Positions 1 through 40,436 of a stretch of DNA of 40,436 bases are shown piece by piece. Made by a program: the position numbers and the translations under genes. The DNA is from Parapedobacter defluvii (GTDB taxonomy: Bacteria > Bacteroidota > Bacteroidia > Sphingobacteriales > Sphingobacteriaceae). The notes below the pieces were generated by a model, which was not told the DNA's origin, did no database searches, and worked only from the letters and a program-made list of their open reading frames with translations. The stretch covers positions 1 to 40,436 of the forward strand of contig NZ_BMIK01000030.1 of assembly GCF_014642075.1 (NCBI RefSeq), written 5' to 3'. Every line of letters begins with the position of its first letter. Positions within the stretch are counted from its first letter, which is position 1.

Positions 1-43
1 ATATTGTGGAAAACGCCGGAATAACAAACTTGCAGAAACAAAA

Positions 44-77
44 AGGCTGCCTCAAGAAATTACTTTTGAGACAGCCT
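44..77 (-). terminator. Rho-independent terminator of the ClC gene
   Basis: An inverted repeat (arms 44-55 and 66-77, one mismatch, 10-nt loop) lies just after the stop codon of the minus-strand ClC gene. Read on the minus strand the hairpin is followed by a T-run (the A-run at 40-44). This is the expected layout of an intrinsic terminator. Confidence 0.8.
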
Positions 78-84
78 CTTCTTC

Positions 85-1896
85 TTATTCAAGGTATGCG
101 CCCTGCCGCATGAGCAATGCACGGTATTTATTAAATACGGCTGATTTAGAGACAAATCCTTGATAATTGCCGGCGGAGTCTACCACGGGTAGTATCCAGA
201 TATCTTCACGATTCATCTTTTGCATGACGGACTCCATATTTGCGTCCATCCGTACAATGTCTACAGGCTTTTCAGCAAGCTCGCTCATGGTTTTGCTTTC
301 CTTTTCCGGATTTTCGCCCAGTAATATTTCAAATAGGCGTTCGCTATAGATGATGCCAAGCAATTTACCGGTGCCGTCTACAACAGGGAAAATGTTGCGT
401 TTTGTATGGATAATGTCATGCCGACGGTCGGCTGGCCGTTCATCGGGCTGTAATACCGTGAAATTTCGTTCAAGGACATAACGGAGCTTCATCATGCTCA
501 GCACGGTGCGGTCTTTGTCTTCATGTGTAAGAAGATCCCCTTTTTCAGCTAGTACTTTCGTGTATATAGAATACTTGACAGTGGCCCGGTTAATGAGATA
601 GGAAATGGCCGTAACAAGCATCAGTGGTACCATCAGGACATACCCCCCTGTTATTTCCGCAATCAGGAAAATTCCCGTAAGCGGCGCATGCATAATGCCG
701 CTGAGTGCTGCCGCCATGCCGGCTACAACGAAGTTGGCTACGTTAAGATCAATCAATCCCGTGAGGTTGATGCCGTAGGCGAAAGCAAATCCAAGTAAAC
801 CACCCATTACCAAACTCGGACCGAAAATGCCGCCGTTGCCTCCGCTGTTAAGCGTAATAAGCGAGGCCAATGATTTGGCAAATACGGTGATGATGGCGTA
901 TAAGACCACCAATATCTCAATATGTCGGTAATCTGCGAAGACACTGTTAGCCAGCAACGAGTCCATGCGGCCGTCGAGGATTTGCTGTATGGTTAGATAG
1001 CCCTCGCCGTAAAGCGCAGGAAAAAGAAAAATCAGGATCCCCAAAGATATGCCACCAGCAGCTACTTTCTGATAGGGGTTTTTGATACGGGCAAAAGCCG
1101 ATTTAGCCCAAGTGCTGATCTTGGCAAAGTAAATTGAAAATCCGCCGATGATAACTGCAAGCAGCAAGTAAAAAAAGAGCGCCTGGAATTCCCAATCATC
1201 AGTGACTAAATGGAAAAGTGGCTCAGCATAGAGCAGCCTCGATATCACCGAAGCTGTTGCGGTAGCCATTAATAGCGGAATAAATGCCGGAATCGAGAAC
1301 TCCGGTAGCAGAATCTCAATTGCAAAAATCATCCCCGCAACGGGACTGTTAAAGGCACCCGCAATACCTGCTGCAGCGCCACAGGCCAACAGCATCGTTA
1401 CCTCGCGGTAGTTCAATCCGAAAAACCGGCCTGCGTTGGCACCGATTGCAGCACCGCTGTAGGCTATTGGCGCCTCTAATCCGGCTGATCCACCGAAACC
1501 AACGGTCAATGCACTGGTAATAATTTGCGAATAAACATTATGTGGCTCTATGCGGCTCGATTTCCGGGATATAGCATAGATGATTGGTGTCATGCCATGT
1601 TCGAATTTGCCTTTTCGGATAAACCGGCGAACGTATAGCACGCTCAATAAAATCCCGATGAGTGGAAAGAAGAAGTAAAGGTAATACTTGTATTGCCACT
1701 GTACATCGTCTTGGAGGAATGCTGCTATCGAATGTGTCAGCCCTTTTAGCGCTGCAGCGGCGAGACCACCGATTATACCGACCAACACCGCAACGATGAT
1801 GAGGAAATTTCGGTTCGAAATCTGTTGCATCCGCCACTGATTAAGGCGGTAGATAAGCTTTTTGCGCCGTCTGTCCATACTGTTGTGATCCAGCAA
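85..1896 (-). CDS. ClC-family chloride channel/transporter with C-terminal CBS pair
   Basis: A 603-aa integral membrane protein that should move Cl- (or a related anion) across the inner membrane. The N-terminal ~430 residues form the ClC pore, with the conserved GLEAP segment (Glu at the gating position) and GNGGIFGPS (the GxFxP helix). The C-terminal ~150 residues form two CBS domains, a usual regulatory module in Bacteroidota ClC proteins. The motif AFNSPVAGMIFAIEIL aligns with the ClC-ec1 region carrying the internal proton glutamate, but that position is Ile here. Coupling to protons may therefore differ from the classical 2Cl-/H+ antiporter. Alternative starts exist at codons 7 and 23. 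The gene is transcribed alone and ends at a good hairpin terminator. Family assignment is firm; channel versus exchanger is open. Confidence 0.93.
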   Translation of the reverse strand: MLDHNSMDRRRKKLIYRLNQWRMQQISNRNFLIIVAVLVGIIGGLAAAALKGLTHSIAAFLQDDVQWQYKYYLYFFFPLIGILLSVLYVRRFIRKGKFEHGMTPIIYAISRKSSRIEPHNVYSQIITSALTVGFGGSAGLEAPIAYSGAAIGANAGRFFGLNYREVTMLLACGAAAGIAGAFNSPVAGMIFAIEILLPEFSIPAFIPLLMATATASVISRLLYAEPLFHLVTDDWEFQALFFYLLLAVIIGGFSIYFAKISTWAKSAFARIKNPYQKVAAGGISLGILIFLFPALYGEGYLTIQQILDGRMDSLLANSVFADYRHIEILVVLYAIITVFAKSLASLITLNSGGNGGIFGPSLVMGGLLGFAFAYGINLTGLIDLNVANFVVAGMAAALSGIMHAPLTGIFLIAEITGGYVLMVPLMLVTAISYLINRATVKYSIYTKVLAEKGDLLTHEDKDRTVLSMMKLRYVLERNFTVLQPDERPADRRHDIIHTKRNIFPVVDGTGKLLGIIYSERLFEILLGENPEKESKTMSELAEKPVDIVRMDANMESVMQKMNREDIWILPVVDSAGNYQGFVSKSAVFNKYRALLMRQGAYLE

Positions 1897-2052
1897 GCAA
1901 AGGTAGTGTTTTCTGCTAATGCACGTGGTACTGGCTTTTTTAAATCGACTCTACTATCATCACTTTCCTATACCCAGGTTCCTGAACAGGCAATTTTTCT
2001 CAAACTCCTATGTGGATCATCCGAATGGGAGAGCAATGGCGCTCGGCGCGGA

Positions 2053-3504
2053 TTAACCTTTGTTACCACGATCGTGCATAGGCTTCTGCCAAAAATCAGC
2101 ACGCTCAATGCCATGTTCCAGTGGGTGGAATTCCGGATCTTTTCCTGCTTTCTTTTGCTTCCGGTAATCTTTCAATGCACGGAGGGCGGGCTTGCGCAGT
2201 AACAGGATAGCAATGAGGTTTAGCCAGGCCATCAGTCCGACACCGATATCGCCTAACGTCCAGGCAACTGCGGCTGTCTTCACGGTTCCGTAATATGTGG
2301 CCGCTATGATGAGAACACGGAGTCCCCACACTGCCCATTTTTGCCGGCCCTTTTTATCAAGGTAACTCAGGTTGGTTTCGGCCATATAGTAATAGGCGAG
2401 AATCGTAGTGAACGCAAAGAAAAACAGTGCAACTGCTACTGCCGTTGCGCCAATTGCGGGGAAATGGGAGGCAATAGCGTGTTGGGTATATTCGGGCCCG
2501 ATTTCCACACCGGGGATGTTTTCCACGATATAGCCACCCGTTGGGTTTTGTACGTTATATTTTCCGGTAAACAGAATCATGAAAGCGGTGGCTGTGCAAA
2601 CAAAGAGCGTATCAACGTATACAGAGAACGCCTGTACCAATCCCTGTTTGGCGGGGTGGCTCACTTCGGCTGCAGCAGCTGCATGCGGAGCCGTTCCTTG
2701 TCCAGCCTCGTTAGAGTAGATGCCCCGCTTCACTCCCCAAGCGATAGCCATACCGATTACGCCGGAAAATGCCGGTTCGAAATTGAAAGCTGATTTAAAG
2801 ATCAGGGCGAATACATCGGGTATTTGGTTGAAATGGTAGGCGATGATTACCAATGCTAACAAAATATATCCTCCTGCCATGAAGGGTACCACTACTTCGG
2901 ACACCTTAGCAATCCGTTTTACGCCACCGATGATGATAAGTCCTAACAACAGCGTCACGGCGATGCCCGTGTATTCAACGGGGATGTCAAATGCATGCAG
3001 CGAGCTCAGGGCAATGCTGTTGCTCTGTACACCGGGCAGGAACAAGGCTGTGCTCAATATCGTTGCAACCGCAAAGACGATGGCATACCATTTGACACCC
3101 AATCCCTTTTCAATGTAAAAGGCTGGGCCGCCACGATATTGCCCGTCTTTTACTTCTTTATATATTTGGCCCAATGTAGCTTCGATATAGGCCGAAGCGC
3201 TGCCCAGAAAAGCGATGAGCCACATCCAGAATACAGCGCCTGGGCCACCCATGGCGATGGCCGTGGCTACTCCGGCTATGTTGCCGGTACCTATCCGACC
3301 AGACAGCGCTAACGCAAATGCCTGGAAAGAAGATACACCTGTTTTTGATGCACCGCCGCCGAACAATAACCTGACCATGTCTTTTAAGTATCTGATTTGC
3401 AGGAATCCCGTGGCAAATGAGAAGTAGATGCCTACGGCCAGACATAGAATTACGAGCGCATTACTCCAAATGATGTTATTGACGGCGTTGATTGCTTGTT
3501 CCAT
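2053..3504 (-). CDS. AGCS-family alanine/glycine:cation symporter
   Basis: A 483-aa sodium (or proton)-coupled amino-acid symporter of the alanine or glycine:cation symporter family (AlsT/DagA/AgcS type). It has about ten to eleven hydrophobic helices. The family signature region SGRIGTGNIAGVATAIAMGGPGA lies at about residues 68-90, and the helix with GVKRGIYSNEAGQGTAPHAAAAA is near residue 260. The C-terminal tail is charged and cytosolic. It imports small neutral amino acids; the exact substrate cannot be read from sequence. It is separated by ~155 bp from the ClC gene and ~235 bp from the efflux operon, so it is probably monocistronic. Confidence 0.93.
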   Translation of the reverse strand: MEQAINAVNNIIWSNALVILCLAVGIYFSFATGFLQIRYLKDMVRLLFGGGASKTGVSSFQAFALALSGRIGTGNIAGVATAIAMGGPGAVFWMWLIAFLGSASAYIEATLGQIYKEVKDGQYRGGPAFYIEKGLGVKWYAIVFAVATILSTALFLPGVQSNSIALSSLHAFDIPVEYTGIAVTLLLGLIIIGGVKRIAKVSEVVVPFMAGGYILLALVIIAYHFNQIPDVFALIFKSAFNFEPAFSGVIGMAIAWGVKRGIYSNEAGQGTAPHAAAAAEVSHPAKQGLVQAFSVYVDTLFVCTATAFMILFTGKYNVQNPTGGYIVENIPGVEIGPEYTQHAIASHFPAIGATAVAVALFFFAFTTILAYYYMAETNLSYLDKKGRQKWAVWGLRVLIIAATYYGTVKTAAVAWTLGDIGVGLMAWLNLIAILLLRKPALRALKDYRKQKKAGKDPEFHPLEHGIERADFWQKPMHDRGNKG

Positions 3505-3739
3505 CCGGCGGAATTATAGTGGTTTAAAATAATGATGAGCACTAAGATACATATTTATCGTTCCGATGGAAGGCTGATGTTTCAAAAAAGTACCGTCGCA
3601 AATCCTATGTCTTTTTTACACTATTTTTATAATGAGTACTTTTTGAACATTTTTTTCCTGGAACGTCCACATATCCTGGTCAACGGTGTATATAGCCATT
3701 AAAACGGATATATGTCAACTCTCATAAAAAAGCTATCTT

Positions 3740-5152
3740 TTAGTCTCTATCTCTCCATCCGCCACCTAAAGATCGATATAAATAGATAAGCGATTGATAT
3801 TTTAAAAGGCGTTCATTACTCATCTGCATCTGTGCCGATAACAACGCCTGTCGAGAAGCAAGGACATCGGTATAATTTGTTGAACTATGGTACAGAAGCA
3901 ATTTTTGCGTATAGCCCAATGCTTCCTGTAATTTTTCAAGTTGATTTTGACGTTTTGTTTCTTGTTCTGATGCAGACTGGTAGCTATATAATGCGTCTGA
4001 AACCTCTTGTCCAGCTAATAGGAGTATTTTCTGAAAATCAAGCACTTTCTCACGATAATCGGATTTTGCTAATTCAAGCCTAGTTTTGTTAAGTCGCTTT
4101 GAGAAAACCGGTTGCAATAATCCCCCGCCAACATTCGCAAAGAAACCCGATGGCGTAAACCAATTTGAAAAACCAAAGTTCGTGAATCCACTTGCAGCCT
4201 GAATTGTCAAAGTCGGATAAAAGGCTTTTCTGGCGACGTTAATATTCTCGAAATACGATGCTATTTCAAATTCAGCGGCCATGACATCCGGTCTATTCTG
4301 CAATAATTGTAGCGGGACACCTATGTCAACAGATGGGAAAGATGGTTGAACCGTAAACGAACTACGCTCTACGCTACGTGGAGATATTCCTAAAAGAACA
4401 TTTAGCGCATTTTCCCTCATTCTGATTTGTCTGTACACGGAGGGCAACATGTTTTGAGCATCCAGAAGAGCAGCCTCACTTTGTGCAACAGCAGCACCAG
4501 TTACAATACTGGATTCTTGTAGTCGTTTCATTGCGATTACTTCCTCCTGCCTGGTGGCTATGGTATGGTTAAGGATATCAACTTGTTCGTCCAATGCCAA
4601 GAGCTGATAATATAAATCGGCAATCTCGGCAATTAGTTGCGTTTGGATTGCACGATGTGTAGATTCCTCCTGCATCAACCTAAAGAAAATTGCTTTCTTG
4701 CTATTCTTCAATTTTCCCCATACATCAATTTCCCACGATGTTTTTAACCCCAATTCATAGGTGGTTGCATTATCTACAAATCCAAAACTTTGTGGGAAAG
4801 CCATGCGAGAACGTGCGACTTGTCCATTTAATGATAAGTCGGGCAAAAAGGCGGCTTTTGATTGTGATACCAAAGACCTGGCTTTGCTAATACGCTCCAA
4901 CCCAATTTTTAGGTCTAGATTGTTCTTTAAACCTGTATCAATCAAATTCCGCAATTGTTTATCACCAAAGAAATCCTGCCAAGGTAACAAGGCTATATTT
5001 GCCGTGTCTTGTAGATTGACGTCCCTATACAATGACGCGTTTACCTGTGCAGTCTTTTCATATGTTCTCTTTGTCATACATGATGTGTAGACAATTGTAC
5101 AAATTGAGCATATAATATATCGGTATATAAATTGTAACTTCATGATTTTCAA
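3740..5152 (-). CDS. RND efflux system outer-membrane factor (TolC/OprM/NodT family lipoprotein)
   Basis: A 470-aa outer-membrane channel subunit of the tripartite pump encoded just upstream. The N-terminus is hydrophobic and ends in a Cys after VYTS, a relaxed Bacteroidota-type lipobox, so a lipoprotein is likely. The body shows two OEP/TolC repeats rich in coiled coil. The RPDVMAAEFEIASYFENINVARKAFYPTL stretch (about residues 285-315) is typical of NodT/OprM proteins. It is the last gene of the adaptor-pump-channel set, 12 bp after the pump gene. No convincing terminator was found between it and the AGCS gene. Confidence 0.93.
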   Translation of the reverse strand: MKIMKLQFIYRYIICSICTIVYTSCMTKRTYEKTAQVNASLYRDVNLQDTANIALLPWQDFFGDKQLRNLIDTGLKNNLDLKIGLERISKARSLVSQSKAAFLPDLSLNGQVARSRMAFPQSFGFVDNATTYELGLKTSWEIDVWGKLKNSKKAIFFRLMQEESTHRAIQTQLIAEIADLYYQLLALDEQVDILNHTIATRQEEVIAMKRLQESSIVTGAAVAQSEAALLDAQNMLPSVYRQIRMRENALNVLLGISPRSVERSSFTVQPSFPSVDIGVPLQLLQNRPDVMAAEFEIASYFENINVARKAFYPTLTIQAASGFTNFGFSNWFTPSGFFANVGGGLLQPVFSKRLNKTRLELAKSDYREKVLDFQKILLLAGQEVSDALYSYQSASEQETKRQNQLEKLQEALGYTQKLLLYHSSTNYTDVLASRQALLSAQMQMSNERLLKYQSLIYLYRSLGGGWRDRD

Positions 5153-5164
5153 ATAAATTTTAGT

Positions 5165-8100
5165 CTAGTAATGCCTCTTGGCATTGTTACTACCATCATT
5201 AAGAACTGTTGTTCCCGAAATCCTTTCCTGCAAATACTGAAAAAGAATAAAAAGGGATGGGATCACCAATACGCCGATAACCGTACCGATTAGCATACCG
5301 CCGACAGCAGCCGTTCCTATTGACTTATTACTTAAAGCGCCAGCTCCAGTGGCTAGCATAAGCGGTAGTAGGCCGAAAATAAAAGCGAAAGATGTCATTA
5401 GAATAGGACGTAGCCGCACTTTTGCACCTTCCATTGCGGCGTCTACGATGGTTTGTCCCAAACGCCTGTTCTGCAGGGCAAATTCGACAATCAAAATGGC
5501 ATTCTTCGCTAATAGGCCCAACAACATAATCAAGCTGATTTGAAGAAAAATATTGTTTTCGATACCAAAAATCCGTGCAAATAAAAACGCTCCAGATAAT
5601 CCTATTGGTAGCGATAATAAAACGGAAAATGGCAGAATATAACTTTTGAACTGCGCGCTTAAGAGAAAGTAAACGAAAAGTAAGGACAGGATGAAGATGA
5701 TAACGGTCTGGTTTCCGCTCAGACTTTCCTCGCGGGTAAGTCCGGCATATTCAAACCCGTACCCCTTTGGCAATGTCTTTGATGCAACCTCTTCTATGGC
5801 ACGTATCGCGTCCCCTGAACTATAGCCCGGATTAGGCGCCCCATTGACATAAGCAGCATTGAAAAGGTTGAACCTCGTAAGGAATTCCGGCCCATAGACT
5901 TTTTTCAGATCTATAAAACTGATAATCGGCGCCATTTTCCCATCATTGCTTTTCACATAAAGCTGTTCTATGGCCTCCCTGTTCTTTCGCGCATCTGGAC
6001 CTGCTTGTATCATGACCTTATACTGTTTGCCAAACCGATTAAAATTGGTGGAATAGATTCCTCCCAAATAGCCCTGTAACGTCGTTAGTATTTCCGTTAC
6101 AGATACATCTGCCTCTTTCGCTCTTTCTACATTTACCGTCACTTCATATTGCGGAAAGTTGGTGTTGAATGACGAGGTTGCATACATAATTTCGGGGCGT
6201 TGGTTTAATTCACCGAGGAAATTGCCGATAACTTTCTCAAATGCACCGTATGCACCGTTTGTCCGGTCCTGTAGCTGCACTTCGAAACCTGTGTTACTTC
6301 CGAAGCCCTGCAACGTAGGTCCGGCAAAGAATACAATATTGGCATCTTTGATAAATGCTGATTTGGCAAACAGGGTTTGTACGACGTGGTTAATGTCCTG
6401 TTCTTTGCGAGGGCGCTCTCTCCAGTGTTTCAGCTTAATAAAGACGACTGCGTATGAACTGCCGTTGCCACTAAAAAAATCCATACCTGCTAACCGTGAA
6501 GAATATTCCACTTCTGGGATGGTCATTGCCACGCTATCCACCAGATCGGTGATCCGTTCAGTTTCTTCTAAAGACGTGGATGGATTTAAAATAATATTAG
6601 CGTAAATAGATGAGCTATCTTCATTAGGTACAAATCCGGTTTGCGTATTTTTAACGAGATAATAAAAAAGTGCACCAAATAACGCTACGCTTCCCAATGA
6701 CAACCATTTCCACTTGTTTAAGAAATGTAGTATCCCTAGATAACGATCCGTCATCCGGTCAAACCCCTTATTAAATGCTGTTTTGAAACGTGTCGCGAAT
6801 CCTTTTTTCTTTTCGTCTTCTTCTACGGCCGGTTTCAAAAGCATAGCGCATAATGCGGGACTAAGCGTCAAGGCATTAACAGCAGAAATCAATATAGCGA
6901 CTGCTAACGTTATGCCGAACTCTTTATAGAAAATTCCGACCGATCCATCAATGAATGTTACGGGCACAAAAACAGCCGCCATGACTAAGGTGATGGAGAT
7001 AATCGCCGTCGTCAACTCATGCATCGCGTTTATTGTAGCTTGTTTTGCAGAACTCGCTCCATGATGCAATTTGGTATGTACCGCTTCCACTACAATAATC
7101 GCATCATCTACGACAATACCGATAGAAAGCACCAAGGCAAAAAGTGTCAACAAATTGATCGTAAAACCAAAAATATTCAAAAAGAAAAACGTCCCAATCA
7201 AGGCTACCGGAACTGCAATTGCAGGAATTAGGGTGGAACGCCAGTCTTGTAAGAATAGCAGTACAACGATAAAGACTAAAATGAAAGCCTCCACTAACGT
7301 GGAAATCAATTTGCTGATGGAAGCTAGTAGGAAATCATTGGAATTGGCATAAACCACAAACTTCGTTCCTTTAGGCAACTCGGCTTCGGCATCAAGTAGG
7401 ATTTGCTCACATTCTTTTATAATATTATGAGCGTTTGATCCTGCGGTCTGATTTATGGCTACGTAGGTACCTGCCTTTCCGTAAGCGGTGATCGATGTAG
7501 CGTTTGAATACGCGCCCATTTCTATATCAGCTACATCCCTTAACCTTAAAAACCTCCCTGCTTCGGTAGCTCGGATAACGATATCCCCGAATTTCTCTTC
7601 ATTTTCCAGACGGCCGGTGTATTTTAGGGAGTATTGAAATGTCTGTCCACTATTTTCTCCGATCTTTCCCGGAGCAGCCTCTACGTTTTGCTCAGCAAGA
7701 GCTTGAATTATATCGGACGGGGCCAGTCCATAGGAAGCCATTTCAGTTGGTTTCAACCAGACCCGCATACTATATTCTTTTCCTCCGGAAATGGAAGCGT
7801 CACCTACGCCATTGACACGTTTTAATTTGGGCAGGATATTAATCCGAACATAGTTCTCTAAAAATACCTGATTATAGTGCTCATCCTCACTATAATACAT
7901 GAAACTGAATATCTCACTGCTCAGACGCTTTGTTGTCGTAATACCATATCTGACAACTTCTTCCGGCAATTGGCTCATCGCCTGATTTACCCGGTTCTGC
8001 ACATTAACTGCTGCCATATCGGCATCGGCTCCTTGATCGAATACAATGGTAATCACACCGGATCCATCGTTACTTGCCTTAGAACTCATGTAGGCCATCT

Positions 8101-8320
8101 TTTCAACTCCATTGATTTCTTCTTCCAAAGGCACAATGACGCTTTTCATGACGGTTTCCGAATCCGCTCCTTGGTAGTTTGCAACAACCTGAACCGTCGG
8201 GGGAGCAATTTCCGGATATTGGGTAATAGGTAGCGATAGCAGCCCTAAGATACCGAGTATGACAATAATAACCGATATAACGGTTGACAAAACGGGATTT
8301 TCTATAAATTTTCTTAACAT
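5165..8320 (-). CDS. HAE1-type RND efflux transporter, inner-membrane pump (AcrB/MexB-like)
   Basis: A 1051-aa proton-driven multidrug pump of full family length. It starts MLRKFIENPVLSTVISVIIV, as AcrB homologues do. It has the two large periplasmic loops and twelve transmembrane helices. The proton-relay Asp pair is present in helix 4 (GIVVDDAIIVVEAV, about residue 405) and the helix-10 Lys in LLGLLAKNAILIVEF (about residue 945), so it should be active. Substrates are unknown; the HAE1 class mostly exports hydrophobic and amphiphilic compounds such as drugs, dyes and detergents. It lies 9 bp from the adaptor gene and 12 bp from the channel gene, a tight operon. Confidence 0.97.
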   Translation of the reverse strand: MLRKFIENPVLSTVISVIIVILGILGLLSLPITQYPEIAPPTVQVVANYQGADSETVMKSVIVPLEEEINGVEKMAYMSSKASNDGSGVITIVFDQGADADMAAVNVQNRVNQAMSQLPEEVVRYGITTTKRLSSEIFSFMYYSEDEHYNQVFLENYVRINILPKLKRVNGVGDASISGGKEYSMRVWLKPTEMASYGLAPSDIIQALAEQNVEAAPGKIGENSGQTFQYSLKYTGRLENEEKFGDIVIRATEAGRFLRLRDVADIEMGAYSNATSITAYGKAGTYVAINQTAGSNAHNIIKECEQILLDAEAELPKGTKFVVYANSNDFLLASISKLISTLVEAFILVFIVVLLFLQDWRSTLIPAIAVPVALIGTFFFLNIFGFTINLLTLFALVLSIGIVVDDAIIVVEAVHTKLHHGASSAKQATINAMHELTTAIISITLVMAAVFVPVTFIDGSVGIFYKEFGITLAVAILISAVNALTLSPALCAMLLKPAVEEDEKKKGFATRFKTAFNKGFDRMTDRYLGILHFLNKWKWLSLGSVALFGALFYYLVKNTQTGFVPNEDSSSIYANIILNPSTSLEETERITDLVDSVAMTIPEVEYSSRLAGMDFFSGNGSSYAVVFIKLKHWRERPRKEQDINHVVQTLFAKSAFIKDANIVFFAGPTLQGFGSNTGFEVQLQDRTNGAYGAFEKVIGNFLGELNQRPEIMYATSSFNTNFPQYEVTVNVERAKEADVSVTEILTTLQGYLGGIYSTNFNRFGKQYKVMIQAGPDARKNREAIEQLYVKSNDGKMAPIISFIDLKKVYGPEFLTRFNLFNAAYVNGAPNPGYSSGDAIRAIEEVASKTLPKGYGFEYAGLTREESLSGNQTVIIFILSLLFVYFLLSAQFKSYILPFSVLLSLPIGLSGAFLFARIFGIENNIFLQISLIMLLGLLAKNAILIVEFALQNRRLGQTIVDAAMEGAKVRLRPILMTSFAFIFGLLPLMLATGAGALSNKSIGTAAVGGMLIGTVIGVLVIPSLFILFQYLQERISGTTVLNDGSNNAKRHY

Positions 8321-8329
8321 AATAACTCC

Positions 8330-9460
8330 CTATTTATTTACCGCCTTTATTTTCGTTCCCTCTTTTACATTTGCCAATCCCTCGGCAATAATCTTTTCTC
8401 CTCGTTGAAGCCCGCTGGAAACAATAAAATACTCGTTCGACGGGATCTTATCCATTATGCTAACCGGCGCACTTGATACGAGGCCCTCGTTGTCCACTTT
8501 ATAGACATATTTCTTGCCCTGTAATTCATAAGTAGCCCTTTGCGGAATCAATATGGCTTCTTGGACTTTTTCATACATTCTTAAGGTTGCGCTGTTCCCA
8601 CTTCTTATCATGCCGTCTGGATTTTGGAAAACAGCGCGAAAATTTATGCTTCCGGTTTTAGGGTCGACCTGACCACCTATCATATCTATTTTGCCTTTTT
8701 GGTCAAATTGATTGCCATCAGGTAGGATTAGCGCTATTTCCGCTTGCTGTTGAAGATAATCAACAAGTGATTTATTTTTAGCTTCATGCAAAAGGCGTAT
8801 AAATTGCTTTTCGTTTATAGAAAAATAAGCGTGTATTTTGGATATATCCGAAAGTTGAGATAATGGCTCGATGGACGAACTACTGACCAGACTTCCTGTT
8901 TTATAGGGTATCAGCCCTATCACACCGGCAAACGGTGCACGGATCTGAGAATACGCTACATTCGCGCTTGCAGTGTTCTTAATTGCTTTCGCTTGGGAAA
9001 GCTGGGCATTCTTATTCGCAAGGTTTTGCAGAGCAGATTCCAGTTCATATTTCCCCATAATCCCTTCATCAACGAGCGGTTTAGTCCTATCAACAAGTAA
9101 CTGGGCATCCGCCAACTCTGCCTCCATACTTTTTATCGCCGCTGACGATCGTTCAAGCTCTTCTTGGTATTCCGGGGCAAATATGCGGAATAGCAGTTGC
9201 CCTTTAGTTACGTACTGGCCTTCGTCTACGAAAATACCATCAATGAAACCATTTACTTTTGCGCGTAGCTCAATATCCTGAACTCCCTGCAAACTCACGG
9301 GAAAATCCGTATATACTGTGGTTGCTTGAGGTGTTAAGGTATAGGCAGGATATTCTTCAAGCGAAACGCCATCCTGTACGTGTTGCTGGCTATTATTACA
9401 GGCCAAAGTCGCCGCGAGTATACACGGGACGAATAATTTAATGATCGATTGATTTGCCAT
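8330..9460 (-). CDS. RND efflux periplasmic adaptor (membrane fusion protein, AcrA-like lipoprotein)
   Basis: A 376-aa periplasmic adaptor linking pump and outer-membrane channel. The N-terminal hydrophobic segment ends ATLAC, a probable lipidation Cys. Next come a barrel-sandwich/lipoyl half (VNGFIDGIFVDEGQYVTKGQLLFRI), an alpha-helical hairpin (about residues 95-165), the second lipoyl half (IRAPFAGVIGLIPYKTGSLV), a beta-barrel and the membrane-proximal domain (GEKIIAEGLANVKEGTKI). It is the first gene of the pump operon. The 128-bp gap upstream, between it and the AraC-type regulator, carries a candidate promoter and a short direct repeat. Confidence 0.95.
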   Translation of the reverse strand: MANQSIIKLFVPCILAATLACNNSQQHVQDGVSLEEYPAYTLTPQATTVYTDFPVSLQGVQDIELRAKVNGFIDGIFVDEGQYVTKGQLLFRIFAPEYQEELERSSAAIKSMEAELADAQLLVDRTKPLVDEGIMGKYELESALQNLANKNAQLSQAKAIKNTASANVAYSQIRAPFAGVIGLIPYKTGSLVSSSSIEPLSQLSDISKIHAYFSINEKQFIRLLHEAKNKSLVDYLQQQAEIALILPDGNQFDQKGKIDMIGGQVDPKTGSINFRAVFQNPDGMIRSGNSATLRMYEKVQEAILIPQRATYELQGKKYVYKVDNEGLVSSAPVSIMDKIPSNEYFIVSSGLQRGEKIIAEGLANVKEGTKIKAVNK

Positions 9461-9521
9461 ATATTGATTGTAAAAAGATTTAGATAACTACAGGCTCAAC
9501 GACCTAAGTAGTTATAATTGG

Positions 9522-9548
9522 CAAAATTACCCCCTACAGAGGGCTACA
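9522..9548 (-). promoter_or_regulatory. Candidate promoter and direct-repeat activator site of the efflux operon
   Basis: In the gap before the adaptor gene the minus strand has TAATTTTG (9529 to 9522), which fits the Bacteroidota -7 box TAnnTTTG. Directly upstream are two TGTAG half-sites (plus-strand CTACA at 9534-9538 and 9544-9548), one helical turn apart, followed by a C-rich flank. No good TTTG -33 element is found at 19-21 bp, which would suit an activator-dependent promoter. That the adjacent AraC-type protein binds here is inference. Confidence 0.4.
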
Positions 9549-9588
9549 AAAAGGGGTGAACGGCAGGTTAGTTGGCAAAAAGGTAAGG

Positions 9589-10458
9589 TTATGAGGTTAA
9601 CCTTTGCCTGTATAGAATGGGGCTTATCCCCACATATTTTTTAAAATATTTCCCGAACGTGCTTTGATCGGGAAAGTTGAGCGCGTCCGCAACCGCTGAA
9701 ATACTGAGTCTGTTATCTTGTAATAATATCTTCGCTTCAAGAATTACAACATGCTGTATCCATTCACTTGCAGGCATTCCTGTCTCTGATGAGACCGTCT
9801 GACTAAGGTGCTTAGGATGAACATATAACAGATTTGCATAGAATGATACGGCTCTGCTTTTTTTATAGTAGGTGAAAACGGCTTCCTTAAACTTAGTAAC
9901 CAGCAACTTTGTATGACCAATGTTTGGAGGGTTTTTTAAGTACAAATGACCAATTTCATTGATCATACTGTAGACAATTCCACGCACAACTTCCTTGTGA
10001 AAGTGAGATTTCGAAGATTCTCTTGATTTTAAAACAGCAAACATTTTCTTGGATATTGCAAAATCTTCTTGCCCTAAGTTTATTACATAGCCGCCATTGT
10101 TAGCGAATAATGCAAACGCATGGAGAATATTGGACGCTATCAATTTCTCTTGAAGAAATTCTTCGGAAAACAGTAGCGACTCCATCTCGCAAGGCGTGTC
10201 TGTGGTAACCCAACGTTTGATCGATGAAGTTCCCGTAAAGATAATAGCGGGACCAGAAATGTAATGTTCGGTTAGGTCGGTATAAAATCTAATTTCACCT
10301 TGTTGTATAAGTCCGATGCCATAATAGTGTGAACGATAAGGTTCTGTAGGATAATATTCCACTTTGTTGGTTGGCATATAAATGTAATGTCTATCAGATC
10401 CTAACTCGGAAAATGCTTTCTGCAGGAGCTCTAATGTCATCCACTTAATATTGCCCAT
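9589..10458 (-). CDS. AraC-family transcriptional regulator
   Basis: A 289-aa regulator. The N-terminal ~180 residues look like a cupin-type effector/dimer domain (HYYGIGLIQQGEIRFY, ISGPAIIFTG). The C-terminal ~90 residues form the double helix-turn-helix of AraC/XylS proteins, ending LNFPDQSTFGKYFKKYVGISPILYRQ, the family hallmark. The start is placed at MGNIKWMTLELL. An ATG 14 codons further upstream would overlap the methyltransferase gene by 28 bp and adds residues without family resemblance. It lies directly upstream of the RND efflux genes in the same orientation and probably controls them. Confidence 0.9.
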   Translation of the reverse strand: MGNIKWMTLELLQKAFSELGSDRHYIYMPTNKVEYYPTEPYRSHYYGIGLIQQGEIRFYTDLTEHYISGPAIIFTGTSSIKRWVTTDTPCEMESLLFSEEFLQEKLIASNILHAFALFANNGGYVINLGQEDFAISKKMFAVLKSRESSKSHFHKEVVRGIVYSMINEIGHLYLKNPPNIGHTKLLVTKFKEAVFTYYKKSRAVSFYANLLYVHPKHLSQTVSSETGMPASEWIQHVVILEAKILLQDNRLSISAVADALNFPDQSTFGKYFKKYVGISPILYRQRLTS

Positions 10459-10472
10459 GTTTAAAATAACGT

Positions 10473-11213
10473 TTATCGGTAAAAGCAGAACATGGTGCAC
10501 ATACCAAACGATAGTGACTTTGCTTTCACGCTTGTAAATCCCACTTTCTTTAGTAACTCCACAAAACGCTTTTTATCAGGGAAACGTTTTACGGATTTTT
10601 GCAGGTAACTATATGCTTTACCTTCTCCGGTTATGACCTTGCCTAAAACAGGGACGAAATGATGAAAATAAAGTTCATGGAATAGTTTTACGGCAAGGTT
10701 TTTCGGCTCTGACAATTCCAAAATTACGCCAATGCCCCCAGGTTTTAAAACGCGGTACATATTGCTCAATCCTCGTTCGAGGTCTTCGAAATTGCGAACA
10801 CCGAACGTACAGGAAACCGCATCAAAAGTATTTGCTTTGAATTTAAGATTTTCTGCATCTGCAATAGCAAAATCCACATTGTCCGAGTTTGCAATTTCAC
10901 TTTTCTTCCGCGAAGCCTCCTTAATCATCTTTGAAGAAAAATCAACTCCAATCACATCCGATGTCGGCATGAGCCGTGCCAACTGGAATGCGAAATCTCC
11001 CGTTCCTGTCGCTATATCCAGCAATGCATTTGGGTGGTGTTTCTTGACACATATTGCAGCCTTGAGACGCCAGTTTTTATCGATGCCCAATGTCATAATC
11101 CTGTTCAAAAGATCATATCGGAAAGCAATCCTGTCAAACATATGTTCAATTTGTGTCGCTTTTGACCGTCTTCTGTCATTATATGGAAGAATAGCTTGAT
11201 TTCTGTTGCTCAT
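10473..11213 (-). CDS. UbiE/MenG-family class I SAM-dependent methyltransferase
   Basis: A 246-aa protein with the UbiE/MenG hallmarks: YDLLNRIMTLGIDKNWR (residues 33-49), the SAM-binding motif I LDIATGTGD (65-73), VSCTFGVRNFEDLERGL (133-149) and a C-terminal SFGMCTMFCF. The family methylates 2-demethylmenaquinone (or the ubiquinone precursor) at the membrane face. It lies between a TetR and an AraC regulator and upstream of a multidrug pump, not in a menaquinone cluster, so it may be a second copy with an altered substrate. The family is clear; whether it is the housekeeping MenG cannot be decided from this window. Confidence 0.88.
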   Translation of the reverse strand: MSNRNQAILPYNDRRRSKATQIEHMFDRIAFRYDLLNRIMTLGIDKNWRLKAAICVKKHHPNALLDIATGTGDFAFQLARLMPTSDVIGVDFSSKMIKEASRKKSEIANSDNVDFAIADAENLKFKANTFDAVSCTFGVRNFEDLERGLSNMYRVLKPGGIGVILELSEPKNLAVKLFHELYFHHFVPVLGKVITGEGKAYSYLQKSVKRFPDKKRFVELLKKVGFTSVKAKSLSFGMCTMFCFYR

Positions 11214-11245
11214 GAAATATTCTATTTAGTATTATCACTGGTTAG

Positions 11246-11833
11246 CTATCGTACATTTTTGCAATGGGGAGAAAGTATAGAGAGCATCGTGGAAACAAAA
11301 TCCCGCTTTGCCTCCTCGCCAGTATACTGCTTGAACAATGCATTATAGGATATCCAAAAGTCTCCGACGATAAATAAATTTTTTATCAGCTGTTCCTCCA
11401 CCAGATCGTCAAGCGGAAACAAAACTTCCTGATCTTGAAGTCTCTGCAACCACGTTTTAAATTGGTTCTCGCGCTTCGTAATCAATTTCCCGTAGTCATT
11501 TTTTATTTCCGGTATCCAGATACTGATCTCGACAAAATGAATAAAAAAGAAACGGAACTTGTCTACCTGCTCGTATATAAGTTCTAATGTGGGGGTTAGA
11601 TCTTCGAGACGTTCCATTGGAAGTTCCTGAACCTTATCGACAATCCCGTCATACCAGTTGGTAAGCTCCCGGAAAAGCGCTATCACGATATCTTCGGTAT
11701 GCTTAAAGTGGTAATGAAGATTACCCGGACTGATGGACATCGAACTGGCTATATGTCTCGTTGTCGTATTTCGGATTCCGTTTTCGTTGAAAAGGCTTCT
11801 CGCGGCATCCAATATCTTATCGCTGGTTTTCAT
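11246..11833 (-). CDS. TetR/AcrR-family transcriptional repressor
   Basis: A 195-aa repressor. The N-terminal helix-turn-helix is DKILDAARSLFNENGIRNTTTRHIASSMSISPGNLHYHFKHTEDIV (about residues 4-50). The C-terminal ~140 residues form the helical ligand/dimer domain, with a Phe-rich segment (FRFFFIHFVEISIW). The open frame extends 44 codons further upstream, but the start at MKTSDKILDAARSLF is preferred because the family motif begins there. The longer version would also be read through a perfect palindrome that looks like its operator. The stop is 32 bp before the methyltransferase start, so tetR heads a possible tetR-ubiE-araC transcript. Confidence 0.92.
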   Translation of the reverse strand: MKTSDKILDAARSLFNENGIRNTTTRHIASSMSISPGNLHYHFKHTEDIVIALFRELTNWYDGIVDKVQELPMERLEDLTPTLELIYEQVDKFRFFFIHFVEISIWIPEIKNDYGKLITKRENQFKTWLQRLQDQEVLFPLDDLVEEQLIKNLFIVGDFWISYNALFKQYTGEEAKRDFVSTMLSILSPHCKNVR

Positions 11834-11870
11834 TTTGTAAAAATAGAACAATTGTTCTATTTTTACAAAA
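11833..11870. promoter_or_regulatory. 38-bp perfect palindrome: tetR operator with symmetric promoter
   Basis: The arms (left arm TTTTGTAAAAATAGAACAA at 11833-11851, right arm 11852-11870) match at all 19 positions. The outermost base is part of the tetR start codon. On either strand the palindrome reads TTTG-N20-TATTTTTA, one base off the Bacteroidota consensus TTTG-N19-21-TAnnTTTG. It could therefore fire toward tetR (ATG 4 nt after the -7 box) and toward the hydrolase gene at 11948. The TAGAACA-AT-TGTTCTA core (11844-11859) lies in the -33/-7 spacer, ideal for repression, and recurs at 13735-13750. Confidence 0.82.
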
Positions 11871-11947
11871 AAAGCACTTACTTTTACCTCTCGGAGATAA
11901 GAACTCGCTAACAGAGCAGCTTTGATCCATGAGCAAATTAAATAGTT

Positions 11948-12712
11948 ATGACAGAAATTTACCACTTAAACTGTGTCAATATCGTGTCTCCGTATGCTGA
12001 TAATGTTTGCGGACATTGCCAGCTTTTGAAGCAAAAAGATCGGATGGCGCTGATCGATACCGGCATCGGTCTTCTTGACAGCCAGCTGCCCGAAGAAAGG
12101 ATAGGACACGAACTTGTTAAAATAACAGGATATCGATTTGATGAAAATCAAACCGCTGTTAGGCAAATTGAACGTCTGGGATTAAACCCCGGACAGGTAG
12201 CCGATTGCATCATTTCCCATCTGGATAACGACCATATCGGTGGACTTGCCGATTTTCCCCATGCGACGGTGCATGTCGGCAGGGAGGAATATGAAAATTA
12301 TATGTCGGGGAATCCGAGATATCTGAAAATACCGTTGCAGCATAACCCGGCCATTAAAACCTATGGGACATCAGATAGGCTGTGGTTCGGCTTCGAAGCC
12401 AGAAAAGTAGTTACTGCACTAGACATCGAAATATTGTTGATACCGCTTCCCGGACACACATTGGGCCATTGCGGGGTTGCTATAAAAAACGGTGACAGAT
12501 GGTTGTTTTATGTAGCAGATGCATATTATCTACGGGAAGAATTGTCGGATATGGACCACCCTGTTCATGAACTGGCGGAGATAAGGGCAGACGATAATAA
12601 GATGCGCATGGATACCGTAGAGAAAATCCGTAAGTTGATGCAAGCCCATCCGGAAATCGAAATTTTCGGATACCATGACATCAGAGAATTCGAACAATAT
12701 AATTCAAAGTAA
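11948..12712 (+). CDS. Metallo-beta-lactamase-fold metallohydrolase
   Basis: A 254-aa protein of the MBL-fold hydrolase superfamily. The metal-binding signature is S-H91-L-D93-N-D95-H96 IGG, where the second His of the usual HxHxDH is Asp. The third-motif His is in PGH170TLGH, the bridging Asp is D191 (FYVADAYY) and the late His is in GYH243D. This Asp-substituted variant occurs in lactonase/glyoxalase-II-like subgroups, but the substrate cannot be assigned. It is a hydrolase (thioester, lactone, phosphoester or similar), probably cytosolic since no signal peptide is seen. It is divergent from tetR across the 38-bp palindrome and 22 bp upstream of the acetyltransferase gene. Confidence 0.88.
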   Translation: MTEIYHLNCVNIVSPYADNVCGHCQLLKQKDRMALIDTGIGLLDSQLPEERIGHELVKITGYRFDENQTAVRQIERLGLNPGQVADCIISHLDNDHIGGLADFPHATVHVGREEYENYMSGNPRYLKIPLQHNPAIKTYGTSDRLWFGFEARKVVTALDIEILLIPLPGHTLGHCGVAIKNGDRWLFYVADAYYLREELSDMDHPVHELAEIRADDNKMRMDTVEKIRKLMQAHPEIEIFGYHDIREFEQYNSK

Positions 12713-12734
12713 CCGATACAAATAACAGGACAAG

Positions 12735-13253
12735 ATGATGATGATGATGATAAATAATAGTACAAAAGCTGATATTGACGAAATTTTTAGGCTTTATAAG
12801 ATAGCAACGGACTTTCAAAAAACGAGGTTTACGGTCCACTGGCCGGAGTTCGAGCTTGCGCTGGTGGAAAACGAAATCAACGAGAAACGACAATGGAAAC
12901 TGGAGATCGATGGCAGGATTGCTTGTGTCTGGGCGACGACGTTCGATGATCCACAGATATGGGAAGAGCGGAATGCAGATCCTTCCGTTTACATTCACCG
13001 GATAGCGACGAATCCTGATTTCAGAGGACAAAATCTAGTGGCTGAAATTGTAAATTGGGCAAAGGACTATGCAGCTGAAAACGATAAGAAATTTATAAGA
13101 ATGGATACCGTGGGAGATAATACAAAATTGATTGCTTATTACGGAAAATGCGGATTCGAATATCTGGGACCTCTAAAGCTCAGAAATACGGAAGGACTTC
13201 CGGCACACTACGATAATGCAACCGTCAGTTTGTTTGAAATTAAACTAAAATAA
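12735..13253 (+). CDS. GNAT-family N-acetyltransferase
   Basis: A 172-aa protein with the GNAT acetyl-CoA-binding signature IHRIATNPDFRGQNLVAEIV (about residues 87-106), followed by the usual IRMDTVGDNTKLIAYYGKCGF (substrate end and Asn/Tyr region). The reaction is acetyl transfer from acetyl-CoA to an amine; the acceptor is unknown. The start is ambiguous because the gene opens with five consecutive ATG codons (12735-12749). It lies 22 bp after the hydrolase gene and 3 bp before the DinB-like gene, so the three form one transcription unit. Confidence 0.9.
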   Translation: MMMMMINNSTKADIDEIFRLYKIATDFQKTRFTVHWPEFELALVENEINEKRQWKLEIDGRIACVWATTFDDPQIWEERNADPSVYIHRIATNPDFRGQNLVAEIVNWAKDYAAENDKKFIRMDTVGDNTKLIAYYGKCGFEYLGPLKLRNTEGLPAHYDNATVSLFEIKLK

Positions 13254-13256
13254 AAA

Positions 13257-13715
13257 ATGTCAGCATCCTTGATAATAACTTTGAAAACACTATTTGAGCG
13301 GGATCTTAACAAGCTCAAAGCGGAGATAGAGTCCTACCAAGATGAACGAAATATCTGGCGTACTGAAAAAGGAATAGCAAACTCTGCAGGAAACTTATGT
13401 TTGCATCTTATAGGCAACCTGAACAGCTATATCGGCGCTGAAATTGGCAAAACCGGTTATGTGCGTAACCGTGCCGGGGAATTCGCATTGAAAGATATTC
13501 CCCGTACAGAATTGATAAAGCAAATTGATGACTCTATCGGAGTGGTCAGCGAGGCACTGGACAGACTAACCGAAAAAAATATAGACGACGAATATCCTAT
13601 GCTTGTATTTGAAAAGAAAACAACCTATGTATTCTTTTTGGTTCATCTGACCACTCATTTGGCTTACCATCTGGGACAGATAAATTATCATAGGAGGCTG
13701 ATCGATGTCGCATAG
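13257..13715 (+). CDS. DinB-superfamily (DUF1572-like) four-helix metal-binding protein
   Basis: A 152-aa helical protein. His50 (NLCLHLIGN) and the spaced histidines H130, H134 and H138 in HLTTHLAYHLGQINYHRR match the DinB/YfiT metal-binding triad and the C-terminal HxGQ hallmark. The superfamily includes thiol S-transferases using bacillithiol or mycothiol as well as uncharacterised stress proteins. A bacillithiol-dependent role is possible because bshB1 is present in this window, but that is inference. It is the third gene of the hydrolase-acetyltransferase-DinB unit, 3 bp after the GNAT stop. Confidence 0.85.
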   Translation: MSASLIITLKTLFERDLNKLKAEIESYQDERNIWRTEKGIANSAGNLCLHLIGNLNSYIGAEIGKTGYVRNRAGEFALKDIPRTELIKQIDDSIGVVSEALDRLTEKNIDDEYPMLVFEKKTTYVFFLVHLTTHLAYHLGQINYHRRLIDVA

Positions 13716-13728
13716 GAATGGTGGGTAA

Positions 13729-13773
13729 AAATATTAGAACATTTGTTCTAATATTTCAAATATTGTACTTTTG
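13729..13773 (+). promoter_or_regulatory. Promoter with TetR-type operator for the small membrane-protein pair
   Basis: An inverted repeat with 13-bp arms (13729-13741, 13744-13756) and a 2-nt spacer contains TAGAACA-TT-TGTTCTA, the same core as the palindrome at the tetR start. It overlaps the -33 element of a full-consensus Bacteroidota promoter: TTTG (13742-13745), N20, TACTTTTG (13766-13773). Transcription would begin about 10 nt before the ATG at 13791. A repressor bound here would block RNA polymerase. Confidence 0.82.
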
Positions 13774-13790
13774 CCATAAATTATGTTGTT

Positions 13791-13976
13791 ATGGCAAAGA
13801 AATCAGGAAGTTGGTTATCGAGAAACCTATACGAAATACGGGAAACTTTATTCACCCCGGATCCCAATGATTCTTCTTTTAAAAAGAAGCAGAAAGCTGT
13901 TGGTTGGTATATGTTTTTAATCTTAATGGTATGTGGAGGCTTAGCTATGCTTATCGCAGTTTCTTTCGTGCATTAG
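13791..13976 (+). CDS. Small single-pass membrane protein, unknown function
   Basis: A 61-aa product with a basic/polar N-terminal half (RNLYEIRETLFTPDPND, then KKKQK) and one C-terminal transmembrane segment (GWYMFLILMVCGGLAMLIAVSFV). By the positive-inside rule the N-terminus should be cytosolic. It was not recognised as a named family. It is supported as a real gene by a consensus promoter with operator directly upstream, a proper ATG, and a 46-bp overlap with the next membrane-protein gene that suggests translational coupling. Confidence 0.72.
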   Translation: MAKKSGSWLSRNLYEIRETLFTPDPNDSSFKKKQKAVGWYMFLILMVCGGLAMLIAVSFVH

Positions 13977-14347
13977 TATACCTGCTGGACGACCCTTATT
14001 TCCAATTCTATAGTATCAGCTGGTTTTTAATCCGTTTTACAAGAACTTCGGGGCATCTCATTCCGGTTCTCAATAACTGGTTGACGGATTTTGTATTCGT
14101 ACCGCTGATTATCCACGTAGCGCAATCGGTAAGTCTGTGTATACTTGGCACCTCCAAACCATACCGCTATCCCTTGTTTCAAATCCTCCTGATCCCGGTT
14201 TTAACCGCTTATATCTTTGAGTACATCATGCCACGGATCACACATCACCATACGTCAGACATCTTTGATGTTGTCAGTTATTTTGCTGGCGGCCTTTTTT
14301 ATCGCTATATCCATCAGACTTATTCGATTAAAAAATATGCTAAGTAG
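13931..14347 (+). CDS. Small multi-spanning membrane protein
   Basis: A 138-aa protein with about three to four hydrophobic segments (TDFVFVPLIIHVAQSVSLCIL; YPLFQILLIPVLTAYIFEYIM; the VVSYFAGGLF region) and conserved-looking LLDDPYFQFYSISWFLIRF near the start. From memory it resembles small Bacteroidota membrane proteins that pipelines sometimes label 'magnesium citrate secondary transporter'; that name has no support here and I assign no function. The first in-frame ATG (13931) lies inside the 61-aa gene, in another frame. The two proteins are probably co-made from one TetR-repressed transcript. Confidence 0.75.
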   Translation: MWRLSYAYRSFFRALVYLLDDPYFQFYSISWFLIRFTRTSGHLIPVLNNWLTDFVFVPLIIHVAQSVSLCILGTSKPYRYPLFQILLIPVLTAYIFEYIMPRITHHHTSDIFDVVSYFAGGLFYRYIHQTYSIKKYAK

Positions 14348-14542
14348 CTTTTACTCAGCTTAACTTTTTTGCGATAACCCAGCCGCCTAAATGGCTGATA
14401 GGTCTGCCTCGACTGAACTATTTCAGTAATGATTTCTAAAACAATTCTTTGCAACAAGAAATTCCTGAAAGTAAAACCCGACTAAAACGGCGGTTGCCGA
14501 GTCAAGCTGCGCGGTTGGAAAAAATCGCCTTCTTAATGATAC

Positions 14543-14578
14543 AAAAAAATGGCTTTTTTCGCAAGAAAAAAGCCATTT
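14543..14578 (-). terminator. Strong intrinsic terminator of the CAT-anticodon tRNA
   Basis: A perfect 14-bp stem (14547-14560 with 14565-14578) is closed by a GCAA loop. On the minus strand it is followed by seven T residues (A-run 14543-14549). It begins 8 bp after the tRNA 3' end. Confidence 0.9.
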
Positions 14579-14585
14579 CTGTTAG

Positions 14586-14659
14586 TGCGCCCACCTGGGC
14601 TCGAACCAGGGACCAAAAGATTATGAGTCTTCTACTCTAACCAACTGAGCTATAGGCGC
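14586..14659 (-). tRNA. tRNA with CAT anticodon (Met elongator or Ile2)
   Basis: A 74-nt cloverleaf on the minus strand. The acceptor GCGCCTA pairs with TGGGCGC (one G-T) and the discriminator base is A. It has U8, D-arm GCTCAGTTGGTTAGAG, anticodon loop CTCATAA, T-arm CCTGG-TTCGAGC-CCAGG, and no encoded CCA. The anticodon is CAT. The GACTCATAATC...TTGGTC stretch also resembles Ile2 tRNAs, whose C34 is converted to lysidine, so Met versus Ile is not settled. A -7-like TAAATTTG lies at 14695-14688 on the same strand. A strong terminator follows. Confidence 0.95.
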
Positions 14660-14724
14660 AAAGCAAATCCTTATTGTTTTGCGGCTGCAAATTTACATCT
14701 TTGCGCATACATTCTGAAATTTTT

Positions 14725-15363
14725 ATGCAAAATACTGAGAACATAATCCTCGACTACGGCAATGTACTGTTCGACATCGATTTTTCGAGGTTACGTCAGT
14801 CATTCATCGACCTGGGAATTGCTGAAGTTGACCAATTTTATGGGCATCGCGCACAGCACGCCTTGTTTGACGCATTTGACAAAGGGCTTACCACGGCCGT
14901 CCAATTCCGTAATGAAATCCGTAAGGCAGCAGGCAATCCTGCTTTGACCGATGATGCGATTGATACGGCATGGAACAGCTTGCTCATCGGGGTGAGGTCC
15001 GGACACCATGAGTTGTTGCACCAGCTTAAGACGAATTACCGTACTTTCTTGTTGAGTAACAATAATGAAATCCATTACGATTGGATTATGGCTTACCTTA
15101 ACCATGAATTTGGGTTGAACGGCAATGCCGGATTTTTCGAAAAAGATTATTATTCTCATTTACTACGGATGCGAAAACCCGATCGGGAAATCTTCGAATT
15201 TGTCCTGAACACCCATTCACTCCATCCAGAACGTACATTATTTGTAGATGACAGTCCGCAGCACATCGAAACGGCAAAGCTACTGGGGTTGCAGGCTCAT
15301 CTGCTTGAGCCGGACGATTCGTTGCCTTCTCTGTTAGGGAGATTAGGGTTGATTAAACAATAA
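14725..15363 (+). CDS. HAD-superfamily (YihX-like, subfamily IA) hydrolase
   Basis: A 212-aa cytosolic phosphatase-type HAD protein. Motif I is IILDYGNVLFDID (nucleophile Asp10; the +2 position is Gly, as in YihX-like members), motif II is FLLSNNNE, the motif III Lys is in RMRKPDREIFE and motif IV is LFVDDSPQHIETA. Substrates are probably small sugar phosphates or nucleotides, not assignable. The start at MQNTENIILDYG is preferred over a longer non-ATG frame. The 3' end overlaps the convergent lipid-kinase gene by 11 bp. Confidence 0.9.
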   Translation: MQNTENIILDYGNVLFDIDFSRLRQSFIDLGIAEVDQFYGHRAQHALFDAFDKGLTTAVQFRNEIRKAAGNPALTDDAIDTAWNSLLIGVRSGHHELLHQLKTNYRTFLLSNNNEIHYDWIMAYLNHEFGLNGNAGFFEKDYYSHLLRMRKPDREIFEFVLNTHSLHPERTLFVDDSPQHIETAKLLGLQAHLLEPDDSLPSLLGRLGLIKQ

Positions 15364-16309
15364 CATCTACGATGCCCTTTCTGATTTCGACCTTGACAAG
15401 CTGAGCTTTTTTCAGGTTGATGAGTTCATCGTCGACATGCAGTAGCCGATGTTCACATCGCATGGTAATAGAATGTTTAACTTCGATAGTTTGCCAGGGA
15501 ACCTTGGGATACTTGCCGGATCGCGGGCGGTGAGATTGTTGAAGATACTGAATGAATGCTTCACGGTGCACCTCTTTCAACAACGCCACGTGCAACTTGC
15601 CATCGGTAGGGTCGGCTTTCGGAGCAAGCACAACATTTGGACCTACCGACTGAATGTTTAATACTTCTACCAGTAGGTAGCTATCTTCATAGTGCACTCC
15701 GTCGATGGTTAATAGTCCTCGTTTTGGCATATAATCTTGGGTTATTTCAATTAGTTTATTTAATGCGAGAGCCAATTCTTCGTCAGTGGTCTTTACCTTC
15801 GACAGATCGACTGTTTTCATTTCCCGGATCAATCTTGGTAAAAGACCGTATCCCATGCCTTCCAGAAAAAAATTAGTCTCAGGTACGTTCCCAATGGCTC
15901 CCACATCGATTTTCCTGATCTGCCAACCTGTAATAGCACGTTTCAAACCTGGGAGTGAGGCGGAAATACCTAAGGTTTTCGCAAAGTTATTGGCCGTACC
16001 CGCTGGGAATAGTGCAATAGCCGGTCGCTTGTCCAATAGTTTTCGCCGCAATAACCGCTTCAATACTTGCCTTACTGTACCATCACCACCTGCGACAACC
16101 GCTAACGTGGTTTTGGTCTTCAGACGATCCCATCTTTGTGCTTTTGTTGAGACATATCCGCAGTTAAATCCACAAGAAACAATTGCGTTAACTAGGTCTT
16201 CTTTCATATGGTCGCCATCTCCTGCCTTGGGATTGTGCAACAATTGGGCGTATTTAGCGGCTTGCATGTGTTGTGTATGTTGCGTGACTATGCGTACTTG
16301 TCCAAACAA
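15353..16309 (-). CDS. Diacylglycerol/lipid kinase family protein (YegS/DagK-like)
   Basis: A 318-aa kinase of the DAGK catalytic-domain superfamily. It has the nucleotide-binding signature VVAGGDGTVRQVL (GGDGT) and FPAGTANNFAKTLGI, followed by the all-beta C-terminal lipid-kinase domain (VGPNVVLAPKADPTDGKLHVALLKE). It phosphorylates a lipid such as diacylglycerol or a related alcohol at the membrane. The N-terminus is uncertain: MQAAKYAQLLHNPKAGDGD, 14 codons in (start 16267), fits the family better than the first ATG. It is divergent from surE, with ~80-120 bp between starts. Confidence 0.9.
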   Translation of the reverse strand: MFGQVRIVTQHTQHMQAAKYAQLLHNPKAGDGDHMKEDLVNAIVSCGFNCGYVSTKAQRWDRLKTKTTLAVVAGGDGTVRQVLKRLLRRKLLDKRPAIALFPAGTANNFAKTLGISASLPGLKRAITGWQIRKIDVGAIGNVPETNFFLEGMGYGLLPRLIREMKTVDLSKVKTTDEELALALNKLIEITQDYMPKRGLLTIDGVHYEDSYLLVEVLNIQSVGPNVVLAPKADPTDGKLHVALLKEVHREAFIQYLQQSHRPRSGKYPKVPWQTIEVKHSITMRCEHRLLHVDDELINLKKAQLVKVEIRKGIVDVIV

Positions 16310-16386
16310 AAAATCCGGAAGACTTGTTTTAAAATCACAAGGGTTTACTTAGCATCCCTAAAATGTATCTTTAAACACAGTTATCT

Positions 16387-17124
16387 ATGCGGATATTAGT
16401 AACCAACGACGATGGCATATACAGCCCCGGCATCGGCTCATTGGCAAGAATTGCAGCCAAATTTGGGGAGGTCGTGGTAGTGGCACCCGATGTAGAACAA
16501 TCGTCTATGGGCCACGCCGTTACACACTCCCGCCCATTGTCCTATAAAAAATCTCCCATTGAATTTCCAGGCATTGAGGCGTACCGGGTAAACGGTACAC
16601 CGGCAGATTGTGTAGCGCTGGGCACACACTTGCGTAATAATATTCAGGTGGTGCTATCGGGTATCAACATGGGACCAAATCTGGGCAATTCCATGTGGCA
16701 TTCCGGCACGTTGGCAGCTGCTAAGCAGGCCGTGCTGCTGGGAAAAAAGGGAATTGCCCTGAGCACTCCGGCCGGTAATTCTGAACCGGATTTTAACGTG
16801 CTTACACCTTACGTTGAAAAAACATTAAAACTGCTGTTACGAAACCCGAACGAAATAGGGCTTTATAATGTCAATTATCCGCCGCAACCAACCGGCATAT
16901 GTTGGACAAGACAGTCGGTACGATTTTACGACGGCAAGATCGTACCCGGAAAAGACCCCATAGATCGGAAACACTATTGGTTTACGGTGATCCCGTTGGA
17001 GCCTGCAGAAAAGGGTACCGACCGCTGGGCAGTGGAAAACGGTTATGTTTCTGTCACCCCATTGCGCCTCGATTTGACCGACGAGAAAAAACTGAGTAAT
17101 CTGCTGGAAACGGAGAAATGGTAG
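16387..17124 (+). CDS. surE: 5'/3'-nucleotidase SurE
   Basis: A 245-aa protein with the SurE N-terminus MRILVTNDDGIYSPGI (metal-binding Asp8-Asp9). It has APDVEQSSMGHAVT (the catalytic-site Ser), VNGTPADCVALG, and LSGINMGPNLGNSMWHSGTLAAAKQA (metal-binding Asn). It dephosphorylates nucleoside 5'- and 3'-monophosphates in the cytosol and is linked to stationary-phase survival. Length and motifs are complete. Confidence 0.97.
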   Translation: MRILVTNDDGIYSPGIGSLARIAAKFGEVVVVAPDVEQSSMGHAVTHSRPLSYKKSPIEFPGIEAYRVNGTPADCVALGTHLRNNIQVVLSGINMGPNLGNSMWHSGTLAAAKQAVLLGKKGIALSTPAGNSEPDFNVLTPYVEKTLKLLLRNPNEIGLYNVNYPPQPTGICWTRQSVRFYDGKIVPGKDPIDRKHYWFTVIPLEPAEKGTDRWAVENGYVSVTPLRLDLTDEKKLSNLLETEKW

Positions 17125-17182
17125 CAATAGGCCGGATGAAGAATATTTTTATTACATTTACAGTACGTTAACGAGACAAATC

Positions 17183-17749
17183 ATGTTCAATAAAAATATT
17201 CCCCAGATTGCGAGTTTACTTATTTCGGAACCATTCATGCTGGATCCGAATTTTCAACGAGCTGTTGTGCTATTGTGCGAACATCATGCCGAAGAAGGCA
17301 CCGTGGGATATGTATTGAACCAGCCTGCAGTATTGCAGCTCAAAGATGTTATAGACGATGTTCCTGAAGCTGATTTTCCGCTATTCTTTGGTGGGCCTGT
17401 GGCGCAGGAAAGTATTCATTTCATACACAAATGTTATGACAGATTGCATAGCGGAGTGGGCCTCGGAAATGGTATTTATTGGGGAGGGAACTTTGAAAGC
17501 TTGAAGATCCTTATCCGTAATGGAGACATTACACACGATGAGATTAAGTTTTTTATCGGCTACTCGGGTTGGAGCCCGGGACAACTGGAGGGTGAGCTCA
17601 ATGAAAACGCATGGGTAATCAGCAACCATTACAACCCCGATATCACCTTTGGCAATGATGGCGAGAACCTTTGGAAGGAGGCAATCGTATCTTTGGGACC
17701 GAAATATGCACACGTGGCTAACTTCCCGCAAAATCCCATGTGGAATTAA
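17183..17749 (+). CDS. YqgE/AlgH family protein
   Basis: A 188-aa protein of full family length. Its N-terminus ASLLISEPFMLDPNFQRAVVLLCEHHAEEGTVGYVLNQP and FFGGPVAQESIHFIH are the YqgE/AlgH signatures, as is FIGYSGWSPGQLEGELNENAW. The molecular function is unsettled; AlgH was described as an alginate regulator in Pseudomonas. It lies 58 bp after surE and may be co-transcribed. No membrane segment is seen. Confidence 0.95.
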   Translation: MFNKNIPQIASLLISEPFMLDPNFQRAVVLLCEHHAEEGTVGYVLNQPAVLQLKDVIDDVPEADFPLFFGGPVAQESIHFIHKCYDRLHSGVGLGNGIYWGGNFESLKILIRNGDITHDEIKFFIGYSGWSPGQLEGELNENAWVISNHYNPDITFGNDGENLWKEAIVSLGPKYAHVANFPQNPMWN

Positions 17750-17828
17750 GGAAGTTTCATGCGGTTTGTACAACTGATACCCTGTAGGGGCCCAGTAGAT
17801 TTTTCCCTATTTTAGTTACTTTCGCACC

Positions 17829-18302
17829 ATGATATTCCGGGTGTTGATTCTCTTTCTTTTTCTCTGGGAGTCCTGTGCTCCTCGGTACCTCACTGGCGGG
17901 GTTGTCCGTGTGGCAGACGGCGATACGTTTACCCTGCTAATCGGAAAAAATCAGCAGCGGATTCGGCTCTACGGAATAGATTGTCCTGAACGTGGTCAGC
18001 CCTATAACCGGGTAGCCACGGCTTTCACCAAAGAATTGCTTTCTTCTGGCCCGGTTAAGGTGCGGGAGATGGACATAGACCGCTATGGCAGGGTGGTAGG
18101 GATTGTATATATTGCTGATACCATCAATTTGAATGAGCGCCTCTTGGAAGCAGGCTTGGCCTGGCATTGCGCGGTATATGACCGTAACCCATTATGGATG
18201 GCCAAAGAACAGGAGGCCCGGGAGGCCCGCCGGGGCCTTTGGACGGAATCCGGAGCAGTAGCTCCCTGGCATTGGAGAAAGGGAGAGAAAACATTGAAGT
18301 AA
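17829..18302 (+). CDS. Thermonuclease-like (SNase) lipoprotein
   Basis: A 157-aa staphylococcal-nuclease-fold protein. The N-terminal hydrophobic stretch ends LWESC16, so it is probably an exported lipoprotein. The catalytic triad is intact: R46 (IRLYGIDCPE), E54 and R88 (DRYGRVVG), and metal-binding Asp residues lie in VADGDTF and YGIDCPE. It should be a Ca2+-dependent endonuclease acting on DNA/RNA outside the cytoplasm. A weak -7-like TACTTTCG lies 4 nt before the ATG; a short leader is possible. Confidence 0.92.
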   Translation: MIFRVLILFLFLWESCAPRYLTGGVVRVADGDTFTLLIGKNQQRIRLYGIDCPERGQPYNRVATAFTKELLSSGPVKVREMDIDRYGRVVGIVYIADTINLNERLLEAGLAWHCAVYDRNPLWMAKEQEAREARRGLWTESGAVAPWHWRKGEKTLK

Positions 18303-18349
18303 CAGTTTGCCGATTATTCCAGTTTAATTTCCGTTTTATCAAAATATTT

Positions 18350-18381
18350 CTTGTCTTTCTATAAAGAAGTGATTACCTTTG
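18350..18381 (+). promoter_or_regulatory. Promoter of rpsU
   Basis: CTTG (18350-18353), a 20-bp spacer and TACCTTTG (18374-18381) fit the Bacteroidota housekeeping promoter TTTG-N19-21-TAnnTTTG closely. Transcription should start near 18387, giving a leader of ~30 nt that contains the strong Shine-Dalgarno sequence. Confidence 0.75.
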
Positions 18382-18400
18382 CAATCCAAATTTTTGTACG

Positions 18401-18409
18401 AAAGGAGGT
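18401..18409 (+). promoter_or_regulatory. Extended Shine-Dalgarno sequence of rpsU
   Basis: AAAGGAGGT is fully complementary to the 16S anti-SD and lies 10 nt before the rpsU ATG. Most genes in this window have no SD, as is normal in Bacteroidota, so this perfect one is exceptional. Work in Flavobacterium links a strong rpsU SD to autoregulation by bS21, which helps hide the anti-SD; whether it applies here is inference. Confidence 0.85.
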
Positions 18410-18419
18410 ATAACAGGAT

Positions 18420-18611
18420 ATGATTATTGTAAATGTAAAAGAAGGCGAATCGTTGGACAGGGCATTGAAGCGTTTTAAGAAGAAATTCGAAAAAACCGGT
18501 GTGTTGCGTGAATTGCGCTCCCGTCAGGCCTATGAGAAGAAATCCGTTACCCGTCGTACGCAAATTAAGAAGGCGATTTATAAACAAAGCCTCAATCAGG
18601 ATACGATCTAA
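18420..18611 (+). CDS. rpsU: 30S ribosomal protein bS21
   Basis: A 63-aa basic protein ([36 protein letters not shown]...), full length for bS21. It binds the 30S platform near the 3' end of 16S rRNA and takes part in initiation. In Bacteroidota bS21, with bS6 and bS18, contributes to sequestering the anti-SD. It has its own promoter and a perfect SD. It is followed by a large hairpin and the tyrosine recombinase gene. Confidence 0.98.
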
Positions 18612-18641
18612 GGATTCCATAAATAAGCAATTTATTTGCAA

Positions 18642-18696
18642 CATCTGAAAACTATCTGTATATTCAGCAATTGGAATATATAGGTAGTTTTCGATG
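18642..18696 (+). repeat. Long imperfect inverted repeat between rpsU and the recombinase gene
   Basis: The arms 18642-18665 and 18674-18696 can form a stem of 23 pairs, with two G-T wobbles and one bulged T, closed by an 8-nt loop. The 3' arm ends in GATG, whose ATG is the recombinase start codon, so in RNA the hairpin would hide that start. No clear T-run follows, so it is not a textbook terminator. Possible roles are attenuation or processing between rpsU and the recombinase, translational control, or a DNA-level recombinase binding site. The structure is seen; the role is inference. Confidence 0.75.
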
Positions 18697-19575
18697 TTTA
18701 TAGAGCGGTTTATCAATTTTATTCAATACGAGAAGCGCTATTCCAACCATACGCTGATTGCTTATCGCCATGAGATTCAGCGGTTCGTAACTTATCTGGC
18801 GCTACATGATATTGATATAGGTGACGTCACCCACCGGGAAGCGAGGACATATTTGGCAGCACTGCTCGAAGAAGGGCAGAGCCCTGCCAGCATTAACCGC
18901 AGCCTTTCAGCACTCCGTACCTATTATAAATTCCTGATGCGGGAAGGTAACGTGTCTCAGAATCCCTTTTCCTTGGTGAAGGCATTAAAAACTCCCAAGA
19001 AACTACCTGTGGTAGTGGATAAAGATAAACTGTCATCATTGCTGGATAGGGACGGTGTATTTCCGGATACATTTGAAGGCATCCGGGATAAAACCGTATT
19101 GGAGCTGCTATTTGGGACCGGTATCCGGTTGTCTGAGTTATTGCAAATTCACGACGAGCATATCGATTTCTACAATCGGAATATCCTTATCTTCGGCAAG
19201 CGGAACAAAGAAAGACTGGTCCCCCTGAACCAAACGCTAATGAGGCAACTTCAACTTTACATCAACGAAAAAAAAACACAGCGGTTTGATAACAATTCTA
19301 CCTGCTTAATCGTTACTAAAGAAGGGAAGCAAGCATATCCTGGATTGATCTATGACATTGTAAAATACTATCTCGGTGCGATATCCTCGCAGCAAAAGAA
19401 AAGTCCCCATGTATTGAGGCATACGTTCGCTACGGCACTGCTCGACAATGGGGCTGATCTGAATGCAATCAAGGAATTGTTGGGACACGCCGGGCTTGCG
19501 GCGACGCAGGTATATACACACAATTCGGTCGAGCGACTTAAATCAGTTTATAAACAGGCCCATCCAAAGGCTTAA
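18694..19575 (+). CDS. Tyrosine recombinase, XerC/XerD-like
   Basis: A 293-aa site-specific recombinase of Xer size. The N-terminal SAM-like core-binding domain (about 1-95) is followed by the catalytic domain, with all catalytic residues present: R145 (GTGIRLSELL), K169 (FGKRNKERLVPL), H239-x-x-R242 (HVLRHTFAT), H265 (LLGHAGL) and nucleophile Y274 (QVYTHNS). A housekeeping role in chromosome dimer resolution at dif is likely, because rpsU-xer-hpf is a common arrangement in this lineage (from memory) and no mobile-element genes are nearby. The start codon is embedded in a hairpin. Whether it is XerC or XerD cannot be decided. Confidence 0.93.
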   Translation: MFIERFINFIQYEKRYSNHTLIAYRHEIQRFVTYLALHDIDIGDVTHREARTYLAALLEEGQSPASINRSLSALRTYYKFLMREGNVSQNPFSLVKALKTPKKLPVVVDKDKLSSLLDRDGVFPDTFEGIRDKTVLELLFGTGIRLSELLQIHDEHIDFYNRNILIFGKRNKERLVPLNQTLMRQLQLYINEKKTQRFDNNSTCLIVTKEGKQAYPGLIYDIVKYYLGAISSQQKKSPHVLRHTFATALLDNGADLNAIKELLGHAGLAATQVYTHNSVERLKSVYKQAHPKA

Positions 19576-19589
19576 AAAAGGAGGAATCT

Positions 19590-19937
19590 ATGAATATCAT
19601 CGTGCAATCGATCCGGTTTGATGCGGACAAGAAGTTAATCCAATTCATTCAGAAGAAAGTGAACAAACTTGATCAGTTTTTTGATCACATTATTGACGGA
19701 GAGTGTTATCTAAAACTGGAAAATGTGGAAGATGAAGCAAATAAAATCACGGAGTTTAAACTGAATATACCGGGGAGCCAGCTGTTTGCCAAGGCACAGG
19801 CAAAATCCTTCGAAGAGGCTACGGATCTTGCAGTTGAATCGCTGCGGAGACAGATTAATAAACATAAAACCAAAACACGTACCAAAGCCAGTAATCATAA
19901 GGAAGTTCTCTCAATGGCAGAAATGCGTATTGCGTAA
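19590..19937 (+). CDS. hpf: Ribosome hibernation/translation-inhibition factor (HPF/RaiA family)
   Basis: A 115-aa short-form S30AE protein (MNIIVQSIRFDADKKLIQFIQKKVNKLDQFFDHI...). It binds the 30S decoding region and stabilises inactive ribosomes in stationary phase or stress. It has one of only two obvious Shine-Dalgarno sequences in the window (AAGGAGG at about 19577-19585), 14 bp after the recombinase stop. Co-transcription with the recombinase is likely. The unit ends at a strong terminator. Confidence 0.94.
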   Translation: MNIIVQSIRFDADKKLIQFIQKKVNKLDQFFDHIIDGECYLKLENVEDEANKITEFKLNIPGSQLFAKAQAKSFEEATDLAVESLRRQINKHKTKTRTKASNHKEVLSMAEMRIA

Positions 19938-19955
19938 AATTCCTTGTAACATACG

Positions 19956-19990
19956 AAAACCGGTAAGTTCAGAAACTTACCGGTTTTTTT
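19956..19990 (+). terminator. Intrinsic terminator after hpf
   Basis: A perfect 14-bp stem (19956-19969 with 19974-19987) with a 4-nt loop is followed directly by a run of T residues. Confidence 0.93.
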
Positions 19991-20028
19991 TAGTTTGCAG
20001 CCGTTAACCTTCCGAAACCTAAATAATC

Positions 20029-20955
20029 ATGTATAAATGGTTTGAAAGATACTTTGCTTTTAGTCGCAGGGAACTAAATGGAATTTGTGTGTTGGGCGTG
20101 TTGTTATTTGTTTTGTGGTTGACCTTCAATTTGTTTTCCAGGAATCGCGATTCAGGTGCAATCGATATGGACAGCCGTATCAAAGAAATTGAACATTTTC
20201 TGGCTACCGTAGCGGAAGAGAATAGAGAAAGTCTGGCTGTTGGCCATGTAGCATCCGAGCCCATGCAACGGAAGCGAGCATCGGCCGATGTGGCGGAGTA
20301 TTTTACTTTTGATCCCAATGGATTGCCTGTTGCCGAATGGAAGAGACTGGGACTTTCGGATGGGCAGATACGGATGATTAAGAATTACGAAGCCAAAGGT
20401 GGGCGGTTTTGGAAAAAAGAGGATCTACAAAAAATTTATGCGTTGCGTGACACCGATTACACCCGTTTGGAGCCTTATATCCGGATTCCGTCGGTAAGGT
20501 CAAAGTCGCAGCAGGATGAAAATACAATGCCAGAAGAAATACGGTCGAGGTTATCTATCGAGCTTAATGCGGCAGATTCACTTGAATTACAACAGTTGCC
20601 CGGTATCGGGCCGGTATATGCTTCGCGGATCGTGCGGTTCCGCAATCTTCTGGGAGGATTTCACCATGTAACACAACTGATGGATGTATACGGCATGGAT
20701 ACCACGCGATTTGAGAGGCTAAAGGAACATATTTATGTAGATAGCGCTTTTGTGAAAAAAATCGAATTGAATTCGGCCGACTACGAACGTTTAAGAAACC
20801 ATCCGTTTATTAGCCCTAAGCTTGCCAATGCCATCGTGCAATTTCGTAAACAGCATGGTCCCTATCAATCACTCGCTGATTTATTACGAATTGAAATTAT
20901 GAATGACGAGATTTTTTGTAAAATTGTGCCGTACTTAACTATATCTGATGATTGA
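20029..20955 (+). CDS. Membrane-anchored helix-hairpin-helix (ComEA-like) DNA-binding protein
   Basis: A 308-aa protein. One N-terminal transmembrane segment (LNGICVLGVLLFVLWLTFNLF) is followed by a linker, then an FDPNGLPVAEWKRLGLSDGQIRMIKNYEAKGG unit and two helix-hairpin-helix repeats (IELNAADSLELQQLPGIGPVYASRIV, about residues 180-205, and IELNSADYERLRNHPFISPKLANAIV, about 245-270). This architecture is widespread in Bacteroidota. The HHH units resemble ComEA and suggest non-specific DNA binding on the periplasmic side. A competence role is not shown. Its stop overlaps the apt start by 8 bp. Confidence 0.9.
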   Translation: MYKWFERYFAFSRRELNGICVLGVLLFVLWLTFNLFSRNRDSGAIDMDSRIKEIEHFLATVAEENRESLAVGHVASEPMQRKRASADVAEYFTFDPNGLPVAEWKRLGLSDGQIRMIKNYEAKGGRFWKKEDLQKIYALRDTDYTRLEPYIRIPSVRSKSQQDENTMPEEIRSRLSIELNAADSLELQQLPGIGPVYASRIVRFRNLLGGFHHVTQLMDVYGMDTTRFERLKEHIYVDSAFVKKIELNSADYERLRNHPFISPKLANAIVQFRKQHGPYQSLADLLRIEIMNDEIFCKIVPYLTISDD

Positions 20956-21475
20956 CCAGCAGCTTAGAGAGGTGATACGGGATGTACCCGATTTTCCGAA
21001 ACCGGGTATCGTATTCAAAGACATTACACCGATCCTGAAAGATACCTACCTTTGCAATGCGATCTTGGATAATTTTATGGACCGGTTACAGCCGGATTTC
21101 ATTGATGTGGTAGCTGGAATTGAGAGCCGGGGATTTTTATTCGGCTTGTCATTAGCCCAACGGCTTGGAAAACCTTTTGTACCTATTCGGAAACAGGGAA
21201 AATTACCTTATCATACTGTTACACAGTCATATAACTTGGAATATGGTGAAGCAATCATTGAGATTCATGAGGACGCGTTTAAGCGCGGATCGCGTGTGCT
21301 GGTTCATGACGATTTGTTAGCTACCGGTGGTACGGTTATCGCAGCCAGTCAATTGATTCATAAACTAGGGGGGACGATTGCTGGATACGCATTTGTCATC
21401 AGTTTGGATTTCCTTGAGGGTAAAAAAAGGCTGTTGGATTACAGCCAGCAGATTTTCTCGTTAGTGAGCTATTAA
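20948..21475 (+). CDS. apt: Adenine phosphoribosyltransferase
   Basis: A 175-aa type I phosphoribosyltransferase. It has FPKPGIVFKDITPIL near the N-terminus, GIESRGFLFG, FVPIRKQGKLPY, and the PRPP-binding motif RVLVHDDLLATGGT. It converts adenine and PRPP to AMP and PPi (purine salvage). It overlaps the HHH gene by 8 bp, so it is translationally coupled. Its 3' end is convergent with the DUF6263 gene. Confidence 0.97.
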   Translation: MIDQQLREVIRDVPDFPKPGIVFKDITPILKDTYLCNAILDNFMDRLQPDFIDVVAGIESRGFLFGLSLAQRLGKPFVPIRKQGKLPYHTVTQSYNLEYGEAIIEIHEDAFKRGSRVLVHDDLLATGGTVIAASQLIHKLGGTIAGYAFVISLDFLEGKKRLLDYSQQIFSLVSY

Positions 21476-21486
21476 TTGAGAACCTG

Positions 21487-22416
21487 TTACATTTTCTTGC
21501 CAGTAATGATAATGTCAGAAACGATGGTCATCGGTATCTGCATTCCCTGGATTTCGATGGATCCGCTAATATCCTGTTTCAGGATAGTCTGAATAGGTAG
21601 CCCAGATTCAATGTCTACTTCCAAAGTGCCCTTCTGAGTACCGCTTAAATTGAATTCCGCCCCTTGAAGCAACGGGTTGCCGCTGTTTTTTAGTTTAGAA
21701 AAGCCCATTTGTCCATTAACCGCGAGCATGGCAGAATTGCCGGTTATGTCGGATAGTGCGAAATCGGAAGTGACGGTCGACTGGAACATACCGGCTACCG
21801 GACCTGAGAAGCTTTTTGTCCATACATCGCCCTTGTTGACGGTTTGGTTTGGATAAATATTGATCATTTGGTTCATGTTCTGGATCATGGATGAATCGCC
21901 GAAGCTCTGTTTCAGTATTTCGGCGCGCTGCGCGTCTACTGATCCGATGATCTTATCTAATCCTTCCACCCGCTCTACACGTCCTTCTTCATTGATGTGC
22001 ATGAGGAATGATTTGCCGACGAGGTTGGATATTACTTTCAGCTCTTCCGTGCCTGCCTCCGGATTGCTTGAGTCATAGTGAAGCTGTTGCATTCCCCCAG
22101 CAACGTCGGTATCCATTTTAATGGCACTGAATGTGACGTTAATGATCGTGGTACCACCTTGTGCAGATTGGACATCATAAATATAGTCAGATGACATATT
22201 TTGTGTGGTAACCACCTGTTGCCCCATCATTTCTTGCGTAATGTGTTGTTTGACGATAGATGAGAAAAGGTATTTATTGCCGGGTTTCAGGTTGAACTTT
22301 AGGTGTATTTCCTGGTTTACCCGGTTGGTTGTCTTCGATATCGGTTGGTCTGCGTGTGTTCCATTATAGGAAATGAAGAGGATAAACAATAATCCCCATA
22401 TTTTGGTATGCATCAT
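21487..22416 (-). CDS. Secreted DUF6263-family protein
   Basis: A 309-aa exported protein. The N-terminal signal peptide (IWGLLFILFISYNGTHA) is followed by a beta-rich domain typical of DUF6263 proteins of Bacteroidota (LKFNLKPGNKYLF; the IYPNQTVNKGDVWTKS region; GTLEVDIESGLPIQ). Function is unknown; it probably sits in the periplasm or outer envelope. A -7-like TACATTTG lies on its strand at 22453-22446, without a clear -33 partner. Confidence 0.82.
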   Translation of the reverse strand: MMHTKIWGLLFILFISYNGTHADQPISKTTNRVNQEIHLKFNLKPGNKYLFSSIVKQHITQEMMGQQVVTTQNMSSDYIYDVQSAQGGTTIINVTFSAIKMDTDVAGGMQQLHYDSSNPEAGTEELKVISNLVGKSFLMHINEEGRVERVEGLDKIIGSVDAQRAEILKQSFGDSSMIQNMNQMINIYPNQTVNKGDVWTKSFSGPVAGMFQSTVTSDFALSDITGNSAMLAVNGQMGFSKLKNSGNPLLQGAEFNLSGTQKGTLEVDIESGLPIQTILKQDISGSIEIQGMQIPMTIVSDIIITGKKM

Positions 22417-22594
22417 GATTTGCTTCTTTTTTGTATACTATGTTTCAAATGTAGACTTTATGCTGATTTTCTGTATATATTTTTGTTAAAAACCGAAATC
22501 ATACCAAAAACTATTTCATTCCGCGTTATACCGTATTTTTTTTGGTTTGCTTTTCTGTTTGCATTGTTTATCATTGTATAAATACCTGTATATT

Positions 22595-23746
22595 ATGCAC
22601 ACGGAATCAGTAATAATGGGTGACGAAAACCGGGACATGATGCGTCAAATGGTACGTGAGTTTGTGGATAAAAATGTCCGACCCTATGTGATGGAATGGG
22701 ACGAGGCGCAGACTTTTCCGGTTGATACCTTTAAAGCCATGGGGCAATTGGGGATTATGGGGGTGTTGGTGCCCGAGGTCTACGGAGGGGCGGGGCTCGG
22801 CTATCACGAATACGTCGACATCATTGTGGAGGTGGCCAAAGTATGCGGCGCGGTCGGCCTTTCGTTAGCTGCGCATAATTCTTTGTGTACCGGGCATATC
22901 CTAACCTTTGGAAGCGAGGACCAGAAACAGCGATGGTTACCGAAGTTAGCCACCGCAGAATGGATTGGCTCTTGGGCACTTACCGAGGCAAACACGGGTT
23001 CAGATGCATTGCGTATGGGTACTACTGCTGTCTTGGACGGCAATACCTATGTAGTGAATGGCACGAAGAACTGGATAACACACGGAAAAAGCAGCGATAT
23101 TGCTGTAGTGATGGCGCGGACAGGTGAAAAAAACAGATCCCACGGGGTTTCGGCATTTGTCATTGAAAAAGGTACACCGGGGTTTACCCACGGAAAAAAG
23201 GAGAATAAATTAGGTATGCGTGCTTCAGAGACCACCGAGCTCATTTTTGACAACTGCAAAGTGCCCAAGGAAAACCTACTCGGCGCGGAAGGAGAAGGTT
23301 TCAAACAGGCGATGAAAGTGTTGGATGGTGGGCGGATTTCCATCGCAGCGCTGGCTTTAGGTATTGCGAAAGGTGCGTTAGAAGCCGCTGTAAAATACGC
23401 AAAGGAGCGTCGGCAATTCGGACAGCCCATTGCCAATTTCCAGGGAATATCATTTAAACTGGCGGATATGGCGATCGAAGTGGAAGCAGCTGAATTGCTT
23501 ATCAGGCAGGCTTGTGAGTTGAAAAATAAAGATAAAGAGGTAACCAAAAACTCGGCTATGGCCAAATATTATGCCTCAGAAATTGCGGTGCGTTGTGCGA
23601 CGGAAGCTGTACAGATTTTTGGGGGATATGGCTATACCAAAGATTTCCCGGTAGAAAAATACTACCGCGATGCCAAATTGTGTACCATCGGTGAGGGCAC
23701 GTCCGAAATCCAGAAGTTGGTTATTGCCCGGGAAGTGTTGAAATAA
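22595..23746 (+). CDS. Acyl-CoA dehydrogenase
   Basis: A 383-aa FAD flavoenzyme of the short/branched-chain acyl-CoA dehydrogenase type. It catalyses alpha,beta-dehydrogenation of acyl-CoA in fatty-acid or amino-acid catabolism. It has WIGSWALTEANTGSDA (substrate/FAD region), KNWITHGKSSDIAVVMART, KERRQFGQPIANFQ and the end QIFGGYGYTKDFPVEKYYRDAKLCTIGEGTSEIQ with the catalytic Glu. The open frame extends 16 codons further upstream, but MHTESVIMGDENRD gives a normal family N-terminus; the second Met (22616) is also possible. The exact substrate is not assignable. Confidence 0.93.
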   Translation: MHTESVIMGDENRDMMRQMVREFVDKNVRPYVMEWDEAQTFPVDTFKAMGQLGIMGVLVPEVYGGAGLGYHEYVDIIVEVAKVCGAVGLSLAAHNSLCTGHILTFGSEDQKQRWLPKLATAEWIGSWALTEANTGSDALRMGTTAVLDGNTYVVNGTKNWITHGKSSDIAVVMARTGEKNRSHGVSAFVIEKGTPGFTHGKKENKLGMRASETTELIFDNCKVPKENLLGAEGEGFKQAMKVLDGGRISIAALALGIAKGALEAAVKYAKERRQFGQPIANFQGISFKLADMAIEVEAAELLIRQACELKNKDKEVTKNSAMAKYYASEIAVRCATEAVQIFGGYGYTKDFPVEKYYRDAKLCTIGEGTSEIQKLVIAREVLK

Positions 23747-23771
23747 CCCCAGTGGCCGACCGCAGCATTTC

Positions 23772-23915
23772 TCATAGTGAATGGATGAGGGCCCAGTAAC
23801 GGAATCCCAAAATCGCACGCTGACCTTTGGTAAGTGTGGCAGGGTCTTTCCCCGCATATTTTGGGAGCAACTGGTTATTGAGCCTGACAAGTAACTTGAA
23901 CACGACTTTCTTCAT
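23772..23915 (-). CDS. Small conserved-type basic protein, 47 aa
   Basis: A short minus-strand frame encodes 47 aa: MKKVVFKLLVRLNNQLLPKY, then AGKDPATLTKGQRAILGFRY, then WALIHSL. It matches my memory of ~48-aa Bacteroidota proteins that start MKK..FK.L..LN...LP and end AI..WRY. These are sometimes mislabelled 'SsrA-binding protein' and their function is unknown. It fits the gap between two plus-strand genes and is convergent with the acyl-CoA dehydrogenase. A -7-like TAAATTTG lies at 23970-23963 on its strand. Confidence 0.7.
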   Translation of the reverse strand: MKKVVFKLLVRLNNQLLPKYAGKDPATLTKGQRAILGFRYWALIHSL

Positions 23916-23972
23916 TTATTTTCTAAATTTGTCCGTACGCTATTTATTCGTTTCCATTTACTCAAATTTAAC

Positions 23973-25088
23973 ATGGCTAAAGCAAAAAAAGAAGAAAAAC
24001 AACATATTCCTGTCGTAACTCCGAAGTCTCTTCGTTTTTTCGAAACCTATATCAACAACCCTTCACCTACCGGTTTTGAATGGGAGGGGCAGCGGCTGTG
24101 GCTGGATTACCTGAAACCGTATGTGGACGAAACGTTTACCGATGCCTACGGAACGGCTGTAGCGGTAATCAACCCAAAAGCGGAATATAAAGTGGTCATT
24201 GAGGCGCATGCCGACGAAATATCGTGGTTTGTGAATTACATTACCAAAGATGGGCTGATCTATGTAATCCGGAATGGTGGGTCTGACCATCAGATTGCAC
24301 CGTCCAAGCGGGTAGACATTCATACCGAAAAAGGAATCATCAAAGCCGTTTTCGGATGGCCTGCGATCCATACGCGTTCGGGCGAGAAGGAAGAGGCCCC
24401 CACGTTGAAAAATATCTTTTTGGATTGTGGCTGCACCAGCAAGGAAGAAGTAGAAGCACTGGGTGTGCATGTGGGATGTGTGGTTACCTATGAAGACCAG
24501 TTTATGGTACTGAACGATCGGTATTATGTGGGGCGGGCGCTTGACAACCGGGCAGGTGGCTTTATGATTGCCGAAGTGGCCCGTTTGCTGAAAGAGCATA
24601 AGAAAAAGTTGCCCTTCGGGCTGTATATCGTAAACTCCGTGCAGGAGGAAGTCGGGCTGCGAGGGGCGGAGATGATTGCCCACCGGATTAAGCCTAATCT
24701 GGCTATCGTAACAGACGTTACACACGATACGCAGACACCGATGATTAATAAAGTCACACAGGGAGATTTGGCCTGTGGCAAAGGCCCTGTAGTATCTTAT
24801 GCTCCGTCTGTACAGATCAATTTCAATCGATTATTGGTCGATACAGCAGTAAAAAAAGGAATCCCGTTCCAGCGTCAGGCTTCCTCGCGGTGGACAGGTA
24901 CAGATACCGATGCATTTGCCTATTCAAATGAAGGAGTTCCGTCCGTCTTGATATCACTGCCACTGCGTTATATGCATACCACCGTGGAGATGATTCACAA
25001 AGAAGATGTTGATAATGTGATCCGTTTGATATATGAGGCTTTGTTGGCAATAAAATCAGGGCAGGATTTCAGATCATTTGTACAATAG
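23973..25088 (+). CDS. M42-family (glutamyl-aminopeptidase-like) zinc peptidase
   Basis: A 371-aa cytosolic metallo-aminopeptidase. It has the metal/catalytic motifs EAHADEIS (about residue 73-80), GRALDNRAGG (metal Asp), VNSVQEEVGLRGA (catalytic Glu and metal Glu), VTDVTHDT (metal Asp) and PLRYMHTTVE (metal His). Such enzymes form dodecameric tetrahedra that trim peptides. The N-terminus is Lys-rich (MAKAKKEEKQ). It is followed 16 bp later by the DUF3467 gene, likely in one operon. Confidence 0.92.
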   Translation: MAKAKKEEKQHIPVVTPKSLRFFETYINNPSPTGFEWEGQRLWLDYLKPYVDETFTDAYGTAVAVINPKAEYKVVIEAHADEISWFVNYITKDGLIYVIRNGGSDHQIAPSKRVDIHTEKGIIKAVFGWPAIHTRSGEKEEAPTLKNIFLDCGCTSKEEVEALGVHVGCVVTYEDQFMVLNDRYYVGRALDNRAGGFMIAEVARLLKEHKKKLPFGLYIVNSVQEEVGLRGAEMIAHRIKPNLAIVTDVTHDTQTPMINKVTQGDLACGKGPVVSYAPSVQINFNRLLVDTAVKKGIPFQRQASSRWTGTDTDAFAYSNEGVPSVLISLPLRYMHTTVEMIHKEDVDNVIRLIYEALLAIKSGQDFRSFVQ

Positions 25089-25104
25089 TTAACTAAACAA
25101 TCAC

Positions 25105-25413
25105 ATGACGGAAAAGAAGGAAAACCAACTGAACATAGAACTTTCGGAGGATGTTGCTGAAGGTATCTACTCTAATCTTGCGATTATTACCCATTCAAAT
25201 ACGGAGTTTGTGCTCGATTTTATACGTGTAATGCCCGGCATTCCGAAGGCCAAGGTGAAATCAAGAATTATCTTGACACCCGAGCATGCAAAAAGGCTAC
25301 TAGGCGCATTAGATGACAATATTGCAAAATACGAGGCGGTAAACGGTAGTATCAACACACAGGATGACCCGCCGTTTCCAATGAATTTTGGTGGCCCAAC
25401 AGCGCAGGCTTGA
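25105..25413 (+). CDS. DUF3467 domain protein
   Basis: A 102-aa protein matching the DUF3467 pattern: ELSEDVAEGIYSNLAIITHSNTEFVLDFIRVMPGIPKAKVKSRIILTPEHAKRLLGALDDNIAKYE. It is common and conserved in Bacteroidota and its function is unknown. It has no signal or membrane segment. It follows the peptidase gene by 16 bp and is convergent, 1 bp apart, with the 51-aa membrane-protein gene. Confidence 0.9.
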   Translation: MTEKKENQLNIELSEDVAEGIYSNLAIITHSNTEFVLDFIRVMPGIPKAKVKSRIILTPEHAKRLLGALDDNIAKYEAVNGSINTQDDPPFPMNFGGPTAQA

Positions 25414-25414
25414 A

Positions 25415-25570
25415 TCAAGCGCTTTTGGGTTTACTGAATATCGCCATAATGAACGCAATGGCAGCCAATATGATAAGGATATTGAATAAGCCCTTAAGTG
25501 CATACCAAAAAATGCCGATACCCCAGATAACAAGTAAGATTAACGCTAGAATAAATAGAAAACTTCTCAT
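25415..25570 (-). CDS. Small hydrophobic membrane protein (lmo0937-like), 51 aa
   Basis: A short minus-strand frame gives 51 aa: MRSFLFILALILLVIWGIGI, then FWYALKGLFNILIILAAIAF, then IMAIFSKPKSA. It has two transmembrane segments flanking a short loop (YALKG), the layout of the lmo0937-family (DUF5670) small membrane proteins, typically ~50 aa, which are frequent in Bacteroidota. The function is unknown. The stop is 1 bp from the DUF3467 stop. Confidence 0.82.
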   Translation of the reverse strand: MRSFLFILALILLVIWGIGIFWYALKGLFNILIILAAIAFIMAIFSKPKSA

Positions 25571-25610
25571 GATGTTTTACAATAGGTAACCATAAAATGG
25601 ATGGATTGTT

Positions 25611-25641
25611 TTTGCAATTCAGGCAAGTTTAGCTATTTTTG
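25611..25641 (+). promoter_or_regulatory. Promoter of tRNA-Arg
   Basis: TTTG (25611-25614), a 19-bp spacer and TATTTTTG (25634-25641) exactly fit the Bacteroidota consensus. The tRNA begins 15 nt downstream of the -7 box. Confidence 0.85.
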
Positions 25642-25656
25642 CATCGATTTGCGTGA

Positions 25657-25730
25657 GCGCCAATAGCTCAGCTGGATAGAGCAACGGTTTTCTAAACCGT
25701 CGGTCTCAGGTTCGAATCCTGATTGGCGTA
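25657..25730 (+). tRNA. tRNA-Arg(TCT)
   Basis: A 74-nt cloverleaf. The acceptor GCGCCAA pairs with TTGGCGT, the D-arm is GCTCAGCTGGATAGAGC, the anticodon stem-loop ACGGT-TTTCTAA-ACCGT has anticodon TCT, and the T-arm is CTCAGG-TTCGAAT-CCTGA. The discriminator is A and CCA is not encoded. It has its own promoter and terminator. Confidence 0.97.
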
Positions 25731-25737
25731 CGAATAG

Positions 25738-25774
25738 AAACCTTCCGGTCTTTACTGATCGGGAGGTTTTTTTA
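25738..25774 (+). terminator. Intrinsic terminator after tRNA-Arg
   Basis: A 13-bp stem with two wobble pairs (25738-25750 with 25757-25769) and a 6-nt loop runs into a T-tract. Confidence 0.85.
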
Positions 25775-25877
25775 TTCGATAAATCATTTTCCGTTTGTTG
25801 CCGTTCAATTTATCGCTGTGTCCTTCACGTAGTTGGTGATTTTGGGGGCAAGGAATGAAAAAAAAGGTATAATTGAA

Positions 25878-25908
25878 TTTGCAATATATCGCAGAGTTTG
25901 TACTTTTG
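25878..25908 (+). promoter_or_regulatory. Promoter of tRNA-Ser
   Basis: TTTG (25878-25881), a 19-bp spacer and TACTTTTG (25901-25908) match the consensus. The -7 box ends only 4 nt before the mature tRNA 5' end, so transcription probably starts at or within a few bases of it. Confidence 0.85.
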
Positions 25909-25912
25909 CGCC

Positions 25913-26000
25913 GGAGAGTTGGCAGAGTGGTCGAATGCGGCGGTCTTGAAAACCGTTGACTGTAATAGGTCCGGGGGTTCGAATCCCTCACTCTCCGCCA
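25913..26000 (+). tRNA. tRNA-Ser(TGA)
   Basis: An 88-nt class II tRNA including an encoded CCA. The acceptor GGAGAGT pairs with ACTCTCC, the discriminator is G, the anticodon loop CTTGAAA has anticodon TGA, there is a long variable arm as in Ser tRNAs, and the T-loop is TTCGAAT. Confidence 0.97.
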
Positions 26001-26010
26001 CCTGAAACGA

Positions 26011-26033
26011 AGCCCCGCAACAGCGGGGTTTTT
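26011..26033 (+). terminator. Intrinsic terminator after tRNA-Ser
   Basis: A GC-rich stem (CCCCGC 26013-26018, loop AACA, GCGGGG 26023-26028, extended by two outer pairs) is followed by T residues. Confidence 0.9.
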
Positions 26034-26040
26034 CTGTTTA

Positions 26041-26560
26041 ATAGGCGTACCTGAGCAAAGCGGAACAATCCCTCAAGCTCTGCCAAACAAAAACAAGCTT
26101 AAAAATAGTCAGTTTTTTGGTTTAATGCGGCAGGTCAAACTTGTTTAAATGAAGTCGGATTATCTGGAATTTGCCAATTTGGAATCGGTATGAAGGTTAT
26201 TAAGTGAAATCCCTTGGTCTTTCCAGATATCAGCTAATGCGATGATATCGGGGGGTGACGCGCGAACAAGTCCTGCTTTTCTTCTGCTTTTCTTCTGCCT
26301 TTCTCTTGCCATCTTCCGTGAATTTATCGGGGTGTATGCGGCCAGTATGTGGGAAAACCATAGATGCCGTACGCATACGCCCTGCGCACAGCATGCGAGA
26401 TGGGAGAATAAGGTCAGGAGAAAGTCGGGCGAAGAGGGGAGCAAACACCCAGCGCTCTTATTAGTACAAATTGAGTAATACTCATGAGAGAATTGATCGA
26501 TAGAATGGGCAGTATTGAATAAAAAACCAGATCAATAGGACAGAAACGGCAAAAAAAGGG
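26041..26560 (-). other. ~520-bp stretch without a clear gene; possible decayed J-domain relic
   Basis: No intact gene could be supported. Short open frames exist on both strands but overlap one another and have no family features. On the minus strand one frame (26448-26230) contains RIHPDKFTEDGKRKAEEKQK, which resembles helix II-III of a DnaJ J-domain with its HPD motif. The sequence around it does not continue as a J-domain: the reading frame breaks and the LGV-like start lies too far upstream. A tandem 11-bp repeat (GCTTTTCTTCT twice, about 26276-26297) lies within. It may be pseudogene debris; chance is not excluded. Confidence 0.3.
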
Positions 26561-26568
26561 TATTTTTG
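26561..26568 (+). promoter_or_regulatory. -7 box of gpsA
   Basis: TATTTTTG fits the Bacteroidota -7 consensus exactly and ends 6 nt before the gpsA ATG. No TTTG is found at the right -33 spacing. The position implies a leaderless or nearly leaderless mRNA. Confidence 0.5.
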
Positions 26569-26574
26569 CCGAAT

Positions 26575-27585
26575 ATGACAGACTTAACCAAGCCAACGGT
26601 AGGAGTTATTGGAAGTGGCAGTTGGGCAACTGCAATGATAAAAATGCTGGGCGATAACGGGGCTGATAAGTCCGTACATTGGTGGGTACGCAATGAAGAT
26701 GCCGCGGAATACATCCGCACCTTCAGGCATAATCCGAATTACCTGAGTGCGGTTACTGTCGGTATACCTAAACGCCATATCCATACAAATGCCCAAACGG
26801 TAATCGCACATGCAAATTTGATCATTCTTAATACACCCGCGGCTTTTTTGAAAGATGCACTAAAAGGGGTTACGCCGGAGCTGCTAGCCGGTAAGATCAT
26901 CGTGTCGGCCATCAAAGGTATCGTGCCCGATGAGAATTTAATTGTCGGTGATTACCTCCAGCAGGAATATCGCGTGCCAATCACCCAGATTGCTGTAATT
27001 GGAGGGCCCTGTCATGCTGAAGAGGTATCTTTAGAAAAGCTCTCGTACCTGACCGTGGCTTCACAGGATATGCAAGTTGCTGCACAGGTGGCTTCCTTGA
27101 TCCAGACGCGCTACATAAAAACCAATATATCCGACGACATTTACGGCACGGAATACGCCGCAGTCTTGAAAAATATTTATGCGGTAGCCGCAGGTATTTG
27201 TCACGGAGTGGGATTTGGCGATAATTTTCAGGCTGTATTGGTATCCAATGCGATCAGGGAAATGGCCCAATTCGTAAATGTGGTACATCCCATTGATCGC
27301 GATATCAAGGAGTCGGCTTATTTGGGCGATTTGCTGGTTACGGTTTATTCCCAATTTAGCCGAAATCGTACGTTTGGAAACATGATCGGCAAAGGGTATT
27401 CAGTCAAATCTGCACAATTGGAAATGAATATGATAGCCGAGGGTTATTATGCTGCAAATTGCATCCAGCAGATTAGCGTTAAACACGGAATCGATCTGCC
27501 GATCTGCAATGCTGTATACAATGTGTTATATCGACATCTTTCGCCGGTAATTGAGATGAAGAAATTAGCGGAAAGACTAACGTAA
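26575..27585 (+). CDS. gpsA: NAD(P)H-dependent glycerol-3-phosphate dehydrogenase
   Basis: A 336-aa cytosolic enzyme. The N-terminal Rossmann motif VGVIGSGSWATAMIKML binds NAD(P). It has LNTPAAFLKDAL, IGGPCHAEEVSLEKLSYLTVAS and the catalytic Lys in EYAAVLKNIYAVAAGICHGVGFGDN. It reduces dihydroxyacetone phosphate to sn-glycerol 3-phosphate for phospholipid synthesis. ATG 26575 is chosen over the in-frame TTG at 26566, which lies in the -7 box. GSGSWAT and GPCHAEEVSLEKLSY are usual Bacteroidota variants. Confidence 0.96.
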   Translation: MTDLTKPTVGVIGSGSWATAMIKMLGDNGADKSVHWWVRNEDAAEYIRTFRHNPNYLSAVTVGIPKRHIHTNAQTVIAHANLIILNTPAAFLKDALKGVTPELLAGKIIVSAIKGIVPDENLIVGDYLQQEYRVPITQIAVIGGPCHAEEVSLEKLSYLTVASQDMQVAAQVASLIQTRYIKTNISDDIYGTEYAAVLKNIYAVAAGICHGVGFGDNFQAVLVSNAIREMAQFVNVVHPIDRDIKESAYLGDLLVTVYSQFSRNRTFGNMIGKGYSVKSAQLEMNMIAEGYYAANCIQQISVKHGIDLPICNAVYNVLYRHLSPVIEMKKLAERLT

Positions 27586-27673
27586 TGAAACCGAGATGTA
27601 AATAATATTGACACATAGGGAAAATGATTATTTACATCGAGCTCTCATCAGCCGTTAAAAAGAAAATGAATAG

Positions 27674-29392
27674 ATGAAAACGAGTTTTTTACAAACTTTC
27701 TTTGGAAAGACAAGGCTTTCTTACCTATTGGTTTTTTTGGTTATTTCCAATATCTCTTGTGATTCATTTAGACGCAGAAATCTACAGATCTACCGCAATG
27801 GTGTTGTCGTGTCGGCTCATCCGGAGGCATCGGCAGTAGGATTACACATCTTGCAGGGTGGAGGAAATGCCGTTGATGCCGCGGTAGCGGTCCAATTTGC
27901 GCTCGCCGTTGTGTATCCCAATGCGGGAAATATCGGTGGTGGAGGTTTTATGGTTTATCGCAACGCTGATGGGGATTTTGATGCGTTGGATTTCCGGGAA
28001 GCCGCACCCGGGGCCGCAACAAGGGATATGTATCTCGATGCGGAAGGCAATCCGGTGGCCGAGTTAAGCCTGCGCGGACAGTTAGCTTCAGGCGTACCGG
28101 GTTCTGTTGACGGTATGGTAAAAGCACATGAAAAATACGGTAAACTCGAATGGTCTACCTTATTGAAACCGGCCATTGACCTTGCTCAAAGTGGGTTTCC
28201 TGTAACCGAAATGCAGGCCAAAGAGTTAAATAGCAGAAAAGAGAGTTTCCGGAAATATAACCCGGGTGGGACCGCCTTTTTGCGGGATGTCGAATGGATA
28301 GCGGGCGATACGTTGGTCCAACCCGAATTGGCGCATACGCTAACGCTGATCAGCCAGCGCGGTAGGGCAGGATTCTATGAGGGCGAAACGGCCGACCGCA
28401 TTGTTGAAGAAATGGCTCGCGGAAACGGCATCATCAGCCACGCAGACCTGAAAAATTACGAGGCGAAATGGCGGGATCCGATCTCAGCAACTTACCGGGG
28501 CTACCGGGTGGTATCCATGCCACCCCCTTCGAGTGGCGGCATTGCATTGATTTCCCTGCTTAAATCTGTAGAGGCTTATCCATTGTCGCAATGGGGGTTC
28601 CAGCAGGATTCAACTATGCGTGTAATCATTGAAGCCGAACGCAGGGTATATGCCGACCGGGCCACCCATTTGGGGGATCCTGATTTTTACGATGTTCCCC
28701 AGTCTATGCTGATCGATTCTTCGTATAATGCCGAACGTATGCGGAATATCAATTTCAGGCATGCATCGTTTAGCAGTGATATATTTGCGGGTAGTCTGTC
28801 TATGGCCGAGCACGAGGAAACCACCCATTTTTCCATTGTGGATCGGGAAGGAAATGCGGTTGCTATCACGACTACGCTCAATGGATCATACGGATCACAG
28901 GTAGTAGTAGCCGGGGCGGGATTCCTATTAAATAATGAGATGGATGACTTTTCCGTGAAGCCGGGTGCACCCAATATGTATGGATTGATTGGTGGTGCGG
29001 CCAATGCGATTGAACCGGGTAAGCGGATGCTTAGTTCCATGACTCCCACGATTCTCGAGAAGGACGGGAAATTATTCATGGTATTGGGTACACCGGGCGG
29101 ATCGACGATTATAACATCGGTATTCCAAACCATTCTCAACGTGGTTGATTTTGACATGGAAATACAGGAAGCAGTGGCTGCGCCACGCTTTCACCACCAA
29201 TGGCTGCCTGACGAAGTGGCGCTTGAGGAAAATGCCGTGACTCAACCGGTCCGACATTCGTTGTCTGCCACCGGATATAAGCTTGTGGACCGGGGGAGTA
29301 TCGGTAGGGTGGATGCGATACGGGTGCTGCCGGACGGGAGCCTGAGTGGCGGGGCAGATCCACGCGGAGATGACACAACAAGAGGATACTAA
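27674..29392 (+). CDS. ggt: Gamma-glutamyltransferase (glutathione hydrolase family), lipoprotein
   Basis: A 572-aa Ntn-hydrolase. The signal sequence ends SNISC29, a lipobox-like site, so it is exported and probably lipid-anchored. The large subunit carries GGNAVDAAVAVQFALAVVYPNAGNIGGGGFMVYR. The autocatalytic cleavage site is before T383 (EE-TTHFSIVD), which becomes the catalytic N-terminal Thr of the small subunit. Oxyanion and substrate residues follow in GSYGSQVVV and KRMLSSMTPTI. It cleaves gamma-glutamyl bonds (glutathione and related peptides) in the periplasm. It lies 16 bp before hemF. Confidence 0.95.
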   Translation: MKTSFLQTFFGKTRLSYLLVFLVISNISCDSFRRRNLQIYRNGVVVSAHPEASAVGLHILQGGGNAVDAAVAVQFALAVVYPNAGNIGGGGFMVYRNADGDFDALDFREAAPGAATRDMYLDAEGNPVAELSLRGQLASGVPGSVDGMVKAHEKYGKLEWSTLLKPAIDLAQSGFPVTEMQAKELNSRKESFRKYNPGGTAFLRDVEWIAGDTLVQPELAHTLTLISQRGRAGFYEGETADRIVEEMARGNGIISHADLKNYEAKWRDPISATYRGYRVVSMPPPSSGGIALISLLKSVEAYPLSQWGFQQDSTMRVIIEAERRVYADRATHLGDPDFYDVPQSMLIDSSYNAERMRNINFRHASFSSDIFAGSLSMAEHEETTHFSIVDREGNAVAITTTLNGSYGSQVVVAGAGFLLNNEMDDFSVKPGAPNMYGLIGGAANAIEPGKRMLSSMTPTILEKDGKLFMVLGTPGGSTIITSVFQTILNVVDFDMEIQEAVAAPRFHHQWLPDEVALEENAVTQPVRHSLSATGYKLVDRGSIGRVDAIRVLPDGSLSGGADPRGDDTTRGY

Positions 29393-29408
29393 TGTAACGA
29401 CTAAGATA

Positions 29409-30308
29409 ATGAATAAAGAATATATTGCGGATCGTTATAAACAGATACAGGATGAGATATGCCGGGCATTGGAGCAATTGGACGGCAAAGCATCCTTTGT
29501 CGAAGAGCTATGGGCGCGCGATGGGGGCGGTGGAGGGCGTACACGCGTCATCCAAAACGGTGACGTAATTGAGAAGGGAGGGGTGAATTTTTCAGCGGTG
29601 CATGGTGTGTTGCCTGAAGCGATAAAACGTGCATTCCAGGTTGATGACGAAAATTTTTTTGCTACCGGAGTTTCCATTGTGCTCCATCCCAGTAATCCCT
29701 TTGTGCCCATTATCCACATGAATATCCGGTATTTTGAACTGAATGATCAGATCCGGTGGTTTGGTGGTGGTATAGATCTGACACCGCATTATGTAGAGAA
29801 AGACGAAGCTGTTTATTTCCATCGGCAGCTTAAAGGTGTCTGCGATCGTTTTGATCTTTCTTTTTATCCGGAGTTTAAGGCGTTTGCCGACCGCTATTTC
29901 TACATTAAACACCGGGGGGAAACCCGTGGGGTGGGAGGTGTGTTTTACGACCGGCTCACACCTGAAAAAACAGCGTTGTCCTGGGAAGGAATTTTTGATT
30001 TTTCATATGCCCTGGGTAACGCGTTTGTGCCCACATATGCGGAATTGGTCAACAGGAACCGACATCGAGATTTTTCTGAGGCCAACAAGCAGTGGCAATA
30101 CCTCCGACGAGGGCGGTATGTGGAGTTTAACCTTGTATACGATGCAGGAACCAAATTTGGATTAGAGACCAATGGGCGCATCGAATCTATCTTAATGAGT
30201 CTGCCCCCTCATGCAGGCTGGGCCTATGATTTCAAACCTGAGTCGGGTAGTGCTGAGGCAGAAACCTTATTGTGGCTCAGGCAGGGAGTGGATTGGCTGG
30301 CTCAATAA
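29409..30308 (+). CDS. hemF: Oxygen-dependent coproporphyrinogen-III oxidase
   Basis: A 299-aa enzyme of aerobic heme synthesis that oxidatively decarboxylates coproporphyrinogen III to protoporphyrinogen IX. Family motifs are RDGGGGGRTRVIQNG, FFATGVSIVLHPSNPFVPIIHMNIRYFE, WFGGGIDLTPHY, KHRGETRGVGGVFYD and RGRYVEFNLVYDAGTKFGLETNGRIESILMSLPP. The start is placed at MNKEYIADRYKQIQ; the frame opens 21 codons earlier inside ggt. Linked to ggt by a 16-bp gap. Confidence 0.96.
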   Translation: MNKEYIADRYKQIQDEICRALEQLDGKASFVEELWARDGGGGGRTRVIQNGDVIEKGGVNFSAVHGVLPEAIKRAFQVDDENFFATGVSIVLHPSNPFVPIIHMNIRYFELNDQIRWFGGGIDLTPHYVEKDEAVYFHRQLKGVCDRFDLSFYPEFKAFADRYFYIKHRGETRGVGGVFYDRLTPEKTALSWEGIFDFSYALGNAFVPTYAELVNRNRHRDFSEANKQWQYLRRGRYVEFNLVYDAGTKFGLETNGRIESILMSLPPHAGWAYDFKPESGSAEAETLLWLRQGVDWLAQ

Positions 30309-30334
30309 CCTAGTTATACTTAGTAGATCTGTAA

Positions 30335-31582
30335 ATGGTAAAATTCAGTCGGTTTACCCTTGATAATGGGTTGAGAATATTGGTACACGAGGATCACGCA
30401 ACACCGATGGCGGTGGTCAATCTGTTGTATGATGTAGGCTCGCGCGATGAACATCCGGATAAAACGGGGTTTGCACACTTATTCGAGCACCTCATGTTTG
30501 GCGGGTCGGTGAATATTCCTAGTTACGACGGACCTTCGCAGGCAGTGGGTGCCCAAAACAACGCATTTACCAGCAACGATATTACTAATTATTACATCAC
30601 GTTGCCTGCCGCTAACCTTGAGACCGCGTTCTGGTTGGAAAGCGATCGCATGTTGGGTTTGGCATTTAGTGAAAAAAGCCTCGATGTGCAGCGTAATGTG
30701 GTTTGCGAAGAGTTTAAACAGCGGTACCTCAATCAGCCGTATGGAGATGTGTGGCTTAGGCTCAGGCCATTGGCTTACCAGGTGCATCCGTACCGCTGGG
30801 CAACCATCGGCAAAGAGCTTTCCCATATTGAACAGGCAAAGATGGATGATGTCAGGGCATTTTTCACGAAGCATTATGCGCCCGAGAATGCGATTCTGGT
30901 AGTTGCCGGGGATGTTGAAGTCGACGCCGTAAAAGAACTGACAGAAAAATGGTTTGCTCCGATTGCTTCGCGTGGTAAGTATGTGAGGAAACTCCCCGCA
31001 GAACCGGAGCAACGGGAGGCCCATAGGGAAGTGATATACGCAGATGTTCCCTTAAATAGCCTGTATATCGCTTTTCACGGTCCTGCGCGATTGGAAAATG
31101 CGTATTACGCCATGGACTTGATTTCAGACCTACTGTCGCGCGGTACATCTTCCAGACTTTATCGTACACTGGTCAAAGAGAAAGAATTGTTCAGTGAAAT
31201 CAACGCATATCATACGGGGAGTATAGATGGTAATTTGTTCGTGGTAGCCGGTAAGCCCCTGTCAAATATAACGTTGGAAGCTGCCGAGGAAGCCATTTGG
31301 GACGAATTAAGACAGTTGAAATATGAGCAAGTGACAGATTACGAACTGAACAAAGTAAAGAATCGGATAGAGTCTACGATGATTTTCGCCGAGATGGCCA
31401 TTTTAGAAAAGGCCATGAATTTAGCTTATTTTGAGTTGCTTGGGGATGCCGATGGATTGAACCGAGAGGTAGATCGTTATTTTGCCGTTTCTGCTGAAGA
31501 CATCCAGCGGCAAGCCAATCAGTTGTTCAGAAAAGAAAATTCTTCAACGCTTATTTACATAGCCGATAAACATGCTTACTAG
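30335..31582 (+). CDS. M16B zinc peptidase, catalytic subunit
   Basis: A 415-aa pitrilysin/processing-protease-like peptidase. The inverted zinc motif is intact (H48-L-F-E51-H52 in GFAHLFEHLMF), with the third ligand Glu in NVVCEEFKQRY. The C-terminal half is the inactive M16 repeat. No signal peptide is seen. It overlaps the next gene by 11 bp. That partner lacks the zinc motif, so the two probably make an alpha-beta heterodimer, as in other two-gene M16B systems. Substrates are peptides or small proteins, not known. Confidence 0.94.
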   Translation: MVKFSRFTLDNGLRILVHEDHATPMAVVNLLYDVGSRDEHPDKTGFAHLFEHLMFGGSVNIPSYDGPSQAVGAQNNAFTSNDITNYYITLPAANLETAFWLESDRMLGLAFSEKSLDVQRNVVCEEFKQRYLNQPYGDVWLRLRPLAYQVHPYRWATIGKELSHIEQAKMDDVRAFFTKHYAPENAILVVAGDVEVDAVKELTEKWFAPIASRGKYVRKLPAEPEQREAHREVIYADVPLNSLYIAFHGPARLENAYYAMDLISDLLSRGTSSRLYRTLVKEKELFSEINAYHTGSIDGNLFVVAGKPLSNITLEAAEEAIWDELRQLKYEQVTDYELNKVKNRIESTMIFAEMAILEKAMNLAYFELLGDADGLNREVDRYFAVSAEDIQRQANQLFRKENSSTLIYIADKHAY

Positions 31583-32852
31583 AACGCAACCTCCCCCGTA
31601 TCATCCAATAAGCGGGTTGGATTTAATTAAACCCCAAGAAATTACGTTTTCGAATGGATTGAAAGTTTTTATCTTCGATTCCGGTGAACAGGATTTGGTA
31701 CGTATTGAATGGATTGTTGATCATCTTTTCGGCCGGGAGGATCAAGCGCTCTTGAATTCCAGCATCTGCGAATTATTACCGGAAGGCACGCTTACGCTTA
31801 GCAGTGCTCAGATTGCGGAATTAGTTGATTTCCATGGTGCATTTTTAATACCGGGAGTTGGTTATGATCAATCTTCATTGACGTTATTTTCGTTGAATAA
31901 GCATCTTGAGGAATTATTGCCGGTAGTCAAAGATATGTTGACGAATGCTGTTTTTTCTGAAAAGGAACTTGCAACCTATATCCGCAACAATAAGCAGAAG
32001 CTACAGGTTTCTCTTCAGAAAAATAGTTTTGTAGCACGCAGGCTGTTTAATAAATCCGTATTTGGAACAGCCCGTTATGGATATGTACCTGAGGTATCAG
32101 ACTACGATGAACTGACCAGAAACAACTTATTGGTATTGTTCAGTCAGCAGTATAGACCATCAAATTGCACATTGGTTGTTTCTGGTAAGATTACCGGAAA
32201 TGTTATAAATAGCCTGGATCGCTTGTTTGGAAATGACTGGGTGGATCAAAATGGAGCCCTGCCTATTGAGCAAATACCCAATGTGCTTCCCACAGCAGGG
32301 AAGCTAGCCGTTGACGTGCGTAAAGATGCGATGCAATCGGCCATCCGCATGGGATGCCTGAGCGTACAGCGCCCTCATCCTGATTTTCCCGGGCTGCAGG
32401 TGCTGAACACGGTATTGGGAGGGTATTTCGGTTCACGCCTGATGACCAATATCCGGGAGGATAAGGGCTATACGTACAGCATTAGCTCAGGTATGGCATC
32501 GTTAAAGCACAGTGCTTTTTTTACCCTTGGATCGGAAGTAGGGGTGGATGTAACGGCTGCAACGCTCGGTGAAATTGAAAGGGAAATTAATAGACTCCGG
32601 GATGAGCCGGTGAGCAATGAAGAACTTGCGGTGGTTAGGAGTTATATTATGGGGAGCCTATTGGGCAGTCTGGAGAATGTATTTTCTCACGCTGACAAAT
32701 TCAAGAATGTATATTTTTCTGGGTTGGGACTGGAATACTACGATCGTTATACTTCCGTAATCAACACGATTACTCCCGACGAAATATGCCATTTAGCCAA
32801 TACATATCTGGATTTTGATAAAATGGTCAAGGTAGTAGTCGGAAAGATTTAG
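31572..32852 (+). CDS. M16B peptidase, non-catalytic partner subunit
   Basis: A 426-aa M16-fold protein without HxxEH (the equivalent region reads WIVDHLFGREDQALLNSSICELLPEG). The C-terminal half keeps the substrate-binding features of partner subunits, including GGYFGSRLMTNIREDKGYTYSISSG (the RxxxGYTY element). It overlaps the catalytic gene by 11 bp, so they are translationally coupled and likely made in equal amounts. Its end is convergent with pabB, 8 bp apart. Confidence 0.93.
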   Translation: MLTRTQPPPYHPISGLDLIKPQEITFSNGLKVFIFDSGEQDLVRIEWIVDHLFGREDQALLNSSICELLPEGTLTLSSAQIAELVDFHGAFLIPGVGYDQSSLTLFSLNKHLEELLPVVKDMLTNAVFSEKELATYIRNNKQKLQVSLQKNSFVARRLFNKSVFGTARYGYVPEVSDYDELTRNNLLVLFSQQYRPSNCTLVVSGKITGNVINSLDRLFGNDWVDQNGALPIEQIPNVLPTAGKLAVDVRKDAMQSAIRMGCLSVQRPHPDFPGLQVLNTVLGGYFGSRLMTNIREDKGYTYSISSGMASLKHSAFFTLGSEVGVDVTAATLGEIEREINRLRDEPVSNEELAVVRSYIMGSLLGSLENVFSHADKFKNVYFSGLGLEYYDRYTSVINTITPDEICHLANTYLDFDKMVKVVVGKI

Positions 32853-32860
32853 CCATGATA

Positions 32861-34147
32861 TTAGCCGGTAGCCATTGACTTCAGCACTTCAAACAGCGCC
32901 TTCCCTTTTAATAGGCATTCGTTATATTCTTTTTCCGGATCAGCATTGTCCGTAATTGCTCCTCCGGTATGAAACGATAGGTAACCATTGTCTGCATTGT
33001 AAATCAAGGTGCGGATGACTACACTGAAATCATAATTGCCCTGTGGACTAAAATATCCCAACGCTCCAGAATAGACTCCTCTACGGCTGTTTTCGTAACG
33101 ATCGATCAATTTCATCGCACTGATTTTTGGAGCCCCGGTCATGGATCCGGCAGGAAACGTATTACGAATGGTATCCGCGGGGCTTATTCCTTCACGGATT
33201 TGGCAGGTGATGGTAGAAATCAACTGATGAACCTGTCTAAAGCTATGTATCTGAAGGAGATCAGAGGCCTTAACCGTACCCGGTTCGGCACTGCGCGTCA
33301 GATCATTTCTTACGAGGTCGACAATCATGATGTTTTCGCTGATTTCTTTCGGGCTGGTGGCGAGGGCGTTTTTCAATTGATCGTCTTCGCCCGCAGTTTT
33401 ACCCCGCGGAGCGGTACCTTTAATGGGTTGTGACAACAAGGTTCGGCCGTTTTTGGAAAGGAAGCGTTCCGGAGAAGCCGATAAGATATATTTTTGTCCG
33501 AATTTGAAGAAGCATGAAAACGGAGTGGGTGATACTTCGTTGAGTTTCCGGTAGGCTTCCAGCGGATTGAGGGATATCTGCTCTGCAAAAAATTCCTGGC
33601 AAAGGTTCACTTCGTAGATGTCTCCCTTCCGGATATGTCTCTGTAGCTCAGCAAATGCCGAAAAATAGGTGGATCTGTTCATCCGTTTTTTCAGCTGCCC
33701 CTTGAAACCCAACGGTTCGTCTTTTATTTCAGTGGCCTCGATCTGCGTTATGATCGCCTTCGGATCAGATCCCTTGATTTCTGCATTATATTGACCGATA
33801 AGCAGCGTATATTCGGGTACAAAAAAATAAGCATCGGGGAACTCTGTGTAATTGGGATGTTGGGAATGCAGGTTTTCAATTTCATTCTTTAGGTCATATC
33901 CCAAAAATCCCGGAATCCACGCATCCGGATGGTTGTCAATAAATTGCTGTAGTTTAGTAAATGTATTGCTACCATCTGATAGGAAAGATGCAGCTGTCCC
34001 TACGGCGATAAACACGTCAATATTGCCGTAATTATCGCGGTATCCATTGGAGTCCAAGTAACAGACGCTGTTAAACTGCATTGCCCACTGCAATGCCTTT
34101 TGTGTAAAAGTTTCACTGTCGTTCAGATGGCATGCCAGTGATACCAT
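32861..34147 (-). CDS. pabB: Aminodeoxychorismate synthase component I
   Basis: A 428-aa chorismate-binding enzyme. It uses chorismate and ammonia (from PabA) to make 4-amino-4-deoxychorismate for folate. It has QPIKGTAPRGKTAGED (the PIKG lysine distinguishes PabB from anthranilate synthase, which has PIAG), ENIMIVDLVRNDL, FPAGSMTGAPKISAMKLIDRYE and GGAITDNADPEKEYNECLLKGKAL. It follows purA by 15 bp, so a purA-pabB operon is likely. It may be annotated as anthranilate synthase-like, but the Lys argues for PabB. Confidence 0.93.
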   Translation of the reverse strand: MVSLACHLNDSETFTQKALQWAMQFNSVCYLDSNGYRDNYGNIDVFIAVGTAASFLSDGSNTFTKLQQFIDNHPDAWIPGFLGYDLKNEIENLHSQHPNYTEFPDAYFFVPEYTLLIGQYNAEIKGSDPKAIITQIEATEIKDEPLGFKGQLKKRMNRSTYFSAFAELQRHIRKGDIYEVNLCQEFFAEQISLNPLEAYRKLNEVSPTPFSCFFKFGQKYILSASPERFLSKNGRTLLSQPIKGTAPRGKTAGEDDQLKNALATSPKEISENIMIVDLVRNDLTRSAEPGTVKASDLLQIHSFRQVHQLISTITCQIREGISPADTIRNTFPAGSMTGAPKISAMKLIDRYENSRRGVYSGALGYFSPQGNYDFSVVIRTLIYNADNGYLSFHTGGAITDNADPEKEYNECLLKGKALFEVLKSMATG

Positions 34148-34162
34148 GATACGGAATGCTAA

Positions 34163-35440
34163 TTATTCACTCAACAGCAGGGTCTGTGTACGATCGGGTC
34201 CTACAGAAAGGTATTTGATCGGTACACCTAAGTGGGTTTCCAAATATTGAATGTATGACTTCAGTGTATCGGGAATTTGTTCCTTATCGGTAATTCCGCA
34301 CAGGTCAGCATTCCATCCCTGCAGTTGCTCATATACTGGTTCCGGTTTAACACTTACAATATCGTAAGGCATGTAGTCGATTTTTTCTCCATTTTGGATG
34401 TAATGTGTACAAGCGTAGATGGTATCGAATCCGCTTAGCACGTCGGCTTTTGTCATCACTAACTCAGTGACCCCGTTGAGCATGATGGCATATTTGAGTG
34501 CAGGGAGATCGATCCAACCCGTACGGCGGGCACGTCCGGTAGTTGCACCGAATTCATGCCCCAATTGGCGGAGTTTTTCACCGGTCTCATTTTCTAACTC
34601 GGTGGGGAAGGGGCCGCCACCTACCCGGGTGCAGTATGCTTTGAAAATGCCAATGACGTGGCCGATTTTGGAAGGGGCTATGCCCAATCCGGTGCATGCG
34701 CCGGCCGTGGTCGTATTGGATGAGGTAACAAAAGGATATGAACCGAAATCAATATCCAATAAGGTTCCCTGTGCGCCTTCCGCAAGCACGCGCTTGCCTT
34801 CATTGAGATATTTATTTACAAGGTGTTCGCTGTCTACATGGGGGATTGTTTTCAGGAATTCCACCGCTTCCATGAACGCTTGTTCACGTTCGCTGAAATC
34901 AGGTATTTCGCCGTAATGGGAAAGGATGGACTTGTGTTTTTCAACCAGTCGTTGGTACCGCTCCATGAAATCGGGTAGGGTAGTATCACCCACACGTAAT
35001 CCATTTCTGCCGGTTTTATCCATGTAAGTAGGGCCGATGCCTTTCAGTGTGGAGCCGATTTTCCCTGCACCCATTTTGCTTTCGGACGCTGCGTCGAGCA
35101 ATTGATGGGTTGGCAGAATCAAGTGAGCTTTTCGGGCGATGACGAGTGTACCCGCCGCTACCGGATCAAAGCCGCTTTTCTTTAAGGTATCCAGCTCCCG
35201 CTTCAAAGTAATGGGATCGATAACTACCCCATTGCCGATTAGGTTGAGCGTATCTTTGTTGAATATTCCCGATGGGATTGTATTCAATACATATTTCTGG
35301 TTATCAAATTCCAGCGTATGTCCTGCGTTAGGCCCCCCCTGGAAACGGGCAATCAAATCATATTTGGGACACAGCACATCTACAATTTTGCCTTTCCCTT
35401 CATCGCCCCATTGCAGGCCTAAAAGCACATCAACTTGCAT
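34163..35440 (-). CDS. purA: Adenylosuccinate synthetase
   Basis: A 425-aa enzyme that joins IMP and aspartate with GTP, the first committed step to AMP. It has the P-loop-like LLGLQWGDEGKGKIVD, the catalytic His in GGPNAGHTL, ARKAHLILPTHQLLD, ILAEGAQGTLLDIDFGSYPFVTSSNTTTAGACTGLGI and TTTGRARRTGWID. It is full length, and upstream of pabB in the same operon. A -7-like TAGATTTG is present at 35500-35493 on its strand. Confidence 0.98.
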   Translation of the reverse strand: MQVDVLLGLQWGDEGKGKIVDVLCPKYDLIARFQGGPNAGHTLEFDNQKYVLNTIPSGIFNKDTLNLIGNGVVIDPITLKRELDTLKKSGFDPVAAGTLVIARKAHLILPTHQLLDAASESKMGAGKIGSTLKGIGPTYMDKTGRNGLRVGDTTLPDFMERYQRLVEKHKSILSHYGEIPDFSEREQAFMEAVEFLKTIPHVDSEHLVNKYLNEGKRVLAEGAQGTLLDIDFGSYPFVTSSNTTTAGACTGLGIAPSKIGHVIGIFKAYCTRVGGGPFPTELENETGEKLRQLGHEFGATTGRARRTGWIDLPALKYAIMLNGVTELVMTKADVLSGFDTIYACTHYIQNGEKIDYMPYDIVSVKPEPVYEQLQGWNADLCGITDKEQIPDTLKSYIQYLETHLGVPIKYLSVGPDRTQTLLLSE

Positions 35441-35596
35441 AGTTTAATTCAGCATTGAAAATGAAATCATTAAATGGAATACCAATTTTTGGCAAATCTA
35501 ACATTATTTTGATATTCTACGAGGACTAATTCCAAAAGATCATTCCGTGCCGTCTGTTGACAGCAGTGAGGTATGGTTAGGCATGCACAGAAATAC

Positions 35597-36106
35597 TTAA
35601 TGGGTTTCAGCAAGTTCTTCTTTTCTCCTTGCCGGTGCGGCTTGTACGCTTTCCTTTTTGGCTGAGCAATCACTGCATACGCCATAGAGATTGAGGGAGT
35701 GGTGTTTGATATCAAATTTGAGGAGTTCACCCATCATGCTCTGTATTTGGTGGATACGGGGGTCGCAGAATTCGACGACTTTGCCGCATTCTATGCAAAT
35801 AATGTGGTCGTGTTGCTTATATCCATAAGACTTTTCAAACTGCGCCATGTTTTTCCCGAACTGATGTTTTGTCACCAGGTCACAGGATACCAACAGTTCC
35901 AACGTGTTGTATACAGTCGCCCGGCTTACCCGGTACTTTTTATTTTTCATGTGGATATACAGCGATTCCACATCGAAATGGTCATTCCGGGAATAGATTT
36001 CTTCCAGAATGGCATAGCGTTCCGGGGTCTTACGAAGACTTTTATTTTCTAGGTAGGCCTCGAAAATTTTCTTTACTGTTTGATAGTTTTCCGTTTGAGT
36101 CATCAT
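35597..36106 (-). CDS. Fur-family metal/peroxide-responsive repressor
   Basis: A 169-aa regulator. The N-terminal winged helix ([54 protein letters not shown]) is followed by the dimer/metal domain [21 protein letters not shown] and [11 protein letters not shown], with two CxxC pairs for structural zinc. The C-terminal tail is Ala/Arg/Glu-rich. Whether it senses iron (Fur), peroxide (PerR) or zinc (Zur) cannot be told. It starts MMTQ; either Met may be used. Symmetric half-sites overlap its promoter, suggesting autoregulation. Confidence 0.93.
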
Positions 36107-36122
36107 CCGAAAGTTTAACGTA

Positions 36123-36158
36123 CAAACTTAGGTAAATTTGCGCTAATATGCAAATTTA
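36123..36158 (-). promoter_or_regulatory. Promoter with three alternating half-sites upstream of the Fur-family gene
   Basis: The plus strand holds CAAACTTA (36123-36130), TAAATTTG (36133-36140) and CAAATTTA (36151-36158): three copies in alternating orientation. The last two extend to a perfect 9-bp inverted repeat with 8-nt spacer. On the minus strand they also form a promoter: TTTG (36154-36151), N20, TAAGTTTG (36130-36123), about 17 nt before the ATG. Overlap of promoter and symmetric sites suggests an autoregulatory box; binding by this protein is inference. Confidence 0.6.
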
Positions 36159-36242
36159 TCGATTTCTCATCTGCCGCCTAAGAATAAGTTCACAGATGGA
36201 ATATACACAAAATTGTTGGGATACATAAGTTACCATTCGGCC

Positions 36243-38450
36243 TCAATCAACCGAGTCAAAACGGGTAATTCCTGTAATCCCTTTAATCTGCTTTAAATGC
36301 CGGATCAGGCTTTCCAAGTGGGCCGTATCATTTACGAAAATCATGATTGAACCTTCAAAGATACCGTCGTTACTGGATATGGTAATGGAGCGGATGTTTA
36401 TTTTAAAGTCGTCTGAAATCACTTTGGTGATCTTATTGACCAGCCCGACATCATCGATACCAACAATATGTAATCCGGTCAGGAATGCCAGTTCTTTTTG
36501 CGAAGTCCATTTTGCCTTAACGATGCGGTAGCCGTAATTGGCCATCAGTTTGGCGGCATTGGGGCAATTCGTCCGGTGGATTTTGATACCATCATTCACC
36601 GTAATGAATCCGAAAACATCGTCACCGGGGATCGGGTTGCAGCAAGGGGATAGCGTATAGTCGATTTTCTGCAGGTCGTCTCCGATCAGCAGGGTTTCGT
36701 AGTCTTTTTTATTGATTTTATCTACCAGTCCACCAATATGCGACGCAAATTGCTGTCCGTTTGGCTGATCCACTGTTTTTTCGCTCAGTGCAAATTCCTT
36801 CAGGTTTTTAATATCAATTTCTCCTTTGGCAACATTATAAAACAGATCCTGCGAGGAAGGATATTTGAAAAACATCGTCAGCTTATTGATGTTCTCCGTA
36901 TTGTAGGTAATTTTCAGTGATTTGAGTTTCCGTTCGAGGATTTCCTTTCCATCTTCGGCCACCCGCCGTTTCTCTTCTTTGAGCGCGGATTTGATTTTGG
37001 ACTTGGCTTTGGCGGTAACTACAAAGTTGAGCCAATCCTCTTTGGGTGTCTGCTTACTCGACGTAATGATTTCCACTTGGTCGCCATTCTGCAACTTATG
37101 GCTTAGGGGAACCAGTTTGTGATTAACCTTTGCACCGATACAGCTGGCGCCGAGATCAGAATGTATCTCAAAGGCAAAATCCAGCGCAGTGGCGTTGTGA
37201 GGTAGCTGGATAAGCGCACCTTTAGGTGTGAAAATAAAGATTTCATCCGAAAACAGATTCATCTTGAAATCATCCAGGAAATCCATCGCATTCGGCTCCG
37301 GATTGCTCAGTATTTCACGTACTTTCTGTATCCATTGATCCAATCCGCTGTCGGAATTGGATTCTTTGTATTTCCAGTGGGCAGCAAACCCTTTTTCCGC
37401 AATTTCGTTCATCCGGATGGTGCGGATCTGAACTTCCACCCATTGGCCTTTCGGCCCCATTACCGTCGTATGGAGCGACTCATATCCGTTGGCTTTGGGA
37501 GACGAGACCCAATCTCTTAACCGGTCCGGGTTTGGCCGGTACAGGTCTGTTACGATGGAATAGGCCTTCCAGCAATCCGCTTTTTCGTTTTCCTGCGCGG
37601 TATCGATGATGATACGGATGGCAAAAAGGTCATACACCTCTTCAAAGGGGATGGATTTCTTACGCATTTTGCTCCAGATGGAGTGAATGGATTTCGGTCG
37701 GCCAAAAACCTGCGCTTTGATACCCTGCTCGTGTAATATTTCCTTGATAGGCTCTACAAAGTTATAGATGAAACGCTCGCGCTCTGCTTTTTTCTCATTC
37801 AGCTTCTTCGCGATGAATTTATACGTGTCTGGATCCGTGTATTTCATGGAAAGATCTTCCAATTCGGATTTAATGGCGTATAACCCCAGGCGGTGGGCCA
37901 ATGGTGCGTACAGGTATGACGTTTCCGAAGCGATTTTAAGCTGTTTGTCCCGTGGCATAAAATCCATCGTCCGCATATTATGCAGCCGGTCAGCCAGCTT
38001 GATCAGAATGACCCGCACATCGTCTGCCAGGGTGAGTAACATTTTCCGGAAATTTTCCGCCTGCATTGAGCTGTTTGGATCAAATATGCCGGATATTTTT
38101 GTCAATCCATCAATGATGCGGGCTACTTTCTTGCCAAATTCACGCTCAATATCATCCAAGGTGATGGAGGTGTCCTCTACCACATCGTGTAACAATGCGC
38201 ACACAATGGAGGTGGTTCCTAATCCAATTTCTTCTGCGGCAATTTGGGCCACAGCTATCGGATGGTAAATATAGGGCTCGCCCGATTTGCGGCGCATATC
38301 TTTATGGCTTTCGAGTGCCAAATCGAATGCCTTGCGTATCATCTGTTTATCCCCCCGCTGTAGTGTAGGTTTACACGCGCGTAATAATGCACGGTATCGC
38401 CTGCGTATTTCCTTGCTTTCTGCTTCTAAATCTATTACTAATTCTTTCAT
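36243..38450 (-). CDS. Bifunctional (p)ppGpp synthetase/hydrolase (RelA/SpoT homologue)
   Basis: A 735-aa long RSH protein. The N-terminal HD hydrolase domain is intact (YHPIAVAQIAAEE, ALLHDVVEDTSIT). The synthetase domain is present (RIIIDTAQENEKADCWKAYSIV, then DRLRDWVSSPKANGYESLHTTVMGPKGQWVEVQIRT, AAHWKYKE). Next come a TGS domain (EIFIFTPKGALIQLP), a Cys-containing zinc-finger region (YTLSPCCNPIPGD) and a C-terminal ACT domain. It makes and degrades the stringent-response alarmone. The start MKELVIDLEAESKEI is preferred; the frame opens 14 codons earlier without family resemblance. It lies upstream of, and in the same direction as, the Fur-family gene. Confidence 0.95.
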   Translation of the reverse strand: MKELVIDLEAESKEIRRRYRALLRACKPTLQRGDKQMIRKAFDLALESHKDMRRKSGEPYIYHPIAVAQIAAEEIGLGTTSIVCALLHDVVEDTSITLDDIEREFGKKVARIIDGLTKISGIFDPNSSMQAENFRKMLLTLADDVRVILIKLADRLHNMRTMDFMPRDKQLKIASETSYLYAPLAHRLGLYAIKSELEDLSMKYTDPDTYKFIAKKLNEKKAERERFIYNFVEPIKEILHEQGIKAQVFGRPKSIHSIWSKMRKKSIPFEEVYDLFAIRIIIDTAQENEKADCWKAYSIVTDLYRPNPDRLRDWVSSPKANGYESLHTTVMGPKGQWVEVQIRTIRMNEIAEKGFAAHWKYKESNSDSGLDQWIQKVREILSNPEPNAMDFLDDFKMNLFSDEIFIFTPKGALIQLPHNATALDFAFEIHSDLGASCIGAKVNHKLVPLSHKLQNGDQVEIITSSKQTPKEDWLNFVVTAKAKSKIKSALKEEKRRVAEDGKEILERKLKSLKITYNTENINKLTMFFKYPSSQDLFYNVAKGEIDIKNLKEFALSEKTVDQPNGQQFASHIGGLVDKINKKDYETLLIGDDLQKIDYTLSPCCNPIPGDDVFGFITVNDGIKIHRTNCPNAAKLMANYGYRIVKAKWTSQKELAFLTGLHIVGIDDVGLVNKITKVISDDFKINIRSITISSNDGIFEGSIMIFVNDTAHLESLIRHLKQIKGITGITRFDSVD

Positions 38451-38481
38451 TCGTAACTCTTCTCCCGAAAAAACGACAAAC

Positions 38482-38512
38482 TTGCATATCAATCCAAGTT
38501 TGTCTAAGTTTG
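38482..38512 (+). promoter_or_regulatory. Promoter of the DUF4294-bshB1 operon
   Basis: TTG (38482-38484), a 20-bp spacer and TAAGTTTG (38505-38512) fit the consensus on the plus strand. It would give a ~80-nt leader before the DUF4294 ATG. The AAGTTTGT element occurs twice, 10 bp apart. Confidence 0.6.
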
Positions 38513-38596
38513 TATGTCCGTTAGCAATGATTGGACACGTTTGTTGTCTGTTCGTTTAATCATATAAATATACGGATAATTATTGAAATAGCATAG

Positions 38597-39220
38597 ATGA
38601 CCCGCGTTACAGTGCTGATTTTTTTTGTGATGGTGTTCCTTGCAGGGGTAGCTAAGGCACAGGATACCTTGTCGCGGTCGTCCTACCCCAACCGGGCATC
38701 GTATCGGATGGTACCAACCACCGTGGTAGACGGGGAACTTCTTCCGTGGATGCTGATTCCGGAAGTGGAAGTTACCCGTAAACGTGTTTTTAGAAGCCCT
38801 GAAGATAAAGCGCGTTATCTTAGGCTTCGATACAATGTAATTAAGGTATTGCCTTATGCCAACTATGCGCAACGCCGGTACGAACAATTGTACCGGGATT
38901 TGGCACTCACCGGAAATAAACGCGAACAGAAGCGATTGGTAAAAGCCTGTGAAAAGGAAATCAAAGATATGTTTAATAAGGAAGTGAAAAATCTGACGAT
39001 TTCGCAGGGCGAAATATTGATTAAATTGATCGATCGGCAAACCGGGAATTCGAGCTATGAGGTAGTTAAGGAACTCCGGGGAGGCATCACGGCGTTTTTC
39101 TACCAATCGATTGCCAAGGTGTTCGGACATAACCTGAAAAACAAATACAACATTGAGGATGATTTTGAGATTGAAAATATCATCCGCAGCCTTGAGCGGC
39201 CTACAAACCGGTATTTTTAA
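38597..39220 (+). CDS. DUF4294 exported protein
   Basis: A 207-aa protein. The signal peptide (VTVLIFFVMVFLAGVAKA) precedes the DUF4294 region (VVDGELLPWMLIPEVEVTRKRVFRSPEDKARYLRLRYNVIKVLPYANYAQRRYEQL). Function is unknown. The family is restricted to Bacteroidota as far as I recall. It is 2 bp upstream of bshB1, so they are co-transcribed. Confidence 0.9.
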   Translation: MTRVTVLIFFVMVFLAGVAKAQDTLSRSSYPNRASYRMVPTTVVDGELLPWMLIPEVEVTRKRVFRSPEDKARYLRLRYNVIKVLPYANYAQRRYEQLYRDLALTGNKREQKRLVKACEKEIKDMFNKEVKNLTISQGEILIKLIDRQTGNSSYEVVKELRGGITAFFYQSIAKVFGHNLKNKYNIEDDFEIENIIRSLERPTNRYF

Positions 39221-39222
39221 CC

Positions 39223-39957
39223 ATGAATGAAGATAAACAACTGGACATATTAGTAATTACCGTACATCCCGATGATGCAGAATTGGGTTGCGGGGGAACC
39301 CTGGCCAAACAGGTTGCGATGGGTCGTAAAGTAGGAGTAGTAGACCTTACACGCGGCGAATTAGGTACCCGGGGTACTCCGGAAATACGGAAGGCTGAAG
39401 CGGAAAATGCGGCTGCAATATTAGGGTTATCTGTCCGGGAAAATCTGGGGATGCGTGACGGTTTTTTTCAAAACGATGAACCACACAAACTCCAGGTAAT
39501 ACATGCCATACGCAAATATCGGCCGGAAATTATCATTACCAATGCATTGCATGATCGCCACCCCGACCATGGAAGAGCCGGTGATTTGGTAAACGATGCT
39601 GTATTTTTGGCAGGTCTGCGTAAAATCGAAACTTCCGAAGATGGTTCAAGCCAGGCGCCCCACCGTCCGCGGCTTATGCTCCAATTAATCCAAGACAATT
39701 ATATCAAGCCTGATATCGTTGTCGATATCAGTGATTATTGGGAGCAAAAGATTGAGGCGATTAAGGCCTATCGGTCACAGTTCTTTAACGAGTCTTATCA
39801 GGCGGATGAGCCGGAGACGTACATTTCGAAACCGGATTTTTTGGAGTACATCGAAAGTCGGGCCAGGGAGTACGGTAAATACATCGGCGCGAAACACGGC
39901 GAAGGGTTTACATGCCGGAGGTTACTCGGCGTGGATGATTTGTTCGTATTGAAATAG
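39223..39957 (+). CDS. bshB1: Bacillithiol biosynthesis deacetylase BshB1
   Basis: A 244-aa LmbE/PIG-L-fold zinc deacetylase. It has VHPDDAELGCGGTLAK (zinc ligands His and Asp, catalytic Asp), DLTRGELGTRGTPEIRKAEAENAAAILG, LGMRDGFF and ALHDRHPDHGRAGDLVNDA (third zinc His). It deacetylates GlcNAc-malate to GlcN-malate in bacillithiol synthesis. The TRGELGTRGT and HDRHPDHGR motifs fit BshB1 rather than other LmbE members. It follows the DUF4294 gene by 2 bp. Confidence 0.92.
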   Translation: MNEDKQLDILVITVHPDDAELGCGGTLAKQVAMGRKVGVVDLTRGELGTRGTPEIRKAEAENAAAILGLSVRENLGMRDGFFQNDEPHKLQVIHAIRKYRPEIIITNALHDRHPDHGRAGDLVNDAVFLAGLRKIETSEDGSSQAPHRPRLMLQLIQDNYIKPDIVVDISDYWEQKIEAIKAYRSQFFNESYQADEPETYISKPDFLEYIESRAREYGKYIGAKHGEGFTCRRLLGVDDLFVLK

Positions 39958-39973
39958 CGTCTGATACGTTATG

Positions 39974-40300
39974 CTAAACGGCGAAGCTTTCCCCACAGGC
40001 ACAGGTACGGGAAGCATTTGGATTATGGAATTCAAATCCCTTTCCATTAAGTCCATCAGAGTAATCCAATTCTGTACCAGCCAGATAAAGGTATGATTTG
40101 ATATCCAGGCAGATCTTAATCCCTTTATCCTCAAACAACTGGTCGCCCTTTTTTTCTTCGTTGTCGAAGTTGAGTTTATAACTTAATCCGGAGCACCCCC
40201 CGCTTTCTACGCCCACACGTACAAAATAGGTGTCATCATACTGTTCATTACGCATGATGTCGAGTATACGTTGTTTCGCTTTCTCAGTGATTGTTACCAT
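39974..40300 (-). CDS. IscA/ErpA/HesB-type Fe-S cluster assembly protein
   Basis: A 108-aa A-type carrier with the three conserved cysteines: C36 (ESGGCSGLSY) and C100-x-C102 (RTCACGESF). It receives or carries Fe-S clusters for delivery to target enzymes, in the cytosol. It ends 17 bp from the convergent bshB1. A candidate promoter lies directly upstream. It may be the first gene of an Fe-S unit or stand alone; which A-type protein (SufA, IscA or ErpA) is not determined. Confidence 0.95.
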   Translation of the reverse strand: MVTITEKAKQRILDIMRNEQYDDTYFVRVGVESGGCSGLSYKLNFDNEEKKGDQLFEDKGIKICLDIKSYLYLAGTELDYSDGLNGKGFEFHNPNASRTCACGESFAV

Positions 40301-40305
40301 GAATA

Positions 40306-40337
40306 CAAAGATCGGAAAATTCAGTCGACATTACAAA
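40306..40337 (-). promoter_or_regulatory. Candidate promoter of the IscA/HesB gene
   Basis: On the minus strand TTTG (40337-40334), a 20-bp spacer and GATCTTTG (40313-40306) give a one-mismatch match to TTTG-N19-21-TAnnTTTG. The -7 box ends 5 nt before the ATG, so the message would be nearly leaderless. The remaining bases to the window end show no supported gene. Confidence 0.45.
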
Positions 40338-40436
40338 GAGCTCACCGTTTGTTCAGGGAAATCGCTTTTAAGATTTTGGGATTAGGAATAGTATCCGTAT
40401 ATTTATGGAAATGGTTAGGGTGAAAAAAAATGCCCT

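Follow-up and report, generated by a model that had tools for sequence, protein, structure and literature searches.

A predicted TetR operator common to tetR, a lactonase-like hydrolase operon and a membrane-protein gene pair in Parapedobacter defluvii

The window, which is the whole 40,436-nucleotide stretch of Parapedobacter defluvii DNA analyzed here, encodes a TetR-family repressor of 195 residues (tetR, 11246 to 11833, reverse strand). The protein consists of an N-terminal TetR_N helix-turn-helix domain (PF00440) and a C-terminal PF13972 domain, both above their Pfam cut-offs, and its AF2 model (pLDDT 93) adopts the all-helical fold of the family, with 3nnr as its best PDB match and 3rh2 also among the closest. 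The recognition-helix stretch GNLHYHFKHTE, which covers the latter half of the helix-turn-helix and runs on past it, is invariant in 21 aligned sequences (the window and 20 of 26 tetR homologues).

Three forward-strand genes lie on the other side of the tetR start codon. The first encodes a metallo-beta-lactamase-fold hydrolase resembling N-acyl-homoserine lactone (AHL) lactonases (11948 to 12712; Pfam Lactamase_B, with support from NCBIfam and the PDB structure of AiiA), the second a GNAT acetyltransferase (12735 to 13253; Pfam Acetyltransf_1), and the third a protein of the DinB/DUF1572 superfamily (13257 to 13715; Pfam DUF1572 and DinB_2). The name DinB does not denote DNA polymerase IV in this case, as the Pfam assignment is to the DinB/DUF1572 superfamily. 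The hydrolase has its fold in common with the AHL lactonases AiiA and AttM, and AiiA is its best relative in the PDB. Its best NCBIfam relatives are the AttM/AidB/AiiA lactonase models, all far below their cut-offs; at 51.8 bits against an AttM cut-off of 390, it is not assigned to that family. AHL lactonases carry the metal motif HxHxDH, whereas the hydrolase and its 20 relatives carry HxDxDH.

MP1 (13791 to 13976, forward strand) encodes a 61-residue protein with one hydrophobic C-terminal stretch and no assigned family. Searches found no NCBIfam match to an E-value of 0.1 and no Pfam match to 0.01; one Pfam match at 0.066 is below its cut-off. Weak Pfam matches scattered over 19 MP1 members (best E 0.0048, to DcuC, in 2 members) are taken as chance. 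MP2 (13931 to 14347, forward strand) encodes a helical hydrophobic protein of 138 residues whose AF2 model contains five helices (pLDDT 85.5). The window protein matches no Pfam or NCBIfam family above cut-off, NCBIfam gives only weak and scattered matches to 20 MP2 members (best E 0.025), and a fold search of MP2 against the PDB returned no match below E 1. Judged by conservation, the open reading frames at 13791 and 13931 both look real. The first 46 nt of MP2 overlap MP1 in a different frame (13931 to 13976). An overlap of exactly this length occurs in 24 of the 26 pairs compared (the window and 25 loci), and in 16 sequences the first base of the inner ATG coincides with a wobble position of MP1; this pattern suggests selection for the inner start codon.

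Residues D53, E97, D110 and D113 of MP2 are invariant in 20 aligned sequences. They resemble the D, E and DxxD features that PMC12419801 reports for VanZ-Skillet lipocones. Pfam VanZ (PF04892) matches 4 of 20 MP2 members, at best with E 0.0018 and 19.4 bits against a cut-off of 30.1, and it does not match the MP2 of the window. Profile-profile comparison of MP2 with VanZ gives probabilities of 5-17%, against 0.4-0.5% for reversed controls, and is weakened by four doubtful rows among the 30 of the VanZ set (L178, L182, L194 and L196), which are apparently in wrong frames and were kept. MP2 is not assigned to the VanZ family, the PF04892 cut-off not being reached. The VanZ/lipocone superfamily is marked by a membrane four-helix core with conserved acidic residues; against this, MP2 shows five predicted helices and the invariant D/E residues, and its affinity with VanZ and the lipocones is suggestive only.

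All of these genes belong to a 10.6-kb block (3710 to 14344) that blastn aligns colinearly, with 91.4% identity, to Sphingobacterium cellulitidis. The block carries RND-type efflux genes, an araC-type gene, a ubiE-like methyltransferase gene and the tetR regulon, and it ends with MP2 beside a tRNA-Met gene (14585 to 14659). Its HlyD, AraC and UbiE domains are assigned by Pfam; the pump and outer-membrane genes come from reading the open reading frames. From about the tRNA-Met gene rightwards, the window has sequence in common with 19-kb stretches retrieved from four congeners, and the block is absent from those stretches. Eight congeners contain no MP1 match and no TetR match better than E 3.8e-6, and one of the congeners (G005) has a distant MP2 relative at 34% identity. 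The block was probably acquired horizontally. In a further genome, G169, the end of the hydrolase operon is likewise about 125 nt away from a tRNA-Met gene.

The 16-bp element TAGAACANNTGTTCTA occurs twice in the window without mismatch, at 11844 to 11859 (site 1) and at 13735 to 13750 (site 2), in agreement with a preliminary description that had reported TAGAACA-NN-TGTTCTA at both places. Site 1 is the core of predicted operator 1, a perfect 38-bp palindrome of 19 pairs (11833 to 11870) that reaches the tetR start codon at one end. Predicted operator 2 has site 2 as its core and is a 28-bp palindrome (13729 to 13756) in which 13 of 14 pairs match and the innermost fails; this operator is also present in S. 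cellulitidis (L038). A palindromic operator at its own promoter is a trait of the TetR family, and identical sites, as read from sequence, stand at other promoters of this genome and its relatives.

These two copies are the only exact ones in the genome (5,796,438 bp in 66 contigs, about 5.8 Mb). The genome-wide scan revealed no crowd of unrelated copies: there are no one-mismatch sites elsewhere and five further places with two mismatches, against 19 places at up to two mismatches, none exact, for the same pattern read backwards. Under a first-order Markov model of the window, a genome is expected to contain 0.015 exact sites, and the 1.9 kb on each side of any one site about 1e-5. The genome scan and this expectation together rule out chance as the source of the two sites, which the preliminary description had also held to be very unlikely. 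Counting at three mismatches reveals no excess of the motif within the window by itself (3 against 1.65 expected).

Both operators lie at promoter elements. The Bacteroidota promoter consensus is given as TTTG/TANNTTTG in PMC6847099, which also describes, for F. johnsoniae, a weak -33 motif and a distance of 4-5 nt between the -7 element and the transcription start. The predicted promoter of the membrane pair (13742 to 13773, forward strand) fits this consensus: TTTG (13742 to 13745) lies within operator 2 and is followed, after 20 nt, by the -7 element TACTTTTG (13766 to 13773). The second site overlaps the -33 element, as proposed in the preliminary description. At site 1, the probable -7 element of tetR, TATTTTTA (11838 to 11845, reverse strand), lies in the operator arm, with a -33 TTTG at 11869 to 11866; the start site is deduced from reading the sequence, and the tetR transcript would have almost no leader. 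Several relatives have TAATTTTG or TATTTTTG at the position matching this element. The probable -7 element of the hydrolase operon, TACTTTTA (11879 to 11886, forward strand), begins 19 bp past the operator core, and a TAnnTTTA-like sequence occupies the matching place in other operator-bearing hydrolase relatives. Each of these two -7 elements in the window is one base from consensus.

Most of the MP1 promoters compared take one of two forms. In the first, the -7 element overlaps the outer operator arm; in the second, it lies 15-18 bp downstream, which places the -33 region inside the operator. One locus (L040) has no exact TAnnTTTG at its MP1 promoter. Site 2 of the window has the second form, and the hydrolase promoter at site 1 is likely of the second form as well. 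At each of these promoters, a bound dimer would presumably obstruct polymerase.

The motif accompanies tetR wherever homologues were found. A scan of named genomes yielded 26 tetR homologues of 35-89% identity, mostly from Sphingobacterium, Pedobacter and Chitinophaga, and in every one of them the motif stands upstream of tetR, no farther than about 150 nt away and with no more than two mismatches (21 exact, 4 with one mismatch and 1 with two); related sequences share ancestry, so these and the following counts exceed the number of independent events. The operator flanks differ among many of these relatives and still keep their symmetry. Two Chitinophaga loci, L051 (9939 and 9961) and L055 (364 and 386), have a pair of one-mismatch motifs 22 bp apart upstream of tetR, which perhaps reflects cooperative binding of two dimers.

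Relatives of MP1-MP2 adjoin tetR in 25 of the 26 homologue loci, and tetR, the operator and MP1-MP2 thus constitute the core module. The pair is directly divergent from tetR, with the operator between them, in 24 loci, and one locus (S. cellulitidis, L038) resembles the window in having hydrolase-GNAT-DinB between tetR and the pair and two operators. Sequence distances of TetR and MP2 correlate (r = 0.85 over 23 loci, with none of 5000 permutations as high). In genome G366, tetR follows MP2 in the same orientation, and a two-mismatch motif precedes MP1. As an alternative to the circuit, the action of TetR might be confined to its own promoter and the hydrolase operon at site 1, site 2 being an unbound or irrelevant leftover of duplication. 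Site 2 is indeed less symmetric than site 1, and bacterium A37T11 (L039, G026) has tetR, the operator, the hydrolase and GNAT genes with the pair missing and no MP1 match in its genome. However, an operator common to the pair and tetR is the commonest arrangement found, and the core of site 2 is exact in S. cellulitidis too. One would not expect a site without use to remain exact, and this alternative is very improbable.

MP2 relatives occur in 81 of 351 family genomes (E <= 1e-3). Thirty MP2 loci were examined, one per genome and chosen among the best matches, with few of the remaining MP2 genomes checked for tetR; 26 of the 30 have the motif at up to two mismatches. The other four (G296, G149, G263 and G203) lack it, and no tetR was found in their 3.4-kb loci or their genomes at E <= 1e-8. 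The MP2 of G296 is 88% identical to that of the window. At its MP1 promoter (L144, about 4925 to 5032), the -7 element and leader are kept and unrelated sequence occupies the place of the operator. S. cellulitidis (G257) has a second MP1-MP2 copy, and the 11 kb retrieved for it contain no operator and no tetR; the operator thus does not govern all pairs in genomes that encode tetR.

Across the 351 family genomes, the exact motif occurs at 34 sites in 31 genomes (21 sites for the backwards control), and 29 of the 34 adjoin tetR, MP1 or the hydrolase gene. The remaining five comprise three inside open reading frames (L066, L069 and L073) and two in terminator-like hairpins between convergent genes (L036 and L074). 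A one-mismatch scan of 12 tetR genomes found 25 sites, of which 19 belong to module genes and 6 lie outside the module; the backwards control gave 21 sites, so no further regulon member is claimed.

That another DNA-binding protein reads the motif, tetR being merely its neighbor, is very improbable. The binder is deduced from sequence, the genome encodes three weaker TetR relatives, and a few of the one-mismatch sites are found outside the module; against this, motif and tetR come and go together, being joined at all 26 homologues and both missing at the four examined MP1-MP2 loci whose genomes gave no such tetR at E <= 1e-8, the five exact off-module sites fall in genomes that likewise gave none at this threshold, and a symmetric dyad fits a TetR dimer. 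It is scarcely credible that the repeats are RNA features or chance matches: a terminator reading does hold for off-module L036 and L074, and the other three off-module exact matches lie inside open reading frames, but both window sites stand upstream of genes at promoter elements, symmetry persists in differing flanks, and only 0.015 sites are expected per genome.

The hydrolase operon is linked to this module in part of its family. Hydrolase relatives occur in 21 of the 351 genomes (E <= 1e-30). The eight closest, at least 69% identical and including that of the window, all have the motif upstream with no or one mismatch; they form one clade (support 0.94). None of the 13 more distant hydrolases (at most 62% identity) has the motif within two mismatches in the loci retrieved. 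A hydrolase of 60-61% identity without the motif occurs in five genomes that carry the tetR module (G200, G215, G305, G329 and G350), and the link is therefore clade-restricted. Within the clade, the hydrolase adjoins tetR in three of eight cases (the window, S. cellulitidis and A37T11) and lies apart from tetR-MP1-MP2 in the other five (G169, G251, G281, G293 and G365), either on another contig or at least 130 kb away. On the simplest interpretation, a single recruitment placed the operator in front of the hydrolase gene, where it has been kept because the repressor acts in trans. Pieces resembling tetR also occur near two of these five hydrolase operons. In G169, a fragment like the start of tetR lies beside the hydrolase operon (L142, about 2265 to 2378) with an exact operator, and a tetR without stops lies 148 kb from that operon; in G251, a short tetR-like piece containing a stop lies near the hydrolase gene.

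Taken together, the sites, their rarity, their conservation and their co-occurrence are best explained if TetR, acting through TAGAACANNTGTTCTA, co-controls its own gene, hydrolase-GNAT-DinB and MP1-MP2, and this is very likely the case, with binding, repression and ligand release deduced from the sequence. TetR (11246 to 11833) would bind TAGAACANNTGTTCTA as a dimer. At operator 1 it would cover the promoter of tetR and, on the other side, the upstream end of the promoter of hydrolase-GNAT-DinB; at operator 2 it would cover the -33 end of the MP1-MP2 promoter. Without ligand, TetR would shut off all three units together, its own gene included, and ligand would release all three at once. In related genomes, where the hydrolase operon often lies elsewhere, it would probably be reached in trans. 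The ligand may, as a guess from the nature of the predicted targets (lactonase-like hydrolase, acetyltransferase, DinB-fold protein and membrane proteins), be a small hydrophobic or lactone-like compound.

The single circuit of tetR, hydrolase-GNAT-DinB and membrane pair put forward in the preliminary description thus gains comparative support, including from the five genomes with a distant hydrolase; its layout has to be amended, as the core in relatives is tetR plus the pair with one operator and the two-site layout is rarer (1 of 26). The system is a small TetR regulon of known type and is well supported in silico. It gives a TetR subfamily of Bacteroidota a precise candidate operator and target list, and it ties two uncharacterized membrane protein families to a regulator and a lactonase-like enzyme, which provides a first handle on their role. 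It also offers a natural experiment, in which targets apart from the repressor have kept the operator and four examined pair loci in repressor-less genomes lack it. An unlikely but broader view is that the TetR-MP1-MP2 trio is an undescribed module of Sphingobacteriaceae and relatives, in which the repressor would sense a lactone-like or lipid signal, the overlapping-gene pair (possibly a lipocone-type lipid head-group enzyme and its 61-residue partner) would act on the envelope, and the lactonase-like operon would once have been recruited to the operator to destroy the signal.

The nearest solved relatives of TetR by sequence and fold are the structural-genomics proteins 3nnr (Maqu_3571) and 3rh2 (Sama_0099), with 30% and 28% identity over the fold alignment. 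We know of no operator or ligand for either, and a literature search by the name Maqu_3571 found no paper naming it. To our knowledge, few TetR operators have been mapped in Bacteroidota, and a literature search on the operator and regulator returned nothing recognized among the matches listed. The nearest published operator found is that of KstR, a mycobacterial TetR-family regulator, given as TAGAAC(N2)GTTCTA in PMC1995591. As described there, KstR is likewise a TetR-family autorepressor with the identical half-site TAGAAC, and its operator is common to its own and target promoters and partly overlaps a promoter element. The half-sites are four bases apart here (ANNT) and two in KstR; with AAC and GTT spaced in this way, the KstR operator core TnnAACnnGTTnnA is not present, and membership was rejected. 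The KstR-type chain matched by sequence is KstR2 (PDB 4w97), and the match spans residues 6-80 only. The resemblance is one of analogy, not membership: KstR controls a large regulon for lipid degradation, whereas the regulon in the window would consist of two or three target units.
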